DNA of 64,000 bases from Chloracidobacterium validum (GTDB lineage Bacteria; Acidobacteriota; Blastocatellia; Chloracidobacteriales; Chloracidobacteriaceae), in the NCBI RefSeq assembly GCF_018304825.1, contig NZ_CP072648.1, forward strand, positions 1,905,501-1,969,500. Reading direction: 5' to 3'. Shown one piece after another: positions 1 through 64,000 of the stretch. Each line of letters starts with the position of its first letter. Position 1 is the first letter of the stretch. The translations under genes were made by a program, and so were the position numbers. The notes below the pieces were generated by a model that did not search any database, was not told the DNA's origin, and worked only from the letters and a program-made list of their open reading frames with translations.

Positions 1-432
1 CGGCGGTGGGAGTGGTAAACCGCCGGTGGATGGATGAGCTGGAACACCCTCTGAAAAGGAGGCCGCCAGAACCGGTGACAGTGACTCGGTCACAGATGCA
101 GCCGAAGGCATGGACAGCGGCGGTGGCGGCGGTGGCGGCCCGGCAGGTGCCGGGACACTTGCCGTGTCCCGCTTGGTGATCAGTTCTTCGACGCGCCCGC
201 GCGCAATGAGCGCCAAAATCGCCTTATGCTGCTTTTCAAGCTTCTTTTGCAAATCAGACGGCGTTGCGCCCTCTTCCAGGTCCTTGGTGTAGTAAGTGCG
301 CTTGGCTGCCAGAATCTGCCCGCCAACGTACACGAGCGACAAAATCAGCGGATTCACCGGACCTTTGTCTTCGGTCTGCACGTGATACACAACACCGTTG
401 TGCGTGATGTCGGTATTGAAGCCGGTGAGCAT
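1..432 (-). CDS. Conserved hypothetical protein, 3' end outside window
   Basis: An open frame reads from an ATG at 432 leftward to the window edge with no stop, giving at least 144 residues. The N-terminus (MLTGFNTDITHNGVVYHVQT) followed by a stretch ending in LVYVGG resembles small uncharacterised proteins I recall from acidobacteria and deltaproteobacteria; this is memory, not a search. After about residue 60 there is a charged, probably helical segment, then a Pro-rich tail (PAGPPPPPP) typical of a disordered linker. No signal peptide or membrane segment is visible. An in-frame TGA lies about 30 codons upstream of the ATG, so the start is bounded, although a TTG four codons upstream is possible. 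No clear ribosome site is seen. Function unknown. Confidence 0.6.
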   Translation of the reverse strand, partial: MLTGFNTDITHNGVVYHVQTEDKGPVNPLILSLVYVGGQILAAKRTYYTKDLEEGATPSDLQKKLEKQHKAILALIARGRVEELITKRDTASVPAPAGPPPPPPPLSMPSAASVTESLSPVLAASFSEGVPAHPSTGGLPLPPP

Positions 433-659
433 GGATAGCAACGTACCAGAAGAAGAATCAGCAAAGCCGGTTGTTGACTGGAAGAAACCAAAGTCAAAGT
501 AACATAGGCTTTTTCAGTGCGTCAATGCGCTGGTTCCACCGGATGACGGTTTTACCGCGCAACCGCTTCAGCGCATTGCTCCACGATTGGGTGGCCAGTA
601 AGATGCATCGTCGCCGTACCCCCGTCTGGTGAATCCCGTACATTTCTCAACTCATACTC

Positions 660-1811
660 ATGACAACTGATCCCATTTTCCGCATTGCTGACAAGGCACG
701 AGCCGGCGAGCGGCTGTCATTCGACGACGGGGTAGCCCTGTTTGAGACCCAGAACGTAGCCTTTCTCGGCCACCTGGCCAACACCGTTCGCCAATCCCGG
801 CATGGACGTGTCGCTTATTACAACGTCAACCACCACCTGAACCCAACCAACGTGTGTTACTGGGATTGCACGTTCTGTTCGTTTTACCGGAAGCCTGGCG
901 ACGAAGGGGCTTACACCTACACGATTGAGCAGGCAGTGGCCGAGATTCGCCCCTACTATGAAGCCGGTATTACCGAAGTCCACATTGTCGGCGGACTGCA
1001 TCCGACGCTCAAGTTTGACTACTACCTTGACCTCCTGCGCGGCCTGAAACAAGCCTTCCCCGGACTGCACCTGAAAGCGTTCACCATGGTCGAACTCGAC
1101 CATTTCAAACGCATCACGCGGCTCTCGGATGATGAAGTCATCGAGCGTCTCCGGGAAGCCGGGCTGGATTCCTGCCCTGGCGGTGGCGCGGAGATTTTCG
1201 CCGAGCCGGTGCGTGAGAAGATTTGCCGTCACAAGTGCGATAGCCAGCGGTGGCTTGACATGGCGCGGGCCGTTCACCGAAAGGGAATCCGGTCCAACGC
1301 GACCATGCTCTATGGTCACATCGAGAGCTATGCCGACCGGGTTGATCACATGCTGCGGTTGCGCGACTTGCAGGATGAAACCGGTGGCTTCCAGTGCTTC
1401 ATACCGCTGGCGTTCTACCCGGAACAGACGGAGCTTGCCCACCTGCCCGGTCCAACCGCCGTGGACAGCCTCAAAACGATTGCCGTCTCGCGCCTGATGC
1501 TTGATAACTTCGAGCACATCAAGGCCTACTGGGTCATGCTGGGACGGCAAACCGCGCAGATGGCACTCCACTTCGGGGCGGATGACCTCGACGGCACCGT
1601 GTCAGGCGGCGGGCCGCTGGTGGAAACCTACTCCGCCGACGGACGCGACCGCTGCATGACGACCCGCGAAGAAGTCGTTTCTCTCATCCGGGATGCCGGA
1701 CTCGAACCGGTCGAGCGGGATACCCTTTATCGTCCCGTCGTCCGTGAACCTAGGCTGGTGGCGGCGCTGGATGACGCGAAGCACCAACCGATACTCCACG
1801 CCGTGGGATGA
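660..1811 (+). CDS. mqnE: Aminofutalosine synthase MqnE (radical SAM)
   Basis: A 383-residue radical SAM enzyme of the futalosine menaquinone pathway. MqnE joins 3-[(1-carboxyvinyl)oxy]benzoate to the adenosyl radical of SAM to give aminofutalosine. The [4Fe-4S] motif CYWDCTFC (Cys66, 70, 73) is preceded by HHLNPTN, as in this family, and the central GGAEIF...VREKIC segment distinguishes MqnE from MqnC. Length fits the family. The ATG follows a 227-bp spacer with no strong Shine-Dalgarno sequence. No other mqn gene is nearby, so the pathway must be scattered. The presence of this gene implies that menaquinone is made by the futalosine route. Confidence 0.93.
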
Positions 1812-1895
1812 TCGTGGCCATTCAGGATGAAGTGTGACCGCCTGCCTGGAAAGCTCCGCCGATGACACCCGCTTCCGTGCCACCGTCGGGACGGC

Positions 1896-2234
1896 TCAGT
1901 CCGGCTCGGAGGCATCGGCTTCAATCCGGTCTGGCTGATTTGCCGCCAACCGCTGCATCGTGGCTGAGAACTTGTCCAGGGTCGCCTGAAGCTGTTCCAT
2001 CTGACGGCGACCGGCTTGGTACTGCGCCCACTGAGGCGTTTCCACAACCGGCTTGAGACGGTCTTCGCCCAACAAGGTCGCCAGCAGCACGATGAGGTCA
2101 TTGGCGGCCGTCACTTGCGCGAGCAGTCCATTGACGAGGTGGTAGGCATCTTCAGCCGTTGCCCAGTCGAGGTTCCGGTTCGCTTCTGAAGCCGGGCTAG
2201 CAGCCGGCGACGGTTGGTTTTGGGCATCGGTCAC
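1896..2234 (-). CDS. Small hypothetical protein coupled to ygfZ-like gene
   Basis: A 112-residue soluble protein with an Ala/Pro/Ser-rich start, then a predicted all-helical region (residues 20-100) including a QMEQLQATLDKF segment. It has no signal peptide or recognised domain. Its ATG overlaps the TGA of the upstream ygfZ-like gene by four bases (ATGA), so the two are probably translationally coupled. I do not recognise the family. The coupling is the main evidence that it is a real gene, together with the absence of a better frame on either strand. Confidence 0.65.
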   Translation of the reverse strand: MTDAQNQPSPAASPASEANRNLDWATAEDAYHLVNGLLAQVTAANDLIVLLATLLGEDRLKPVVETPQWAQYQAGRRQMEQLQATLDKFSATMQRLAANQPDRIEADASEPD

Positions 2235-3349
2235 GCCGAAACTCCTTCCCTTATCCGAACGGCGCGGCCGTTTACCGTCATGGCCGGTGGATTGGCCAAA
2301 ATGGACGAACGGACATAGCCCAGCGCCAGAACTTCATTTGTGATCGGATGGCGAATCGCACTCGTGATCTGACCGACTTCCCTGCCGTCGGCCAAAATAG
2401 GGGTTCCCTTGGTTGGCACCGCGTCACTTTCCCCGGCGTTATCTTCGATGACCAGCGCGGTCAGCCGCCGGGCCGTCTGGTCGTGTCCGCGCCAGTGAAT
2501 CTTGGCCACAGTTTCCTGCCCCACATAGCAGCCTTTCGTATAACTGATGGCATGGCCGAGACCAGCTTCGGGAGCAAGGGTCGTCTCGTCAAAGTCCTGG
2601 CCAAAGCGCCCGACACCCCGTTCAATCCGGCAAACATCGAGCGCATCCCACCCAGCCGGGGTGGCTCCAGCTTGTGTGAGCCGGAGCCAAGTTGCGACGG
2701 CGGCTTCATGGGGGACAAAAATCTCAAAGGCCGGCAGTCCATAACGCGGACGCTGCACAACCAGCGCCACCGTGTCGCCAAGGCATAGGCGTTCGTGGGC
2801 AAAGATCGCCAGTGATTCTGTTCCGCCACCCACTTTTTCAACGGTCATAGTTGTCCGCCAAGTCGTCGGTGTCGCGCCGGTTAGCTGTTCGATAAGCTGA
2901 GGAGAGGCCGGGCCAATCAGGCCCAGCCAAGCGTAGGCTTCGCGTAAGTCGGCGAGACGAAAATCACCGGCGCGCGCCAACGGCGCAAGTTTCTTCTGAA
3001 TTGCCGCCGCCGCCGCCAGGTCGGTCGTCAACCAAAACTCATCGGTCAAGCAATCGAGCGTGACATCGGCAATGACCCGGCCCTGTGCCGTCAGAAACAG
3101 CGCTGCCACGCCGGTTCCTGGCGTGAGTGGTTTGACATGCTGACTGACCCAACCGTTGAGGAAGGCAACGCGGTCCTTGCCGCCAACGGCGAAGCGACCG
3201 TGCGCACTCAAATCAACGACCCCGGCCTGCTGCACCAGCGCCTGATACTCAGTTTCACGCCGACCGTAACACGCCACAACCGAGGCGGTTCCCTCATTGC
3301 GCATGACGGCGCCGGTTGTTACCTGGTACGCATCAAGCGGATACGCCAT
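2231..3349 (-). CDS. ygfZ: YgfZ/GcvT-domain folate-binding protein
   Basis: A 372-residue protein related to the aminomethyltransferase (GcvT) fold. The signature KGCYVGQE at residues 272-279 is the conserved cysteine motif of the YgfZ family, which binds folate and helps maintain or repair iron-sulfur enzymes. The N-terminal half carries the GcvT-like pattern GVVDLSAHGRFAV...FLNGWVSQ. Length is slightly above the E. coli protein (about 326) and normal for the wider family. It is the first gene of a two-gene unit with the small downstream gene (four-base overlap). A true glycine-cleavage GcvT is unlikely because the cysteine motif is specific to YgfZ. Confidence 0.88.
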   Translation of the reverse strand: MAYPLDAYQVTTGAVMRNEGTASVVACYGRRETEYQALVQQAGVVDLSAHGRFAVGGKDRVAFLNGWVSQHVKPLTPGTGVAALFLTAQGRVIADVTLDCLTDEFWLTTDLAAAAAIQKKLAPLARAGDFRLADLREAYAWLGLIGPASPQLIEQLTGATPTTWRTTMTVEKVGGGTESLAIFAHERLCLGDTVALVVQRPRYGLPAFEIFVPHEAAVATWLRLTQAGATPAGWDALDVCRIERGVGRFGQDFDETTLAPEAGLGHAISYTKGCYVGQETVAKIHWRGHDQTARRLTALVIEDNAGESDAVPTKGTPILADGREVGQITSAIRHPITNEVLALGYVRSSILANPPAMTVNGRAVRIREGVSA

Positions 3350-3448
3350 ACACCCTCCTCGAACACATCTTCAAACCATCACACATCGCGTTCATGCCGC
3401 ATCAGAGGCAGCACAAGCAAACCCATCTCGCGTAGTGCAAGGCCCTCC

Positions 3449-3564
3449 GTCGAAAAAACCTGTCTGTCACCAACTTGACGCGCAAAAAAAAAACGCGCCT
3501 AGCTTGTGGAAGTGCAACTCTGAGTTTCAATTCAGCACGATACCTTGTCATCCGGGAGAACGTC
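3449..3564 (+). repeat. Duplicated promoter/leader block, copy 1
   Basis: This 116-bp block upstream of the first collagen-like gene is closely similar to 5241-5356 upstream of the second. Shared features in order are a GAAAAA run, CTGTCACCAACTTGAC, an A tract, CTTGTGGAAGT, and CCTTGTCATCCGGGAGAACGTC next to the ATG. The TTGACG at 3475-3480 could be a -35 element. No good -10 box is seen at 17-18 bases. The A tract has 10 residues here and 9 in copy 2. Confidence 0.85.
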
Positions 3565-5157
3565 ATGACGCACCGTCACGCCCCTGTTTCGCTACCCGCC
3601 TGGCGTCTCGCCCTGGCATTCACCCTGACCTTGTTCCTGACCAGCCCCGGTCTGGCGCTGCGCGCACTGGTCAGCCGCCAGCCCCACGCCACCCAATCAA
3701 CCAGCAAGCCAACCAAGCCGCTTGAAATCATGGTGCTGCGCCCCCAGGGTTCACCACCCACCCCCCCCACGTCCGATGAAGTTGCCTACTTCAAGGGCAA
3801 GTACGCAATGACCAGCCAGCAAAGGTTGGCAACTACCTACGCTCGGCAGGCACTGGCCTTTCGTCCCGGAGCCGAACTGTTGCGTCGCCTTGGTGTGGGC
3901 TTTGAACCCTACTTGCTCTTGCGGAGTGATTGGTATCGTCAACTGCATTCAATTCTGGAAGGCTTGCCACAGTTTCGGTCACGACTAGAAGTTGGGGAGC
4001 AAGTGCAGGGGTTGTGCCTGGGCGATACGGTGGTGCTGCCTGAGCGTACACTGGTGACAGGTGACTTGGTCATCATTGCGCGTCAGGTCGTGGTTGAAGG
4101 CAAGACGTTGGTGCTGCGCGGCAATTGCCATATCTATCTGTTTCAGGCCGAGCCAGCGCGTTTTACGCAAGCATCGAGAGGACATATCGTGATTGACAGT
4201 AGTGGCTGTGGGCGCGAAGCGTGGCTCAGGTCAGCCGGACAGCCAAGTAGCTCCCCACAGGACCCTTGTCCACTAGGTGATGGAACCCCTGGGAGCGATG
4301 GGCTGGCCGGAACTGACGGATTACCCGGAGCCGATGGCGTCTCGCCACCTGATGCGCCTGATGGGCGCTGTGATAATGCCAGCACAACTAATGGGAGGGA
4401 TGGGAGTCACGGAGTGCCTGGCGGGGCGGGTCAACCAGGTACTGATGGTAGCGACGGAGGGGACGGCGGAAACGCACACGATATCATTTGTAACATACCG
4501 GCTGGCGACTACCACGACTACACCTTTTATGCCAGAGGTGGCAATGGGGGTAACGGTGGTCGAGGTGGACACGGTGGCCGAGGAGGTAACGGCGGCAATG
4601 GAGCCAAAGGCGGCAACGGTGTAGCCTGTGGCTGCCAGGTTGGCCGGGCTGGTAACGGTGGCAATGGGGGTAACGGCGGAGATGCCGGCGACGGCGGAGA
4701 TGCCGGTAACGGCGGAGATGCCGGTAACGGCGGAAACGGGGCAGCCATCCTTGTTACCTATTGTGGACTTCACGGAGAAATCAACCATCACAACGGAGGT
4801 GGAATATCCGGCCAGCCCGGAGTGGGAGGGTATGGCGGACGGGCAGGAAGCGGCGGTCGCCCTGGGGCAGGTGGACGGGGGGCAACTTCCATGTCTTGCT
4901 ATGGTATAGACGGTCATGACGGGGCTTGGCCTCAGAGTGCACCGAGCCACGGTCGTAACGGTCGGGGCGGACGTAACGCAGAGCATGGACAACCTGGGCC
5001 GTCTGTCAGCATTGTGCCACGTGACAATTGTAATAGCGGCGGAGGTGGCTCTGGCGGGACGCCTAGTTACCAGTGTTTTAGCTGGTGTTATTACGTCTCC
5101 TACGACGGCGGACTGTCATGGCAATTTGTGAGCTGTGAGTTCGCTGGCTGCTGGTGA
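3565..5157 (+). CDS. Secreted collagen-like/glycine-rich protein, paralog 1
   Basis: 530 residues from the ATG at 3565, which is preceded by GGGAGAACGTC (ribosome site GGGAG). The reading frame extends further upstream to 3475, but the signal peptide (Arg/His-rich start, then LALAFTLTLFLTSPGLA) supports the chosen start. Residues about 40-220 form a conserved domain shared with paralog 2, containing RRLGVGFEPYLLL, VVLPERTLVTGDLVIIARQ and a beta-rich segment, which could be right-handed helical. Residues about 255-330 carry Gly-X-Y triplets (GLAGTDGLPGADG) like collagen, then Gly-Gly-Asn repeats. The end holds a Cys/Trp-rich motif (YQCFSWCYYVSYDGG...GCW). Probably an exported surface or matrix protein. 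No enzymatic signature. Confidence 0.85.
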   Translation: MTHRHAPVSLPAWRLALAFTLTLFLTSPGLALRALVSRQPHATQSTSKPTKPLEIMVLRPQGSPPTPPTSDEVAYFKGKYAMTSQQRLATTYARQALAFRPGAELLRRLGVGFEPYLLLRSDWYRQLHSILEGLPQFRSRLEVGEQVQGLCLGDTVVLPERTLVTGDLVIIARQVVVEGKTLVLRGNCHIYLFQAEPARFTQASRGHIVIDSSGCGREAWLRSAGQPSSSPQDPCPLGDGTPGSDGLAGTDGLPGADGVSPPDAPDGRCDNASTTNGRDGSHGVPGGAGQPGTDGSDGGDGGNAHDIICNIPAGDYHDYTFYARGGNGGNGGRGGHGGRGGNGGNGAKGGNGVACGCQVGRAGNGGNGGNGGDAGDGGDAGNGGDAGNGGNGAAILVTYCGLHGEINHHNGGGISGQPGVGGYGGRAGSGGRPGAGGRGATSMSCYGIDGHDGAWPQSAPSHGRNGRGGRNAEHGQPGPSVSIVPRDNCNSGGGGSGGTPSYQCFSWCYYVSYDGGLSWQFVSCEFAGCW

Positions 5158-5240
5158 TTGCTGGTGATGGCTTCTTTGATGGGTGCGGTGGTCTGAGGCT
5201 CTCCCCTCCGACCACGGCAACCCCATCTTCGCCGGGGCGG

Positions 5241-5356
5241 GTCGTTGAAAAAGCCTCCTGTCACCAACTTGACACGCAAAAAAAAACACCCAGCTTGTGG
5301 AAGTCCAATCCTGAAGTTTCAATCCAGCGCGACACCTTGTCATCCGGGAGAACGTC
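5241..5356 (+). repeat. Duplicated promoter/leader block, copy 2
   Basis: Second copy of the 116-bp block described at 3449-3564. It has TTGACA at 5269-5274 (a perfect -35 consensus) followed by CGC and nine A residues. The start codon and GGGAGAACGTC ribosome site are unchanged, so each paralog appears to have its own promoter. The similarity continues into the first 65 or so codons of both genes. Confidence 0.85.
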
Positions 5357-7003
5357 ATGACGCACCGTCACGCCCCTGCTTCGCTATCCGTCTGGCGTCT
5401 CGCCCTGGCATTCACCCTGACCTTGTTCCTAACCAGCCCCGGTCTGGCGCTGCGCGCACTGGTTAGCCGCCAGCCCCAAGCCACCAAATCAACCGGCAAG
5501 CCAACCAAGCCGCTTGAAATCATGGTGCTGCGCCCCCAAGGTTCACCACCCACACCCCCAACCCCGACCGAAGTCGAAGCGTTTACGAAGCTCATCACCG
5601 GCCAATCCAATCCGTTTTCCAGGCCACCGGAAACTGTCCGCGCCGCGGCCGCATTGAACTTTCGTCCGGCCGCCGCCCTGCTGCGCCGCCTTGGTGTGGG
5701 CTTTGAACCTTACCTGCTGCTGCACGACGATTGGTATCGCCTCTTGTGGTCAACCCTCAAAAGCTTGCCACAGTTTCAGTCGCGCGTGGTTGTTGGACAA
5801 CAGGCGCAGGGCCTGTGTATAGGGGACACCGTCGTCCTGCCGGAGCGCGCGCTGGTCACAGATGACTTGGTCATCATTGCCCGGCAACTGGAGGTTGCAG
5901 GGAAAACCTTGGAGTTGCGCGGTCCGCACGGCATCTATGTGTTTCAAGCTGAACCAGCCCGTTTTACCCAAGCCGCCAAGGGACACATCACACTCAATGC
6001 TAGTGGCTGTGGGTATCAGGAGTGGCGTGAGGCCGTCGAGCATCCGAACAGTGTTACGGCCCAGCTTTGTCCGCCGTTTTATGGGGCTCCAGGCAGTCCG
6101 GGCAACGCTGGAAACCGTGGGGAAAATGGAGCAAACGGCGAATCTCCACCACCGGCACGGAATGGAAGCTGTGACAATGCCAATACCATTGATGGGACCG
6201 ATGGCGCAGATGCATCTGACGGCATGGCGGGAGCACCTGGGGAACATGGCAGTCACGGATACGAGGGGCAGAAGGGCAAGCCAATCCACTGTGATATTCC
6301 GGCGGGTGATCAGAACGAATACACGTTTACATCCATTGGCGGCGTTGGTGGCATCGGTGGTCGTGGGGGCGATGGTGGGCATGGGGGCGATGGAGGCCGA
6401 GGGGGCAAGGGTGGCGATGGCGTGGACTGTGGATGCCAATTCGGGCGCGCCGGCAATGGTGGCAAGGGCGGAAGAAGCGGCAAGGGTGGCGACGGTGGCG
6501 ATGCTGGTCGGGGTGGCAATGGTGGTGATGGCGGAGCGGGTGGAACAGTTACCTTTACCTATTGTCCGCCGAGGCCTTTCTATCAACAAAATATTGAGGG
6601 TGGGCTGGGTGGTTTCACTGGATCCAGCGGGACGCCTGGAACAGCCGGGAAAAACCCTTTTGGAGGAGAAGGTGGCAAGGCCGGGGCTTCATTTTCTTGC
6701 AGTGGCAAGGCTGGGGCTAACGGACAAATAACAATACTCGCCCCACGTAATGGGCATTTTCCTTTGGACGCGCCTCAACCCGGGAGGCAAGGATCACATG
6801 GTTCCGTGTCTCACACGCAGAGACAGAATTGCCCACCTCCTCCACCCCCTGTCCAGCCCGACCCGCCCGGCGGCGGTGGACCTGGCGGGACGCCTAGTTA
6901 CCAGTGTTTTAGCTGGTGTTATTACGTCTCCTACGACGGCGGACGGTCATGGCACTTTGTGAGCTGCGACTTTGCTGGCTGCTGGGCGGTGATTGCCTGG
7001 TGA
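5357..7003 (+). CDS. Secreted collagen-like/glycine-rich protein, paralog 2
   Basis: 548 residues; the ATG is preceded by GGGAGAACGTC. The signal peptide (WRLALAFTLTLFLTSPGLA) and the following 20 residues are almost identical to paralog 1. The conserved beta-rich domain (VVLPERALVTDDLVIIARQ) and the Cys/Trp-rich C-terminal motif (SWCYYVSYDGGRSW) are retained. The middle differs: the Gly-X-Y part is shorter and the Gly-rich stretch (GGIGGRGGDGGHGGDGG) uses Asp and Arg more than Asn. A Pro-rich linker (CPPPPPPVQPDPPGG) precedes the last domain and is absent from paralog 1. This pattern of conserved ends with a divergent repeat core suggests duplication followed by repeat turnover. Function unknown, likely extracellular. 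Confidence 0.85.
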   Translation: MTHRHAPASLSVWRLALAFTLTLFLTSPGLALRALVSRQPQATKSTGKPTKPLEIMVLRPQGSPPTPPTPTEVEAFTKLITGQSNPFSRPPETVRAAAALNFRPAAALLRRLGVGFEPYLLLHDDWYRLLWSTLKSLPQFQSRVVVGQQAQGLCIGDTVVLPERALVTDDLVIIARQLEVAGKTLELRGPHGIYVFQAEPARFTQAAKGHITLNASGCGYQEWREAVEHPNSVTAQLCPPFYGAPGSPGNAGNRGENGANGESPPPARNGSCDNANTIDGTDGADASDGMAGAPGEHGSHGYEGQKGKPIHCDIPAGDQNEYTFTSIGGVGGIGGRGGDGGHGGDGGRGGKGGDGVDCGCQFGRAGNGGKGGRSGKGGDGGDAGRGGNGGDGGAGGTVTFTYCPPRPFYQQNIEGGLGGFTGSSGTPGTAGKNPFGGEGGKAGASFSCSGKAGANGQITILAPRNGHFPLDAPQPGRQGSHGSVSHTQRQNCPPPPPPVQPDPPGGGGPGGTPSYQCFSWCYYVSYDGGRSWHFVSCDFAGCWAVIAW

Positions 7004-7050
7004 TGGCTTTCTGAACGAGCGTCCCGGCCCCGCGTGCTTTGGTAGGCGTG

Positions 7051-7056
7051 TATAAT
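7051..7056 (+). promoter_or_regulatory. Candidate -10 box of der
   Basis: A perfect TATAAT lies 63 bases before the chosen der ATG at 7120. No convincing -35 box is seen 17 bases upstream. If it is used, transcription begins near 7063, which excludes the in-frame start at 7039 and supports 7120. Confidence 0.45.
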
Positions 7057-7119
7057 CATCGCTCAAAGACCTTCGGCGCTTCGACTGAAGCCGTGAAGTC
7101 CCGCGTTCACCGCCTTGCC

Positions 7120-8544
7120 ATGTCAAATCAAACGCCACTGCTCCCAACCGAAGACACGATTCCCCTCGACCATCTCGCCGATCTGGTGGATGAGCTTCCA
7201 CCAGGGCTTCAGCCGCCACAACTGCTCCCAAGTGTTGTCATTCTCGGACGCCCAAACGTTGGTAAATCCACGCTGTTCAACAAGCTGATTGGTCGCCGAC
7301 AGGCGATTGTCGGCGACGAACCGGGGATTACCCGCGACCGTCACTACGGCGTGGTTGAATGGCTTGGGCGGAATTTTGAGCTGGTGGACACAGGTGGCAT
7401 CGTCCCCGACGACGAGGCCATCATCCCGGTCAATATCTTCAGGCAAGCGTCTTTCGCGATTGAGGGCGCGACCTTGCTCCTGTGGGTCGTTGATGCCCGC
7501 GAGGGCGTCACGCCGCTCGATGAAGAACTGGTTCGCCACCTTCGCGCGACGGGCAAGCCGGTGTTTATCGTAGCGAACAAAGTCGAATCGGAGAGCGTCC
7601 GCGCTGCGGCCGGTGAGTTTTACCGCTTCGGATTTGACACGCTCTTTCCGGTCTCAGCCGAACACGGAACCGGGACGGCGGAACTTCTCGATGCCATTCT
7701 GGACTTCACCCAGGCGCCCGTTGCGGCTCCACCGCCACCAGAGCGGATTCGGGTGGCGGTGATCGGGCGGCCGAATGTTGGAAAGTCCTCGCTCATCAAT
7801 GCCATTCTTGGCGAAGAGCGCGTGATTGTCAGTCCGATTGCCGGAACAACGCGCGATGCGATTGACACCGACCTGGTTCACAACGGGCGGGCTTTCACGC
7901 TCATTGACACGGCCGGAATCCGCCGCAAGGGGCGAACCACGGCGATGGCGGAGAAGTTTTCCGTCATTATGGCGCGCAAGGCACTCGAACGCGCCGATGT
8001 TGCCGTCCTCCTGCTTGACGCCGTCGAGGGGCCGACTCACCTGGACGAGGTCATCGCCGGCTACGCGCTTGAAAGTGGGACGTCCATTCTGCTCGCCCTC
8101 AATAAATGGGACACGATTGAAAAGGATGCGAATACGGCCAAGCTGTACGAACGACAACTGCGCGAGCGCGTGAAGTTTCTGGATTACGCACCGGCCGTCT
8201 TCATTTCGGCGCTGACCGGGCAGCGGGTGACACGGGTGCTCGATCTGGCGGTTCGCGCCTATGACGCGCGTTACCGGCGGATACCAACCGGCGAACTCAA
8301 CCGTTTCTTCACCGAACACTTGGCCACGCCCCGCGCGACGATGCCGACCAGCACGCCGGTCAAGGTCCATTACGTGACCCAGGCGCGCAGCGTACCGCCG
8401 ACCTTCGTGCTGTTTACGAACTCCACCAAGAAGCTCCATTTTTCCTACATCCGCTATGTCGAGAACCGGCTGCGTGAAAACTTCGACTTCTTTGCCACGC
8501 CGCTGCGCATCGTGTCGCGCCCGCGCCTGGGCAAAAAGTCCTGA
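7120..8544 (+). CDS. der: Ribosome-assembly GTPase Der (EngA)
   Basis: 474 residues with two GTPase domains in tandem, the hallmark of Der, which acts in maturation of the 50S ribosomal subunit. P-loops are GRPNVGKST (from residue 43) and GRPNVGKSS (near residue 216), with G3 motifs DTGGI and DTAGI and G4 motifs NKVE and NKWD. The C-terminus (from about residue 390) is the KH-like domain with VHYVTQARSVPPTFVLF. A 35-residue N-terminal extension precedes the first domain, slightly unusual. The start at 7120 is preferred because a TATAAT lies at 7051 inside the longer frame. Confidence 0.95.
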   Translation: MSNQTPLLPTEDTIPLDHLADLVDELPPGLQPPQLLPSVVILGRPNVGKSTLFNKLIGRRQAIVGDEPGITRDRHYGVVEWLGRNFELVDTGGIVPDDEAIIPVNIFRQASFAIEGATLLLWVVDAREGVTPLDEELVRHLRATGKPVFIVANKVESESVRAAAGEFYRFGFDTLFPVSAEHGTGTAELLDAILDFTQAPVAAPPPPERIRVAVIGRPNVGKSSLINAILGEERVIVSPIAGTTRDAIDTDLVHNGRAFTLIDTAGIRRKGRTTAMAEKFSVIMARKALERADVAVLLLDAVEGPTHLDEVIAGYALESGTSILLALNKWDTIEKDANTAKLYERQLRERVKFLDYAPAVFISALTGQRVTRVLDLAVRAYDARYRRIPTGELNRFFTEHLATPRATMPTSTPVKVHYVTQARSVPPTFVLFTNSTKKLHFSYIRYVENRLRENFDFFATPLRIVSRPRLGKKS

Positions 8545-8582
8545 GCGCCAAAAGCCATGAGACGGAAGTTAGGAGAAAGGCC

Positions 8583-9554
8583 ATGAGCGCCGCATCGGAG
8601 CCAGCTTGGGCAGCGGTGGCCGACCTGACCCGCCGCCTCAAGGCCCAGGCCCTGGCCGTGGGATTTTCAAAAGTCGGTATTGCGCGCGCCGAAGCCCTCG
8701 AACCGGAAGGCGACCGCTTACGCACTTGGCTGGCGCGCGGCTACCACGCCACGCTGGGGTGGATGGAACGGACGGCTGACCAACGCGCGAATCCGGCGCG
8801 GCTGTTGCCGGGCGTCAAGTCGGTCGTCGCGGTTGCGCTCAACTACGATACGCCACCACGCCACGTTGACGCGCCGGAAATCGGCAAAATCTCACGTTAT
8901 GCCTGGGGTGACGACTACCACGACGTGCTCACCGCAAAGCTCACCGCTTTGCTTGACTGGATTCGTGCCGAATGCCCCGGCGCCAACGGCTACATTGCCG
9001 TGGATGCCCAACCTGTCATGGACAAGGCCTGGGCCGTCCGTGCCGGCCTGGGCTGGCTCGGCAAGCATGGCAATGTCATTACGCGAGAATTCGGTTCGTG
9101 GGTCTTTCTTGGTGAGTTGCTGCTGGACATCGAGCTTGAACCCGAAACCGAGCTTGTGCCGGATCACTGTGGCGTGTGTACCGCCTGCCTGGACGCTTGC
9201 CCAACCCAGGCCATCGTCGAACCCTATGTCGTGGACGCGCGGCGGTGCATTGCCTTTGCCACGATTGAGTCCAAAAGCGAAACGCCCGATATGGATACCC
9301 ATGGCTGGGTCTTCGGGTGTGACGTCTGCCAGGATGTGTGTCCGTGGTCGCGGTTTCGTCAACCCACCACGGAAGCCCGTTTCACACCGCACGATGGCAT
9401 GGTTGCCCCGCCCCTTGCCGAACTCGATGCGCTGACGCCGGAAGACTTCAAGCGGCGCTTTGCCGGGACGCCTGTTCTACGCGCCAAGCACCACGGCCTG
9501 CGTCGTAATGTCGCAGCAGCGCGGGGCGCGGGTCTGGGGTCTGAAAGCGATTGA
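8583..9554 (+). CDS. queG: Epoxyqueuosine reductase QueG
   Basis: 323 residues; ATG preceded by AGGAGAAAGGCC. QueG reduces epoxyqueuosine to queuosine in tRNA, the last step of the queuosine pathway, using cobalamin and two [4Fe-4S] clusters. The ferredoxin-like cysteines are visible as CGVCTACLDACP (about residues 196-207) and CDVCQDVCPW (about 246-255). The N-terminal YDTP and ISRYAWGDDYH segments match the family. It is a little shorter than forms with a HEAT-like C-terminal extension (350-380), and ends soon after the RAKHHGLRRNVA motif. It lies 38 bases after der and may be co-transcribed. Confidence 0.93.
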   Translation: MSAASEPAWAAVADLTRRLKAQALAVGFSKVGIARAEALEPEGDRLRTWLARGYHATLGWMERTADQRANPARLLPGVKSVVAVALNYDTPPRHVDAPEIGKISRYAWGDDYHDVLTAKLTALLDWIRAECPGANGYIAVDAQPVMDKAWAVRAGLGWLGKHGNVITREFGSWVFLGELLLDIELEPETELVPDHCGVCTACLDACPTQAIVEPYVVDARRCIAFATIESKSETPDMDTHGWVFGCDVCQDVCPWSRFRQPTTEARFTPHDGMVAPPLAELDALTPEDFKRRFAGTPVLRAKHHGLRRNVAAARGAGLGSESD

Positions 9555-9597
9555 ACCAGTGCCGTCCGCGGTAGGCTTCGTCCGCCGACAAGTCCGT

Positions 9598-11601
9598 TCA
9601 ACGCGCCAGCGCGGCGTCAAAGCCGTCGAGTGAGCCATGCAGGCGCTTGTACACCGCCTCCAGCTTGGCGCGGCGGTCGCTGGCGGTTGGCGCGTTGGCA
9701 TCGTAGCCTAGCTTGTACGCCTCGAAGGCTTCGGCATCCTGCTTGGTTGCTTCGAGCACGACCCCCAAGCGCCAGGCGGCTTCGCGGCGCGATGGGGCCG
9801 TTGGATACGCCTTGACGGCTTCGCGCAGGCGCACCGTCGCGGCGGCCGTTTCACCCTGCTTGTAGAGAACCCAGCCCAGCGTCATCTGGGCGCGGACGTA
9901 AAACTCAGCCAATCGGTCTTCGGCGCGTGGACTGTCAACGCCACCGCCCGCGACACGGGACGCCTCGGCCGTGGCATCAATTGCCTGGCGGGCAAAGCGT
10001 TCGGCAATACCGAGTTCCCCAACGTCGGCCAGGGTCTCGGCGGCGCGCAGCAGTCGCCACCCACGCGCCGGGTCCTTGCCCGCAACAAACTCCCTGGCGG
10101 CGATTTCGAGCGGCGACTCCATCAATCCCTGGCCGGTGGTCGCGCCTTTGGCACGGGCCTGCTTGGCCAGCAGGGCAAAGCGCAGGTAACGCTCGATGAA
10201 GGTCACTTCGTCATCACTCAGCAGCGAGGAAGCAACCAGCAGGGAGGCGCGGCGTTCGAGGTCGAGCAGCCGCGCCAGGCGCGGTCCACGTACCGGCAGC
10301 GCGCCGCCCAAAACAGCTTCAAACTCGCCATCCGGCGTCACCTTGAGAAAGGTTTCAAAGGGTTCGAGCGCCTGGTCATAGGCATTGGCCAGAATCAAGG
10401 TTGCCCCTAACTCAAACTGGAGCGTCGCAAACTGAGCCGTTTGCAAGGCTTCGCCCAGGATGTTTTCAGCCTCGGCCAGGTCGCCGGCCCGGCGCATCAG
10501 GTGGGCTTCAACAATCCGCAACCAGGGATAGTTCGGCTGGATGCGCTTGGCCTGCGTGCCGGCCGCAATGGCGGCCGTGAAGTCTCCGTTGACCGCATGG
10601 ACGTACGCCAGTTGCGTGAAAAAACGGACATCGCGCGGGTTGATGGTGAGCATGCGCGCCATGGGTTCGATGGCTTCCCGCTCGCGCCTCTGGGCGACAT
10701 AACAAATTGCCAGCCCGCCCCAGGCCGTCGGATGCTCCGGGTCAAGCTCGATTTGACGCCGGTAGTTGGCTTCTGCCTTCTCGTAATCACCTGCCGAGCG
10801 CTGGAGATCGGCTAGCGCAGCCCACGCGACGCGGCTTTTGGGGTCCAGCTCCAGCGCCTTCTGAAACGCGGCGGCCGCTTCTTCGAGGCGCAGCCCAATC
10901 TGGTAAGCCACGCCCAGGCTGTGGTGGAAATTTGCGGAGGTGGCGTCAAGCTCGATGGCGCGCTTGAACACTTCCTGAGCATCTGTCGGCACTTCCAGGC
11001 TGAGATAAAACAAGCCGATTTGTTCGAGCGCCGGCGCATTGTCCCAGGCTCGCGGCTGAAACTCACGCATGAGGAGCACGGCTTCCTTGCGCAGCCCCTG
11101 GGTCGCCAGAAGCAGCGGCATCGGCAGAATCAATGACCGGAAGAGGCGCGCGGCGTCGGCGTTGGGAAGCGTCTTGACGGCCTGGCGAAAGACATTTTGC
11201 GCGCCTTCGGCATCGCCGGCGCGCAAACGCTGCTCGCCAAGCTGCGCCTGGGCCCGCACCAGTGATTGCCGGGCGGAGGACTGCAAGGGTGAAGCCGGGT
11301 GTGTCCGCAGAAACTCACTGAGTTGCGTCACGTACGCTTCAAGGTTGGCGGCGGATAGTGCAGCTTCCAGGTCGGCTTGCTCACGCAGCAGCTCGCTGGT
11401 CGTCGTCGGCGCGGCCAGTACCACCATCGGCGCCGGCGGCACTTCACGCGGCGGCTCGGCGGCTGGATTTGGGCGTGGCGCGCCGGTGGCCGTCCCGGAT
11501 TGCGTCGGGACGAACTGGGCTAGGGCCGGCACGGATAAACTGCTCAAGGTAACGCACAGGAGAAAGCGCCGGGCAGTGGCGCGTACGACATCGGTCGTCA
11601 T
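9598..11601 (-). CDS. Exported TPR-repeat protein
   Basis: 667 residues with a signal peptide (RFLLCVTLSSLSVPALAQ) and a Pro-rich spacer, then a long series of tetratricopeptide repeats from about residue 100 to the end. Clear units include LGVAYQIGLRLEEAAAAFQK, AWAALADLQRSAGDYEKAEA and AWGGLAICYVAQRREREAIE. TPR arrays mediate protein-protein contacts; location is probably periplasmic. The ATG is preceded by AGGACTTGAACCC. It begins 16 bases after the stop of the ABC permease gene, so the two probably form one transcript. No catalytic domain is visible and the specific role is unknown. Confidence 0.82.
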   Translation of the reverse strand: MTTDVVRATARRFLLCVTLSSLSVPALAQFVPTQSGTATGAPRPNPAAEPPREVPPAPMVVLAAPTTTSELLREQADLEAALSAANLEAYVTQLSEFLRTHPASPLQSSARQSLVRAQAQLGEQRLRAGDAEGAQNVFRQAVKTLPNADAARLFRSLILPMPLLLATQGLRKEAVLLMREFQPRAWDNAPALEQIGLFYLSLEVPTDAQEVFKRAIELDATSANFHHSLGVAYQIGLRLEEAAAAFQKALELDPKSRVAWAALADLQRSAGDYEKAEANYRRQIELDPEHPTAWGGLAICYVAQRREREAIEPMARMLTINPRDVRFFTQLAYVHAVNGDFTAAIAAGTQAKRIQPNYPWLRIVEAHLMRRAGDLAEAENILGEALQTAQFATLQFELGATLILANAYDQALEPFETFLKVTPDGEFEAVLGGALPVRGPRLARLLDLERRASLLVASSLLSDDEVTFIERYLRFALLAKQARAKGATTGQGLMESPLEIAAREFVAGKDPARGWRLLRAAETLADVGELGIAERFARQAIDATAEASRVAGGGVDSPRAEDRLAEFYVRAQMTLGWVLYKQGETAAATVRLREAVKAYPTAPSRREAAWRLGVVLEATKQDAEAFEAYKLGYDANAPTASDRRAKLEAVYKRLHGSLDGFDAALAR

Positions 11602-11617
11602 GGGTTCAAGTCCTGGA

Positions 11618-12679
11618 TCAAGCTTCAGATTTCGTCAGTTTGGCAAAGGCGGTTCGCACCGGATATTCACATGCCACACACAGGATGATGATGGCCTGCA
11701 GAACGATGGTCAGGTCTTTTGAGACGTGTTCGGTAAAAATGCCGATAAACAGTTGCGACCGAATCAGCGCCCCAAAGAGGATGGCCGCCAGTACAATCCC
11801 GACCGGATGGTTTCGTCCCAGCAGCGCGACCGCAATCCCCGTGAAGCCGTAGCCCGGCGAAAAACCGTCGTAGTACCGATGGCGGTAGCCCAGCACCTCG
11901 CCCGTCGCCACCAGTCCGGCCAGCGCGCCGCTGATGACCATCGCCAGCACGATGTTACGGGCAACGTTGATGCCAGCGTATTCCGCCGCCGTGGGGCTGC
12001 TGCCGACGGCGCGTAGCTCGTAACCCCACTTCGTTTTCCAGAGAAAGACATACACCGCGCCACAGGCCAGCAAGGCAATCAAGAAACCCAGGCTGAGTGG
12101 GATGCGCTCCGGGATAGCCGGAATGAACTTGTGCATGCGCGCCAGATGTGCGCCGGAAGCAATCTCATACGTTTGGAGAATCGGATCGCCCGTCTCACGG
12201 TAGTGATACTGGACAAGGTAGCTCACCAGTCCCACGGCAATGAAGTTCATCATGATCGTGTTGATGACTTCGTGCGAGCCAAACCGGGCCTTGAGGAACC
12301 CCGGCACGGCCGCCCACAGCCCGCCGGCTGCCATGGCCCCCAGGATGCAGGCGGCGACGAGCAACGGAGACGGCAGCCAGGTCAGCGTAAACCCGACCCA
12401 GGCTGCCGCGAAAGCGCCTACCGTGAGCTGCCCTTCGGCACCGATATTGAGCAATCCGCATTTGAACGCGACCGAGACGGCCAGGCCGGTAAAAATCAAT
12501 GGCGTGGCATAAAAGAGCGTGTAGCCAATGCCATCGAGCGAGCCAAAGGCGCTCGAAAAGAAAAGCTCATAGACTGCCAGCGGGCTGTCGCCCATCAGCA
12601 GCACAATCCCACCGCCCAACAGAAAGGCAAACACCACGGCCAGCGCCGGAAACAGGAGGTCGAGAAAAAATTTTTTCAT
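11618..12679 (-). CDS. ABC transporter permease, nucleoside/simple sugar type
   Basis: 353 residues with about eight to ten hydrophobic segments. The pattern GLAVSVAFKCGLLNIGAEGQ, then GFTGIAVALLGRNHPVGIV, is typical of the YufP/NupP-like permeases that work with BmpA-type lipoproteins on nucleosides or simple sugars. Such systems normally have two permeases, an ATPase and a binding protein encoded together; none of these is adjacent here. The downstream gene is a TPR protein and the upstream gene is a divergent DUF445 protein. The substrate is therefore an inference from family only. Confidence 0.85.
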   Translation of the reverse strand: MKKFFLDLLFPALAVVFAFLLGGGIVLLMGDSPLAVYELFFSSAFGSLDGIGYTLFYATPLIFTGLAVSVAFKCGLLNIGAEGQLTVGAFAAAWVGFTLTWLPSPLLVAACILGAMAAGGLWAAVPGFLKARFGSHEVINTIMMNFIAVGLVSYLVQYHYRETGDPILQTYEIASGAHLARMHKFIPAIPERIPLSLGFLIALLACGAVYVFLWKTKWGYELRAVGSSPTAAEYAGINVARNIVLAMVISGALAGLVATGEVLGYRHRYYDGFSPGYGFTGIAVALLGRNHPVGIVLAAILFGALIRSQLFIGIFTEHVSKDLTIVLQAIIILCVACEYPVRTAFAKLTKSEA

Positions 12680-12746
12680 AGATGCTTCGCAAAGATCGCC
12701 ATCATGATGCGCTACGATAGCATCAAATTGCGTGTTTGATTTCTAG

Positions 12747-13697
12747 ATGCTTGATGTTTCCAGATGCAAAGCGATGGCCGGCGCGCTACAACATTACCTT
12801 GCCTGGCGCTTGCCCCAGTTCCTTGCCCCACCGCGCACGGTTATGAACCTCCCGCGCTTGCTTTTCGATTGTAGCCCACTCCTGATTGCCACGGCTCACG
12901 GTTACGGCGCGGCCTGGCTGGCCGTCAAGATGCTCTTCCGCCCACTCAAGCCGGTGTATGTCTTTGGCTGGAAACTTCCATTCACGCCCGGCCTGCTCCC
13001 TGCCGAGCGGGAACGCTTCGTGGACGCCCTGGCCGGGGTCATTGCGGAGAAGCTTCTCACCGCCGACATCCTGGCTTCGGCGCTTCACGAACTCCAGCTC
13101 GAAACCGACGTGGAGAAACTGGCCCGCCTGCGCTATGCCGAGCGCTCCCAGCCCGACACCCTGCTCCCAGTGGTCGCCGGGCGCATCACGGACATGCTTA
13201 CCACGCTCAAGCACTCCTCCGAAGCCAAATGGCGTATTGCTCACGAACTGCGCGCGGTCGTCGTCCGGCGACTGGAGCGCGACTACCACCCGGCCGTCCG
13301 CCAAACCGCCACGTTTCTGGTGGGCAACAACTTGGTTTACCGCATCGTGGACCGCGCCATCAACGAGTTGGCCGACCAGCTTTCCGAGAGCATGGCCATC
13401 CGCGAAGTCGTGGATGAAGCCCTGCGCCGCTTGTCCGAGGTGGTGTTCACCAGTGAACAGCCGCTTCAGAAACGAATTGCTCAGGACCTGGTTCACCAAC
13501 TCAGCCAGCGGCTCGACATCAAAAGCATCATCAAGCGTCGCTTTGAATCCTTCTCGAACGATATTTTTGAAAATCTCGTCTATGAAACCGCCGGACATGA
13601 ACTGCGCGGCATCATGGTGTTTGGGACGTATGTTGGCTTGGCCGTCGGCGTCCTGCAAACCAGCATCAACCTGTGGCGCACCTTCGCCGGGCCCTGA
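12747..13697 (+). CDS. DUF445 family membrane protein
   Basis: Up to 316 residues. The conserved start of the domain, HGYGAAWLAVKMLFRPLKPV followed by PFTPGLLPAERERF, matches the DUF445 (YheB-like) family, whose biochemical role is unknown. One hydrophobic segment lies near the N-terminus and another near the C-terminus (MVFGTYVGLAVGVLQ), with a long, mostly helical region between. Alternative ATG starts at 12774 or 12843 are possible; the latter gives MNLPRLLFD just before the first membrane segment, as in many relatives. No ribosome site decides this. It is divergent from the ABC permease gene. Confidence 0.8.
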   Translation: MLDVSRCKAMAGALQHYLAWRLPQFLAPPRTVMNLPRLLFDCSPLLIATAHGYGAAWLAVKMLFRPLKPVYVFGWKLPFTPGLLPAERERFVDALAGVIAEKLLTADILASALHELQLETDVEKLARLRYAERSQPDTLLPVVAGRITDMLTTLKHSSEAKWRIAHELRAVVVRRLERDYHPAVRQTATFLVGNNLVYRIVDRAINELADQLSESMAIREVVDEALRRLSEVVFTSEQPLQKRIAQDLVHQLSQRLDIKSIIKRRFESFSNDIFENLVYETAGHELRGIMVFGTYVGLAVGVLQTSINLWRTFAGP

Positions 13698-13730
13698 CGG
13701 GACGGGTCGGCAGGATGCGCCGATGTGGAG

Positions 13731-13804
13731 TGCGCCCGGAGAGACTCGAACTCCCAACCCTCAGATCCGAAGTCTGATGCTCTATCCGATTGAGCTACGG
13801 GCGC
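13731..13804 (-). tRNA. tRNA-Arg (anticodon TCG)
   Basis: A 74-base cloverleaf on the minus strand. The acceptor stem GCGCCCG pairs with CGGGCGC, the D stem is GCTC/GAGC, the anticodon stem TCAGA/TCTGA encloses the loop CTTCGGA (anticodon TCG at 34-36), and the T arm has TTCGAGT. The discriminator base is A and no CCA is encoded. It would read CGA and related arginine codons. Confidence 0.95.
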
Positions 13805-13845
13805 AACGGTCAGCAAGTCGGATATAACCCGCCACGTTCGGCTTT

Positions 13846-14559
13846 TCAAGCTGGCGCGGTTCGAGCCAGCGGCGCAACCCCTTCCAGAGCGCGCAACGAG
13901 CGCCGCAATCCCAGCACGAGCACCAAGTTGGCGACGGTCATCGTGCCTTCAGCCACGCCATGGAGCCAGTCCACATGGGTCAGCGACGGCGCGCGATAAA
14001 CCTGTCGCGCCACCACGCTCAACGCAATCGTGACCACGACGAACAGAATCAGCAGACCGTACCCGACGATGGTTTGCCGATTGAAGGCTTCCCGGTCCCA
14101 CCGGTGGTTGAGCGCCAGAAAGACGACGAACAACCCATAGGCCACCCCGGCCGATTGAATCATCGCGCCGCGTGTGCCGCCATAGGGCAGCCAGGCCCGC
14201 GCCAGGAGGAAGCCCCCGACCGTAAGCGTTGCCACCGTCGTCGCGGCCAAGACGAACCGCGGGTAGCGGCGCGTCCATTCGCGCAGATGTAGCGCCGCAA
14301 CCGCCAGCCCGACGCTCCCCATGAGGGTCAACAACTCATGCGTCCGCGGAATCCACATCAGCGTCGTGGCATCATCCGTGGCGTGCCAGGCCAGTACGCA
14401 CAGCCCGGCAACCCAGTGCGGCAGCATGGCCACGGCCAGCCGTTGGATGTCAGCCCGTCCCAACGTCGCGCCCAGTCGCCACACCAGGCCAATGGCCAGC
14501 GTCCATTCGGTGACGCTGGCGATGTGAATCATCCAAACCGGGGGTGATAGTAAGCTCAT
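13846..14559 (-). CDS. DUF2499-DUF3593-like membrane protein (Ycf49-like)
   Basis: 237 residues with about seven membrane segments. The N-terminal half (SLLSPPVWMIHIASVTEWTL, then CVLAWHATDD and HELLTLMGSVGLAVAAL) resembles DUF2499, known as Ycf49-like in cyanobacteria and plastids. The C-terminal half ends with a THVDWLHGVAEGTMTVANLV segment like DUF3593. In cyanobacteria I recall these as separate or adjacent units; here they appear fused. The assignment rests on remembered motifs, not a search. It is divergent from an ABC ATPase gene with a palindrome between them. Function unknown. Confidence 0.7.
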   Translation of the reverse strand: MSLLSPPVWMIHIASVTEWTLAIGLVWRLGATLGRADIQRLAVAMLPHWVAGLCVLAWHATDDATTLMWIPRTHELLTLMGSVGLAVAALHLREWTRRYPRFVLAATTVATLTVGGFLLARAWLPYGGTRGAMIQSAGVAYGLFVVFLALNHRWDREAFNRQTIVGYGLLILFVVVTIALSVVARQVYRAPSLTHVDWLHGVAEGTMTVANLVLVLGLRRSLRALEGVAPLARTAPA

Positions 14560-14585
14560 GCCGACCTGCTCGCTTGACGAAGCAT

Positions 14586-14600
14586 CAGTTGAATCAACTG
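14586..14600. promoter_or_regulatory. Perfect 15-bp palindrome, candidate operator
   Basis: CAGTTGA-A-TCAACTG, seven-base arms around one central A, lies between the divergent DUF2499-like and ABC ATPase genes and overlaps the candidate -35 box of the latter. Its size and symmetry suit a dimeric repressor. Confidence 0.5.
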
Positions 14601-14617
14601 TTTACTTTCACCATACT
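14589..14617 (+). promoter_or_regulatory. Candidate promoter of ABC ATPase gene
   Basis: TTGAAT at 14589-14594 and CATACT at 14612-14617 are separated by exactly 17 bases, each matching four of six consensus positions. A start of transcription near 14624 gives a 42-base leader before the ATG at 14666 and rules out the longer frame from 14558. Confidence 0.5.
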
Positions 14618-14665
14618 GTGTCGGCCGAACGAAAAAACTGGAAATCTTTGGTAGGACAAGCGGCT

Positions 14666-15604
14666 ATGCCCCCGGTGGTTGAGATCGAGCACCTCTCGAT
14701 GGAATACGTCACTGGCTTTTGGCGCAATAAACGCGCCAAGTCACTCGTGGATGTGAGTCTTGAAGTTTACGAAGGCGAAGTGTTCGGGTTTCTTGGCCAC
14801 AACGGCGCGGGAAAAACCACGACGCTCAAAATTCTTATGCGGATTGTCTATCCAACCGGCGGGACGGCGCGCATCTTGGGCCGCCCGTTGGACGACCTGA
14901 CGATGCGGCGGCGCATCGGCTACCTACCGGAAACGCCTTACTTTTACGACTACCTGACCGGGCGTGAACTGCTCGACTACTTTGGCCGCCTCTGCGGGTT
15001 GGACGCTGACCAGCGCGCTCAACGGATTCGGGACATGCTGGCACTGGTGAGCCTCCAGCATGCGGCCGACCGCCCGTTGCGGAAGTACTCCAAGGGGATG
15101 CTCCAGCGGATCGGCATTGCCCAGGCCCTACTGCACGACCCGGACGTGGTCTTTTTGGACGAACCCATGACCGGGCTTGACCCCATCGGACGCCGTGAGG
15201 TCCGCGACATCATCGCCGGACTGCGCGACCGTGGTAAAACGGTCTTTTTCTCAACCCACATCCTATCGGATGTCGAAGCCCTGTGCGACCGGATCGCCAT
15301 TCTCAAGCAGGGACGACGGGTAGCCTATGGGACGCTGGCGGAGATTCAGGCCGGGCGTTCGGTAACACTCGAAATCGTTGCCACCGAAACGACACCGGAA
15401 ACTGTTCAGGCCCTGGAACCATACGCCGCCCGTCTGCGCCAAACGGCCGCCGGGCTACACTGTGAATTGAAGTCAGCCAGCCAAGTAAGCGATGCGGTCG
15501 CGGCGCTGCACCACCACGGCGGACGACTGGTTTCCATCACGCCAATCAAGTCGGCGCTGGAAGAGTTTTTCATCCGGGATGAGGCAGTCAACGAGGTCGC
15601 CTGA
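14666..15604 (+). CDS. ABC transporter ATP-binding protein
   Basis: 312 residues, single ATPase domain. Walker A is GHNGAGKTT (about residues 42-50), signature KYSKGMLQRIG, Walker B VVFLDEPMTGLDP, followed by the H-loop in STHILSDVEALCD. The C-terminal 80 residues form the extra domain seen in exporters of the CcmA/NatA-like group. The frame could begin at 14558, but a candidate promoter at 14589-14617 and AGGACAAGCGGCT before the ATG favour 14666. No permease gene is adjacent, so the partner must be elsewhere. Substrate unknown. Confidence 0.9.
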   Translation: MPPVVEIEHLSMEYVTGFWRNKRAKSLVDVSLEVYEGEVFGFLGHNGAGKTTTLKILMRIVYPTGGTARILGRPLDDLTMRRRIGYLPETPYFYDYLTGRELLDYFGRLCGLDADQRAQRIRDMLALVSLQHAADRPLRKYSKGMLQRIGIAQALLHDPDVVFLDEPMTGLDPIGRREVRDIIAGLRDRGKTVFFSTHILSDVEALCDRIAILKQGRRVAYGTLAEIQAGRSVTLEIVATETTPETVQALEPYAARLRQTAAGLHCELKSASQVSDAVAALHHHGGRLVSITPIKSALEEFFIRDEAVNEVA

Positions 15605-15803
15605 CCGGCCAGCCCCCTTGCCAAGCGACTGTCAAGACTTCTTGCGGGGAAAGGTCTGGGGGTTACCACCGGCGTCAAAACCGTTGCCGGCCGAGCAGCG
15701 CCGAGGGCCTGTAGCAAAGGGGAGCGCACCCAGCAAGGAAAATCACCTCACCGGCTAAACGTTGTTGAGCAGATTGAGCATATATGTTGATGTATCTTCG
15801 TTG

Positions 15804-17300
15804 TCACTCCAGCGCGAACAGGCGCTTGATTTGCGCCAGTAACTGGGACGACTTCTCATTCAGGTGGAGCGCTGGGATTGCAGCGATGCGCGCCGCTTCC
15901 AACCCTGCACGCCGGGCTTCCAGGCGTTCGGCGAGGACTTGACTGAAGGCTTCGGCAAGGCGCGGGTTGGTTCGCAGCAGATGGCAAAAAATATCCCGGT
16001 GGATGGTTTGCACGGTCACTTCCCCCACGGCGCGAATCGTCGCCGAGCGTGGCTCACCGGTCATCAGCGCCATTTCCCCAAAGCAATCCGGCGCGTTCAT
16101 CTGCCCGACCTGGAGTCCATCAACCTCGATGCGTACGACGCCGGCCTCCAGAATAAACAGGGCATCGCCTGGCTCTCCCTGACGCACAATGGACTCCCCA
16201 GGCGCATAGCGTTGCCGGTGCATGCTCCGGGCCACCAGCAGGCGCTCCGTTGGCGACAGGCACGCCAGCAACGGCACCGTGCTCAGCAGTGCCTCACCTG
16301 CCACAGCCGCCTGGTGCGCCCGCGCTTCCACCGATACCGGACGGCGTAACTCAATACCCGACAGTGGCAGCGGTATATCCACCGCCGCCCGATCCAGGGC
16401 ATACCACACCCGATCGCGCACCAGACTGGCGATGGCCTCGCGCCGTCCAAAGTTCGTGATGAAATAGCGAATGGCGTAGCGGATGGTTGCATTTTCCAAA
16501 AACGCAACCGTCGCCACCACCGGCGCTGGGTCGGCACAAATTTCGGGAATGTCGTGCAGTGCGGTCAGAACCGCAGCCCGTACCCGTTCCGGTGGGATGT
16601 GATATGACGACTGCACAAAGACCGTCTGGCGTGCCAGTGCCGATGGTTTCGTGTAGGTCACAATCTGGCTCTTGGCAAGCAACCCGTTGGGGATGGTGAC
16701 CTGTTCCTGGTCAAGCGTGAAAATTTTGACTGCCCGCCAGTTGATTTCGATGACTTCGCCGGCGCGCTGCCCGTCGTCGAGTTGAATCCAGTCGCCGACT
16801 TCAAACGGCTGCTGCACCTGTAGCGTCAGCCCGGCCACGATGTTGCCCAGTGTGTCTTGCAGCGCCAAACCGATGATGGCAGTAAAGAGCGCCGACGTAA
16901 CCAGCAGTGAAGTAATCTGTACGCCGGCCCAACTCAGGGCCAGGAACACCACGGCTGCATAGACGATGCCCTGGATGATGTCGCGGAAAATGCGTTCCGC
17001 GGCAAGTCCTAACCAGTTCGCAATACCGGCATCAAAAAAAGCCAGCACTGACAATCGCCCCAGGGCCAGTGCCAAACTCACTGCCGACGCATGGCGAAAG
17101 AAAGCTGGTGGGGCATAGTCAGCCGCGACGTAATCGGCCAGGGCCGTGACGACGGTGACAACCAGACACCACAGGGGAAAGCGGAGCGCCTCCCTGACCG
17201 CAGCCGCGACACTTGACTTCTTGATGAAGAAGATGGCCAGACCAGAAGTCAGTATGCCGACCACAATCCACCAGTAGTATGTAAAGTCCGTAGGATTCAT
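15804..17300 (-). CDS. MscS-type channel with cyclic-nucleotide-binding domain
   Basis: 498 residues. Four or so membrane segments (residues 1-140) lead into the MscS pore and beta domain: ALFTAIIGLALQDTLGNIVAG, then QQPFEVGDWIQL and VTIPNGLL. From about residue 335 a cNMP-binding domain follows, with YAPGESIVRQGEPGDALFIL and FGEMALMTGEPRSATIRA, the latter being the phosphate-binding cassette. Proteins with this layout form ligand-modulated small-conductance channels. The fold is complete. The gene stands alone, convergent with the ABC ATPase gene and divergent from the oxidase gene. Confidence 0.9.
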   Translation of the reverse strand: MNPTDFTYYWWIVVGILTSGLAIFFIKKSSVAAAVREALRFPLWCLVVTVVTALADYVAADYAPPAFFRHASAVSLALALGRLSVLAFFDAGIANWLGLAAERIFRDIIQGIVYAAVVFLALSWAGVQITSLLVTSALFTAIIGLALQDTLGNIVAGLTLQVQQPFEVGDWIQLDDGQRAGEVIEINWRAVKIFTLDQEQVTIPNGLLAKSQIVTYTKPSALARQTVFVQSSYHIPPERVRAAVLTALHDIPEICADPAPVVATVAFLENATIRYAIRYFITNFGRREAIASLVRDRVWYALDRAAVDIPLPLSGIELRRPVSVEARAHQAAVAGEALLSTVPLLACLSPTERLLVARSMHRQRYAPGESIVRQGEPGDALFILEAGVVRIEVDGLQVGQMNAPDCFGEMALMTGEPRSATIRAVGEVTVQTIHRDIFCHLLRTNPRLAEAFSQVLAERLEARRAGLEAARIAAIPALHLNEKSSQLLAQIKRLFALE

Positions 17301-17507
17301 CGTTATGCTGACCCGGAGAAGACTTACCGGGTTGGGTTGTAAACGCCCCGCATCCGAGCTTCAAGTGTTTGTTGACGCTTTTCATGTGCCTGTCAGGTGG
17401 ACTGCGCCGCCCGAACCGGATACCGCGCGGCGGTCACGAAGGTTTTGACGTGCCTGCCGATGACGACCATCATAGCGGGCGACCACGTACGCGCTTTACC
17501 TAAACGT

Positions 17508-18476
17508 ATGCCTCAACCAACTTCAGTGCTCGTGATTGGATGTGGGATTTCAGGTCTGGCCAGCGCCCTACGACTGCAAGCAGCCGGTTATCACGTCACG
17601 ATTTACACCCGCGAGCCTCCATCGCAAACCACCTCGAACGTCGCGGCGGCGCTTTGGTATCCCTACCGCTGCGCGCCCCAGGAAAAGGTCCTGGCCTGGT
17701 CGAAAGTGACGTTTGATGAACTGATGCGGCAGCATGCCGCCGGCGTGCCGGGCGTCACGCCAACAACGTTTATTGAACTCTTTGACACCGACGCCCCAGA
17801 CCCGTGGTGGGCGGCCGCCGTTGGGGGTGTCACCCGCCAGGACAGAGAAGCGTTGCCGCCGGGGTATGTCGTCGGCTTTTCGGCGACGGTTCCGGTTGTT
17901 GAGACGCCACGCTACCTCCCCTATCTCGTGCAGCGGTTTGAAACCGGCGGCGGCGTCATTGTTGAGCGTCAGGTTTCCAGTCTGGACGAGGTTGGCGCAG
18001 ACTACCCACTGATCATCAACTGTACCGGTCTGGGCGCGCGCCAGTTGGTGAACGACCCAGAAGTTTTTCCCATTCGCGGGCAAGTTGTGCGTGTTTCCAA
18101 TCCGGGCATCCGGCGCGCGTTGACCGATGATGAAGGTCCACGTCGCATCAGCTACACCATCCCGCGCCAAACGGATGTCATCCTTGGTGGGACGGCGCTG
18201 CCCAACGTCTGGGACACGACGCCCGAAACAGCCACAACGGAGCGGGTTCTGCGGAACTGCCGTGAGTTGGAGCCGGCACTGGCGGCGGCCCAAGTACTCG
18301 AAACGCGCGTGGGATTGCGGCCCGGACGCTCCGCAGTACGACTGGAGGTAGAGCGCATGAGGACGGCGGTTGTCATCCACAACTACGGGCATGGTGGGGC
18401 CGGATTTACCCTCGCCTGGGGCTGCGCCGACGAAGTCTGCCGCCTGGCGCATCTGGTGTTGGGTCAGTGGGCCTGA
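17508..18476 (+). CDS. D-amino-acid-oxidase-like FAD enzyme
   Basis: 322 residues from the ATG at 17508 (the frame is open to 17397). The N-terminal FAD-binding motif VIGCGISGLASALRL directly follows the start. SNVAAALWYPYR and the C-terminal HNYGHGGAGFTLAWGC segment match the eukaryotic-type D-amino-acid oxidase/D-aspartate oxidase family, which deaminates D-amino acids with release of hydrogen peroxide. The upstream in-frame region lacks any family similarity, so the shorter start is preferred, although no ribosome site is clear. Substrate cannot be read from the sequence. Confidence 0.85.
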   Translation: MPQPTSVLVIGCGISGLASALRLQAAGYHVTIYTREPPSQTTSNVAAALWYPYRCAPQEKVLAWSKVTFDELMRQHAAGVPGVTPTTFIELFDTDAPDPWWAAAVGGVTRQDREALPPGYVVGFSATVPVVETPRYLPYLVQRFETGGGVIVERQVSSLDEVGADYPLIINCTGLGARQLVNDPEVFPIRGQVVRVSNPGIRRALTDDEGPRRISYTIPRQTDVILGGTALPNVWDTTPETATTERVLRNCRELEPALAAAQVLETRVGLRPGRSAVRLEVERMRTAVVIHNYGHGGAGFTLAWGCADEVCRLAHLVLGQWA

Positions 18477-18524
18477 CCCGCACATCCGGCAGCGCCAAAA
18501 AACCAAAAAAGAAAAACCAAAAAA

Positions 18525-18553
18525 GAAGGGCGGAAAGCTATCTTCCGCCCTTC
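18525..18553 (-). terminator. Intrinsic terminator of subtilase gene 1
   Basis: An 11-bp perfect stem (GAAGGGCGGAA/TTCCGCCCTTC) with a seven-base loop. Read on the minus strand it is followed by a T-rich tract, about 23 bases after the stop codon of the gene ending at 18576. Confidence 0.9.
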
Positions 18554-18575
18554 ACCACGAGCCAATCACACGACG

Positions 18576-21500
18576 CTAACGCCGCGTGTGACCACGTTGC
18601 CGCTCACCGGCGTTCGGCTGACCAGGCTGCCGGTTGGCAACTGTCTTTTGTGGCGGCAGCACACCATCCACATTGACTTCTATCGGCAGCGCGTTGGCCA
18701 TCAGCCTCGACTTGCCACCGAGACTGTCACTCCCGCCACTGGCGCAGCCCAGCACGTTGACAAAGAACCGGAAGCGCCGGATGGAAGGCATTGCAATCCG
18801 AAATGTCGCTGTCGCGCTCTGCCCGGGCCCAAGCGTGACACTGGTGAGTGCTTGCGTCGCTCCAGCCACCCCGCCACTGGAACACGTTGCCCCATCGGCT
18901 GAAGTCAACCGGAACACCGGGGATGGCGCCGGCCCACCGGCGTGCTGTAGCTCAACCACTTGGTACGACAGATCAGTGAGCGTCGCGCTCGACAGATTGG
19001 TGAGCGTCGCTTGAATCAGAAAGTCATTTGAGTAGCCATCGGCAGCACAGGTTGACGTCCCCTGTACCCCAAACGGCGCGCCGGTATTGGTTGTCACGCT
19101 GACTAACGAGTTGATCACACTTGGTGTACAGGCGACGCTACACGAGCTGCAGGATGGCGTTTGTGTCTGAATGGTCAGTGACCACCCACCGGCAAAGTTA
19201 CCCACATCACCACCAAGATCATCCACAACATAGAGATTCCAGACACCGTTCGGGTCAACGCCATTGAAGACAGAGAGTGCCGGCGTCGCCTGAGTTACCG
19301 AACCAGGCCCGGGCGCGGGGAAATTGTCTGTGGCACCATAGTTTGTCGGACGGTATGTCCCAGAGGTGATAAGTGTAGCGTCAGGTAGGAGGGATGCCGC
19401 CGCATCATCAAACACAAGATTGACGTTGACCACATCGGCACTGCCCCCGGCATCGGACATCAAAACACACTGTTGCCCGCCAGGACCAACCAGCAGCACA
19501 TCCACATCATCGGGAAACGTGTGGTTATAGCCATTGATGGAAACCGTGACCTTGCTCACCGTGCCGGAGACTCCAGATACAGTGATGGTGGAGGGATAAG
19601 GGGTAGCAGGCCCCGAACTCGGAATGCTGATATTTGCCGGGTTACTGAATGGACCAAAGGTGTTGGTCACGGTAGTTCCGACCTGAAGTGTAAAGGTGAC
19701 GTCCTGATTGATAATGCTCACCCCGTCGTTGAGCCGCAGTGTAGCCGTAATGGTGCCGCCGCAGGGCAAACTTGAATCTACGGTGAAAGTAAACGGACGA
19801 GTCGCGCTGCCACCGCCGGCAGTGAGGACACCATACACTTGGTTCGCACTCGGCGACGTCACACCGCCTGTTGGAAGAAGCTGGGCAACCAGTGTTCCGG
19901 TGTTAGCCGTGCCAACATTCTGGAGTCCGAAATTAAAGGTGACAACTTCGCCCGGGTCAGGAGCACTGTTTGGTGGCGTGCAGCTTTCCGCCGTCAGGGT
20001 AGCGCCCGTCCCAGAGACCACCGGCAAGGACTCAGGGTTGGCATTGAAAATGACCAGTGCAAAGTGCTGGTTATTGCCCGGCATACCAACAATGCCATTC
20101 CCATTGAGTGCTGCCGGCGTCACCTGGACCGACAGCGGTGTGCTTGCCGGAATACCGTTGAGGAAGACATTTTCCAGGTTATTGCGGCGGTCGGCACTTC
20201 CACCTGTCACAGATACGCCACCTGAAAACACATTTCCGCGATACGTGTTGCCACCAACGGTGACGGTCAGATCGAGGTCATTGACCAGCGCAGGGTTCGC
20301 GCCAATGGCTCCCGGTGCATCCGTCCAGACCAGCGAAATGCGCAGTGGGCGTGTCCCATCAGCAACGCGCCCGGTAAAGGTGTAACTGTCTGAAAGTGAG
20401 GTGAAAGGTACGGTCTGGTCAACATATTGCGTCGGAACACCGGTGTTGACAGAGTTTGTGAGATTGACACGTCCCCATCCTTCGGTGTTGTTCGGAATTG
20501 GGGTAACCGTGCTGCTCCCCGGCACACCGGGTTGTTCAGCATTCATATCAACTGCACCGTTGACCAGTGCAGCCTTGATCATTGCCGGTGAGGGTATAGC
20601 CCCAGCATTCTGTCCGCGCCACCAACCGGTGAAAATAGCAGCCGCACCAGAAAGATGGGGGGCGGCAAAAGACGTACCACTTCCGTAAATGTGTACCCCA
20701 TCACCGATGGCTGTAAAACCAACTGAATTCGATGTCGTGCGGGGGCCTGTGATCTGCTGGCCGGGCGCAGAAATTTCCGGCTTGATGCGCTGATCCTGCG
20801 TCGGCCCGCGACTGGAGTAGTCCGACATGAAGTCAATGTTGGTGTTGGGAACACTTAGAAATGGTGGTAGTTCGGGACGAATTCCCACCGATGAACCGAC
20901 CGTAATAACATTTTTCGCAGCTTTTGGACGGGTAAGGGTGGAAGCTCCAGGGCCGCTGTTGCCGGCTGAGAAGACGATGCACAGTGGGTCTATACTACTC
21001 CCCGTCGAAGCATCACGAACGAAACCATCGTACTGGGCTTCACGAGTCTGGTAGTCCACGCCGGCTCCGGCTCCCCAGCTATTATTGGAAATCGTCGCTC
21101 GCTGATTGTTCGGGGGGAGGGTTGTCACGGTGTCATCCACTGCAACCGCGTCGGTCCCGGTATAGCCACTTGTGATCAGGGGGACACTCACAAGGTGCGC
21201 ACCCGGTGCGACACCCAGCCCGTAGTTGTAGTTGAGTGGATCAAGGAACGTTGGAAAGGGAGCGGCGCCGGCAATGATGGAGGCGCATAAATGTCCGTGC
21301 CCGCCCTGAAAAGAAGGCGGGGCAGCCCCACGTGGCGGGGCAGCTACGGCATTGGCAGTCGTAATGTAAAACCCACTTGGACCAGGAATCTGAAAACCGT
21401 CATCCACGACACCGACCGTTACGTTACTCCCATTCGTCAAGAACTGGGCAAGTGGGTTATAGCCAGGCGCAGCGAGTCCGCTAATCCCGGTGGCGGTGTA

Positions 21501-22499
21501 ATTGCCAGCCGTGACGTGTGCATTCCGTTCGTCCTCAGGTGTCGGCGCAACGTATGGCTCGACGGCATAAACACCTTCAATGGCAGCGACCGATGGAATG
21601 TCCGTCGGCGACAGTTGCACCCGCAACACATCAAACACGTTGCTGTCAGGCATGACTTCCCGGCTGAGAATACGTCCAGAACGCGCAACCAACCGGCTGA
21701 CCGCATCTGGTTTGTCCTGCTTGAAAACAGCGACTAAATACGTGCCGTCCTTGGCTAGCCCACGGGTTTTAGTTTCCAATCCGAAGGTCCATAACAACTC
21801 CGGGCTCACCTTGTGAGCGGCCTCAAAAGCACCCATCCACCTGACACGTGGATGGTCTGCCGCGCGCAAGGCAGTGTCGCCGTCAGCACACACAATGTAG
21901 GCATGGTTAGGGACATACTGCACAACTTCGATGCCCATCCCACGTAACTCGGCTAACCACTGTTCACGCACCGGTGCCAGAAATTGCACGAGGAAGTAGC
22001 TCCTTCCAGTTTTACTGGCTTTTGGCTGTGAGAGCTTTGCAGTTGGGTGTTCGATGAGTGGATCGTATCGGAAACCGTGTAAACCGATTGAGAAATCAAT
22101 CGGTTCAATGTCAAAGCTATGTTGAGCCGCCGTTTGCTGAACTTGCTCAACGTTTTTGGTTTCGACAGCGACTACCACGAAGCGTCCATAATCTTCAATC
22201 ACACGGCCAAGCTGTTCGGCTCTTGCTCGCTCGGTTTGGCTTGTTGTCGCCAGACGGAAGAATTGAACGTTTCCAGACGTCGCAACTGCTTTTGCCCCAT
22301 CATCACGGGTGCGGATGGTCGGCGCGGTCGGCAGCGCTGGCCGCTCACCGGCCGCCCCGGCTGGGCGGATCAGTCCACTGCCTGATGCCATAAGGAAAAA
22401 CGCTAGGCAAGTCGCAAAAAGCCGTATGCGCTGCTGCTTGGTCGGACGGCGCACCGACGAACCGGACGATGACGCATTTTGATCACTCGGTATTTTCAT
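18576..22499 (-). CDS. Secreted subtilisin-like serine protease with P domain, paralog 1
   Basis: 1307 residues; ATG preceded by AAGGAGAGCACT, so the longer frame to 22565 is not used. A positively charged N-terminus and hydrophobic segment (LFATCLAFFLMASGSGL) form a signal peptide. A prodomain-like region covers about residues 80-300. The S8 catalytic triad is Asp in VGVVDDGFQ (near 363), His in GGHGHLCAS (near 401) and Ser in GSGTSFAAPHLSG (near 610). Beta-sandwich segments follow (CARDB-like near 850), then a P/homo B proprotein-convertase domain (about 970-1130; ISIPSSGPATPYPS) and a Cys-rich C-terminal module. Exported, probably extracellular. Confidence 0.9.
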   Translation of the reverse strand: MKIPSDQNASSSGSSVRRPTKQQRIRLFATCLAFFLMASGSGLIRPAGAAGERPALPTAPTIRTRDDGAKAVATSGNVQFFRLATTSQTERARAEQLGRVIEDYGRFVVVAVETKNVEQVQQTAAQHSFDIEPIDFSIGLHGFRYDPLIEHPTAKLSQPKASKTGRSYFLVQFLAPVREQWLAELRGMGIEVVQYVPNHAYIVCADGDTALRAADHPRVRWMGAFEAAHKVSPELLWTFGLETKTRGLAKDGTYLVAVFKQDKPDAVSRLVARSGRILSREVMPDSNVFDVLRVQLSPTDIPSVAAIEGVYAVEPYVAPTPEDERNAHVTAGNYTATGISGLAAPGYNPLAQFLTNGSNVTVGVVDDGFQIPGPSGFYITTANAVAAPPRGAAPPSFQGGHGHLCASIIAGAAPFPTFLDPLNYNYGLGVAPGAHLVSVPLITSGYTGTDAVAVDDTVTTLPPNNQRATISNNSWGAGAGVDYQTREAQYDGFVRDASTGSSIDPLCIVFSAGNSGPGASTLTRPKAAKNVITVGSSVGIRPELPPFLSVPNTNIDFMSDYSSRGPTQDQRIKPEISAPGQQITGPRTTSNSVGFTAIGDGVHIYGSGTSFAAPHLSGAAAIFTGWWRGQNAGAIPSPAMIKAALVNGAVDMNAEQPGVPGSSTVTPIPNNTEGWGRVNLTNSVNTGVPTQYVDQTVPFTSLSDSYTFTGRVADGTRPLRISLVWTDAPGAIGANPALVNDLDLTVTVGGNTYRGNVFSGGVSVTGGSADRRNNLENVFLNGIPASTPLSVQVTPAALNGNGIVGMPGNNQHFALVIFNANPESLPVVSGTGATLTAESCTPPNSAPDPGEVVTFNFGLQNVGTANTGTLVAQLLPTGGVTSPSANQVYGVLTAGGGSATRPFTFTVDSSLPCGGTITATLRLNDGVSIINQDVTFTLQVGTTVTNTFGPFSNPANISIPSSGPATPYPSTITVSGVSGTVSKVTVSINGYNHTFPDDVDVLLVGPGGQQCVLMSDAGGSADVVNVNLVFDDAAASLLPDATLITSGTYRPTNYGATDNFPAPGPGSVTQATPALSVFNGVDPNGVWNLYVVDDLGGDVGNFAGGWSLTIQTQTPSCSSCSVACTPSVINSLVSVTTNTGAPFGVQGTSTCAADGYSNDFLIQATLTNLSSATLTDLSYQVVELQHAGGPAPSPVFRLTSADGATCSSGGVAGATQALTSVTLGPGQSATATFRIAMPSIRRFRFFVNVLGCASGGSDSLGGKSRLMANALPIEVNVDGVLPPQKTVANRQPGQPNAGERQRGHTRR

Positions 22500-22836
22500 A
22501 GTGCTCTCCTTATCTAGAGTTCTGAAGCAGTTTTCGATGCGGAGACATCCACGACCAACCTGCAACTAACCTCAAACAAGTCAATGGAGTGCCGGTGAAC
22601 AAGCTATCGCAGCGCCAGTTGCCAAACTGGCAGGACGATAGTGCAACCAAAGCACTTGCAGAGCGGACTGTGACCTCTTACTAGTTTCAGTGCAAACTAA
22701 AGTGTGTGTTAGCTAACTTACTTATCAAAATTATCAAATGTGAGTCTAGTTAAAACTAGACTAAAGCCTCAAAGAAAAAGCGGGTGGTGAGCGTCCTCAC
22801 CACCCGCCAAGGTTCGGAGAAGCTGAACTAACCGGC
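22500..22836. other. Intergenic region between the subtilase genes
   Basis: 337 bases with no gene. It contains the terminator at 22780-22807, two small inverted repeats (TCTAGTT/AACTAGA at 22745-22760 and GCCAGTT/AACTGGC at 22614-22631) and an AT-rich stretch around 22690-22770. The promoter of the 18576-22499 gene should be here, but no convincing -35/-10 pair is seen. Confidence 0.5.
22780..22807 (-). terminator. Intrinsic terminator of subtilase gene 2
   Basis: A perfect 12-bp stem (GCGGGTGGTGAG/CTCACCACCCGC) with a CGTC loop. On the minus strand it is followed by CTTTTTCTTT, about 30 bases beyond the stop at 22837. Confidence 0.9.
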
Positions 22837-25800
22837 TTACCGCCGTCCAGCCGTTGGCTGCTCGCCTTTGGTCAGACGCGACTCCACCGGCTTGACCGTC
22901 ACGCCGCCCTTGTCGCGTAGCAACTCAAAGCCCAGCGCCGGACCTTCCAGTTGCGTCATCGTTGCCATCACCGGCCCCGTCAACCGCGTCTCATTTGAGG
23001 CTACCGGACACGCCGTCCCCCCAACCCCAAACACGTTGACGTAGAACCGCAGCCGCCGTACCTGCGGCAACGCGATGCGGAAGGTGATGGTGCGCGTGTC
23101 ACCTGGGTTGAGTGTCCCAATCGGTGTATTGCTGCCAATCGGCGCTTGACCGTTGACCGTGGACTGGCTGGCGCCGGCCTGTCCGCCACTGCTACAGGTC
23201 GCCCCATCCGCCGTCAACAGGCGGTGCGGCGGCGACGGCACGATCACGCCCGTCGGCGTGCTGTCCGGGTAGCCCAAGCCCGCAACCTGGATGGAAACAT
23301 CCGAGATCGTCTGCGAGCTGATGTTGGTCAGCACGGCCGTCAGCACCAGGTCGCCGGCATAGTCTGGCAACCCACAGGTGTTGCCCGACAATGACTGCCC
23401 GGTGATATTGAGCGACACCCGGCAGTTTTGGAGGACACTCGCTCCACAGGCGCTTGTCGAGCAATCCGGCATCCCCGTCTCGATGGTGATTGACCAGCCA
23501 CCGTTGATGTTCCCGGCATCACCGCCAACGAAATCCTGTACAAACAGCTCCCACGTCCCGTTGGCGCTCCCGCCGGACAGACCGTTGAAGATGTTCAGGT
23601 TGCTGTTGTACGGCGGCGCCGGCAGACTCGTGAAGGCGCGTGTTGCACTGTTGTTGTTCGGACGGTACGTCCCACTCGGCGGGAAGCCGGTCGTTGGCAA
23701 CGCCGTCGCTGCCGTCTGGTCAAACGTATAGGTGCGATTGGTCACGCCACCCGAACCACCTATCACGTTGTTGAACAACACGCAAATCTGACCGCCCGGC
23801 CCACGCAGCAGCACGCCCACATCGGACGGCCATGTGTGGTTGAAGTTGGTGATCGTTGCCGTCACCTTCGTGATCTGACCGGTCAGTCCGCTCACACTGA
23901 TGGTGGACGGATAAGGCGTTGCCGTACCTGACGCTGGAATCGTGATGGCGCTCGTGTTGGAGAACGTAAACGTGCCACCCGGTGCCAGCGGACAACTCGT
24001 CGCCACCGTGTAGCTCGCCGTGCTTGGACTCGGACCACCGGGACCAAACGCCACCGACACGTTGACCGTGACCGTCGTCCCCGGCACGAACGTCGGCTCG
24101 AGCTTGAAGGTCACATTCCCGGTTGCCGTACCACCTGGTGTGATCGGACCAAGGTCTGGCGTGCTGCCGCTCACAATCGTCACGCCAGGCGTCGGAGAAG
24201 TGATCGTCGCTATCGCCGTCGTGGCCGTCGCACCGCCGGTGTTCGTTACCGTCAACGTCGAGCGCAACGTCTCGCACGGCTCAAAGAACCCATCGCCATC
24301 GCTGTTGGAAGCACCCGGTAGCTCTGCCGTCGTCTGACCGGTAAAGACCACATTCGGCGGAGCTCCACAGCAGGTGAAGCCATCCTGCACCACCAGCGTG
24401 TCAATCCGCCACCCAGGCGCGGAAATAATCGTGTCACTGCCCATGCGGAAGCGCAGCACCACCGTCCGCGAGCCACTCCCCGGCAGGTTCACCGTCGTCG
24501 TGATGTAGCCCCCGGAGTTCCCGGTCCACGCCGGCCGCCCACCAATCGGGTTCGAGCAGCACGTCGAGATGGTCCCATTGTAGCCACCCGTCACAAAGCT
24601 ACCCCCAGCAGCCACGATGTCCTGGAATGGACCACCGTTGATGCTGATTTCCAGCACTCCACCGTCAAAAGTATTCTCGAGGTTGTAGTTGTTGCGGAAC
24701 GTTAGTTGCGCCTGGCTCGTCGTCAGACTGATCGGCGGCGTATCCAGCCGCTTGTCGCTGACCACAGCCGGGTCATCCACAAACGCGCAGTTCGGCGCTG
24801 TGTCTGGTGTCGTTGCCGACGTCTCCCACAAGGGTGACGGACCCGACGCATTCGTCGCAACCCAGCCCGCCGGTAGCGCTGGCGGCGTTACCGTGTCAAA
24901 GTTCTGCGTCAGCACATTGTTCGGCGTTCCAATCTGGCGCGAGAACGTCACCGCCCCCAGACTCCCGCTGCCGTCACTCAGATTCAGCGTCGGCATCAGC
25001 ATTGTCCCGCACAGTCCGCTCACCGTGAACGTGAACGCCCGCGTCGCGCTCGCTCCAATCCCCAGCGTCCCGTAGTTCTGCGGGTTCGTGCCACCTATCG
25101 CGCCCACGCCGCCACCCGGCGTCAGCGTCGCAATCAGGTCTCCGCTAGTCGGTGCCGTCCCGTCGTTGCGCAACGTGACGTTGTACGTCACCGTCTCACC
25201 CTCATCCGGCACGCCATTCCCCGGCGCGCAGCTTTCCGCCGTCAGCGTCGCGCTCACCACGCTGATGACCGGTATCGTCGCCGGCTGCCCGTTGTGGACC
25301 ACCAGCGCAAAATCCTGGTTGTTCCCGGTCACCTCCGGGTCAGCCTGTCCGGCAATGTTCGTCGCCCGCACCCGAATCACGAACGGACCCGTCACCCCGG
25401 CCGGCAAAAACACGCTCTCCACGTTGTTCCGAAAATCCGCTGCGCCGCCCGTCACCGAGTTCGCCCCGCTGAACACGTTCCCACGATAGGTGTTCCCACC
25501 CACCGTCACCTCTAGGTCGAGGTCGTTGATGTACGCATTCCCCATGGTCGGCCCAGGCGGCTCCGTCCACGCCAGCGTTACCCGAAACGGTTGGCTCGCG
25601 CTCACCACCGTCCCCACGAACACCCGCTCCTGTCCCGTCGCCGTGAACCGATCCGCCGGCACCTGGTCGCGGATGATCCGCTGCACCCCGTTGAACGCCG
25701 TGCCAAGGTTCATCTCTCCCATCCCCTGGCTGTTTGACCACAGCGTGTCGTTCGCTCCGGTTCCCGTCATGTACCGCGTCGTGTTCATCAGGTACGCCTT

Positions 25801-27939
25801 CAATGCCGCCGGACTCGGTGGCGCGCTCCCCGCCGGCGTCCGATGCGCCCCTATGTACGCCGGGTTGTTGATGAACTGCTGGTACACCAGCGCCGCGCCA
25901 CCTGCTACCGCCGGACACGAATGACTCGTCCCAGACGATGTCGTGTACCACCGCTGTCCCGTCGGAAAGTGGTTGTCGGGCGCAGGCAACGCGCATACCC
26001 CAGTCGCCCGGAAACCAGGATCGGCCGTCCCAGGATTGTTCGGGGGACTCGTCGGGTCAGAGGTCGCCGTCACATACGCCATCCCCGTCACGTGCGTCCC
26101 AGGCGCCACGATGTCCGGCTTCCGCCGCCCGTCACTGCACGGCCCACGGCTCGAAAAACTGATCATATCGTTGGCGCTGTCCGCACCCGTATCCCCAATG
26201 TTACACCCATCGTTGCCAGCCGCGTTGTTCCCGCCATTAGCCGACGCATGCGAATGCACATTCTCCGCCGCCCCAACCGTGATGACGTTCTTCGCCGTCC
26301 CAGGCGCGCCGACCGTCTGCGCCCCAGGCCCGCTGTTCCCAGCCGCAAACACCATCGCCAACTGCTGATTCCCAGCGTCCAGCGGCCGCGCGTCCCGCGT
26401 CCGCGCATCATAGGTCTGCGAGTTGATGTTATACGCCCCGGCTACGGCCGCGCCCCAACTGTTGCTCGTGATCCGCGCCCCATCGGCGTAGTTCGACGCC
26501 AGCATGTCGTTGAAGTTCGGGTTGGTGAAGTTCGGGTCGAAAATCACCGAGTTCGCCATCCGCACGAACGGCGCCACCCCAAGCCCGTACCGAAACCCAT
26601 CCGGATCGCGGTGAATCCGCGTCCCGCCTGCGTCAAACCCATCCGGCACGAACCCGCCCACGATGCTCATGTTGAGCTGACCGTGACCATCGAATCCAAG
26701 CCCCTGATCGCTTCCCAGCGTCCCCCACAATCCCTTGTAGATGAACCGCGAGGTCCCTGTGAAGTTCCCACTCTCCCGCAAGCTAAAGTGCCGCGCCGGC
26801 ACCGGTCCCGCGCTCCCGTTCACCGGCACCGTCCCAGGGTCCGTGCCCGTCGGATTCCGATCCGCTCCGTCATCCGTCACGTCCACGATGAACCCCGAAC
26901 TGTTGAACTGCGCCTGCGTAAATCCCCAGCTCGACAGCAACGTCAAGTAGTTCCCAGGGTTCGGCACGTTCCCCGTGAGATTCCCGGCCACGATCATGTT
27001 CTGCCGCTCGTCCAGCTTCTTCACCGGCACGTTCGGATGAATCGAGACCACATCCGGCCGGTTCGCCACATCCATCAGCGAATCCGGCGACATCCGCACT
27101 GTCAGGTTCACGTACCCCCCCCAGGCCTCCGTCTCCCCAATCTGCCGCGCCCCGAGCGACCGCAGCAAATCAAACGTCCCCCGATTCCCCTGCTGGTCGT
27201 TGAAAAGCTGAAGCTGGTACTCCCCGCCCGTGTCAATGTACCCCCGACTCCCAGGCCGCGCCGTCGGGTGAATCTTGAACAACCCGTAGTACGGCCCGTC
27301 CCACTGCACGGCTTCCGTCCGCTGTGCCAGCGCGCTCAACGCCCCCAGCGTTTTGGCATTCCCGTACACCAAGTAGGCGTTGCTCGGTACGTACGTCACC
27401 ACCTGCACGCCCGTCGCTTCCAGCATCCGCATCCAACTCGGCTGCACCGGTCCGGCAAACTGCACCAGCCGCATCCCAACCCCTTCCACCAACGCCTGCT
27501 CCGACCGCAGCGCCTGCGCCGCCGCCGACGTGGTGTTGATCTCGACCGCGTTCAAATATATCGAGTTGAAATCATTGCGCTGCGTCACTCCAGGCTCATT
27601 CGCCAACCGGGCCGCTTCTTGCTCCGATACCTCGAGAACCCGAAAACCCTCGTATTCGCTGATGACTTTGGCACCGCGCAGCGACTCCGTTGCCGGAGCG
27701 CCCGCATCCACCATCAGCTTGACCCGATTCCCAGCCACCGAGAGCTGATTCAGGTCATTCACCTTGAGTTTCCCGGCCGTCCACGCCGCCCGTCCGGCGG
27801 CGCGCGTCATGGGCGCGCGGAAGGTCAGCGCCACACAGGCCACAAACACCGTTGCCGCTACCGCCAGCGGCAGCAGTCGTCGCCACGTCGAACGTCGCGG
27901 TGGACGCTCGACCGGCAATGAAGAAGTACTGTCATTCAT
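22837..27939 (-). CDS. Very large secreted subtilisin-like protease with P domain, paralog 2
   Basis: 1700 residues; the ATG at 27939 has AGGACAAGCC before it and is preferred to 27966 or 27954. A basic start and membrane segment (LLPLAVAATVFVACVAL) form the signal. The prodomain (about 60-290) resembles that of paralog 1. S8 triad: Asp in VDVTDDGAD (near 353), His in GFDGHGQLN (near 416), Ser in SSGTSHSCPAVAGG (near 673). After CARDB-like segments comes an adhesin-like beta domain (about 1030-1190, GGVLEISINGGPF), absent from paralog 1, then a P domain (about 1325-1490; ITIPASGTATPYPS) and the shared Cys-rich C-terminus. Likely an extracellular peptidase or processing enzyme. Confidence 0.9.
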   Translation of the reverse strand: MNDSTSSLPVERPPRRSTWRRLLPLAVAATVFVACVALTFRAPMTRAAGRAAWTAGKLKVNDLNQLSVAGNRVKLMVDAGAPATESLRGAKVISEYEGFRVLEVSEQEAARLANEPGVTQRNDFNSIYLNAVEINTTSAAAQALRSEQALVEGVGMRLVQFAGPVQPSWMRMLEATGVQVVTYVPSNAYLVYGNAKTLGALSALAQRTEAVQWDGPYYGLFKIHPTARPGSRGYIDTGGEYQLQLFNDQQGNRGTFDLLRSLGARQIGETEAWGGYVNLTVRMSPDSLMDVANRPDVVSIHPNVPVKKLDERQNMIVAGNLTGNVPNPGNYLTLLSSWGFTQAQFNSSGFIVDVTDDGADRNPTGTDPGTVPVNGSAGPVPARHFSLRESGNFTGTSRFIYKGLWGTLGSDQGLGFDGHGQLNMSIVGGFVPDGFDAGGTRIHRDPDGFRYGLGVAPFVRMANSVIFDPNFTNPNFNDMLASNYADGARITSNSWGAAVAGAYNINSQTYDARTRDARPLDAGNQQLAMVFAAGNSGPGAQTVGAPGTAKNVITVGAAENVHSHASANGGNNAAGNDGCNIGDTGADSANDMISFSSRGPCSDGRRKPDIVAPGTHVTGMAYVTATSDPTSPPNNPGTADPGFRATGVCALPAPDNHFPTGQRWYTTSSGTSHSCPAVAGGAALVYQQFINNPAYIGAHRTPAGSAPPSPAALKAYLMNTTRYMTGTGANDTLWSNSQGMGEMNLGTAFNGVQRIIRDQVPADRFTATGQERVFVGTVVSASQPFRVTLAWTEPPGPTMGNAYINDLDLEVTVGGNTYRGNVFSGANSVTGGAADFRNNVESVFLPAGVTGPFVIRVRATNIAGQADPEVTGNNQDFALVVHNGQPATIPVISVVSATLTAESCAPGNGVPDEGETVTYNVTLRNDGTAPTSGDLIATLTPGGGVGAIGGTNPQNYGTLGIGASATRAFTFTVSGLCGTMLMPTLNLSDGSGSLGAVTFSRQIGTPNNVLTQNFDTVTPPALPAGWVATNASGPSPLWETSATTPDTAPNCAFVDDPAVVSDKRLDTPPISLTTSQAQLTFRNNYNLENTFDGGVLEISINGGPFQDIVAAGGSFVTGGYNGTISTCCSNPIGGRPAWTGNSGGYITTTVNLPGSGSRTVVLRFRMGSDTIISAPGWRIDTLVVQDGFTCCGAPPNVVFTGQTTAELPGASNSDGDGFFEPCETLRSTLTVTNTGGATATTAIATITSPTPGVTIVSGSTPDLGPITPGGTATGNVTFKLEPTFVPGTTVTVNVSVAFGPGGPSPSTASYTVATSCPLAPGGTFTFSNTSAITIPASGTATPYPSTISVSGLTGQITKVTATITNFNHTWPSDVGVLLRGPGGQICVLFNNVIGGSGGVTNRTYTFDQTAATALPTTGFPPSGTYRPNNNSATRAFTSLPAPPYNSNLNIFNGLSGGSANGTWELFVQDFVGGDAGNINGGWSITIETGMPDCSTSACGASVLQNCRVSLNITGQSLSGNTCGLPDYAGDLVLTAVLTNISSQTISDVSIQVAGLGYPDSTPTGVIVPSPPHRLLTADGATCSSGGQAGASQSTVNGQAPIGSNTPIGTLNPGDTRTITFRIALPQVRRLRFYVNVFGVGGTACPVASNETRLTGPVMATMTQLEGPALGFELLRDKGGVTVKPVESRLTKGEQPTAGRR

Positions 27940-28307
27940 TTGGCTTGTCCTCATGGGTGTTATCAAACTTCACGCCGTCACCGACGTGAAGGGTTTGTGG
28001 AAGGCAGCTCCGACACAAGCCGCAGGGGCCGTCCAGGCATGAAGCCTGTGGCGCGAGCCGCACACCAAAAACTCATCGTCTCCTCAAAAATGGCTTAACG
28101 GGCTGGAAATCTGCCACGACAAACCGTCTTCAATGTGTGTGCCTTTGTTTACGCTTTTGTTCACACGGTTGTCAAACACAAAACAAAGTTTCCCATTGCT
28201 AGATCAGCGTTTATGGCTTCTTGCGACATGCCCTTTGCTTATGCGGCGGCACGCGATAGAGATGCCAAGGCCAGATATGAAAACCGTGAGGCAGGGCTAG
28301 CCAAGCT
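27940..28307. other. Divergent promoter region, subtilase 2 and fmt
   Basis: 368 bases without a gene. On the minus strand TTGACA is present at 28175-28170, with a weak TAAACA 18 bases on, as a possible promoter of the subtilase. A hairpin (CTTCACG/CGTGAAG at 27968-27991) lies about 28 bases before the subtilase start, and a second (CAGGC/GCCTG) at 28034-28048. No promoter for fmt is clear. Confidence 0.4.
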
Positions 28308-29282
28308 ATGCGCATCATTTTCATGGGAACACCGAGCATCGCCGTACCAACGCTCCAGCGACTTCACCGGGACGGTCACGATCTTGCGGCGGTCATCACG
28401 CAACCAGACCGTCCGGCCGGGCGCGGCCACCACGTACAGCCACCACCAATCAAGGCTGCGGCACAGGCACTAGGGCTTCCGGTCTGGCAACCGACCAAGA
28501 TCAAGACCCCTGAGTTTCAGGCTCAAATCGAAGACTTGAAAGCGGAAGTCGGGGTGGTCGTCGCGTATGGACGCATCCTCCCGCCGCCAATCCTTGCAGC
28601 GCCGCGTCAGGGTTGTTTGAACGTCCACTTTTCACTGCTCCCGAAGTATCGGGGCGCGGCGCCGGTCAACTGGGCCATTGCTCACGATGAAGCCGTGACC
28701 GGCATCACCGTGATGTATATGGACGCCGGTCTCGATACCGGCGACATCGCGCTTCAAACCGAATGCTGGATCGGACGCGATGAAACCGCGCCAGAGTTGG
28801 GAGAACGACTGTCCCACCTCGGCGCTGACCTGCTGAGCGAAGCGCTCCGGCAACTGGCGGCCGGGACGCTCCCCCGCCGGCCGCAAGATGCCACGCAAGC
28901 CACCTACGCTCCGCTTCTCAAACGTGAAGATGGTTGGATTGACTGGGGGCTGCCGGCCACGGCGGTTGCGGCACGGGTTCGGGCATTTCAACCCTTTCCC
29001 GGCGTCCATAGCCACCTTGCCGGTCGGCGGGTGACGCTGTGGCGAGCGCGGGCACAACCCGAACGTGCGCCCCACGGCAAGCCACCGGGGACAATTCTCG
29101 GCATCGAAGCGGACGGGCTTTTGGTTGCGTGCGGCGCGGAAACCCACCTGGTCGTTCAGGAACTTCAACTCGAAGGACGCGCACGGGTCTCGGCGCGTGA
29201 CTTCGCCAATGGGTTGCGATTGCAGCCGGGGGCATGTTTCATTTCAGCCACGCCAGCTTCGCTGAGCGCTGACTCTGAGTAA
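28308..29282 (+). CDS. fmt: Methionyl-tRNA formyltransferase
   Basis: 324 residues. It formylates the initiator Met-tRNA using 10-formyltetrahydrofolate. The start MRIIFMGTPSIAVPTL, the formyl-transferase core with NVHFSLLPKYRGAAPVNWAI and the active-site region GITVMYMDAGLDTGDI are diagnostic. The C-terminal OB-like domain (from about residue 210, PLLKREDGWIDW) is complete. It begins a run of four plus-strand genes. The usual neighbour def (peptide deformylase) is absent from this window. Confidence 0.95.
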   Translation: MRIIFMGTPSIAVPTLQRLHRDGHDLAAVITQPDRPAGRGHHVQPPPIKAAAQALGLPVWQPTKIKTPEFQAQIEDLKAEVGVVVAYGRILPPPILAAPRQGCLNVHFSLLPKYRGAAPVNWAIAHDEAVTGITVMYMDAGLDTGDIALQTECWIGRDETAPELGERLSHLGADLLSEALRQLAAGTLPRRPQDATQATYAPLLKREDGWIDWGLPATAVAARVRAFQPFPGVHSHLAGRRVTLWRARAQPERAPHGKPPGTILGIEADGLLVACGAETHLVVQELQLEGRARVSARDFANGLRLQPGACFISATPASLSADSE

Positions 29283-29302
29283 GGCATCAGACAACCCCAA
29301 GC

Positions 29303-30088
29303 ATGAGTTCACCGCTGAGTTGGGACGCCTTTTGTGGACAGTTGCGCCCGCCATTCGTCCCGCCTTTTGGATGCCCGGAGACCCTGGCCTTTGCCCTCCC
29401 GACGCTCGACGCCCTGCACTGGCTGGATCGCCAAGCGATCAAGCTTGCGGCTCGGCTGGACCGTCCCACCCGGCTTATCTTTGATGAGTCCCCGCCGCCC
29501 TACCTTCAGGCGCGCCTGGAAGCCCAGTGCTTCGCCCGGACGGAAGCCGACCCACAGCTTGGACAGATTGTGCCCTATGCAGCGGGCTTTATCCTGCACT
29601 GGGTACGGTGCGCCATCCCGACATCAAAGCTCGTCATCCTGTGGCGGGACTATCAAACCAGTCTGGATCGCGCGCACCACATCCCGGCCGGGAACAGCTA
29701 TGCCGAACGCTTCCCTCACCTGCGCCTTGGGTTGATTGCCGGGGCTGACTTGTTCAACTGCGGGGAATTTTATGCCGCGCACGAAGACTGGGAATCGCTC
29801 TGGATGCGCCTGCCTGACGGCGGGGAAAAACTGGTCGTGCAGGGGTTGATTCAACTTTGCGGCGTCCACATCCACCGCCTCAAGGGACGCCAGGAACCCA
29901 TGCAAACCATGCTGGACAAGGCGCGCGCCAATATCGAGGACGGCGCCGCGACCACCCCTTGGCTCGATGCCGAACGGCTGCTGCGTGACACCGAAGCGAT
30001 CGTTCGGTCTCCAATGGATGCCCCGATTGGCGCGCCCGAAATCCCGCTCGTCAATGAGCACCCGGATGTGCCGCGCAAGCATCGGTAG
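29303..30088 (+). CDS. DUF309 domain protein
   Basis: 261 residues. The C-terminal part (about 145-220) has the DUF309 pattern FNCGEFYAAHEDWESLWM followed by a GLIQLCGVHIH helix; the conserved AHE motif could bind metal. The N-terminal 140 residues are not recognised, though they contain many aromatic residues (DALHWLDRQAIKL). Biochemical function of DUF309 is unknown to me. The ATG lies 20 bases after the fmt stop, so co-transcription is likely. Confidence 0.75.
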   Translation: MSSPLSWDAFCGQLRPPFVPPFGCPETLAFALPTLDALHWLDRQAIKLAARLDRPTRLIFDESPPPYLQARLEAQCFARTEADPQLGQIVPYAAGFILHWVRCAIPTSKLVILWRDYQTSLDRAHHIPAGNSYAERFPHLRLGLIAGADLFNCGEFYAAHEDWESLWMRLPDGGEKLVVQGLIQLCGVHIHRLKGRQEPMQTMLDKARANIEDGAATTPWLDAERLLRDTEAIVRSPMDAPIGAPEIPLVNEHPDVPRKHR

Positions 30089-30096
30089 CGAGCCTT

Positions 30097-30444
30097 ATGC
30101 GAACGATTCTCCTCCTGCTCGCCAGCAACCTGTTCATGACCATTGCCTGGTACGGACATCTCCGACACCGTGGCGTTGCCCTCTGGAAGGTCATTCTTCT
30201 GAGCTGGGGAATTGCTTTTTTTGAGTACTGCCTTCAGGTGCCGGCCAATCGCTGGGGGTATGGGCAGTTCACGGCGTTTCAACTCAAAATCATCCAGGAA
30301 ATCATTACGCTGCTGGTCTTTGTTGGATTCGCCCTGGTGTATCTGCACGAACCCCTGCGGTGGAATTACGCCGTGGCGTTTCTCTTCATTCTGGCGGCAG
30401 TGTATTTTGCCTTCCTGCCGGCCCAGTCTGAGGCGAATCCATGA
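30097..30444 (+). CDS. DUF486 family small membrane protein
   Basis: 115 residues with four membrane helices. The start MRTILLLLASNLFMTIAWYG, then FFEYCLQVPANRWGY and IIQEIITLLVF, match DUF486, a small family related to drug/metabolite transporters. It starts eight bases after the DUF309 gene and its stop overlaps the next ATG by four bases, indicating translational coupling. Confidence 0.88.
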   Translation: MRTILLLLASNLFMTIAWYGHLRHRGVALWKVILLSWGIAFFEYCLQVPANRWGYGQFTAFQLKIIQEIITLLVFVGFALVYLHEPLRWNYAVAFLFILAAVYFAFLPAQSEANP

Positions 30445-31583
30445 GACCTCTACGCTTCAAACTCGTCGGTATCTGGCTGTGGGGAGTTGCGCTTCTGGCA
30501 AGTGCGCTGGGAGCGCCGGAGATTCCCCGTGACAGCCTGCGCTGGCATTACGAACGGGCGCTGGTCCTCAACGCCCAGGATCAAACCGGACGCGCCATGG
30601 CGGCCCTGCATCGAGCGCTCGATGCCGCCGAAGATGAGCAACACAGGTTTGAGCGTGTCATCAAGACCAAGCTCCCAGAAGCTGACCGTGCCGCGCTGGA
30701 AAACCTGGAGCGCACGGCCCGCGACCGGCGACTTGCCGGCTCACCCACGCAGCGCCAAGCTCGCGCAGCCTTGGGAATGGAATTTGACCGGCTGGCCAGC
30801 CGTCATTTGTCAGCGACTGACTTGGAAATCTGGCGGGACTTACCGCTGCGCATCGCTGAATGCCGCTACTTTCTGGCGCAAATTTACTGGCGCAGCGACC
30901 GGGCGGCGGATGCCATTTTGGCATTGACGCAAGTCGTTGACGTGCCTGGCCTACCGGAGCACTTTCCGGCTCGTCTGCTGCTCGCGCAGTCCTATAGCCA
31001 GCTTGGGGCCTGGGAACGCGCACAGCCACACTTGGCCCGATTGATTGCGGCCACGAATGTCAGCGATCCGGCCGCGCGGCGCGCCCTGGAGCGGCTCCAG
31101 AAATCCGCAACCCGGTCGTCAGCCATAGACCACAACCGGGCCTGTGCTGATCTACGGACCGTGGTCAGCGCGGTTGAAAGCGCTTTTCTGGCGAGTCCGG
31201 CGACCTACCGCGAGCTGACCCTCGGACGCGGACTCAAAGACCCCCTGGCCTACCTCGAACTGGCCCACTTGGCCGAAGAAGAGGAACAGCTTGCGGATGC
31301 CCGCGCCGCCCTGACCGAGGCCATTCGCAGCCGGTCGGACTTCTTCCCGATTGCCTGGCTGGCGCTCGGCGCGGAAGACGAAGCCCAGGCCGAGGAACTT
31401 GAAATCGCCGGCAAGCCGGCAGAGGCCTTGGTGGCCTACCAGCGCGCGGCCGAAGCGTTTGAAACGGCCTTCAAGCAGCTCCAGCAACTCGATTTCCAGC
31501 CCACGCAAGACTTCGACTCAGAACGCCTCACACGCATTCGCCAAAAGATGGCGGCGCTTCAGAAAAAAGCTTCAACCACCTGA
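30441..31583 (+). CDS. Exported helical TPR-like protein
   Basis: 380 residues, start overlapping the DUF486 stop (ATGA). A hydrophobic N-terminal segment (LVGIWLWGVALLASALGA) looks like a signal peptide. The remainder is Ala-rich and helical, with TPR-like units around residues 30-60, 150-200 and 270-340 (AYLELAHLAEEEEQLADARA). Long helices near the C-terminus include LEIAGKPAEALVAYQRAAEA. No catalytic motif is seen. It is the last gene of the fmt-DUF309-DUF486 run. Confidence 0.7.
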   Translation: MRPLRFKLVGIWLWGVALLASALGAPEIPRDSLRWHYERALVLNAQDQTGRAMAALHRALDAAEDEQHRFERVIKTKLPEADRAALENLERTARDRRLAGSPTQRQARAALGMEFDRLASRHLSATDLEIWRDLPLRIAECRYFLAQIYWRSDRAADAILALTQVVDVPGLPEHFPARLLLAQSYSQLGAWERAQPHLARLIAATNVSDPAARRALERLQKSATRSSAIDHNRACADLRTVVSAVESAFLASPATYRELTLGRGLKDPLAYLELAHLAEEEEQLADARAALTEAIRSRSDFFPIAWLALGAEDEAQAEELEIAGKPAEALVAYQRAAEAFETAFKQLQQLDFQPTQDFDSERLTRIRQKMAALQKKASTT

Positions 31584-31746
31584 ACGCAGCCTGCCAGCGC
31601 TCCGGCGGCCAACGAAGTCGGCACGCGGGTACGGTTTGCGGCACGCGCTCGGCAGAATCAGAGTCGCCGATGATGTTACGACTAGACCAATGACTGCCTA
31701 GCCAGAAGCAATTCATCGAGATCATCCCGATTTTGTACGCTACGGC

Positions 31747-32463
31747 TCAATACTCCCAGTCCTCGTGCCGAACCGGCAGGCGGTTGAGAGCTTGCTTGTG
31801 TTGCTTCCAAGTCGGCATAAACCGGTCCATCAGTGCGACAAACCGGCGGTTGTGCGTTGGCTCCAAAAGATGCACCATCTCGTGAACGACGATGTACTCC
31901 AGACACTCACGCGGCTTCTTGGCCAGGTCAGTGTTGAACCGCAAGTTGCGGGCCTCGGGGTTGCAACTCCCCCAGCGGGTCCGCATCCGCTGCACGAAAA
32001 ATCGCGCCACCTTCACATCCAGTTCTAGCTCCCACTTGGCGACTAACGGCGGCACGGCCAGCTTCACTTGCTCTCGATACCACGCCTCCAGGAGCGTTGC
32101 CCGCTTCGCCGCGTCGGTGCCGGGGCGGATGCCGAGTATCAGCTTGTTGTGCCGGATCTCAATGGCAGGCGGCTCGTCTCGCTCCACCACTGAGAGCAGG
32201 TATCGCCTGCCCCAGAGGTAGTGGCTCTCGCGGTCGATGTACTCGCGCTCCGGCTCACGCTCCTGGGCGCAGATTTTTGTCTGCTGCTGGCGAATCCAGG
32301 CGAGCTTTGAGATGGCAAACCCCCGGATTGCGTCCATGCTCATCCGCCGCGGCGCGGAGATGCTGACCCGGCCCGCCGGCGGGTGAACGCTGAGGTGGAG
32401 GTTCTTGATGTCCTTGAACACCACTTCGATGGTCAGTTCGCCCAGTTGGATCTGCTCGCCCAT
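31747..32463 (-). CDS. DUF45/YgjP-like zinc metallopeptidase in RM operon
   Basis: 238 residues. The catalytic motif HEMVHLLEPTHNRRF contains HExxH and a third candidate ligand, as in the DUF45 (YgjP, M48-like) family. An upstream FVQRMRTRWGSCNPEARNLR segment is also typical. These soluble proteins often sit next to type I restriction genes, as here: its ATG overlaps the stop of the hsdR tail at 32463, so it is likely translated with the RM operon. Its substrate and role in restriction are unknown. Confidence 0.88.
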   Translation of the reverse strand: MGEQIQLGELTIEVVFKDIKNLHLSVHPPAGRVSISAPRRMSMDAIRGFAISKLAWIRQQQTKICAQEREPEREYIDRESHYLWGRRYLLSVVERDEPPAIEIRHNKLILGIRPGTDAAKRATLLEAWYREQVKLAVPPLVAKWELELDVKVARFFVQRMRTRWGSCNPEARNLRFNTDLAKKPRECLEYIVVHEMVHLLEPTHNRRFVALMDRFMPTWKQHKQALNRLPVRHEDWEY

Positions 32464-32982
32464 CAGTATTCCGGCTGCGCCTTAATGATGAGAAACACCC
32501 GCTCGACCTCGTCCACGTCTTGCAGCACGCCGTAGAGTGCCGACTTGATGACCTGCTCGCGGGACTGCACACCCCGCCAGCCGTCCGGCCGCGCGTTCTT
32601 CACCGTGTCATCGATCCGCAGGGCCAGGTCCACGTTCTGCGCGAGGTTGTTGTAGAGGGCCCGCTTGCCCGGCGTGTCGAGCGTCTCCGGGGTGCCCTCG
32701 GCCTGGCCTCCCTCGACCTTCTTCACCAACTCGGCGATCCGCTTCAGGTACGCCTCATACTCAATGGCCTTGGACTTACGGGCGGCGATGATCTCGGCCA
32801 GCAACTTCGACATCGTCTCGTAGTACGCCGGGTCGTTCAGGTGATCCTTGATGATCTTGCTACGGACGTTGTTCTCGATGGTCTCGGCGATGGCGTCCTT
32901 GTTCCCCTTCATTACTCCCAGCTTCTTGGCAATAGCGTCGGCGATGCCGGTCTTCACGATTAGGTCGAGCAGTCCAATGCTG
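32463..32982 (-). pseudogene. hsdR: hsdR 3' portion, out of frame with main ORF
   Basis: The last 170 or so codons of the type I restriction subunit continue in a different frame from the main hsdR ORF. The shifted frame reads IEADEPRKISPFDSIGLLDL and then IADAIAKKLGVMKG...AETIENNVRSKII, the normal HsdR C-terminus. A GTG at 32957 could start this piece alone (164 residues), which would lack all catalytic motifs. The break at about 33020 looks like one inserted base (ACCTATTATCGAG where ACCTATATCGAG would keep frame). Confidence 0.8.
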
Positions 32983-35541
32983 TCAAACGGCGATATCTTC
33001 CGCGGCTCGTCGGCCTCGATAATAGGTATCGATCAGGTGCCGCATGTCGGCTTCGTAGGTCTTCAGGTCGAGCGTCTCACCGCTGGCCATACGGACCACC
33101 TCGCGGACCTTCAGGTAGTGATCCATCTGGCCCTTGATCCGGGCGACATCCGCCTCGCTGTAGCCGGCCGGTTCCATCTCGCCAGCCATGTTGGCGTAGG
33201 CCCGCACCAGCGCGACCACCGCCTTGTACAAGGCCGTCCGCCGCGGCTCGCGATCCTTCAGGTCGGTCGGCATCTCGGTGTTGCCGCAGAAGTAGTGGAT
33301 GTGTTCCAGTTCGCCCTTCGGCGGCTCGACCGGCTCGCACAACAGGGCCAGGGCCTCGATGGCGTTGTCCAGCCGCTCCTTGCCCCTGGTCAGGCGGTCT
33401 TGCAGCAGCACCTCGGGGTCGGGCCCGCCCGCGCTGTGGTCGAGTTCCGACGTGTACACCGCGATAGCCTTCTCGACCTTCTTGAACAGATCCTTGTAAT
33501 CCACGATGTAGCCGAAGTCCTTGTCCTCGCCGTCGAGCCGGTTCGTCCGGCAAATGGCCTGGAACAATCCGTGGTCCTGCATCGACTTGTCGATGTAGAG
33601 GTAAGTGCAGGATGGCGCGTCGAAGCCGGTCAGCAGCTTGTCCACGACGATGAGCAGCTTCATGTTCGCCGGCTCCCTGGCAAACAGTATCTTGGCCCGC
33701 TCCTCGTAGGTCTCCGTCTTCGTCTGGCCGGCGGCCGGCTTCACGTCCTTCAGCAACTCGGTGTAGGTGTTGAACACGAACTGCCTGTCCGTCTCCGTGT
33801 TCGCGCCGATCTCCTCCTTCGTCACGTCCTTCGCCTGCGGGTTGTACGATGTGACGACCGCGCACTTGCCCTTGAACGGCGTCTTCTGGAACAGCGTGAA
33901 GTACTTGCACGCCTCGTAGATGCTGCCCGCCACCAGGATGGCGTTGCCCCGCTCGTTCGACAGCCGCGGCTTGACGCTGAAGTCGAAGACGATGTCCGCG
34001 ACCACCTTTTCCATCCGCGAGCGGGAACTGAGCACCTGCTGCATCGTCCCCCACTTGGCCCGCAGTTCCGCCTTCTGCCAGTCATTCAGCCCCTTCGTCT
34101 TGGCCTCGAACCAGGCATCAATCCTGGCCTGAGAGCCGAGCCGCTGGTCAATGTCGCGGGCCTCGTACACCAGGTCCAGCACGACCGCGTCCTCGACCGC
34201 CTCGCTGAACTTGTACGTGTGGATGTACCCCCCGAAGACCTCCAGGCTCGTCTGTTTGTCCTTCTTCAAAAGCGGCGTGCCGGTGAAGCCGATGAACACC
34301 GCTTCGGGCATTATCGCCTTCATCACTCGATGCAGCTTGCCGCTCTGGGTGCGGTGGCACTCGTCCACGAACACGAACACCTCGCCGACCGTCGCGCTGG
34401 GCTGTTCCTTCAGGCCCTTCAGGAAGGCATCAATGTCATCCACGTCGCGCCGGCCGAACTTGTGAACCAGCGAACAGAGCAGCCGCGGCGTGGCCTGCCC
34501 AAGCTGTTTCAGCAGGTCGTGGCCGCTGCTGGTGCGGTGGATCGTCTCGCCCGCCGCCTCGAACACGTTCTTGATCTGCGCGTCGAGTTCGTCGCGGTCG
34601 GTGATGATCGCCACGCGGGCGTTCGGGTTGTTCTCCAGGATCCACTTGGCCAGCAGCACCATGACAATGCTCTTGCCACTCCCCTGCGTGTGCCAGATGA
34701 TGCCACCCTGCTTGCGCTTGACGAATTCCTGCGCCGCCTTGATGCCGAAGTACTGATGCACCCGCGGCAGCTTCTTCACCCCGCCGTCGAACAACACGAA
34801 GTCGTGCATCAGTTCCAGCAGCCGCCGCTTCTCGCATAGCTTGAGTAGGTACTTGTCCAGCTTGAACCGGCTGTTGTCGGCTTCGTCTTCCTTCCATTGC
34901 AGGAACATCTTCTCCGGCGTGCCGATGGTGCCGTAGCGTAGCCCCTCGGTGTTGTTGCCGGCAAAGACGATCTGCACCGTGCTGAAGAAACTAGCGTTGA
35001 ACTCCGGCTGCTGATTGGAGAGCAGTTGACGGATGCCGTCGCCCACGCTCACCGTGCTGCGTTTCAACTCGATGACGCCGATGGCGAGGCCGTTGACGTA
35101 CAGCACCAAGTCGGGCCGGCGTTCGAGCCCGCCCTTGAGCGTGACCTCCTCGACCAGAACGAAGTCGTTCGCCTCGGGGTTCTGCCAGTCGATCAGGTGG
35201 ACGGTCGCGGTCGGCTGACTCGCCTCGATCTTGACCGGCACGCCGTAACGGAGCAGCGAGTGGACGGCCTGGTTGTTCTGGTACAGGCTGCGGTTGGGGT
35301 TGTCGGCCTCGGTGCGGAGGCGGTGCAGCACCACGGCGATCTGCGGACCGGTCACGCCTCGCTTCGCCAGCCAGGCGGTCAGTAGACCCTCGTCGATGTT
35401 GCTGTTGCCGGGCCGATCGGCCCACGAGCCGAGGAAGCGATAGCCGAGTTCGTCGCGGAACAAAGCGATGACGCGATCCTGGGTCGCGCGTTCGGAGGGA
35501 AATGGGGAAGTGAGAATGGAGAATGGAGAATTAGTTGGCAT
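32983..35541 (-). CDS. hsdR: Type I restriction subunit HsdR, main ORF (frameshifted)
   Basis: 852 residues from the ATG at 35541, preceded by GGAGAACCCCAG. HsdR is the ATP-driven translocase and nuclease of a type I restriction complex. The nuclease core DLVLYVNGLAIGVIELKR is near residue 150, Walker A HTQGSGKSIV near 284, motif II VDECHR near 395 and GFTGTPLL near 425. The frame ends early after RHLIDTY because of a +1 shift; with it corrected the protein would be about 1025 residues, normal for the family. The first residues (NSPFSILTSPFPS) are encoded by the island's heptamer repeat. The truncated product keeps nuclease and motor but lacks the C-terminal assembly region. Confidence 0.88.
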   Translation of the reverse strand: MPTNSPFSILTSPFPSERATQDRVIALFRDELGYRFLGSWADRPGNSNIDEGLLTAWLAKRGVTGPQIAVVLHRLRTEADNPNRSLYQNNQAVHSLLRYGVPVKIEASQPTATVHLIDWQNPEANDFVLVEEVTLKGGLERRPDLVLYVNGLAIGVIELKRSTVSVGDGIRQLLSNQQPEFNASFFSTVQIVFAGNNTEGLRYGTIGTPEKMFLQWKEDEADNSRFKLDKYLLKLCEKRRLLELMHDFVLFDGGVKKLPRVHQYFGIKAAQEFVKRKQGGIIWHTQGSGKSIVMVLLAKWILENNPNARVAIITDRDELDAQIKNVFEAAGETIHRTSSGHDLLKQLGQATPRLLCSLVHKFGRRDVDDIDAFLKGLKEQPSATVGEVFVFVDECHRTQSGKLHRVMKAIMPEAVFIGFTGTPLLKKDKQTSLEVFGGYIHTYKFSEAVEDAVVLDLVYEARDIDQRLGSQARIDAWFEAKTKGLNDWQKAELRAKWGTMQQVLSSRSRMEKVVADIVFDFSVKPRLSNERGNAILVAGSIYEACKYFTLFQKTPFKGKCAVVTSYNPQAKDVTKEEIGANTETDRQFVFNTYTELLKDVKPAAGQTKTETYEERAKILFAREPANMKLLIVVDKLLTGFDAPSCTYLYIDKSMQDHGLFQAICRTNRLDGEDKDFGYIVDYKDLFKKVEKAIAVYTSELDHSAGGPDPEVLLQDRLTRGKERLDNAIEALALLCEPVEPPKGELEHIHYFCGNTEMPTDLKDREPRRTALYKAVVALVRAYANMAGEMEPAGYSEADVARIKGQMDHYLKVREVVRMASGETLDLKTYEADMRHLIDTYYRGRRAAEDIAV
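35505..35532. repeat. Heptamer-type repeat at hsdR start
   Basis: A purine-rich stretch on the plus strand (GAAGTGAGAATGGAGAATGG) of the family found at 36666-36763. It encodes the first residues of HsdR on the opposite strand. Confidence 0.7.
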
Positions 35542-35908
35542 CTGGGGTTCTCCGCGAGGCTTTGACAATGGCGACGAGCAGACGGAGGACTTCCTCGCTA
35601 TCGGCGGCGATGGACTCGTAAGCGGGGCGGTCGAGATACTCGGAAGCGTGAAGAAGTTCGAGCCAGTATAGCGTTTCGTTGGCTTCCTTTAAGGCAATGT
35701 CATCTAAGGCAATGCTCATCTTGGGGGTGAAGTCCGGCCTGCTCTCGGCATGTTCTGCCTCGCGCACCAGCGCCCCGATAGCCGTGCTGCTCCGCACGAC
35801 TTACTTAGAGATGACAAACTCGCGTTTCTCACTCTGCAGAAACCGCGCCAACTTTACCACCCGCACCGCCAAGGCAAACGACTTCACCCTCACCACATTA
35901 TCTTTCAT
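35531..35908 (-). pseudogene. Four-helix-bundle (23S IVP-like) protein, nonsense mutated
   Basis: The frame from ATG 35908 reads MKDNVVRVKSFALAVRVV through EFVISK, meets TAA at 35803-35801, then continues VVRSSTAIGALVREAEHAES to a stop at 35531. Relatives usually have Gln at that position (ISKQ..RS), so CAA to TAA is the likely change. A 15-base duplication also adds the residues DDIAL before LKEANETLYWLELL. The family is a small four-helix bundle related to proteins encoded in 23S rRNA intervening sequences, often carried next to mobile genes. The ATG lies in the heptamer repeat (GAGAATGAAAG). Its end overlaps the hsdR start by 11 bases. Confidence 0.8.
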
Positions 35909-35945
35909 TCTCCCTTCTCCCTTCTCAACTCGCCATTCTCCATTA
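35906..35945. repeat. Heptamer-type repeat before four-helix-bundle gene
   Basis: CATTCTCCCTTCTCCCTTCT followed by CATTCTCCATTATTCATTC on the plus strand. In the gene sense it reads as GGAGAAGGGAGAATG and provides both a ribosome-site-like GGAG and the ATG of the four-helix-bundle gene. Confidence 0.7.
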
Positions 35946-35953
35946 TTCATTCG

Positions 35954-36340
35954 CTACCAGATGCGGGTGATGCCGTAGGCGTCGAAAATCGTGTCGGCAC
36001 TTACCAAGGGAATGTTCTCGATTAACGATTGAGCGACCAGCATTCGGTCGAATGGGTCGCGGTGATGGAACGGCATCGTGGTCAGGCTGTCGAAATGATC
36101 GTCGCGGAAAGGCAGCCAGTCGAAGTAGGTGCGTAACATGTGCTGGCGGAAGAACCCGGCATACGGCCCGCCGATATCCAGCTTCTTCAGGCTGAGCTTG
36201 ATGGCCACTTCCCACGGCGAGACGAGGCTGACGAACTTCTGATTCGCCGGGTCGCAGATGGCCGCCTTCGCGGTCGCGCTGAGTTGCGAGTCGTCCCACC
36301 AGAACCACAGCACGGTATGGGTATCCAGCAGCAGCTTCAC
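35954..36340 (-). CDS. vapC: PIN-domain toxin (VapC-like)
   Basis: 128 residues. A PIN RNase fold with acidic residues in LLLDTHTVLWFW (Asp6), SPWEVAIK, DPFDRMLVAQ and LVSADTIFD. Toxins of this kind cleave RNA, often initiator tRNA or rRNA loops. The ATG overlaps the stop of the upstream antitoxin gene by four bases, the standard toxin-antitoxin arrangement. The pair is embedded in the type I RM operon between hsdS and hsdR. Full length, no defect visible. Confidence 0.92.
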   Translation of the reverse strand: MKLLLDTHTVLWFWWDDSQLSATAKAAICDPANQKFVSLVSPWEVAIKLSLKKLDIGGPYAGFFRQHMLRTYFDWLPFRDDHFDSLTTMPFHHRDPFDRMLVAQSLIENIPLVSADTIFDAYGITRIW

Positions 36341-36582
36341 TCCATGTACTCCGCGAAGTCTTCCAGCGGCGCGTCAAAGTCGGGGGACATCCAGAACGAG
36401 CGGTCCTTGGCGGTGCCGGGGACGCTCGGCCAGCTCGCGCGTTCCAACCGCGTGACCACGGCCACCGGCACGCCGTCCGTTGTGAGGATCAATTCTTCCC
36501 CACCGGCCATTCCGGCCAGGAGTTCGGGCAACTTGGCTGTGACGGCCGAGAGCGGAAAGGTGCGGGCCATGGTGTTGATCAT
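36337..36582 (-). CDS. Phd/YefM-like antitoxin
   Basis: 81 residues from the ATG at 36582, which has a strong ribosome site (CCAAGGAGAACGAC); the frame extends upstream to 36669 but without such a site. FPLSAVTAKLPELLAG followed by LILTTDGVPVAVVTRLE is typical of the Phd/YefM DNA-binding antitoxin fold. The acidic C-terminus (FDAPLEDFAEYME) would cover the toxin. It likely neutralises the PIN toxin with which it overlaps and represses its own operon. Confidence 0.88.
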   Translation of the reverse strand: MINTMARTFPLSAVTAKLPELLAGMAGGEELILTTDGVPVAVVTRLERASWPSVPGTAKDRSFWMSPDFDAPLEDFAEYME

Positions 36583-36665
36583 GTCGTTCTCCTTGGTGCG
36601 CCTGTGCAACGATTCCATTATACCAGTTGCGTCCTTCCGGTTATCAGTTCCACCATCACTGTCTT

Positions 36666-36763
36666 CCATTCTCCATTCTCACTTCTCCATTCTCACTTCT
36701 CACTTCTCCATTCTCACTTCTCACTTCTCCATTCTCACTTCTCACTTCTCCATTCTCACTTCT
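36666..36763. repeat. Array of 14 heptanucleotide repeats
   Basis: Exactly 98 bases made of 14 uninterrupted 7-mers of two types, CCATTCT and CACTTCT (plus strand), including three perfect 21-base super-units of one CCATTCT and two CACTTCT. It lies just after the hsdS stop and before the antitoxin gene; the last codons and stop of hsdS (LMEK, TGA) run into the repeat. Each AGAAGTGAGAATGG in the gene sense carries a TGA and an ATG. Confidence 0.95.
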
Positions 36764-38009
36764 CCATCAAGCGTATTCGCCCGGTGAGTAGTTCCTGCAT
36801 CATCCCCTGCTTGACCTGTCGGGCCTTGGCCAGCTTCGCCTCCAACGCCGCGATCTCCACGTCCATGTCCGACAGGATGGCAGCGATGGCTTGCTGCTCT
36901 TCCAACTTCGGGAACCTGCCTTGAATGGTTGCAAGTGCAGATGCGCTGATGTGAACAACGGCATCGCCTTGTCCAAGACTTGCTTTCTGCCGCGCAATCT
37001 CGGACGTGTTCAGGTAAAAGCCAAGAAACAGCGGATCAGCCTTCCCTGTTCGCAGAATGACGATGTCGCCGCCAGCATAGGCTTCGATGTCGTGAATGAA
37101 TGCGACGCACTTTCCGATCTCCTCTTTCGTCTCACCGGAACCAGCGAACAAGATGTCTCCACGTCTGAGCCGAGTAGCGGTCTGAGCGACCTCTCGGGAA
37201 ATCCACGAGAAGTACGTTGTTACGTAGTCGTTGTGCCGGGTGTAGATTTCGCCGTAGCGCACACAAGGCAGATCGCCGCTGAACGTCTGCGACTTCGTGA
37301 CACCGCTGCCTTTCAAAAAAGTGCCCAACTCTCCCAGTCGCTTCGTCTCCCACTCGCCGCTAAAGCCGGGGAGGCGTTTCTGGCCGGTGAGCAGTTGCTG
37401 CATCGCGCCGTGCTTGATCTGCCGCTTCTTGGCGACGAGTTGCTCCAGCGACTCGATTAGGGCATCCGCATCCGACAACGCCCCCGCAATCGCCTCCTGC
37501 TCCGCCAGCGTCGGCGGAAGGGGAAACGGAACACGATAGAGCGTTTCAGGGGGAAGCCGCTTCGTCCCATGTGTAGACTCTGTGGTGAGTCCACGCAGCT
37601 TCTGCGCGTGCCCGATTAACCAGTACAAGACGTAGTTGCTTGCATACCCGTCATGAACAACCAAGCCCTTCATGTCTTGGTTGAATGCGACCGGTAGTTC
37701 TGCACGAGCGACGGGAAAAGAATGGGCGAGGATCATTCCCCGAATGACCATGAGGATCGTCCCCGAAGGCATCAGCCGCGCACCCTCCGACACCGCAAGG
37801 TTGCTGATATGGTCAACCGAATCGCGAAGTCTTGAAACCTTCATGTCCTTGGGGCTTACCCAAGGAATGTCGCCTTGCCAGTACGCTGGATTTTTCATGC
37901 TTGGCGTGCCGCCACTGTACCACCGGCCGACTTCGCCCAGAGGAACGATCCGCCAGTCACTCGGTAGCGGACCGATGTCGAATACATAGTTTGGGGCCGC
38001 TACTTCCAT
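36756..38009 (-). CDS. hsdS: Type I restriction specificity subunit HsdS
   Basis: 417 residues with the two-fold architecture of HsdS: target-recognition domain 1 (about 15-150, PLGEVGRWYSGGTPSMKNPA), a conserved helical spacer (LAEQEAIAGALSDADALIES, then KHGAMQQLLTGQKRL), recognition domain 2 (about 220-350) and the second helix (LEEQQAIAAILSDMDVEIAA). The two domains define the halves of the DNA target. The ATG lies inside the end of the hsdM tail (10-base overlap), indicating coupling. The last residues and stop are formed by the heptamer repeat. The gene looks intact. Confidence 0.93.
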   Translation of the reverse strand: MEVAAPNYVFDIGPLPSDWRIVPLGEVGRWYSGGTPSMKNPAYWQGDIPWVSPKDMKVSRLRDSVDHISNLAVSEGARLMPSGTILMVIRGMILAHSFPVARAELPVAFNQDMKGLVVHDGYASNYVLYWLIGHAQKLRGLTTESTHGTKRLPPETLYRVPFPLPPTLAEQEAIAGALSDADALIESLEQLVAKKRQIKHGAMQQLLTGQKRLPGFSGEWETKRLGELGTFLKGSGVTKSQTFSGDLPCVRYGEIYTRHNDYVTTYFSWISREVAQTATRLRRGDILFAGSGETKEEIGKCVAFIHDIEAYAGGDIVILRTGKADPLFLGFYLNTSEIARQKASLGQGDAVVHISASALATIQGRFPKLEEQQAIAAILSDMDVEIAALEAKLAKARQVKQGMMQELLTGRIRLMEK

Positions 38010-38917
38010 GAGAAACCCATCCTTTCCAGATGACTATTCACTTTGGCTTCGAGTTCGGCCACTTGCAAGGTTAGTTGCGGTAATGTGCGTTCGTAGCGTT
38101 CAGCCAGTTCTTTCACCCGTTTGGTCAATTGCTGGCTGATGCGGTCCATTTCGCCGTGGATGCGGGCGTCGAGCGTGGCAAGCCATTTGTCCTCGACGAC
38201 GAGGGTCTTCACCTCGGCCTCGGTCAGCGTCGGGTACTTGGCATAGGCCTTGGCGTCGAGTTCCGCTTCGGCTTTTTTGAGTTGCTGCTTCAGGTCCGTC
38301 TCCTCGGCGTTGAGCGTGATCCATTGCTCCAAAACCGCGATCTCTTCCATTCTCAATTCTGCATTCTCCATTCTCCATTCGCGAAGCGTGGCGGAAACGG
38401 TCGCCTTGGTGATCTTCTCCAGTTCGCTGAACGCGCCGTCCTCGCCGCCGTGCTCCTCCTCCAACTCGGCCAGCTTCGCCGACACGCCTTCGAGCTTGGC
38501 CGTCAGATCGTCGAGGGCGGCTTGTTCCGTGGCGAAGTAGCGGGCGACAATCAACGCCTTCGGCACGAGGTCGCAGGTCCAGCCTTTGTCTTTTTCTTTG
38601 CCTTTCTTGTCTTTCTCAATCACTCGATAGGTCTGTACCTTCCAACCGTCGGCGGCGATCAGGTAGCAATCGTCCTGCATCGTCTCGGCCCAGTAATCCA
38701 TCAGTTGCTGGTAGATGTCGTAGGCGTCGATGAGCGGCTGGCCGTGGTAGTGGTTCAGCAGCCCCTCGGAGAGTTCGCCGATGATCGGCTTGGGGTGGCA
38801 ACCGGGAGTAAGAGCTTTTAGCGATCTTGCGGCCTTAGTGCGCCAGGCGGCGAAGTGGGCTTTCATCCCGGCGATGAAGGCAGCGAACTCGGGATGCTCG
38901 TAGATGGCCGACTTCAA
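38000..38917 (-). CDS. hsdM: HsdM C-terminal part, split from main ORF
   Basis: 305 residues from a TTG at 38917. It corresponds to the C-terminal 300 residues of long (about 800-residue) HsdM proteins, with AIYEHPEFAAFIAGM, DYWAETMQDDCYLIAADGW and a terminal coiled coil (AERYERTLPQLTLQVAELE). It contains no methyltransferase motif, so it would not be an enzyme alone. It is separated from the N-terminal part by the tandem duplication at 38939-38978. Residues REWRMENAELRMEE (38347-38381) are encoded by a heptamer repeat inside the gene. It overlaps the start of hsdS. Confidence 0.85.
   Translation of the reverse strand: MKSAIYEHPEFAAFIAGMKAHFAAWRTKAARSLKALTPGCHPKPIIGELSEGLLNHYHGQPLIDAYDIYQQLMDYWAETMQDDCYLIAADGWKVQTYRVIEKDKKGKEKDKGWTCDLVPKALIVARYFATEQAALDDLTAKLEGVSAKLAELEEEHGGEDGAFSELEKITKATVSATLREWRMENAELRMEEIAVLEQWITLNAEETDLKQQLKKAEAELDAKAYAKYPTLTEAEVKTLVVEDKWLATLDARIHGEMDRISQQLTKRVKELAERYERTLPQLTLQVAELEAKVNSHLERMGFSWK
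38347..38381. repeat. Heptamer-type repeat inside hsdM coding sequence
   Basis: Five consecutive 7-mers (CCATTCT, CAATTCT, GCATTCT, CCATTCT, CCATTCG) on the plus strand, read in frame on the minus strand as part of a helical linker of HsdM. Confidence 0.8.
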
Positions 38918-38937
38918 TTGAGAATGAGGAATGGCTA
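38916..38937. repeat. Heptamer-like repeat at hsdM break
   Basis: A degenerate member of the family (AATTGAGAATGAGGAATGGC on the plus strand) directly beside the 20-bp tandem duplication. Seven extra codons (LAIPHSQ) would come from it in a rejoined HsdM. Confidence 0.6.
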
Positions 38938-40425
38938 ATTGAAAATAGCCGGGGCGAATTGAAAATAGCCGGGGCGAAGCGGCTGAAATAGTGCATCGCG
39001 CAGTCCGGGGCAGACGGCCCAGTATGGGGCCAGGGCGTTCACGTCGCGGTCGGGAATACCGCCTTGCAGATGGCCGGCGATGTCCTGGATGTCCTTGGGC
39101 GTTTGGCTGTCGATGTAGCGCGGCAGGTTCAGGTTGAAGTCGTTCTTGGCGATCTCGTCGAAGGGGACCAGCCGGGAGAAGCGCGGTACCTCGATCTGCC
39201 GAGTGAACACGTCCACGATCTTGTGGATGTCCTGGTCGCGGAGGCGGTTCTTCGGCCCGTCCTTCATGAAGCCGCCGCTGGCGTCGATGAGGAAGACCGG
39301 TCGCTGATCCGTCGCCCCGGCCTTGTCTATGACGACGATGCAGGCGGGTATGCCGGTGCCGTAGAACAGGTTCGGCGGCAGACCGATGATGCCTTGGATG
39401 TACCCCTTGCGGACGAGCTTCTCACGGATGACGGCCTCGGCGTTGCCGCGAAACAGCACGCCGTGCGGTAGGATGCACGCGCCGCGGCCGGTGCTCTTGA
39501 GCGAGCGGACGATGTGCAGCAGGTAGGCGTAATCTCCCTGCTTGGCGGGCGGGATACCGAAAGCGGCGAAGCGATCGAACGGATCGTTGGCGGGGTCGAG
39601 GCCGGTGCTCCAACGTTTGTCGGAGAACGGCGGATTGGCGACGACGTAGTCGAAGGTCTTGAGGGCGTCGCCATCCTTGAACTTGGGATCGGTGAGCGTG
39701 TTGCCCTGCACGATGAGGGCGGTCGGCTGGTTGTGCAGGATCAGGTTCATGCGGGCCAGGCCGCTGGTGGTGGCGTCCTTCTCCTGGCCGTAGAGCGTGA
39801 CGGCAGTAGCAGCCTCGTCGCCGACCTTCAGCAGCAGCGATCCGGAGCCGCACGTCGGGTCATAGACGGTGGTGCTGGCACTCGTCTTGGCGGTGCGGAT
39901 GCCAAGAATCTGGGCCATGACGCGGCTGACCTCGGCCGGGGTGTAGAACTGCCCCTTGCTCTTACCGCTTTCGGTGGCGAAGTGCCGCATCAGGTACTCG
40001 TAGGCGTCGCCAAGGATGTCGTCGCCGTCGGCCCGGTTCTTCGAGAAGTCGAGGGCTTTGTTCTCGAAGATGGCAATGAGATTGGTCAGCCGCTCGACCA
40101 TCTCCTTGCCGCTGCCGAGCTTGGTGGCGTCGTTGAAGTCCGGCATGTCGGACAGCTTGTTGGCCGACGCCAGCGGGGCAATGATCTTCTTGTTGATTTG
40201 GTCGCCGATGTCGGCCCTGCCCTTGAGGGCGACCATGTCAGCGAAGGACGCGCCTTGGGGAATGGTGATCGGCGCGAACGGCTGGCCGGCGTACTTGTCG
40301 CTGACGTACTTGATGAACAGCAGCACGAGGACGTAATCCTTGTACTGGCTGGCGTCCATGCCGCCGCGGAGTTCGTCGCAGCTCGACCAGAGCGACGAGT
40401 AGAGTTCGGATTTCTTCAATGCCAT
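38935..40425 (-). CDS. hsdM: Type I DNA methyltransferase HsdM, N-terminal part
   Basis: 496 residues. It has the N-terminal helical domain (SLWSSCDELRGGMDASQYKD), SAM motif I (YDPTCGSGSLLLKVG near 190) and the catalytic NPPF motif (VANPPFSDKRW near 255) of an N6-adenine methyltransferase. The frame ends at TAG inside a tandem duplication, after RPGYFQFAPAIFN. The rest of the protein continues in another frame at 38000-38917. Joined, the gene would give 801 residues, the usual size of this HsdM group. The truncated form retains the catalytic core but may not assemble with HsdS. The ATG is three bases after the HTH gene stop. Confidence 0.92.
   Translation of the reverse strand: MALKKSELYSSLWSSCDELRGGMDASQYKDYVLVLLFIKYVSDKYAGQPFAPITIPQGASFADMVALKGRADIGDQINKKIIAPLASANKLSDMPDFNDATKLGSGKEMVERLTNLIAIFENKALDFSKNRADGDDILGDAYEYLMRHFATESGKSKGQFYTPAEVSRVMAQILGIRTAKTSASTTVYDPTCGSGSLLLKVGDEAATAVTLYGQEKDATTSGLARMNLILHNQPTALIVQGNTLTDPKFKDGDALKTFDYVVANPPFSDKRWSTGLDPANDPFDRFAAFGIPPAKQGDYAYLLHIVRSLKSTGRGACILPHGVLFRGNAEAVIREKLVRKGYIQGIIGLPPNLFYGTGIPACIVVIDKAGATDQRPVFLIDASGGFMKDGPKNRLRDQDIHKIVDVFTRQIEVPRFSRLVPFDEIAKNDFNLNLPRYIDSQTPKDIQDIAGHLQGGIPDRDVNALAPYWAVCPGLRDALFQPLRPGYFQFAPAIFN
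38939..38978. repeat. Perfect 20-bp tandem duplication in hsdM
   Basis: Two identical, adjacent copies (38939-38958 and 38959-38978) of TTGAAAATAGCCGGGGCGAA (plus strand). Two copies put a TAG in the hsdM frame; one copy leaves the frame open through to the C-terminal part. Confidence 0.97.
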
Positions 40426-40428
40426 CGG

Positions 40429-40632
40429 TCACTCCCCGTGTCGTGCCGGCCGCTCGACCATCCGCAAAAAGACCTCCATTTCAGCCTGTTCGAGCCGCAG
40501 ATAGTGGTTAGCCCGGTGGCGATGCGCCTTCACCTTGCCGGGTACAGCCGCCCACCGCCGCAGTATGTTGCGCGAGACGTCCGGTAGCCGCGCAGCCTCG
40601 GCGATCTTCACGTAGCTACTCAGCTTTGTCAT
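40429..40632 (-). CDS. Small MerR/excisionase-type HTH protein
   Basis: 67 residues. YVKIAEAARLPDVSRNILRRW is a winged helix-turn-helix of the MerR/BldC kind, followed by a wing-like HRANHYLRLEQAEMEVFL segment. It sits three bases before the hsdM start in the same direction, so it is probably the first gene of the RM operon and may regulate it. Compared with the usual motif (ELLGVSRNTLRRW), the turn region has LPDVSRNIL, a mild deviation. No other domain. Confidence 0.75.
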   Translation of the reverse strand: MTKLSSYVKIAEAARLPDVSRNILRRWAAVPGKVKAHRHRANHYLRLEQAEMEVFLRMVERPARHGE

Positions 40633-40926
40633 CTTTCAGTTCCTGACTGAGCGAGGACAGGCAGGAAGATACCTGCCACAATTCCAGTCCACAACCTTTT
40701 GCACGGGTTTTGCTGGGTGAACTATGTCTGGGAGGCCGGACGTTCCCGCCGCTTGGCTCACAAGAGCAGAGAGTTCGGAAAATTCGGACAAAGCAATGGG
40801 ACGCGAAGCCGATTTTGCGGCTTTGAATCATAGCCACCCTGCTTCGCTGTTCTCGGCCGTTCCTGTCTCGAGGTCGGTGAGCGCCGGGTCTGTCGCCCAC
40901 GGCCGGTCTTTCGTGAAAACCAAGGC
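40633..40926. other. Intergenic region upstream of RM operon
   Basis: 294 bases that hold the likely promoter of the RM operon and the end of the helicase gene's transcript. The only structure seen is a hairpin (GGCAGG/CCTGCC, 40660-40677). Frames crossing this stretch on both strands look non-coding: no ribosome site and no family similarity. Confidence 0.5.
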
Positions 40927-43900
40927 CTACAATCGCGGTGGGGCGTCGGCTTGGCGGTCGGCGACCGGCTCTTCACGAAGGGCATCGGCGCAAACCGCCG
41001 CGTAACGACACACCAAACACCGCGCGCCCGGCTTGGCTTGAACGTCGGTGGCGGCAAACGTCTGAATCGCGATCAACTCCTGGACGGTGTTCCCGACCAC
41101 CCGCCGGACGGCGGCGCGGGTGACCTGCTCCAGTGGCAGCTCGAAGCTGCGGTCTGGAGCAAGAAAGTGCAGCGTCGCGCGTACTTCCCGAACGTTTGGC
41201 GTCAGCTCCCACAGCGCCAGCGCATAGGTCTGTAACTGAAGCCGGTACTGGGCGACCTTTTCGGCCAGTTCGGCTTCAAAGCCCGGCTCGGCGGGCCTGG
41301 CCTTGAACGCATTGGTCTTGAAATCCACCACATGGGCCGTCACGCCCGATCCGGTCGCGGACGGCGTCACCAGTACCTTGTCCATCACGCCCACCAGCAG
41401 CGCCGCATCGCATCGCACGATGAATTCGCGCTCGTTCCAAATGGCATAACGCGCATCCGTGCGGGAGGCGCGCCGTACGGTATCAATCTGCCGGCGCATC
41501 GCACTCTGGGCGTACCGCTGCGCCAGCCACCATACATCCCGCAAGATGGCGTCATCATCCAGCGTGACGGCTTCCAGATGGCCGGCGGCGCGCAGAAAGG
41601 TAATCGCAGCGTGCAGTGCCCGACGCAGCGCCGCCGGAGTCTCATCCTCGGGCTCCAGGGTTTCGCACAACCGATGAATGATCAGCCCACGCGCGGCCGG
41701 CGCCAGCCGCGCCTCGGCTTCCGGGCGCTCAACGTCTTCGTCCGGCCGCGCGCCGCCAACGACGTCTTCCCCAAGCGGGTGCAACAATCGCGCGAAGTAG
41801 TATTGCCGCGGACAGTTGGCGAAACTGGCCAACTGACGCGCCGTGTAGCGATACCAACCACTGGCCGCGGCCGGGTCGGGCTGGATGGGCGCCAGTTGGT
41901 CGTCAAGGTCACGGATGAGGTTGCGCCGGTCGCGTTCGCGCTGCCGGGCGTCACGTTCTGCCTGCTTGACGAAGACCGCTCGACTGGGTGGCTCATCCAC
42001 AACCGGAGCGGACGGCGCGGGCGCGGGACGGTCCGGCGCATCCGTACCCAGAAAGGCCACCTGCGCGTCATCCAGAGCAAGCGTCGTCACAACCGGCTCA
42101 GCGGGCAGTGGCAGCGTGGCTTTGATCCAATCCAGAAAACACCGGGCAGAGCCTTCGGCCGGACTTCGGTCAGTGGCTTCTTCGGCGGCCGAAAGCACTA
42201 GGTAGTCCTGCGCGCGCGTCATGGCGACGTACAACTGGCGCATCCGCTCAAACTGCTCCCGGCGCTCAAGCCACTTGAGTACCTGCGCCTTCATTTCGGT
42301 TTGGCGCAAACCGCCCAACGTGTCTGGAATCTCAAAACCCAGCCCGCCGTTGCGCTCAAAAACGAACCGACCGGACGTTTGATGCCACCGACGCTGCAAA
42401 TCCGGGAGCAACACAATCGGGAACTCCAGCCCCTTCGACTTGTGGATCGTCAGGAGCGCCACGGCGTCGAGGCCGAGTTCGAGCTGGGCTTCGGCCTCGC
42501 GGGCGTCAAGGCGGCGAAATTCACGGATGTAACTGACGAAATCGCGCAGCAGGTGCGCTTCACGGCGCGCGAACCCACGGGCCAGTGACACGAGCTTGTC
42601 GAGATTCGACAACCGTTGCGGGCCGTCTTCAGCCGCCGCGCAGACAATATCGTAGCCGGTTCGGCGAATGACCTGTTCGAGCAGGGTCGGGAGCGGCAAC
42701 CGGTTTCGGACGGCCAGCAGCTCGTCCAGAATCGTTACCGCCTCTTCCAGCAACGGGCGCTGGTCGTCCGGGAGCGCCGCTTTTTTTTGCCGCGCTTCCA
42801 GGCGTAGGTCACTGTAAAGCGATGACCGGCGCGCCACGCTTTCACCAGCCGCCCAGCGCAACCGCAGCAAGGTTTCATCCGACAGCCCAAACAACGGCGA
42901 CCGCAAGACGCCAGCCAGGGCGATGTCGTCGGCGCGGTTGTCAAGAAACTCCAGCAACGTCAGCAAGTCGTTGACTTCCGGCCGCCCGTAAAAACCGTGG
43001 CCGGCCACGATGTAGCACGGCACGCCGGCCCGGCGGAAGGCGCGTTCGTAGGCTTTGACATCCGTCAGCGCGCCCAGCAACAGCGCCATGTCGCGGTAGG
43101 TCGGCGGACGCGGCTTCCCATCTGCCGTGTTGACCAGCGGAACCTGTGCTTCCACCAGATGGCGGACGTAATCCGCCAGTCGCGCTGCCTCGATGTCACG
43201 TCGTGAGTCGTCGTAGGGTGACCGTCCCTGTTCGGGCTTTGGGACGGCTGTGTAGAGAAACGCCACAGCCGGGCGTTCAGCATCGAGCGGCGGACGAAAG
43301 GCCTGCCCCGGCTCATAATCCACGAAGCCGCTCCGATACAGTTGACTCGGCTCGCTCCCGGCCGGGAGCTGCATCACGCGGCTGAAGAAGGCATTGAAGA
43401 AAGCAACCAGGCGGGGATCGCTACGGAAGTTGACATCCAGGCGGAGATGCTTGCCCCCCTGCGCTGCCGCCGCTTTCAGGACTTCATCGAAAACCTCGAC
43501 CTCCGCCCCCCGGAAAGCGTAAATGGATTGCTTCCGGTCGCCGACAAAGAAAAACGTCTGCCCCGAACACGGCCCGGCGGCCGCGCCAAGGGCATCCAGA
43601 ATGTCCCGCTGAAGGTGGTTGGTATCCTGGAACTCATCCACCAAAAAGTGGCGATAACGCAGACGGACGCGCCGCCGGATGTCTTCCGACCCAAGCAGAT
43701 GGCGCGCCCTGAGCTGCAAATCCTCAAAGTCGAGCGCCGCCGACTCACGTTTCGCCTGGCTGTAGAGAAAATCTATGCCGCGCAGCAGCTTGAAAACCAC
43801 CTGCTGGTAATCGCGCGCGCACACGTCCAAGTAAGCGGCCTCGAGCTGACCGCCGCCTTGGCTGCGTGTCCCCAGCCAGGCCTGGAGTGACTTGACCGGT

Positions 43901-44766
43901 TGGCTGAACTTACCGCGCGCGTCCGGCAGCGCCGCCCGCAGACGCGCCAGCGCAGCCAGGAAGGCCGGCATCTGTTCCGGTGTCGGAGCCGGCTCAATCA
44001 GGTCACGCTCTTGCGCCCAGGCTTCCAGGAAGCGTTGAGCCGCCTCGAGTGTTTTGGATGGCTTTTGGGGCTGCCCTTCCTCCACAACCAGCGTCCGCAA
44101 GGCTTCTACCCAGCCGTCGGTTTCCCGGTAGCGCTTCTCATAATCATCAGGGGTCAACGTCTTTTGCCGGGTCAAGTGTTCGGCTTCATCCAGCGTCACC
44201 CCTAGACTGCGCAGTTGGTTGAATACCTGCTTGAGGGCGGCGACGAGTTCGGCCCGGCCATAGGCCGCCACCAGCTCGGCCGCCAACGGTCCACCGCTAT
44301 CAATCTCGGCCGTCACCACCTGTTGGGCAGCCAAATCGAGGAGAGCCGTCGCGGTGTATTCATCCAGCGTCGAAAAGTAGGGGTCAACCCCGGCTTCGAG
44401 CGGGAACTCCCGCAGCAGCCGGGAACAAAACCCGTGAATAGTGCCGATGGCGGCCGCTTCGAGCTGGCGCTTGCGCTGCCGCCACTGAAGTTCGGCTCCC
44501 GTGCCGAGATGAGCTGCAATCCGGGCCTCGATACGTTGCCGGATGCGTTCGCGCATTTCATTGGCCGCTTTGTTGGTGAAGGTAATGGCCACGATGTTTT
44601 CGACGCCGACGCCTGGCTGTTCGAGCAAGCGCAGAAACCGCTCGGTCAGGACGCGGGTTTTTCCGGCGCCGGGTCCGGCTGTCACCACAACTGAGCCGTC
44701 GAGCGTTTCGACAGCGCGTTGCTGGGCGGGGGTGAAACCGGTCGTGGGATCAAGCGCAATCGTCAT
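40927..44766 (-). CDS. addA: AddA-like UvrD-family helicase-nuclease
   Basis: 1279 residues. UvrD-type helicase motifs: Walker A TAGPGAGKTRVLTERF (near residue 32), AITFTNKAANEMRERI, AIGTIHGFCSRL, and LTIHKSKGLEFPIV near 780. The C-terminal 300 residues are a PD-(D/E)xK nuclease with VVDFKTNAFKARP. A cysteine in FANCPRQYYF (near 982) plus CLVCRYAAVC at the end form the four-cysteine pattern that holds a [4Fe-4S] cluster in AddB and related nucleases. The protein should resect double-strand breaks. No addB partner gene is adjacent. Alternative names such as RecB-like are possible. Confidence 0.85.
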   Translation of the reverse strand: MTIALDPTTGFTPAQQRAVETLDGSVVVTAGPGAGKTRVLTERFLRLLEQPGVGVENIVAITFTNKAANEMRERIRQRIEARIAAHLGTGAELQWRQRKRQLEAAAIGTIHGFCSRLLREFPLEAGVDPYFSTLDEYTATALLDLAAQQVVTAEIDSGGPLAAELVAAYGRAELVAALKQVFNQLRSLGVTLDEAEHLTRQKTLTPDDYEKRYRETDGWVEALRTLVVEEGQPQKPSKTLEAAQRFLEAWAQERDLIEPAPTPEQMPAFLAALARLRAALPDARGKFSQPVKSLQAWLGTRSQGGGQLEAAYLDVCARDYQQVVFKLLRGIDFLYSQAKRESAALDFEDLQLRARHLLGSEDIRRRVRLRYRHFLVDEFQDTNHLQRDILDALGAAAGPCSGQTFFFVGDRKQSIYAFRGAEVEVFDEVLKAAAAQGGKHLRLDVNFRSDPRLVAFFNAFFSRVMQLPAGSEPSQLYRSGFVDYEPGQAFRPPLDAERPAVAFLYTAVPKPEQGRSPYDDSRRDIEAARLADYVRHLVEAQVPLVNTADGKPRPPTYRDMALLLGALTDVKAYERAFRRAGVPCYIVAGHGFYGRPEVNDLLTLLEFLDNRADDIALAGVLRSPLFGLSDETLLRLRWAAGESVARRSSLYSDLRLEARQKKAALPDDQRPLLEEAVTILDELLAVRNRLPLPTLLEQVIRRTGYDIVCAAAEDGPQRLSNLDKLVSLARGFARREAHLLRDFVSYIREFRRLDAREAEAQLELGLDAVALLTIHKSKGLEFPIVLLPDLQRRWHQTSGRFVFERNGGLGFEIPDTLGGLRQTEMKAQVLKWLERREQFERMRQLYVAMTRAQDYLVLSAAEEATDRSPAEGSARCFLDWIKATLPLPAEPVVTTLALDDAQVAFLGTDAPDRPAPAPSAPVVDEPPSRAVFVKQAERDARQRERDRRNLIRDLDDQLAPIQPDPAAASGWYRYTARQLASFANCPRQYYFARLLHPLGEDVVGGARPDEDVERPEAEARLAPAARGLIIHRLCETLEPEDETPAALRRALHAAITFLRAAGHLEAVTLDDDAILRDVWWLAQRYAQSAMRRQIDTVRRASRTDARYAIWNEREFIVRCDAALLVGVMDKVLVTPSATGSGVTAHVVDFKTNAFKARPAEPGFEAELAEKVAQYRLQLQTYALALWELTPNVREVRATLHFLAPDRSFELPLEQVTRAAVRRVVGNTVQELIAIQTFAATDVQAKPGARCLVCRYAAVCADALREEPVADRQADAPPRL

Positions 44767-44912
44767 TGGGAACCGAGGTTATGGATGAGGCACAGCCAGG
44801 CGCAAAGGATGGACATATACTTTGAACCAAATGCTGCCACATGTACATGCCGGCCGCGGGTTGGGTTATAGTCGGCACGCAAATTCTCACAAGGCTTCAC
44901 GAAACCCGCGCC

Positions 44913-45926
44913 ATGTCGCTTGAAACCCTCGACTCATCGCCGGCCGTTGCGCCGCACCCAACCCTTTCTACCGAACAACAACTTGAAATTTACCACTACC
45001 TGAAGCTGACCCGGCTGCTGGAAGAGCGGCTCGTCAACCTATACCGGCAGACGAAGGTCGTTGGCGGCTTGTACCGCTCACTCGGCCAGGAAGCGACCGC
45101 CGTGGGCAGCGCGTACGCCTTGGATAAGTCCAAAAACGACATGATTGCGCCGCTCATCCGCGACTTGGGGGCAATGCTGGTTTTAGACGCCACGCCCCGT
45201 GAGCTGCTTTTGCAGTACATGGCCAAGCGCGATAGCCCAACCCGTGGACGGGATTTACAGATTCACTACGCAGACCTACGACGCGGCTTCATTGGGCCGA
45301 TTTCGCACCTCGGCGACATGTTGCCCGTCATGTGCGGCGTGGCGCTGGCGTCCCGGCTCCGCCGCGAACCGCGCGTCTGCCTGGTGTACATGGGTGACGG
45401 GGCTTCCTCGACGGGCGCCTTTGCGGAAGGCCTGAACTTTGCCGCCGTCCAGCGCCTACCGGTTGTCGTGATCGTTGAAAACAACGGCTATGCCTACTCC
45501 ACGCCGACGAAGAAACAAATGGCCGTTGAGCGGATTGTGGACAAGGCCGTTGGCTTTGGCGTCCGGGGTGAGCGCGTGGATGGGAACGACGTCTTGGCCG
45601 TGTACGATGTCACCCGCCGCGCCGTCGAACACGCCCGCGCCGGTGGCGGAGTGACGCTCATTGAAGCCGTCACCTTTCGGATGAAGGGCCACGCCGAGCA
45701 TGACGACCAGCGGTACGTTCCCAAGGAACTGCTCGCGGCCTGGGCGGCCAGAGACCCGCTGGCGCGCTATGAGCGGTATTTGCTCGATTGCGGATTGGCG
45801 ACGCCGGACGATCTCACCGCCATCACGAACCGCATTACCCGGCAGCTCGATGAAGATGTTGCCTTTGCTGAGGCAAACCCGATGCCGGAGCCGGCTTCAG
45901 CACTCCTCGATGTATATGCCTCCTGA
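44913..45926 (+). CDS. 2-oxoacid (pyruvate-type) dehydrogenase E1 alpha
   Basis: 337 residues from ATG 44913 (frame open to 44841). The thiamine-diphosphate motif is complete: GDGASSTGAFAEGLNFAAVQ ending in VENNGYAYSTP. The N-terminal LLEERLVNLYRQTKVVGGLY and GLYRSLGQEAT are typical E1 alpha. It decarboxylates pyruvate or a branched-chain 2-oxoacid together with an E1 beta subunit. No E1 beta, E2 or E3 gene is adjacent, which is unusual. The shorter start is chosen because the conserved region begins soon after it; no ribosome site is clear. Confidence 0.9.
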   Translation: MSLETLDSSPAVAPHPTLSTEQQLEIYHYLKLTRLLEERLVNLYRQTKVVGGLYRSLGQEATAVGSAYALDKSKNDMIAPLIRDLGAMLVLDATPRELLLQYMAKRDSPTRGRDLQIHYADLRRGFIGPISHLGDMLPVMCGVALASRLRREPRVCLVYMGDGASSTGAFAEGLNFAAVQRLPVVVIVENNGYAYSTPTKKQMAVERIVDKAVGFGVRGERVDGNDVLAVYDVTRRAVEHARAGGGVTLIEAVTFRMKGHAEHDDQRYVPKELLAAWAARDPLARYERYLLDCGLATPDDLTAITNRITRQLDEDVAFAEANPMPEPASALLDVYAS

Positions 45927-45953
45927 CACCACGCAACGCGCAGGGAACTTGGT

Positions 45954-47513
45954 ATGGCTGCCGCTCGCCCATCGGTTTCATTTCGGTCAGCGCCTCCGCT
46001 GGTCAGCCTGACGAAGGCGTTTCCGACGCCCTTCAAAAACGTCATTGCCACGGCGCGCACCTGCTACTCCGCCCGTGGGCTGGTCCGTGACGAGGACATC
46101 CAGGAAGGTTTCGAGCCGTTGGCCCGGAGCATTTACGAAGCCGGCCATCACACGACCTACCAGCATGCGCACTTTCAATTCGCGCTGGCCAATGTCTCGC
46201 GGCAGTTCATTTGGAGCTTTCTGCACGCCCACCCGTTTTACAACTCCGAGCAGGTGAGTCAGCGGTACGTCCCGGTCAAACCGGGGACGTACTTCATTCC
46301 GGCGCTTTCCGGCGAGGCATTAGCGGTTTACGAGGCCGCCATCGCCCAGCAGTTCAGCGCCTATGAAACGCTGATTGAGGCGCTCCGCCCCGTCGTAACG
46401 GCAGAGTACCGCAAGTTGTTTTCAAAGCATGACCCGGCACATCCGAAGGTGCGCAGCAAGATTACCAAGCGCGCGATGGAGGCGGCCCGCTACGTGCTGC
46501 CGGTGGCGACGTTTGCGTATCTTTACCATACGGTTTCGGGGATAACGCTGCTGCGCTACTGGCGGTTATGTGAGCAGCACGACGCGCCAGACGAAACGCG
46601 GGCGGTCGTGGGGGCGATGGTCGAGGCGCTCCTGGCGCATGATCCGCTCTACCAAACTGTCCTGGAAGCGCCATTGCCACCGGAAGCCATCGGCGAGTTC
46701 GCCTTTGCTGAGTGGGGCAATGGGGATGGACAGCGGCGCATCTTTCGCCGTGATTTTGACCAATCGCTTGGTGGCTACGTCTCGCGGCTGGTGGACTGGA
46801 AGGCGCGCAATGAACAGCTTCTGGCCGACAGTGCGCGCGAAGTGCTGGGATTGCCCATCACGGCGCTTTCTGACGACGACGCAATCCGGATGGTGCTTGA
46901 TCCGGCCCGAAACCGCTTGCTGGGCGAAAGTCTCAACCTGACTACCCATGCCAAGCTCACGCGGGCACTGGCACATCCGGGCTATACCTTTCGCAAGAAG
47001 TTGAGTCACACGGCGGATTCACAAGATCAGCGCCATCGTATGACGCCGGGTTCGCGTCCGCTCCTGACCGGGCACCTCGACACGGAGCCGGACTATGAAA
47101 CACCGGTCTTGGTTCAACTCGATGCACGGGTGGAACGGATGTACCGTGAAACGATGGCACGGACGTGGGAAGCGATTGACCGACTCAAGGCGCTGGGTGT
47201 TTCGGCGGCGGACGCAGCGTACCTTTTGCCCAATGCGGTCTCCATTCGCTTTACCGAGTCATCCGACCTGCTCAACTTGCACCACAAGCACCGCATGCGG
47301 CTGTGCTATTTGGCGCAGGAAGAAATCTGGCGGGCATCGGTCGAAGAAGCGCAGCAGATTCGAGCCATCAACCCCCGGATTGGGCGGTGGTTGCTGCCAC
47401 CCTGTGGCCAGCGGGCGGTGGCTGGCGCGCGTCCGATTTGCCCGGAAGGCGAGCGGTTTTGCGGCGTGCGGGTCTGGAAGTTGGATATTGACGACTACCG
47501 ACGCACCTTTTAG
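45954..47513 (+). CDS. thyX: ThyX-like FAD-dependent thymidylate synthase, long form
   Basis: 519 residues, about twice a normal ThyX (220-250). The first half has ThyX-like TARTCYSARG and YEAGHHTTYQHAHFQFAL, but the usual RHRx7S signature is replaced by LHAHPFYNSEQVSQRY. The second half contains LSHTADSQDQRHRM and later NLHHKHRMRLCYLAQEE, again ThyX-like. ThyX makes dTMP from dUMP with FAD and methylenetetrahydrofolate. The protein therefore looks like a duplicated or fused ThyX with altered motifs. Long forms of this kind are annotated as ThyX in several phyla as far as I recall. Activity is uncertain. Confidence 0.8.
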   Translation: MAAARPSVSFRSAPPLVSLTKAFPTPFKNVIATARTCYSARGLVRDEDIQEGFEPLARSIYEAGHHTTYQHAHFQFALANVSRQFIWSFLHAHPFYNSEQVSQRYVPVKPGTYFIPALSGEALAVYEAAIAQQFSAYETLIEALRPVVTAEYRKLFSKHDPAHPKVRSKITKRAMEAARYVLPVATFAYLYHTVSGITLLRYWRLCEQHDAPDETRAVVGAMVEALLAHDPLYQTVLEAPLPPEAIGEFAFAEWGNGDGQRRIFRRDFDQSLGGYVSRLVDWKARNEQLLADSAREVLGLPITALSDDDAIRMVLDPARNRLLGESLNLTTHAKLTRALAHPGYTFRKKLSHTADSQDQRHRMTPGSRPLLTGHLDTEPDYETPVLVQLDARVERMYRETMARTWEAIDRLKALGVSAADAAYLLPNAVSIRFTESSDLLNLHHKHRMRLCYLAQEEIWRASVEEAQQIRAINPRIGRWLLPPCGQRAVAGARPICPEGERFCGVRVWKLDIDDYRRTF

Positions 47514-47529
47514 CGCCCTGCAAGACGAG

Positions 47530-47664
47530 GTGGCACAGGCATTCCTGCCTGTGAAAGTGGCACGGGCATTCCTGCCTGTGAAAGTGGCACGGGCATTCCT
47601 GCCTGTGAAAGTGACACGGGCATTCCTGCCTGTGAAAGTGACACGGGCATTCCTGCCTGTGAAA
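47530..47664. repeat. Five tandem 27-bp hairpin repeats
   Basis: Five units of exactly 27 bases. Unit 1 has the core CACAGGCATTCCTGCCTGTG, a perfect 8-bp stem with a TTCC loop; the others have CACGGGCA in the left arm, giving a single G-T pair. Units 1-3 begin GTGGCAC or nearly so and units 4-5 GTGACAC. The array lies just after thyX and before a convergent operon, so its transcript could form a row of hairpins. Confidence 0.95.
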
Positions 47665-47680
47665 GCAAGGCAGAATGATG

Positions 47681-47992
47681 TCAACCCAAATCGGCAATGA
47701 GTTCGCCGAGTTCCGCCGCCATGGTGGGATGGCCATGACGCTCGGCGGCTTGCTGTCCCTGTCGCCAGGCTGCCCGGGCTGCCTCGAAGTCGCCTAGTCG
47801 CTGATAGGCCTGCCCAAGCAGGCGGTAGCCGGCCCCCTGATCATCACTCCCGGCGAGATAAGCCGTCAGGTGCTTTATGACGGCCGCATAGTCAGACAGT
47901 TTCCAATACTCATTTGCCAATCCGTAGTGTGCCATCAGGTTGTCGGGATTGGCAGCCAGCATCTTGTTCATTGACTCAATCCGCGGCGTCAT
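47681..47992 (-). CDS. Small TPR protein
   Basis: 103 residues, two to three tetratricopeptide repeats: AHYGLANEYWKLSDYAAVIK and YRLLGQAYQRLGDFEAARAA. No signal peptide, so cytoplasmic. Its ATG overlaps the stop of the preceding small gene by four bases. It is the last gene of a four-gene unit (50445 to 47681). Likely an adaptor; the partner is unknown. Confidence 0.85.
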   Translation of the reverse strand: MTPRIESMNKMLAANPDNLMAHYGLANEYWKLSDYAAVIKHLTAYLAGSDDQGAGYRLLGQAYQRLGDFEAARAAWRQGQQAAERHGHPTMAAELGELIADLG

Positions 47993-48231
47993 GCTGACAC
48001 GTCCTCATGGGCAAGCGTGGCCGATTTGTCGGCACTGGATAGCGAAGGCACTTCGTATTTTCGGAAGGTGAGTTCAGGGTGTTCGATTTCAAGGCACTCA
48101 AACAAGCCGCGGGTCATACGTAAGCCACGAGTCACCCAAAACGCGCCACGTCCTTCGTACTCGGTTTCAAGCTCGCGGGGCAATCCACGCAGCTCAACTT
48201 CCTTGGACCAAAGAATTACGTCAACCATCAT
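47989..48231 (-). CDS. Small hypothetical protein in signalling-type operon
   Basis: 80 residues from ATG 48231 (or 79 from the next codon). The frame remains open to 48489, but that upstream part is the reverse frame of the response-regulator gene and looks random. The sequence VDVILWSKEVELRGLPREL followed by RGAFWVTRGLRMTRGLFECL is compact and not recognised. It starts seven bases after the regulator stop and overlaps the TPR gene start, so all are probably made together. Confidence 0.65.
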   Translation of the reverse strand: MMVDVILWSKEVELRGLPRELETEYEGRGAFWVTRGLRMTRGLFECLEIEHPELTFRKYEVPSLSSADKSATLAHEDVSA

Positions 48232-48238
48232 GGTGCCA

Positions 48239-48961
48239 TCATACGCTCTCGGAGGTCGGCGTTGAAACCTTGTCCGGTGAAAGCGGACCTGTCCACGGGA
48301 CGAGCCAGCCCACCCGAACGAGGTACGTTGCCAGGAGCAGTATCTTCGGCTCGATGTGCGGGAGGCCGGCAAGAATGTCGGCCAAGGTGCTCTGGCCGTC
48401 GAATAAATCAAAAAGGGCGATATTTGAAGGCGATAGATGGGCGGCTTCCAGCGCGGCTTCCAACGCAGGGGTCCGGCGATAAGGTACATCGAGCCGTGGG
48501 GCGAGCTTGGGATCGCTCAACAGCAGTACCAAGTCTTCACTGATTTCAAGGGTTTCCAGCGGTGAGGTGATGCGCGTGTGCGTGCCCTGATTTTCCGCCC
48601 ATTCAATTTCGTCGGCAACCGTTGCCAAAAGCAGTGCCGGCGTCACAGGTTTGACGAGCGACGACAGCCGCAGTCGCTCCATGGCACGCGAGAGCACTTC
48701 GTCAGGCAGGCGAGTCAGTGCAATGATTGGCGTGGTGACAAGCTGTTCGCGCATGAGCCGCGCCGGGGCTAACTCACCAATGCCCGGCGTGGTATCCACG
48801 ATGACCAGCGTGGGGGGCGGGTTGCAATGCGGGCGAGCGGCATCCGGGTCTGGGAAGACCGTCACTTGGTAGCCGGCCAAGCTGAGTGTCTTCTCGATGA
48901 GCTGCCCCGTTTCCGAGTCACTACCAATAAAGAGAATGGTTTGGTGGCGAAGGATACTCAT
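48239..48961 (-). CDS. Receiver-like response regulator
   Basis: 240 residues. The N-terminal 120 residues follow the receiver fold: ILFIGSDSETGQLIEKTL, VIVDTTPGIGELAPA (Asp in the phosphorylation strand), IIALTRLPDEV and VKPVTPALLLATV (Lys). The acidic pair after strand 1 is replaced by DSE, so phosphorylation is plausible but not certain. The C-terminal part (about 150-235) is helical, with LFDLFDGQSTLADILAGL, resembling winged helices that follow receivers in acidobacteria and myxobacteria (DUF4388-like). Its ATG overlaps the stop of the gene upstream by four bases. Confidence 0.75.
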   Translation of the reverse strand: MSILRHQTILFIGSDSETGQLIEKTLSLAGYQVTVFPDPDAARPHCNPPPTLVIVDTTPGIGELAPARLMREQLVTTPIIALTRLPDEVLSRAMERLRLSSLVKPVTPALLLATVADEIEWAENQGTHTRITSPLETLEISEDLVLLLSDPKLAPRLDVPYRRTPALEAALEAAHLSPSNIALFDLFDGQSTLADILAGLPHIEPKILLLATYLVRVGWLVPWTGPLSPDKVSTPTSESV

Positions 48962-50445
48962 GGCTGCTTCACAAAGGCAGCCGCCAATACCTCTAGCCGC
49001 CGGATGCGCTTGTCAAAAACGGCGTTTCTGATTTCGTGGAGAACGTCAAGCTGCTCAAGCTCAACCAGCACGATGTTGATCTGCCACATGACTTGCTGGC
49101 GCAACTTGCGGCAGTGCTTTTTCTCGGTGGAATCCGTACGGCGATACCACGCTTCGAGGGTGGCTCGCTTGAACTCGAACTGCCGTTGCTTGAGTTCTTC
49201 AACCAGGCCAAGAAAGCGCGTCTCGAGGTCGGCATCACTGGACTCACGGGTGCGCAAGTGATCCCGGAACCGGGCACAAATCCGTTCCGCCAGAACGCGC
49301 TTGATGCCAGCCGCCAAAGCAATATCGCTCGGCAGTCCGGTCGTGTAGCTTTCGATCCGAGACATGCCCGCCGCAAAGAGCTTTTGAATCGTCCGCTGCC
49401 CAACGCCTTCGACTTGCTTGAGTAAGGTCGTCACGACAATGCTTTCGGATGAAGCCTCCGCCATCGGGATAAAGAAAGCGCTGGGGAGGTATTCCTCCAG
49501 ATCAGCATAGGCGCTCAGGACCCGAAGCTTCCAGTGCCGCCCATAACGGCGACGGTCGCCTTCACTGCGATCTTGCAGGAGCGCTGCCTCGAATCGCTCT
49601 AGCCGACCGCTCAGGTCTATGAAATCAATCGAGGCTGACGCCCGGCGTAAGTTGACGACGGCCGGCCGGCAGGCTTCCAGCCAATCGCGGGCAAAGCTGC
49701 CTTTGCGCAACTCGACGATAAAATCCTTGATAGGTTGGATGTAACCGGCCGCAATATCGGTAAACAACTGCCGAACTTCGTCCGGGACACCAGCTTCGGT
49801 CGCGTCTGTGCGCCAGGCGCCTTCAGGCAACGCAAATTCCGACGTCGGATGCACCACAGCGTCAAATGCGCCTTCGAGACTTCCAATCACGTCGTCAAGG
49901 AAGTCATCGTCAATATCCACAGCCAAGTCGTCGAATGGGTCTTCATTCCCGTCAAAGGTCACTTCCGTGGTGATCCGCCGGGCAGACTGCGTGGTGGTCG
50001 GACTTGGCATCGAGGGGGGAACGACCGTAAGCAATCCGTGGAGGCGCTGGGTGAGCTGGCGCGCCAGTGAAACGTCCACCGGGCGGGAGGAATCGCTGAA
50101 GGCCCGCACCACATCCACGAAGCAGGCGGTGGACTGAACCAAGCCATCCAGCGCCGCGGTTTGTCGTTCTGGACCAAAGCTTGCCAAGCGGAGGGCAAGG
50201 TCAGCCGCCGCCTCGGCCAGCGCCAGCAGAGCCTCGATCCCTTCCATGAGGTGCTCTGGCAGTCCGCTCGGTGCGCGGCGCAGTTCCCGGACGGCCGTGA
50301 GCAGTTCATCCGTATGCTCACAGACGGCCAGAAAGTACGCCGGGTTATGGGGCGCGCGACGCACGCGCTCAAGGTAGAGCTTCAGAAGTGTCGTGTGGTC
50401 TTCGACGCCAACGACGAAGGCTTCAAGCGTGGTGAACCGATCCAT
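48958..50445 (-). CDS. Large helical protein with helix-hairpin-helix segment
   Basis: 495 residues from ATG 50445 (frame open to 50490). The N-terminal 170 residues are all-helical with a histidine-containing stretch (LAVCEHTDELLTAVRELRRA), then an acidic linker (DPFDDLAVDIDDDFLDDVI). Near residue 340 QVEGVGQRTIQKLFAAGM resembles a helix-hairpin-helix. The rest is helical with coiled-coil-like segments rich in Arg and Glu. The family is not recognised; an Hpt-like or scaffold role is a guess based on the regulator gene it overlaps. A long palindrome lies 40 bases upstream. Confidence 0.7.
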   Translation of the reverse strand: MDRFTTLEAFVVGVEDHTTLLKLYLERVRRAPHNPAYFLAVCEHTDELLTAVRELRRAPSGLPEHLMEGIEALLALAEAAADLALRLASFGPERQTAALDGLVQSTACFVDVVRAFSDSSRPVDVSLARQLTQRLHGLLTVVPPSMPSPTTTQSARRITTEVTFDGNEDPFDDLAVDIDDDFLDDVIGSLEGAFDAVVHPTSEFALPEGAWRTDATEAGVPDEVRQLFTDIAAGYIQPIKDFIVELRKGSFARDWLEACRPAVVNLRRASASIDFIDLSGRLERFEAALLQDRSEGDRRRYGRHWKLRVLSAYADLEEYLPSAFFIPMAEASSESIVVTTLLKQVEGVGQRTIQKLFAAGMSRIESYTTGLPSDIALAAGIKRVLAERICARFRDHLRTRESSDADLETRFLGLVEELKQRQFEFKRATLEAWYRRTDSTEKKHCRKLRQQVMWQINIVLVELEQLDVLHEIRNAVFDKRIRRLEVLAAAFVKQP

Positions 50446-50481
50446 GGAGCTGTTATGTACGCCGTAAAATGTGAAGCTAGT

Positions 50482-50508
50482 GTAACACATGCGGACGACA
50501 TGTGTGAC
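50482..50508. promoter_or_regulatory. Near-perfect inverted repeat upstream of four-gene operon
   Basis: Arms GTAACACATG and CATGTGTGAC with a seven-base spacer; the inner seven bases of each arm (50485-50491 and 50499-50505) match perfectly and there is one mismatch in the outer three. It lies about 37 bases before the start codon of the helical-protein gene, so it fits an operator for a dimeric regulator. Confidence 0.55.
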
Positions 50509-50591
50509 GCATGAGAACGTACGATTGTGTAGCCAACACTGGTCTCACCCACGCCCCTGATGGACATCAGCCTCAGTGCGGCCAGTCTGCG

Positions 50592-50951
50592 CTATCTGTC
50601 TGATGAATCTGTCTGGTTGACCAGACCAGCCAGCGCGGCTGGCAACTCGACCTCCATCCGGAGCAGCGCCGTGCTATAGGTTTTCCCTTGCGCGTCACTT
50701 CGCAGGGACACCGTCCCACCCCCGCCAAGGGACTTATGAAGCAGGAAGTTGAGTGCCTCCAGATTGGGCAGCTCGTGGCGTTCGACCGGGCCTTGGCAAA
50801 GTTCGGCGAAGTGTGCCTTGACGCGCTCTGCCGTGACTTGCTCGCGCAAGACCGGATAAAACTCTGGACGGCGCGCGATGAGGCCGATGTTTGATGTATC
50901 GCCTTTATCCCCTGAACGCGCGTGGGCAATGTCGAATAACTTCACGTGCAT
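50592..50951 (-). CDS. AtuA-like ferredoxin-fold domain protein
   Basis: 119 residues. The N-terminus KLFDIAHARSGDKGDTSNIG and the LNFLLHKSLGGGGTVSLRSD segment match the C-terminal domain of AtuA/DUF1446 proteins, linked to acyclic terpene and related acid breakdown. Here the domain stands alone. It lies 50 bases after the thiolase stop in the same direction, suggesting a fatty-acid-like degradation unit. The larger N-terminal AtuA domain is not present in the window. Confidence 0.8.
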   Translation of the reverse strand: MHVKLFDIAHARSGDKGDTSNIGLIARRPEFYPVLREQVTAERVKAHFAELCQGPVERHELPNLEALNFLLHKSLGGGGTVSLRSDAQGKTYSTALLRMEVELPAALAGLVNQTDSSDR

Positions 50952-51001
50952 GGTGAGTGCCTCAAACCGAGCTTTCTATGCTTGGGGTCGTGCCAAGCCT
51001 G

Positions 51002-52183
51002 CTAATCACGCTCAACCGCCAGCGCCACGGCATTGCCACCTCCCAAACACAGAGCGGCGACGCCCCGTTTAGCCTGGCGCGCTTGCAGCGCATGAAGGAG
51101 TGTCACGAGAATGCGCGCGCCACTGGCGCCAATCGGATGCCCCAGCGCGATCGCGCCACCGTTGACGTTGACCTTGGCTGGATCAGCACCCACCTCCTGT
51201 GTGACGGCAATGGCCTGCGCCGCAAACGCTTCATTGAACTCGAACAAATCCACGTCATCCACTCGCCAACCAGCTTTGGCAAGCACCCGCCGTGTCGCTT
51301 CGACCGGGGCCATCATAATCAGCTTCGGCTCAATGCCGCTCATGGCCTGAGCAACAATGCGCCCTAGCGGTTGGCGGCCTAAGCGTTCCGCCTGGGCCGC
51401 CGAAGTGACGACAACCGCTGCCGCGCCGTCATTGATGGTCGAGGCATTGCCAGCGGTAACAGTCCCGTCTGGCTGGAAAGCCGGCTTGAGTTTCATCAGC
51501 ATCGCGGCCGTGGCGTCGGCGCGCGGGCCTTCGTCAACGGCAAAGACCACCGGCTCGCCTTTCCGCTGGGGGATGGTCACCGGCTCAATCTCGGCCTGAA
51601 ATGCGCCGGCCTGCTGCGCGGCAATTGCCTTGGCTTGCGAACCGACCGCGAAAGCGTCCTGGGCTTCGCGTGAAATGCCATAGCGTTCGGCGACCACTTC
51701 GGCCGTGCAGCCCATGTGCCAGTTTTCAAAGGCGCACCACAGACCATCGTGAATCATCGCATCGAGGAGTTCGCCGTGCCCCATGCGGTAGCCTTCCCGC
51801 GCTTTCGGCAGCACGTAAGGCGCGTTGGTCATGGATTCCATGCCGCCAGCGACGACAAACTCGGCGTCGCCAGCCTGAACTGACTGCGCTGCCAGCATCA
51901 CAGCCCGCAGCCCCGAACCACAGACTTGATTGACCGTCAGCGCGGCAACGGCGGGCGGCAATCCGGCGCCAAGCGCCGCTTGGCGGGCTGGGTTCTGCCC
52001 AAGTCCGGCCTGGAGAACGCACCCCATGACGACTTCATCCACCTGGACGGCATCAATACCGGCGCGCTCGATGGCAGCGCGGACGGCCCTTGCGCCCAGT
52101 TCTGGAGCGGTACAGGGCTTGAGTGAACCTTGAAACTTCCCAATCGGGAGACGAGCCGCAGAAAGAATGACGGGAGTAAGCAT
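51002..52183 (-). CDS. Thiolase (acetyl-CoA acyltransferase)
   Basis: 393 residues from ATG 52183 (the frame runs to 52234). Thiolase signatures: nucleophilic Cys in [12 protein letters not shown] (near 89), [13 protein letters not shown], His in [17 protein letters not shown] (near 350) and the second Cys in [15 protein letters not shown]. It catalyses reversible condensation of acetyl-CoA or cleavage of 3-ketoacyl-CoA. The residue pattern fits the acetoacetyl-CoA/biosynthetic type (AtoB/PhaA-like), but substrate cannot be fixed by sequence alone. Confidence 0.92.
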
Positions 52184-52275
52184 TGTGGATGATTTCTCGC
52201 AGAAGAATAATGACGTTGGCGTAGTATATGCCAAGTTGGCACTCGCAGACTATGGTCGTTATCTTGGAGTAAAGC

Positions 52276-52683
52276 ATGGTTGGTGGACACACCTATCTTT
52301 CGATGACCAAACTGGCAGGAGAAGGCGTTCTTCAGGTGGAAGCCCGCACCCGATGCGGCGAGCTTGCTTGGCGCCCGGTCGCGGTGGCTCCGGTGACACG
52401 CTTTGTGGCGGATGACGACGGCATACGTTACACCCTGACCGACGGCCGCGATGGGCTGCCGACCATGCTCACGGCGTTTGACCCGGCGCGGCGAATCGTG
52501 CTGTGGAAGACAACCGGAACCCCAAGCACGAATCCGACCCTTGAGGCGCTGGCTGCTATCGTCAAGACCAAGTTTGCGCCGGCCAAGTCACCGCTGGAAC
52601 CAGACATGTCGCGGATTTTGATGTTCCCGTTGCGCCGGGCTGTCCCTGACCAGGCAACGACTTGGATTGAACGCAGCGCCTAG
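52276..52683 (+). CDS. Hypothetical protein
   Basis: 135 residues, soluble, mixed alpha/beta, with GELAWRPVAVAPVTRFV and GIRYTLTDGRDGLPTML. No signal peptide, membrane segment or recognised motif. It is divergent from the thiolase gene and followed by a 278-base spacer. Codon use and length support a real gene. An inner ATG (MTKLAG) would shorten it by nine residues. Confidence 0.55.
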   Translation: MVGGHTYLSMTKLAGEGVLQVEARTRCGELAWRPVAVAPVTRFVADDDGIRYTLTDGRDGLPTMLTAFDPARRIVLWKTTGTPSTNPTLEALAAIVKTKFAPAKSPLEPDMSRILMFPLRRAVPDQATTWIERSA

Positions 52684-52961
52684 CCACACATCGGGGACGG
52701 GAAAATCCCCAGAAACGATGGGGATGGCGGATTCTCTTGAAGGTAAGCTTGAAAAAAATCCCGGCTGGCTACCCCGGCAGTGAGCGATAGCTTCGTGTCC
52801 TCCGGGGCGTGGGGCTGGCAGCCTGCAAGGCAGGGATTGCCAGAATCCATTGCCATTGTTCATTCCGCCTTTTGCCCCCCTTGCAACCGGCAGAAGGTCT
52901 CCGGCACACTGCGCACCAGGGCGTTCACGCTCTGGTTGTTGCCGGTTGGGAGAACTTTGCT

Positions 52962-53912
52962 ATGTCCGCACCCGTTGTCCTGGCGCCACCCCGCCGCTTG
53001 ACCCTTGAAGAGTTTCTTGCCTACGGTGAGCCTGACCGCCGCTATGAGCTTGTCCGAGGTATCCCGGTTGAGATGCCCGCCCCCTCCAAACGCCACCAGG
53101 CCATCGTCACGGCGCTGTTGACCCGCTTCAACTGGGTGATTGCCGAGCGCGACCTGCCCTACACCGCGACCGTGCTTGGGGTACAGACAGAAACCGATAC
53201 GGTGCGCATTCCCGACATCGTGGTATGCCACAAAGCGGTGGGCGATCCGCGGACGCCGGAAGCGGCGGATGGGGTGGTGCGGCTGGCGTTGGCGGCGGCG
53301 GTGCTGGTGGTGGAGGTGACGAGTACGAACTGGCGGGATGATTACGAGGCGAAGCGGACGGAGTATGGGCGGCGTGGGATTGGGGAGTACGTGATCGTGG
53401 ACACGCGGCAGGATCGGGTGGTGGTGTGTCGGCGGCCGGTTGTAGGGGAGGGGAGGTATGCGGAGGTGCTGACCTACGGCAGTGGGGAGGTAATGAGTCT
53501 GGAGGCGCTTGGTGGCGTGGCGATTGCGGTGGATGGAGTGCTGGGTGGGGAGACGGCGGATGAGGTGGCCCGGGCGGAGGTGGAGCGGCTGGCAGCGGAG
53601 CGGTCGGCGCGGCTCGATGCCGAAGCCCGCGCCGCAGCCGAACACCAGGCCAAGCTTGATGCCGAAACCCGCGCCGAAGCCGAACGCCAGGCCAAGCTTG
53701 ATGCCGAAGCCCGCGCCGCAGCCGAACGCCAAGCCAAGCTTGACGCCGAAGCCCGCGCCGCAGCCGAACGCCAGGCCAAACTTGACGCTGAAGCCCGGAT
53801 GCAAGCCGCCGAAGCCCGCGCTGAAGCCGAACGCCAGGCCCGCGCCGCCCTTGAGGCTGAACTGGCCCGTCTTCGCGCCCAACACCAAGCGTCACCGGGT
53901 ACAAAGTCCTGA
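52962..53912 (+). CDS. Uma2/DUF820-family nuclease-fold protein with coiled-coil tail
   Basis: 316 residues from ATG 52962, preceded by GGGAGAACTTTGCT. The N-terminal 200 residues match Uma2 (DUF820): RRLTLEEFLAYGEPDRRYEL, IPDIVVCHK and VLVVEVTSTNWRDDYEAKRT contain the PD-(D/E)xK-like core. Such genes are numerous in cyanobacteria, chloroflexi and acidobacteria; function is unproven. From about residue 215 a 14-residue repeat (AKLDAEARAAAERQ) occurs five times and forms an Ala/Arg/Glu-rich coiled coil. The frame continues upstream to 52809 without similarity. Confidence 0.88.
   Translation: MSAPVVLAPPRRLTLEEFLAYGEPDRRYELVRGIPVEMPAPSKRHQAIVTALLTRFNWVIAERDLPYTATVLGVQTETDTVRIPDIVVCHKAVGDPRTPEAADGVVRLALAAAVLVVEVTSTNWRDDYEAKRTEYGRRGIGEYVIVDTRQDRVVVCRRPVVGEGRYAEVLTYGSGEVMSLEALGGVAIAVDGVLGGETADEVARAEVERLAAERSARLDAEARAAAEHQAKLDAETRAEAERQAKLDAEARAAAERQAKLDAEARAAAERQAKLDAEARMQAAEARAEAERQARAALEAELARLRAQHQASPGTKS
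53607..53840 (+). repeat. 42-bp coding tandem repeat in Uma2-like gene
   Basis: Units of 42 bases encode a 14-residue coiled-coil motif (consensus AKLDAEARAAAERQ). Four exact-length units span about 53607-53774, then a fifth diverges. Some adjacent units differ by only a few bases, so unit number could vary. Confidence 0.85.
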
Positions 53913-54015
53913 CGGTGCGCGCAATGCTTTTCTGAAGTGCTCAAACCGGCTTCACCTTGTCGCGCAAGTGTTGGGGTTTCATGCCGCGTGAGGTGTAACC
54001 GTACACTGACTGCCT

Positions 54016-54924
54016 ATGGCTGCTGCGGATGTCCACGCTTCACTAGCCTCGGCGGCCGTCCGGCGCGTTCTTTGGACGCTCCTGGTTGCAAACCTGCTGG
54101 TGGTCGCAGCCAAAGCCATTGCCGGATGGCAGGCCAACTCGCTTGCCGTCCTGAGCGATGCCGTTCACTCACTCACCGATGCGGCCAATAATCTGATTGG
54201 CGTCTGGCTCATCCGGGCGGCGGCCAAACCACCCGACCGGGAGCATCCCTACGGCCATGCCAAACTCGAACCGATTGGGGCTTTTGTCGTTGCGGCCCTG
54301 ATGGGACTGATGGCCTACGAAATTGGACGTGAAGCCGCGCTCCGGCTTTGGTCAGGCGTTGTCACACCAGTCACACTGACGCCGCTGACATTTGCCATCA
54401 TGCTTGGCACGCTGGCCATCAACTTGGCGGTCGTCTGGTATGAGCGGTGCGCCGGCCGCCGTCTGGGAAGCACCTTTTTGCTTGCGGATGCCCAGCACAC
54501 ACTGAGTGATGTGTATGTCACGCTGGGCGTCCTGGTCGGGTTGGTGGGGATAGGGGTCGGCTGGGCTTGGCTCGACCCCGTGGCCGCGTTGGTCGTCGTG
54601 GCGGCCGTTGGCTGGGGCGCGTATCACGTTCTGGTTACCGCCATCAATGAACTGATGGATGCCGCCGCCGTGGACAGCGCAGACCTCATTGCCCTGGCAC
54701 GGCAACATCCCGATGTGGTGGATGTCCGTTACGTTCGGTCACGGGGACGCGGGGCACACGGTTTTGCTGAACTAACCCTGGTTTTCCGGCACAACGACTT
54801 GCGCCGCGCCCACGCAACCAGTGACCTTTTGGAAGAACAAATTCGGCAGGCCCACGGCATCACCCACATCACGATTCACCTTGAGCCGGCTGAACCTGCG
54901 GCGGCGGACGCCGTGACCTCGTAA
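54016..54924 (+). CDS. Cation diffusion facilitator (zinc-type)
   Basis: 302 residues, six membrane helices. The metal site of CDF transporters is visible as SDAVHSLTDAANN (helix II) and DAQHTLSDVYV (helix V), both HxxxD with flanking Asp, the pattern of Zn/Cd exporters. HPYGHAKLEPIGAF is the conserved loop between helices II and III. The C-terminal cytoplasmic domain (VDVRYVRSRGRGAHGFAELT) is complete. It exports divalent metals in exchange for protons. The ATG is 103 bases after the Uma2-like gene. Confidence 0.93.
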   Translation: MAAADVHASLASAAVRRVLWTLLVANLLVVAAKAIAGWQANSLAVLSDAVHSLTDAANNLIGVWLIRAAAKPPDREHPYGHAKLEPIGAFVVAALMGLMAYEIGREAALRLWSGVVTPVTLTPLTFAIMLGTLAINLAVVWYERCAGRRLGSTFLLADAQHTLSDVYVTLGVLVGLVGIGVGWAWLDPVAALVVVAAVGWGAYHVLVTAINELMDAAAVDSADLIALARQHPDVVDVRYVRSRGRGAHGFAELTLVFRHNDLRRAHATSDLLEEQIRQAHGITHITIHLEPAEPAAADAVTS

Positions 54925-54935
54925 GGAGTCTTGCT

Positions 54936-55478
54936 ATGAATGAAGCGCGTGATGTTGCCGTTCTGGCTGGTGGCTGTTTCTGGTGTCTTGAAGCGGTGTA
55001 CCTTGACGTACGTGGCGTTGAAAAGGTGGTTTCCGGCTATGCCAATGGTGAGACGCCCAACCCGACCTACCGCCAAGTCTGTACTGGTGAAACTGGCTAC
55101 GCCGAGGCTGTCGAAATCACTTTTGATCCGAGTGTTGTGAGCTATCGAGAACTGCTCGAAGTCTTCTTCGTCATCCATGATCCAACGACCCTCAACCGAC
55201 AGGGCGCGGATGTCGGCACGCAGTACCGTTCGGGCATTTACTACCGCACGCCGGCGCAGCACGAGACAGCAACCCAGGTGGTCGCGGATTTGACCGCCCA
55301 GCAGGTCTTTGATGCGCCAATTGTGACCGAAATCGAGCCACTGCGGAATTTCTACCCGGCTGAGGCGTACCATCAGGATTACTTCGCCCGAAACCCTTAC
55401 CAACCTTATTGCCTGGCGGTGGTGGCCCCGAAGGTCGCCAAGTTCCGCAAGCAGTTTCTTGACAAAGTCAAGGCATAA
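54936..55478 (+). CDS. msrA: Peptide methionine sulfoxide reductase MsrA
   Basis: 180 residues; ATG preceded by AAGGAGTCTTGCT. The active site GGCFWCLEAVYL (residues 9-20) carries the catalytic Cys; GYANGETPNPTY, GHT-like TGETGYAEAVEI and IYYRTPAQ follow as in the family. It repairs Met-S-sulfoxide in proteins with thioredoxin. It lacks an MsrB fusion. It is 11 bases after the CDF gene, so probably co-transcribed. Confidence 0.96.
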   Translation: MNEARDVAVLAGGCFWCLEAVYLDVRGVEKVVSGYANGETPNPTYRQVCTGETGYAEAVEITFDPSVVSYRELLEVFFVIHDPTTLNRQGADVGTQYRSGIYYRTPAQHETATQVVADLTAQQVFDAPIVTEIEPLRNFYPAEAYHQDYFARNPYQPYCLAVVAPKVAKFRKQFLDKVKA

Positions 55479-55490
55479 CGTTCCACGCCC

Positions 55491-58388
55491 ATGCCCGACG
55501 CCGCCACGCCACTTGCGCCAACCTCACCCATCCAACCAACAGTCGCAGAGCCATCAATCACTGCCGAAGAACCCCTGGTGGTGCGTGGGGCGCGCGTCCA
55601 CAACCTCAAAAACATCACGGTTGCCATCCCCTACGAAAAACTGACGGTTATCACCGGTGTCAGCGGGTCAGGCAAGTCATCGCTGGCGTTTGATACGCTC
55701 TACGCGGAGGGCTATCGGCGCTACGTCGAGTCTCTTTCGGCCTACGCCCGGCAGTTTTTGGAGCGCCTCCCAAAACCCGATGTGGATGAGATTTCGGGCA
55801 TTTGCCCGTCTATCGCCGTTCAGCAAAAAAACCAAACTCGCCAACCCCGCTCAACCGTCGCCACCCAGACCGAGATTTACGATTACCTCCGGCTGCTCTA
55901 CGCCCGTGCCGGTGAAGTGTATTGCCTTCGGTGTGGCGGGCGCGTTCGGCGCGACACCCCACAGTCGGTTTGTGAAGATGTGCTGCGCTTGCCCGAAGGA
56001 GCGCGTTTTTACGTTAGCTTTCCTCTCCACGCCCCAACAAACGACGCTCCCCCGACAGCCAAAGCAAAGCGGTTGAGCAAAAAGCAGGTAGCAGACACCC
56101 GGTTGCAGACGACGGCGCACCTGATGAGCTTGCTTCAGCGGGGGTTTCGGCGCTTGCTCGTCAACGGACAGCCGCTTGAACTCAACACCCCAGACGACTT
56201 CCCCAACCTGACGCTCGATGGCGTCGAAGTGATTGTGGATCGGCTCGTCGTGCGCCCCGATGTCGCTTCCCGGCTGGCGGATTCGGTGGAAATGGCCTTT
56301 CGTGAAGGCCACGGCGATATGGGGATTCACGTCGTCAGTCCTGACCCAATCGTTTTGCGCTATGGCGAGGCATTTGCTTGCAAGGCCTGTCAACTGGCTT
56401 ACCCCATCCCTGAGCCGAGCTTGTTTAGTTTCAATAATCCCTACGGCGCTTGCCCAACCTGCCAGGGATTTGGCAGCACGATTGGGATGGACCTAGCCAA
56501 AGTCATTCCCGACGCGGCGCGGTCGCTCGCCGAAGGCGCGGTTGACGCTTTTGAAAAACCTCAACTCACCTGGGCAAAGCAAGAACTCCTGGCGGCTTGC
56601 CAACGTCATGGCATCCCTTGGCAGACGCCTTTCCGAAACTTGACCGCCGAACAAAAACGACTGGTCATCGAAGGTGAGCCACGGGGCGAATGGGGTGGCA
56701 TCCGGGGCGTCTTTGATTGGCTGGAGACGAAAAAGTACAAGCTGCACGCGCGGGTGCTCCTGGCCAGGTATCGTGGCTATACGACATGCCCGGACTGCGG
56801 TGGCAGTCGGTTGCGGCGTGAGGCGCGCGCGGTGCAGCTTGGCGGGCGTGACTTGCCATCGGTTACCCAAGGCTCGATTCGGGAGGCGCTCGCTTGGTTT
56901 ACGGCACTACCCAAGCGCCTTACCCAGGAGGCACAGGCGATTGCCAGCCCCCTGCTCGATGAGATTACCAGCCGCTTACGTTTTCTGAGTGATGTCGGAC
57001 TCGACTATCTGACGCTTGATCGCATGGCCTCGACGCTTTCCGGTGGCGAGGCGCAGCGTATCCAACTGGCAACGCACCTTGGGTCGGCCATGACCGGCGC
57101 GCTGTATGTGCTCGATGAACCTAGCGTCGGACTCCACCCCCGCGACACGGCGCGGCTGGTCGCCTCCCTTGAGCAGTTGCGCGACAGCGGCAACACGGTC
57201 GTGGTTGTCGAACACGATGAAGCGACCATTCGCGCCGCGGATTACATCGTGGACATCGGCCCCGGCGCTGGTGAGCAAGGTGGGACGGTCGTGTTTCAAG
57301 GCGCTTACCCTGACCTTCTGCAAGATCGGCATTCTTTGACGGCGGCTTATCTCCGCGGTGATGAGCGTATTCCGATCCCGACGCAGCGACGCTCGTGGCA
57401 ACGGGCCATTCAGGTACGCGGAGCAGCCGTCCACAACCTCAAGCACATTGACGTCACCATCCCCCTCGACGTTCTGACCTGCGTGACCGGCGTTTCGGGA
57501 TCGGGGAAATCCACGCTCATTCACGCCGTGCTGTGTCCGGCGCTTGGGTCGCCCGAAGCAGCGGCGGCAGTGTGCGCGTCGCTCGCGGGGAGCGCGCACA
57601 TCAGCGGAACCATCGTGGTTGACCAGTCGCCGATTGGACGCTCGTCACGGTCGAATCCGGCAACCTATCTCAAGGCCTATGACGCCATCCGAGAGGTCTT
57701 TGCCCAGACGCCGGAGGCGCGCCGCGCGGGATTGAGCGCCGGACATTTCTCGTTCAACGTCCCCGGTGGTCGCTGCGAAACCTGCCAGGGGGCCGGAGCC
57801 GTGACCATTGAAATGCAGTTTCTGGCCGATGTCGAATTACCCTGTGAAACCTGCAACGGATTGCGCTTCACCCCCGAAGTCCTAGCCGTTCACTTTCGCG
57901 GGAAAACCATCCATGACGTGCTTCAGATGACGGTCCGTGAGGCACTGGCGCACTTTGACGGAATCCGCAAAGTCACCGAGCGGCTGCGCGTCCTCGATGA
58001 CGTAGGCTTGGGCTACTTGCGCCTTGGACAGCCGGCCACGACCCTTTCCGGTGGCGAGGCCCAGCGCCTCAAGCTGGCGGCTCATCTCAGCGAAGGGGCG
58101 GGACCAGGAACGCTCTTCGTGTTTGATGAACCCACCACGGGCTTGCACTTTGCCGATGTCGCCGTCCTGCTGCGGGTGTTTGACCGGCTTTTGGCGGCTG
58201 GCGCGTCGCTGGTGGTGATTGAGCATAACCTGGATGTCATCAAAACCGCCGACTGGGTCATTGACCTTGGGCCCGAAGGCGGTGAGTCTGGCGGGGAGGT
58301 GGTGGCCGTCGGCACGCCTGAAATGATCGCGGCGGTTGAAGCATCACATACGGGGCGCTTTTTGCGAACAACCCTGTCTCGGCCGTAG
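55491..58388 (+). CDS. uvrA: Excinuclease ABC subunit A
   Basis: 965 residues. Two ABC modules: Walker [14 protein letters not shown] (near 56) and [12 protein letters not shown] (near 666), signatures [10 protein letters not shown] (near 515) and [10 protein letters not shown] (near 850), Walker [13 protein letters not shown] and [12 protein letters not shown]. Zinc modules are CKACQLAYP...CPTCQGFG and CETCQGAG...CETCNGLRF. UvrA scans DNA for damage in nucleotide excision repair. It is somewhat longer than the E. coli protein (940), with an N-terminal Pro/Thr-rich extension of about 25 residues. Twelve bases after msrA. Confidence 0.97.
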
Positions 58389-58415
58389 GGATGGGCAGCT
58401 TGGAGACGGTAGGTG

Positions 58416-59252
58416 ATGGCGGCAAAGCAACGCTTGGATGGCTACCTAGTAGAAGCCGGTTTGGCGGAGTCCCGGCACAAGGCGCAGGCGCTGATTCTGG
58501 CCGGGCAGGTCCTCATCAATGATCGGCCGGCAGAAAAACCGGGGCTGCTCGTTCCGCCGGATGCGACGGTTCGGCTCCGCGGCGAGCTACTGCGCTACGT
58601 CGGACGCGGTGGGCTGAAGCTCGAAGCCGCGCTGCGGATGTTTGACCTGGACGTGAGCGGGGCAGTCTGCCTCGATGTCGGCGCATCAACCGGTGGTTTC
58701 ACGGATTGCCTGCTCCAACACGGCGCACGGCAGGTCCATGCCGTGGACGTTGGTCATCATCAACTCGCCTGGAAGCTGCGCTGCGATCCGCGGGTCGTCG
58801 TACACGAAGGTGTCAACGCGCGCTACCTGACACCGGCGGTCTTTCCGGAACGGTTTGGGGTCATCGTGGCGGACGTGTCATTCATTTCTCTCGGCTATAT
58901 CTTGCCGGCGCTCGGTCCGCTGGCATTGCCCGAAGCAGGCTTGGTCTCATTGGTCAAACCGCAGTTTGAAGTTGGCCGCGCAGAGGTCGGCAAGGGTGGC
59001 ATCGTCCGCAACCCGCGCCTGCACGCCAGGGCCGTGGCAGGTGTTGTGGTTGCCGCGGCACGGGCCGGTTTCCGACCACTGCGGATCATGGCTTCGCCAA
59101 TCCTTGGTGCGGAAGGCAACCGGGAGTTTTTGTTGTTTGCGCGCTATGGTGCAGCATCAGCGCCATCTGATCAGTTACCGACCGACTGGGCAGGTCTCTT
59201 TCCAGATGTGAGGCTTGACGCCTCATTTGAAAATCTCGCGTCGGCTCAGTAG
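58416..59252 (+). CDS. tlyA: TlyA-family rRNA methyltransferase
   Basis: 278 residues from ATG 58416 (a GTG at 58413 is adjacent and in frame). An N-terminal S4 RNA-binding domain (RLDGYLVEAGLAESRHKAQA) is followed by RYVGRGGLKLEAAL and the SAM motif LDVGASTGGFTD (near 86), VHAVDVGHHQL and KPQFEVGR. The family 2'-O-methylates 16S and 23S rRNA in some bacteria; the older name is hemolysin A. It follows uvrA by 27 bases. Confidence 0.92.
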   Translation: MAAKQRLDGYLVEAGLAESRHKAQALILAGQVLINDRPAEKPGLLVPPDATVRLRGELLRYVGRGGLKLEAALRMFDLDVSGAVCLDVGASTGGFTDCLLQHGARQVHAVDVGHHQLAWKLRCDPRVVVHEGVNARYLTPAVFPERFGVIVADVSFISLGYILPALGPLALPEAGLVSLVKPQFEVGRAEVGKGGIVRNPRLHARAVAGVVVAAARAGFRPLRIMASPILGAEGNREFLLFARYGAASAPSDQLPTDWAGLFPDVRLDASFENLASAQ

Positions 59253-59331
59253 AGTTTTGGTGAGTGATATTTTTCAGCCTATCCAGCTTTCCCCCAAGCC
59301 GCGAACGATACCAAAACGATACGGACACGCG

Positions 59332-59697
59332 ATGACCATTCATGAGCGCACAAAAGATGGAATTCTCATCCTCGAACTACAAGGGAGCGTCCTACTGGGT
59401 AATGGCGATGCGTTGTTGCGGGAGCACGTGTCGCGCCTCCTGTCTCAGGACGTACGCCGAGTCGTCTTCAACCTGGCCGGCGTGCCGTATGTTGACAGCA
59501 GCGGGCTCGGTGAAATCGTGCGGGCGATGACCTCCATCAAGCGTGCCGGTGGAAGCCTCAAGTTGGCCAGCCCAACGCGCCGCCTTGTGGACATCCTCAA
59601 CATCACCAAGCTGTCTTCGCTCCTCGAAACCTACGACACCGAGGAAGCAGCCGTAGCCAGTTTTCTATCTTCTCCCACCTCGACCCAATCCCCTTGA
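59332..59697 (+). CDS. STAS-domain anti-sigma-factor antagonist
   Basis: 121 residues from ATG 59332 (frame open to 59215, overlapping tlyA). STAS fold: ILILELQGSVLLGNGDALL, VFNLAGVPYVDSSGLGEIV and ASPTRRLVDILNITKL. The Ser in VDSSGLGE is the residue phosphorylated in SpoIIAA/RsbV-type proteins. It would release a sigma factor from an anti-sigma kinase in partner switching. No kinase gene is adjacent. The tail PTSTQSP is unstructured. Confidence 0.9.
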   Translation: MTIHERTKDGILILELQGSVLLGNGDALLREHVSRLLSQDVRRVVFNLAGVPYVDSSGLGEIVRAMTSIKRAGGSLKLASPTRRLVDILNITKLSSLLETYDTEEAAVASFLSSPTSTQSP

Positions 59698-59831
59698 CGA
59701 TGAAGCTGACCGGGACATCAGGCACGTCTAGTTTGCGTGGCTTTTTGAAGGCTTTGTGTCAATCCGGTGAAACCACAATCATCGCGTCCCTCTGCTGACT
59801 GGGGTCATTTCCTCGCGTCTGGGTGAAAAAA

Positions 59832-59857
59832 GCCCGTCAGCCTGTTGGCTGACGGGC
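59832..59857 (-). terminator. Intrinsic terminator of Oar-like receptor gene
   Basis: A perfect 11-bp stem (GCCCGTCAGCC/GGCTGACGGGC) with a TGTT loop. On the minus strand it is followed by TTTTTT, about 25 bases after the stop at 59882. Confidence 0.92.
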
Positions 59858-59881
59858 AAGTTCACGACATCACCCGGCGCG

Positions 59882-62416
59882 CTAGAAGATGATCTTGAAC
59901 GCCACCTGGATGTTGCGTGGGCCATTGAACGTACTGGTCACGCGCCCAAAGTTGGTCGCGTTCACATTCTGGTCACCGATGTTGAAGATCGGTGAGTTGA
60001 ACGCATTGAAGAATTCAAAGCGCAGCTCGGTGTTGACCCGCTCGTTGACAGGCGTCCGCTTGACGATGTTGATGTCAAGATTGTAGCGCCGCGGACCGTT
60101 GAGAATGAACCGCTGCAACGAACCGGCCCGCCCCGGTGCCGGATTGAAAAACACCTGCCCGTTGAACGGCGCTTGACCATCCGGCTGCACGGCCCGCCCG
60201 TCAAAGTTGATCACGCGCGGGTCGATGAAAAATAGCCCCTGGGGCGTACGGTAGATACCGACCAGCCGCTGTAGCTCACGGCGGGTGAGCGTCGTATCCA
60301 CCGTGTTGAGATCGCCACGTGTCCCAGCCGTAACACGGTTGATGGTGCCACGGCGGGAATAAATGCCAAATGGCGGCCCGCTGCCAACCTCCAGGAAGAA
60401 CCCAACCTGGAAGCCTCCAACCAGGCGACGCAGGAAGCCATTACCGGGATCGAGCGTCTTGCCCTGTCCAAAGGGAAGCTCATAGATGCCATTGACCTTG
60501 AAAATATGTGGAATGTCGAATGGCGCCCGTGAGTTTTCCAGTGATGGCTGCTGGTTGTCGAGGAGCGCCTCGAAGCGCGTCTGGCCTGTTCCGGCCGTGT
60601 TGGTCAAGGTTTTGCTGTAGGTGTAGTTGGCCTGAACCTGGAAGTCCCCAACAATGCTTCTGGCAAACCGCCGCCGGAACTCAACCTGTAGCCCGTGGTA
60701 GTTGGAGAAGCCGGAGTTGTTGAGAATGTTGGCGGCCAAGGTGTTTGGGTTAGGTTGAAAGACCACGCTGCCGGTCAGGCGGTTGGTGATATAAACACCT
60801 GCCAACGAGCCGGCCTCACCCGTTTGAATGAGGTTGCGGATTGTTTGGTTGGTGAGCAGCCCGCCACTGGCCAAGTTGGGAAACACGGTAAGCGGCTGAC
60901 TACCAGGGATGGACGAGTTGAAGGCCGGGTTGAAGACACCAGTTGCCGCCAAAGCCAGAAACCCATTGCTTCGCGCGCGCGCAACATCAGCCGCAAAGCC
61001 GTTGTTGATGATATCCAACTGATTGAGATCGACGGCGCGAATCAGGTTGGTGCTGCGGTTGCCGACATAGCGCACCGTGAGAACCGTGTCGCGGAGAATC
61101 TCCCGTTCGATCGAGACATTCCACTGCTGGTAAAACGGTGTCTGGAGGTTCCGGTCCGGGCTACCAAAGGCCGTGTTGGTCGTGATGGCAAACTGGCTGG
61201 CGTAGCTATACGGCACGTTGAACGGTGGTGGCGCAAGCAGGGTGTTGATCAGTCCACTGGCATTGCTGAGGCGTGGCCCAGCCGCCTGAATCTGCCCAAT
61301 GGTTGGGGCGAGGGTCGTACTCAGCCCCGGATTGGTCAGAATGGAGTTGTCGGCTGCGCGGATGGCCTCATCGTTGACGTAAGCGAGTGAATAGCCGCCA
61401 CGCAAGACGGTTGGCTGGCCGAGCCCCTTGATATCCCAGGCAACGCTGATATTTGGCGCGAAGTTATTCCGATCGGGCTGCCAGAAGCGACCGGCAAAGT
61501 TGACAATGCCACCCGGATTGAGCAGCGTTTGCGCTGTCGTCGCACCGGCGGCAGGAACAGGTAGTAGGGCAAAGTCGTTGGCTTCGGACAGCGGTGTAAT
61601 ATAGTCGTACCGCAGGCCGACATTGACCGTGAGATTGGGGCGAAGCCGCCACTGGTCGGTGATGTAGGCCCCTAACTGGTTCAAGCGGAGGTCGCGCGCC
61701 TGGGTGGCCGTTGGGTCAAACCCCGCCGTTGGGCGACTGGCGTTGACATTGAACGTCCGTGATAGCCCGCCAATGGCTCCACTGTAGAGCGTCAAAAAGG
61801 TGTTCGCGGTCTGAAGCTGCGTGACATTGATGCCGCCCGGAAAGAGAGCCGCCGTCAGCGCTGCCGGGTTACCTCCGACCCCAAGTGACTGCTGACTGAG
61901 CGTCAGCGTTGGCACAATACCGGCATCATTGACCGGGCGCACCTTCAGCCAATCGAACTGCACGCCAAAGCGAAGATTGTGCGCGCCAAGCTGAAGTGAA
62001 GCATTGTCAATGATGGTCATAATCTGCGTGTCACGTCCCTGCGGAAGAAACGTCACGTCCGGGTTGGTGAACGGGAGTCCACCCAGAAAGAAAGCTGGAT
62101 TTTGTGACCGGTTCACATTGAAAAACGGCGCAGTGAAATTAGCCCCAAACCGAATTTCGTTATTGAGACGCGGCGAAACATTCCACACCCAGGCGGCGGC
62201 CCCGAAGTTCGTCGGACCAACATTGTTGACGATGACCGGATTGTTGAAGGTCGTATCAATATCCGTTCGCCCAATCGTTTCACCCGCTTGGCGGTAAATG
62301 AACTCGAGATGGTGCCGCTCCGTTGGGTTGTAGTCCACCCGGAACGCCGATGTGTCGCGGTCAAATGGTGTGCTACGAATGATCTGGAGCCCAGTCGTAT
62401 TCAAACCATCACCCAC
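59882..62416 (-). CDS. Oar-like TonB receptor, C-terminal part after in-frame stop
   Basis: 844 residues from a GTG at 62416. It contains the remainder of the plug and the whole beta-barrel of an Oar/TonB-dependent-like outer-membrane receptor: TSAFRVDYNPTERHHLEFIY, LSEANDFALLPVPAAG and many alternating beta strands, ending in NIQVAFKIIF with the terminal Phe of outer-membrane barrels. It continues without frame change from the upstream piece: after TAA at 62434-62432 the next codons are SNLTT and then this frame. As one gene it would be about 1222 residues. Alone it lacks a signal peptide. Confidence 0.88.
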   Translation of the reverse strand: MGDGLNTTGLQIIRSTPFDRDTSAFRVDYNPTERHHLEFIYRQAGETIGRTDIDTTFNNPVIVNNVGPTNFGAAAWVWNVSPRLNNEIRFGANFTAPFFNVNRSQNPAFFLGGLPFTNPDVTFLPQGRDTQIMTIIDNASLQLGAHNLRFGVQFDWLKVRPVNDAGIVPTLTLSQQSLGVGGNPAALTAALFPGGINVTQLQTANTFLTLYSGAIGGLSRTFNVNASRPTAGFDPTATQARDLRLNQLGAYITDQWRLRPNLTVNVGLRYDYITPLSEANDFALLPVPAAGATTAQTLLNPGGIVNFAGRFWQPDRNNFAPNISVAWDIKGLGQPTVLRGGYSLAYVNDEAIRAADNSILTNPGLSTTLAPTIGQIQAAGPRLSNASGLINTLLAPPPFNVPYSYASQFAITTNTAFGSPDRNLQTPFYQQWNVSIEREILRDTVLTVRYVGNRSTNLIRAVDLNQLDIINNGFAADVARARSNGFLALAATGVFNPAFNSSIPGSQPLTVFPNLASGGLLTNQTIRNLIQTGEAGSLAGVYITNRLTGSVVFQPNPNTLAANILNNSGFSNYHGLQVEFRRRFARSIVGDFQVQANYTYSKTLTNTAGTGQTRFEALLDNQQPSLENSRAPFDIPHIFKVNGIYELPFGQGKTLDPGNGFLRRLVGGFQVGFFLEVGSGPPFGIYSRRGTINRVTAGTRGDLNTVDTTLTRRELQRLVGIYRTPQGLFFIDPRVINFDGRAVQPDGQAPFNGQVFFNPAPGRAGSLQRFILNGPRRYNLDINIVKRTPVNERVNTELRFEFFNAFNSPIFNIGDQNVNATNFGRVTSTFNGPRNIQVAFKIIF

Positions 62417-62431
62417 GGTCGTGAGGTTTGA

Positions 62432-63550
62432 TTAGTTCGGCACGCGCGCAATGAACGAAGCAATGGTCGGATCAATCGAGATACCGCGGAGAGCAAGCAG
62501 GTCAATCGTGCGGCGCACACCGGCATTGTCAATGTAAGTGAAAATGCCCTGGCGCGCGTTCGGTGTCAGGACAGTGGTGGTCAACCCGGCCTGAGACCGC
62601 TGCCGAATTCCCTCAAAGGTCGCAAAAAAGAACAAATTCTTGACGCGGGGGCCACCGGGAATGCCCACCGGCCCACCAAGTGTGAAACCGAACTGGTTGC
62701 GAATGAAGTTTGGGCGAGCAATGCCGGCGGCATTGTTGAAAAAGGCGTTGGCGTTGAGGACCTTGTTCCGATGAAACCAAAAGACCTCGCCGTGAAACTC
62801 ATCCGTTCCGGCCGGAGTCACAAAGCGCACGGCCGATGAGCCGGCCACGTCGGCCGTCGCGTTCGAGGTAATGATGGTGGCTTCACCAACCCCGGCGACG
62901 GTTGGGTTATTTGGCGAAAAGTCAATCGCGTTGGCACGAATGAAGTTGTCCTGGATATTGATGCCATCCTGGGTCACGACCGTGGTCGAAGACCGTTGGC
63001 CGTTGATGACGGTGTTCGTGTTGGCCAACCGGCCGTTCACGCCGGCCTGAAGCTGAACGAGCGCCAGCGGACTCCGGGTAATCAGCGGTAGCTCTTGGGT
63101 TTGTCGCGCATTGACGGTGTTACGCACTTCGGCGTTCGTCGTCTGAAGCAAGGCCTCACCACCCGAGATGGTGACGACATCGCTTGCGCCTCCGACCTGA
63201 AGCACGGCGGCAACGCCATATTCCTGCCCAACATTCAGGTTGAGATTTTCAATGATGCTTTTGGTAAAGCCATCGGCTTCGATGGTGATGCTGTAGCTCC
63301 CGACCGGTAGTGGCGAGGTCGTGAAGACGCCGCTCTCGGTCGTCGTTCCGGTAATGGTTTGCTTTGTCCCCTCATTCGTGACAGAGACATTCGCGCCAGC
63401 TACCACCGCACCGCTTGGGTCTTTAACCGTTACAACGAAGCGTCCGTTGGTGGTTTGTCCGAATGTGCCGAGGGACATCACCAAGAGACTAAGGACCAAG
63501 GTAAAGCTAGCCGCCCAAGACGGCGGGCATACCCACTGAAGTCTGATCAT
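62432..63550 (-). CDS. Oar-like TonB receptor, N-terminal part ending at in-frame stop
   Basis: 372 residues; ATG preceded by GAAAGGAACGTCTC. A signal peptide (FTLVLSLLVMSLGTFGQ) leads into a carboxypeptidase-like regulatory domain (about 38-110, VTVKDPSGAVVAGANVSVTN) and the TonB plug (about 115-340, NGQRSSTTVVTQDGINIQDN). This architecture is typical of acidobacterial Oar-like receptors. Translation ends at TAA (62434-62432) after SFIARVPN. The frame reopens at once and continues into the barrel, so a Tyr or Gln codon probably mutated. The product as written would not form a channel. Confidence 0.88.
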   Translation of the reverse strand: MIRLQWVCPPSWAASFTLVLSLLVMSLGTFGQTTNGRFVVTVKDPSGAVVAGANVSVTNEGTKQTITGTTTESGVFTTSPLPVGSYSITIEADGFTKSIIENLNLNVGQEYGVAAVLQVGGASDVVTISGGEALLQTTNAEVRNTVNARQTQELPLITRSPLALVQLQAGVNGRLANTNTVINGQRSSTTVVTQDGINIQDNFIRANAIDFSPNNPTVAGVGEATIITSNATADVAGSSAVRFVTPAGTDEFHGEVFWFHRNKVLNANAFFNNAAGIARPNFIRNQFGFTLGGPVGIPGGPRVKNLFFFATFEGIRQRSQAGLTTTVLTPNARQGIFTYIDNAGVRRTIDLLALRGISIDPTIASFIARVPN

Positions 63551-63933
63551 GAGACGTTCCTTTCGTGAAACTTGGCTCTGAGCCAGTCAAGCTTGTATCC
63601 GTACTTGGTGTTTGAGGCTTTGAGATAGGCAAATTTGAAGCCAAATCTGATGCGCACGCCAGTCTTTTTTCAAGGATGAGCATAAAACCAGCTATTCAAA
63701 GGCCATGTTGGCTGCACATCCCCGACAGGGAAAGGAGACCGGTTCGGTCAAATCCACGGAGCGGGAAGCATTTTTTCCAGATTTTTGGATAAGTCTTTAG
63801 AAAAGACCGGATATCAGCCTCACTTTGGCGTGGCTTCCCCAGTGGTTTTTAACCAAGCGCTGACGAGCTTCATAAAAAAGCCCGCCAGCCAAGAGACTGA
63901 CGGGCAAACTGGCAACCGGTGTGGAACCGGCAA
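63551..63933. other. Intergenic region between two receptor genes
   Basis: 383 bases with no gene. It holds the 5' region of the split receptor gene and the terminator of the next one at 63880-63905. The stretch 63600-63870 is less GC-rich than the genes. No clear promoter pair is seen. Confidence 0.45.
63880..63905 (-). terminator. Terminator-like hairpin of second receptor gene
   Basis: GCCCGCCAGCC, an AAGA loop and GACTGACGGGC form a stem with two C-A mismatches; on the minus strand TTTTTT follows. It closely resembles the hairpin at 59832-59857 in stem sequence. Confidence 0.75.
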
Positions 63934-64000
63934 TCAGAAGGTGTACCGCGCCGTGAAGATCATCGAGCGGCCGCCAACATTCGTCTGTCCAAGGTTGAGG
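63934..64000 (-). CDS. Outer-membrane receptor C-terminus, gene continues beyond window
   Basis: Only the last 21 codons are present, reading LNLGQTNVGGRSMIFTARYTF and then TGA. The final Phe after alternating hydrophobic residues is the usual outer-membrane barrel ending, and the position next to an Oar-like receptor gene with a similar terminator suggests the same family. Too short for a firmer statement. Confidence 0.65.
   Translation of the reverse strand, partial: LNLGQTNVGGRSMIFTARYTF

Follow-up and report, generated by a model that had tools for sequence, protein, structure and literature searches.

A perfect 20-bp tandem duplication breaks hsdM in a probably decaying type I restriction-modification cassette of Chloracidobacterium validum

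Methylation by a type I restriction-modification system requires only HsdM and HsdS. In non-typeable Haemophilus influenzae, hsdM is turned ON and OFF by simple sequence repeats, and such repeats occur in 2% of hsdM genes (PMC7394358), while longer tandem repeats at promoters vary in copy number in Mycobacterium tuberculosis populations (PMC12817950). We found no precedent in the open-access literature for a tandem duplication that switches hsdM. A different class of relevant loci consists of pseudogenes generated by slippage through short tandem duplications, in which a perfect adjacent copy of a complex unit lies out of frame between short microhomologies. Here we describe an hsdM gene in a 64,000-nucleotide stretch of the C. 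validum genome (the window; G000:C1:1905501-1969500, from a genome of 3,659,143 bp in two contigs) that can be compared with both. As in H. influenzae, the reading frame of this gene is set by repeat number; there, however, the repeat is a simple sequence and its variation has been shown, whereas here there are two complex 20-bp copies, the partner genes are broken, and the case is known from one genome sequence. With slippage-made pseudogenes the locus shares the arrangement of the repeat as well as the presence of further inactivating mutations, and we found nothing that sets the hsdM case apart from them.

The gene belongs to a cassette on the minus strand in which hsdR, hsdM and hsdS, the gene set of a type I system, occur together. 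The N-terminal part of hsdM (38935..40425, 496 aa) carries the HsdM_N and N6_Mtase domains (Pfam PF02384, E = 1.8e-99, and PF12161) and matches positions 1-488 of the 810-position PADLOC profile PDLC03027. The C-terminal part (38000..38917), delineated by tblastn of 80 homologs, matches positions 497-810 of the same profile and lies out of the frame of the N-terminal part in the two-copy state. Together the two parts thus cover the long (about 800-aa) HsdM group described by this profile, from which the gene differs in being split by the duplication. Downstream, hsdS (36756..38009, 417 aa; PF01420, E = 7.2e-24) is intact and has full-length homologs (L023, L091). It is followed by an intact pair of a VapB-like antitoxin and a PIN-domain toxin (35954..36582; PF01850, E = 4.7e-11, with VapB/DUF2281 matches), which separates hsdS from a gene for a four-helix-bundle protein (35531..35908; TIGR02436, E = 1e-20).

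At the break in hsdM, two perfect copies of TTCGCCCCGGCTATTTTCAA plus 2 bases stand directly adjacent (38937..38978, minus strand). On the coding strand the first unit begins at 38978, and the second is followed by TTAGCC. Tandem Repeats Finder (TRF) reports a period of 20 with 2.3 copies at 38933-38978, and the exact match at a lag of 20 runs for 22 bases (38937-38978), so that the two adjacent 20-base copies of the original prediction are borne out. At a single lag, so long a perfect run would arise by chance somewhere in the window with a probability of about 7e-9; summed over lags of 10-60, only about 4e-7 such runs are expected per window, and chance is therefore excluded as the origin of the duplication. 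The 20-bp unit has no other occurrence in the genome with up to 3 mismatches allowed. We likewise detected no hypermutable multi-copy simple sequence tract at the junction, which holds just a complex 20-mer in two copies. The prediction had also placed the unit next to a heptamer repeat. The nearest clear heptamer array (38346-38380) lies about 560 bp away, and what stands of that claim is a weak period-7 signal at the junction itself (by shuffling, p = 0.003 for raw matches and 0.026 for the array score).

The duplicated unit lies inside the reading frame and its length is not a multiple of three (20 mod 3 = 2). As predicted, the two-copy frame ends after PAIFN, as ...RPGYFQFAPAIFN-TAG, at a stop codon that is reached through the frame shift (38935..38937, minus strand), leaving the open reading frame of 496 aa at 38935-40425. 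The one-copy frame instead reads ...RPGYFQLAIPHSQLKSAIYEHPEF... and stays open to 38000, restoring the anticipated full length of 801 aa. To determine which state is ancestral, we compared eighty loci, drawn from many phyla, at which the C-terminal part is encoded. In nearly all of these about 80 loci, the sequence RPGYxxLAVxKxxIKxxIYEHPEF crosses the junction in a single frame, and the homologs that read through the site do so at about 60-78% identity. Because of this, and because one 810-position profile spans both parts, the one-copy hsdM is ancestral and the two-copy state is derived. Neither the two-copy state nor any other tandem repeat is present at the junction in these about 80 loci; short repeats occur elsewhere in hsdM in six of them. 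Comparing copy number in related genomes, a check suggested in the original prediction, thus gave no two-copy homolog and leaves a switch unsupported. In the congeners, the HsdM proteins are only distant (44% identity or less) or absent, so that the same locus was not found there.

Several homologs vary at or near the site. Small in-frame insertions occur at the junction in L034, L046, L058, L068, L082, L084 and, in a different manner, L078; those in L046, L058 and L082 carry a related peptide (PRPQ-GE---VR) exactly where hsdM is duplicated here, an observation suggesting that the hairpin at this site accepts repeat insertions. The sole homolog with a frame break at the junction itself is L098, from a metagenome-assembled genome, in which one base is deleted at the same RPGY codons. 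We considered this deletion as a shared switch and rejected it, taking it as a coincidence or a sequencing error. Breaks or stops elsewhere in hsdM are found in L026, L028, L042, L077 and L092.

Two further genes of the cassette are broken. The N-terminal part of hsdR (32983..35568, minus strand; 861 aa as listed, with the start probably at ATG 35541) matches TIGR00348 (E = 1e-153) and positions 7-847 of the 1034 of PDLC03044. A +1 frame break at about 33020..33024 (minus strand, TATTATC) interrupts it where the homologous protein goes on as ..DTY-IEADEPRK..: the frame that ends at 32983 diverges after DTY, while the other frame carries on as IEADEPRKISPFDS. In the closest relative, the intact L102, a single uninterrupted frame aligns with both parts (78% identity for the N-terminal part and 70% for the C-terminal part at 32463..33020, minus strand), and the frameshift takes roughly the last 185 residues out of the reading frame. 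The four-helix-bundle gene is broken by a TAA at 35801-35803, where its operon relatives L025, L028 and L098 encode Gln; it also contains a 15-bp in-frame tandem duplication (TRF, 35690-35721) that has no counterpart in these relatives.

To evaluate how unusual such breaks are, we aligned the proteins of two congeners to the 184 kb around the cassette. The 128 ORF matches, over 94,895 bases, contain no genuine frame break: two splits were flagged, of which one (window -34429..-33376) is a shadow ORF antisense to an intact ruvA-like frame and the other arises where an ORF overlaps a neighbouring gene out of frame. Because the background thus gives no genuine break in about 95 kb, the occurrence of three broken genes in about 8 kb is particular to the hsd cassette. 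The same clean background led us to reject the idea that assembly error accounts for all the breaks. A second type I locus, on the other replicon (L144 9500-12300, G000 C2), is wrecked as well: the N-terminal half of its hsdM is missing, and a fragment of hsdS abuts an ORF resembling a REP-associated transposase. Gene order at 19000-41000 of the window is unlike that of the congeners: the flanking segments (7-18 kb and 42-48 kb) are close together in G001 and G005, and the 22-31 kb segment corresponds in the congeners to another place roughly 90 kb away. Elsewhere in the window, a 27-bp unit, GTGGCACGGGCATTCCTGCCTGTGAAA, is repeated five times with 98% matches at 47530-47665, just past a gene ending at 47513, and a 42-bp tandem repeat of 4.4 copies at 53612-53797 is apparently coding (Ala/Glu-rich).

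We consider it highly probable that a slippage duplication has inactivated hsdM within a decaying type I cassette, and that the repeat is not a maintained phase switch. In the one-copy hsdM, the hexamers TTCGCC and TTAGCC agree at 5 of 6 positions and are offset from each other by exactly 20 bases, a spacing that would be the expected footprint of slippage. Replication slippage between these near-identical hexamers would have duplicated 20 bp of the gene, and the resulting frame shift would cut HsdM off after its catalytic core. The duplication would then be one among several inactivating mutations in an hsdM-hsdS-vapBC-four-helix bundle-hsdR cassette that is probably decaying in this strain, and the cassette does show several independent lesions relative to intact relatives (hsdM +20, hsdR +1 and the TAA in the four-helix-bundle gene). 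From the sequence we infer a slippage origin, a loss of function and an effectively fixed state of the hsdM break. Two points weigh against decay. The catalytic motif NPPF of HsdM looks undamaged, as do the family matches of HsdR and HsdS, so that any decay would be recent. The two hsdM copies are also still identical, and because of this identity a return to the one-copy state is in principle mechanically feasible. The single-base insertion in hsdR could itself be an assembly error, because the published account of Chloracidobacterium strain BV2-C from the Rupite hot springs, presumably the strain studied here, mentions no polishing of the assembly, which was made from PacBio Sequel reads with Canu 1.8 and Circlator (PMC8245765); the clean background makes such an error less likely.

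It is unlikely that hsdM is instead phase-variable, with slippage between the 20-bp copies gaining or losing a unit and so toggling full-length HsdM and methylation. The parts of the original prediction that such a toggle requires do hold, in that the unit breaks the frame, the copies are identical and the one-copy frame is full length; moreover, ON-OFF switching of hsdM by repeat number is demonstrated in H. influenzae and variation of longer repeats at promoters in M. tuberculosis (PMC7394358, PMC12817950). The switching itself does not find support, as the repeat comprises just two copies of its complex unit, two-copy homologs number 0 of about 80, and the lesions in the other broken genes of the cassette lie outside repeats and cannot toggle. 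A restored hsdM would, to judge from these genes, give at most a methylase without restriction, and we regard it as rather more doubtful still that the duplication serves as a slow reversible switch of such a restriction-less methylase (HsdM + HsdS) in this free-living thermophilic phototroph.

Also very improbable is a split but working methylase, in which the 496-aa part acts alone or with a 305-aa C-terminal part made by re-initiation. The length of the N-terminal part is close to that of classic HsdM proteins (499 aa for PacII M and 520 aa for EcoR124I M). When the homolog L021 is modelled with AlphaFold (alignment of 28 sequences, mean pLDDT 78, pTM 0.51), the catalytic core lies within residues 1-443 and superimposes on PacII M with Z = 34.3 and an rmsd of 3.2 over 418 aligned residues. 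The junction is predicted to fall in a beta-hairpin at residues 480-490, between this core and a C-terminal module made up of helices plus a long coiled coil, at the site that takes in-frame insertions in three homologs. According to this model, the truncated HsdM is predicted to retain the catalytic core and to lose the conserved C-terminal module. That module, however, is conserved within one chain in about 80 homologs, and the first start codon of the C-terminal part past the stop, TTG 38917, has no Shine-Dalgarno-like sequence ahead of it. Least probable of all is a sequencing or assembly artefact, which a long-read assembly with no described polishing might suggest, as long-read errors do not usually take the form of a perfect 20-bp duplication and no spurious frame breaks appear across about 95 kb of conserved coding sequence.

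The heptamer arrays of the cassette follow a pattern of their own. An array of the GAATGGA family lies within the C-terminal part of hsdM (38346..38380), one with a 21-bp higher-order unit at the hsdS stop (36656..36764), and two flank the four-helix-bundle gene, upstream (35904..35954) and, in inverted orientation, downstream (35501..35531). All 4 clusters of GAGAATG-type heptamer words in 184 kb are inside the hsd cassette, including the inverted pair around the four-helix-bundle gene. In a sample of the phylum, a period-7 array adjoins the gene in 21 of 30 four-helix-bundle loci vs 0 of 30 PIN-gene control loci from the same genome sample, and 8-mers common to both flanks as inverted repeats occur in 13 of the 30, as well as in the window's own copy. 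The heptamer unit is specific to each locus (L171-L198), and some arrays are octameric. Inverted heptamer pairs are described in Xanthomonas (PMC4692102), where the terms searched in that paper gave no mention of a four-helix-bundle gene, and an intervening sequence of 23S rRNA that carries an S23 ORF is known in Coxiella (PMC4990558). The gene and its flanking arrays possibly form an undescribed element resembling an intervening sequence. In the loop of the HsdM C-terminal module that corresponds to 38346-38380, the peptides VESGEL, MENAEL and NENGEL, heptamer-derived or look-alike, appear in unrelated phyla (L021, L024, L025, L028, L032, L044, L062).

Together, these observations suggest that hsdM, hsdR and the four-helix-bundle gene are best treated as probable pseudogenes in this strain, and we predict no active type I system from this locus. 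As a decay event, the duplication would have little importance past annotation. Toggling, if true, would mean that methylases can also switch frame through a two-copy repeat with a long unit, and in bacteria that are not host-adapted. Heptamer arrays are a common repeat class that is little explained, and for this reason the four-helix-bundle genes bracketed by them may matter more than the decay of hsdM.
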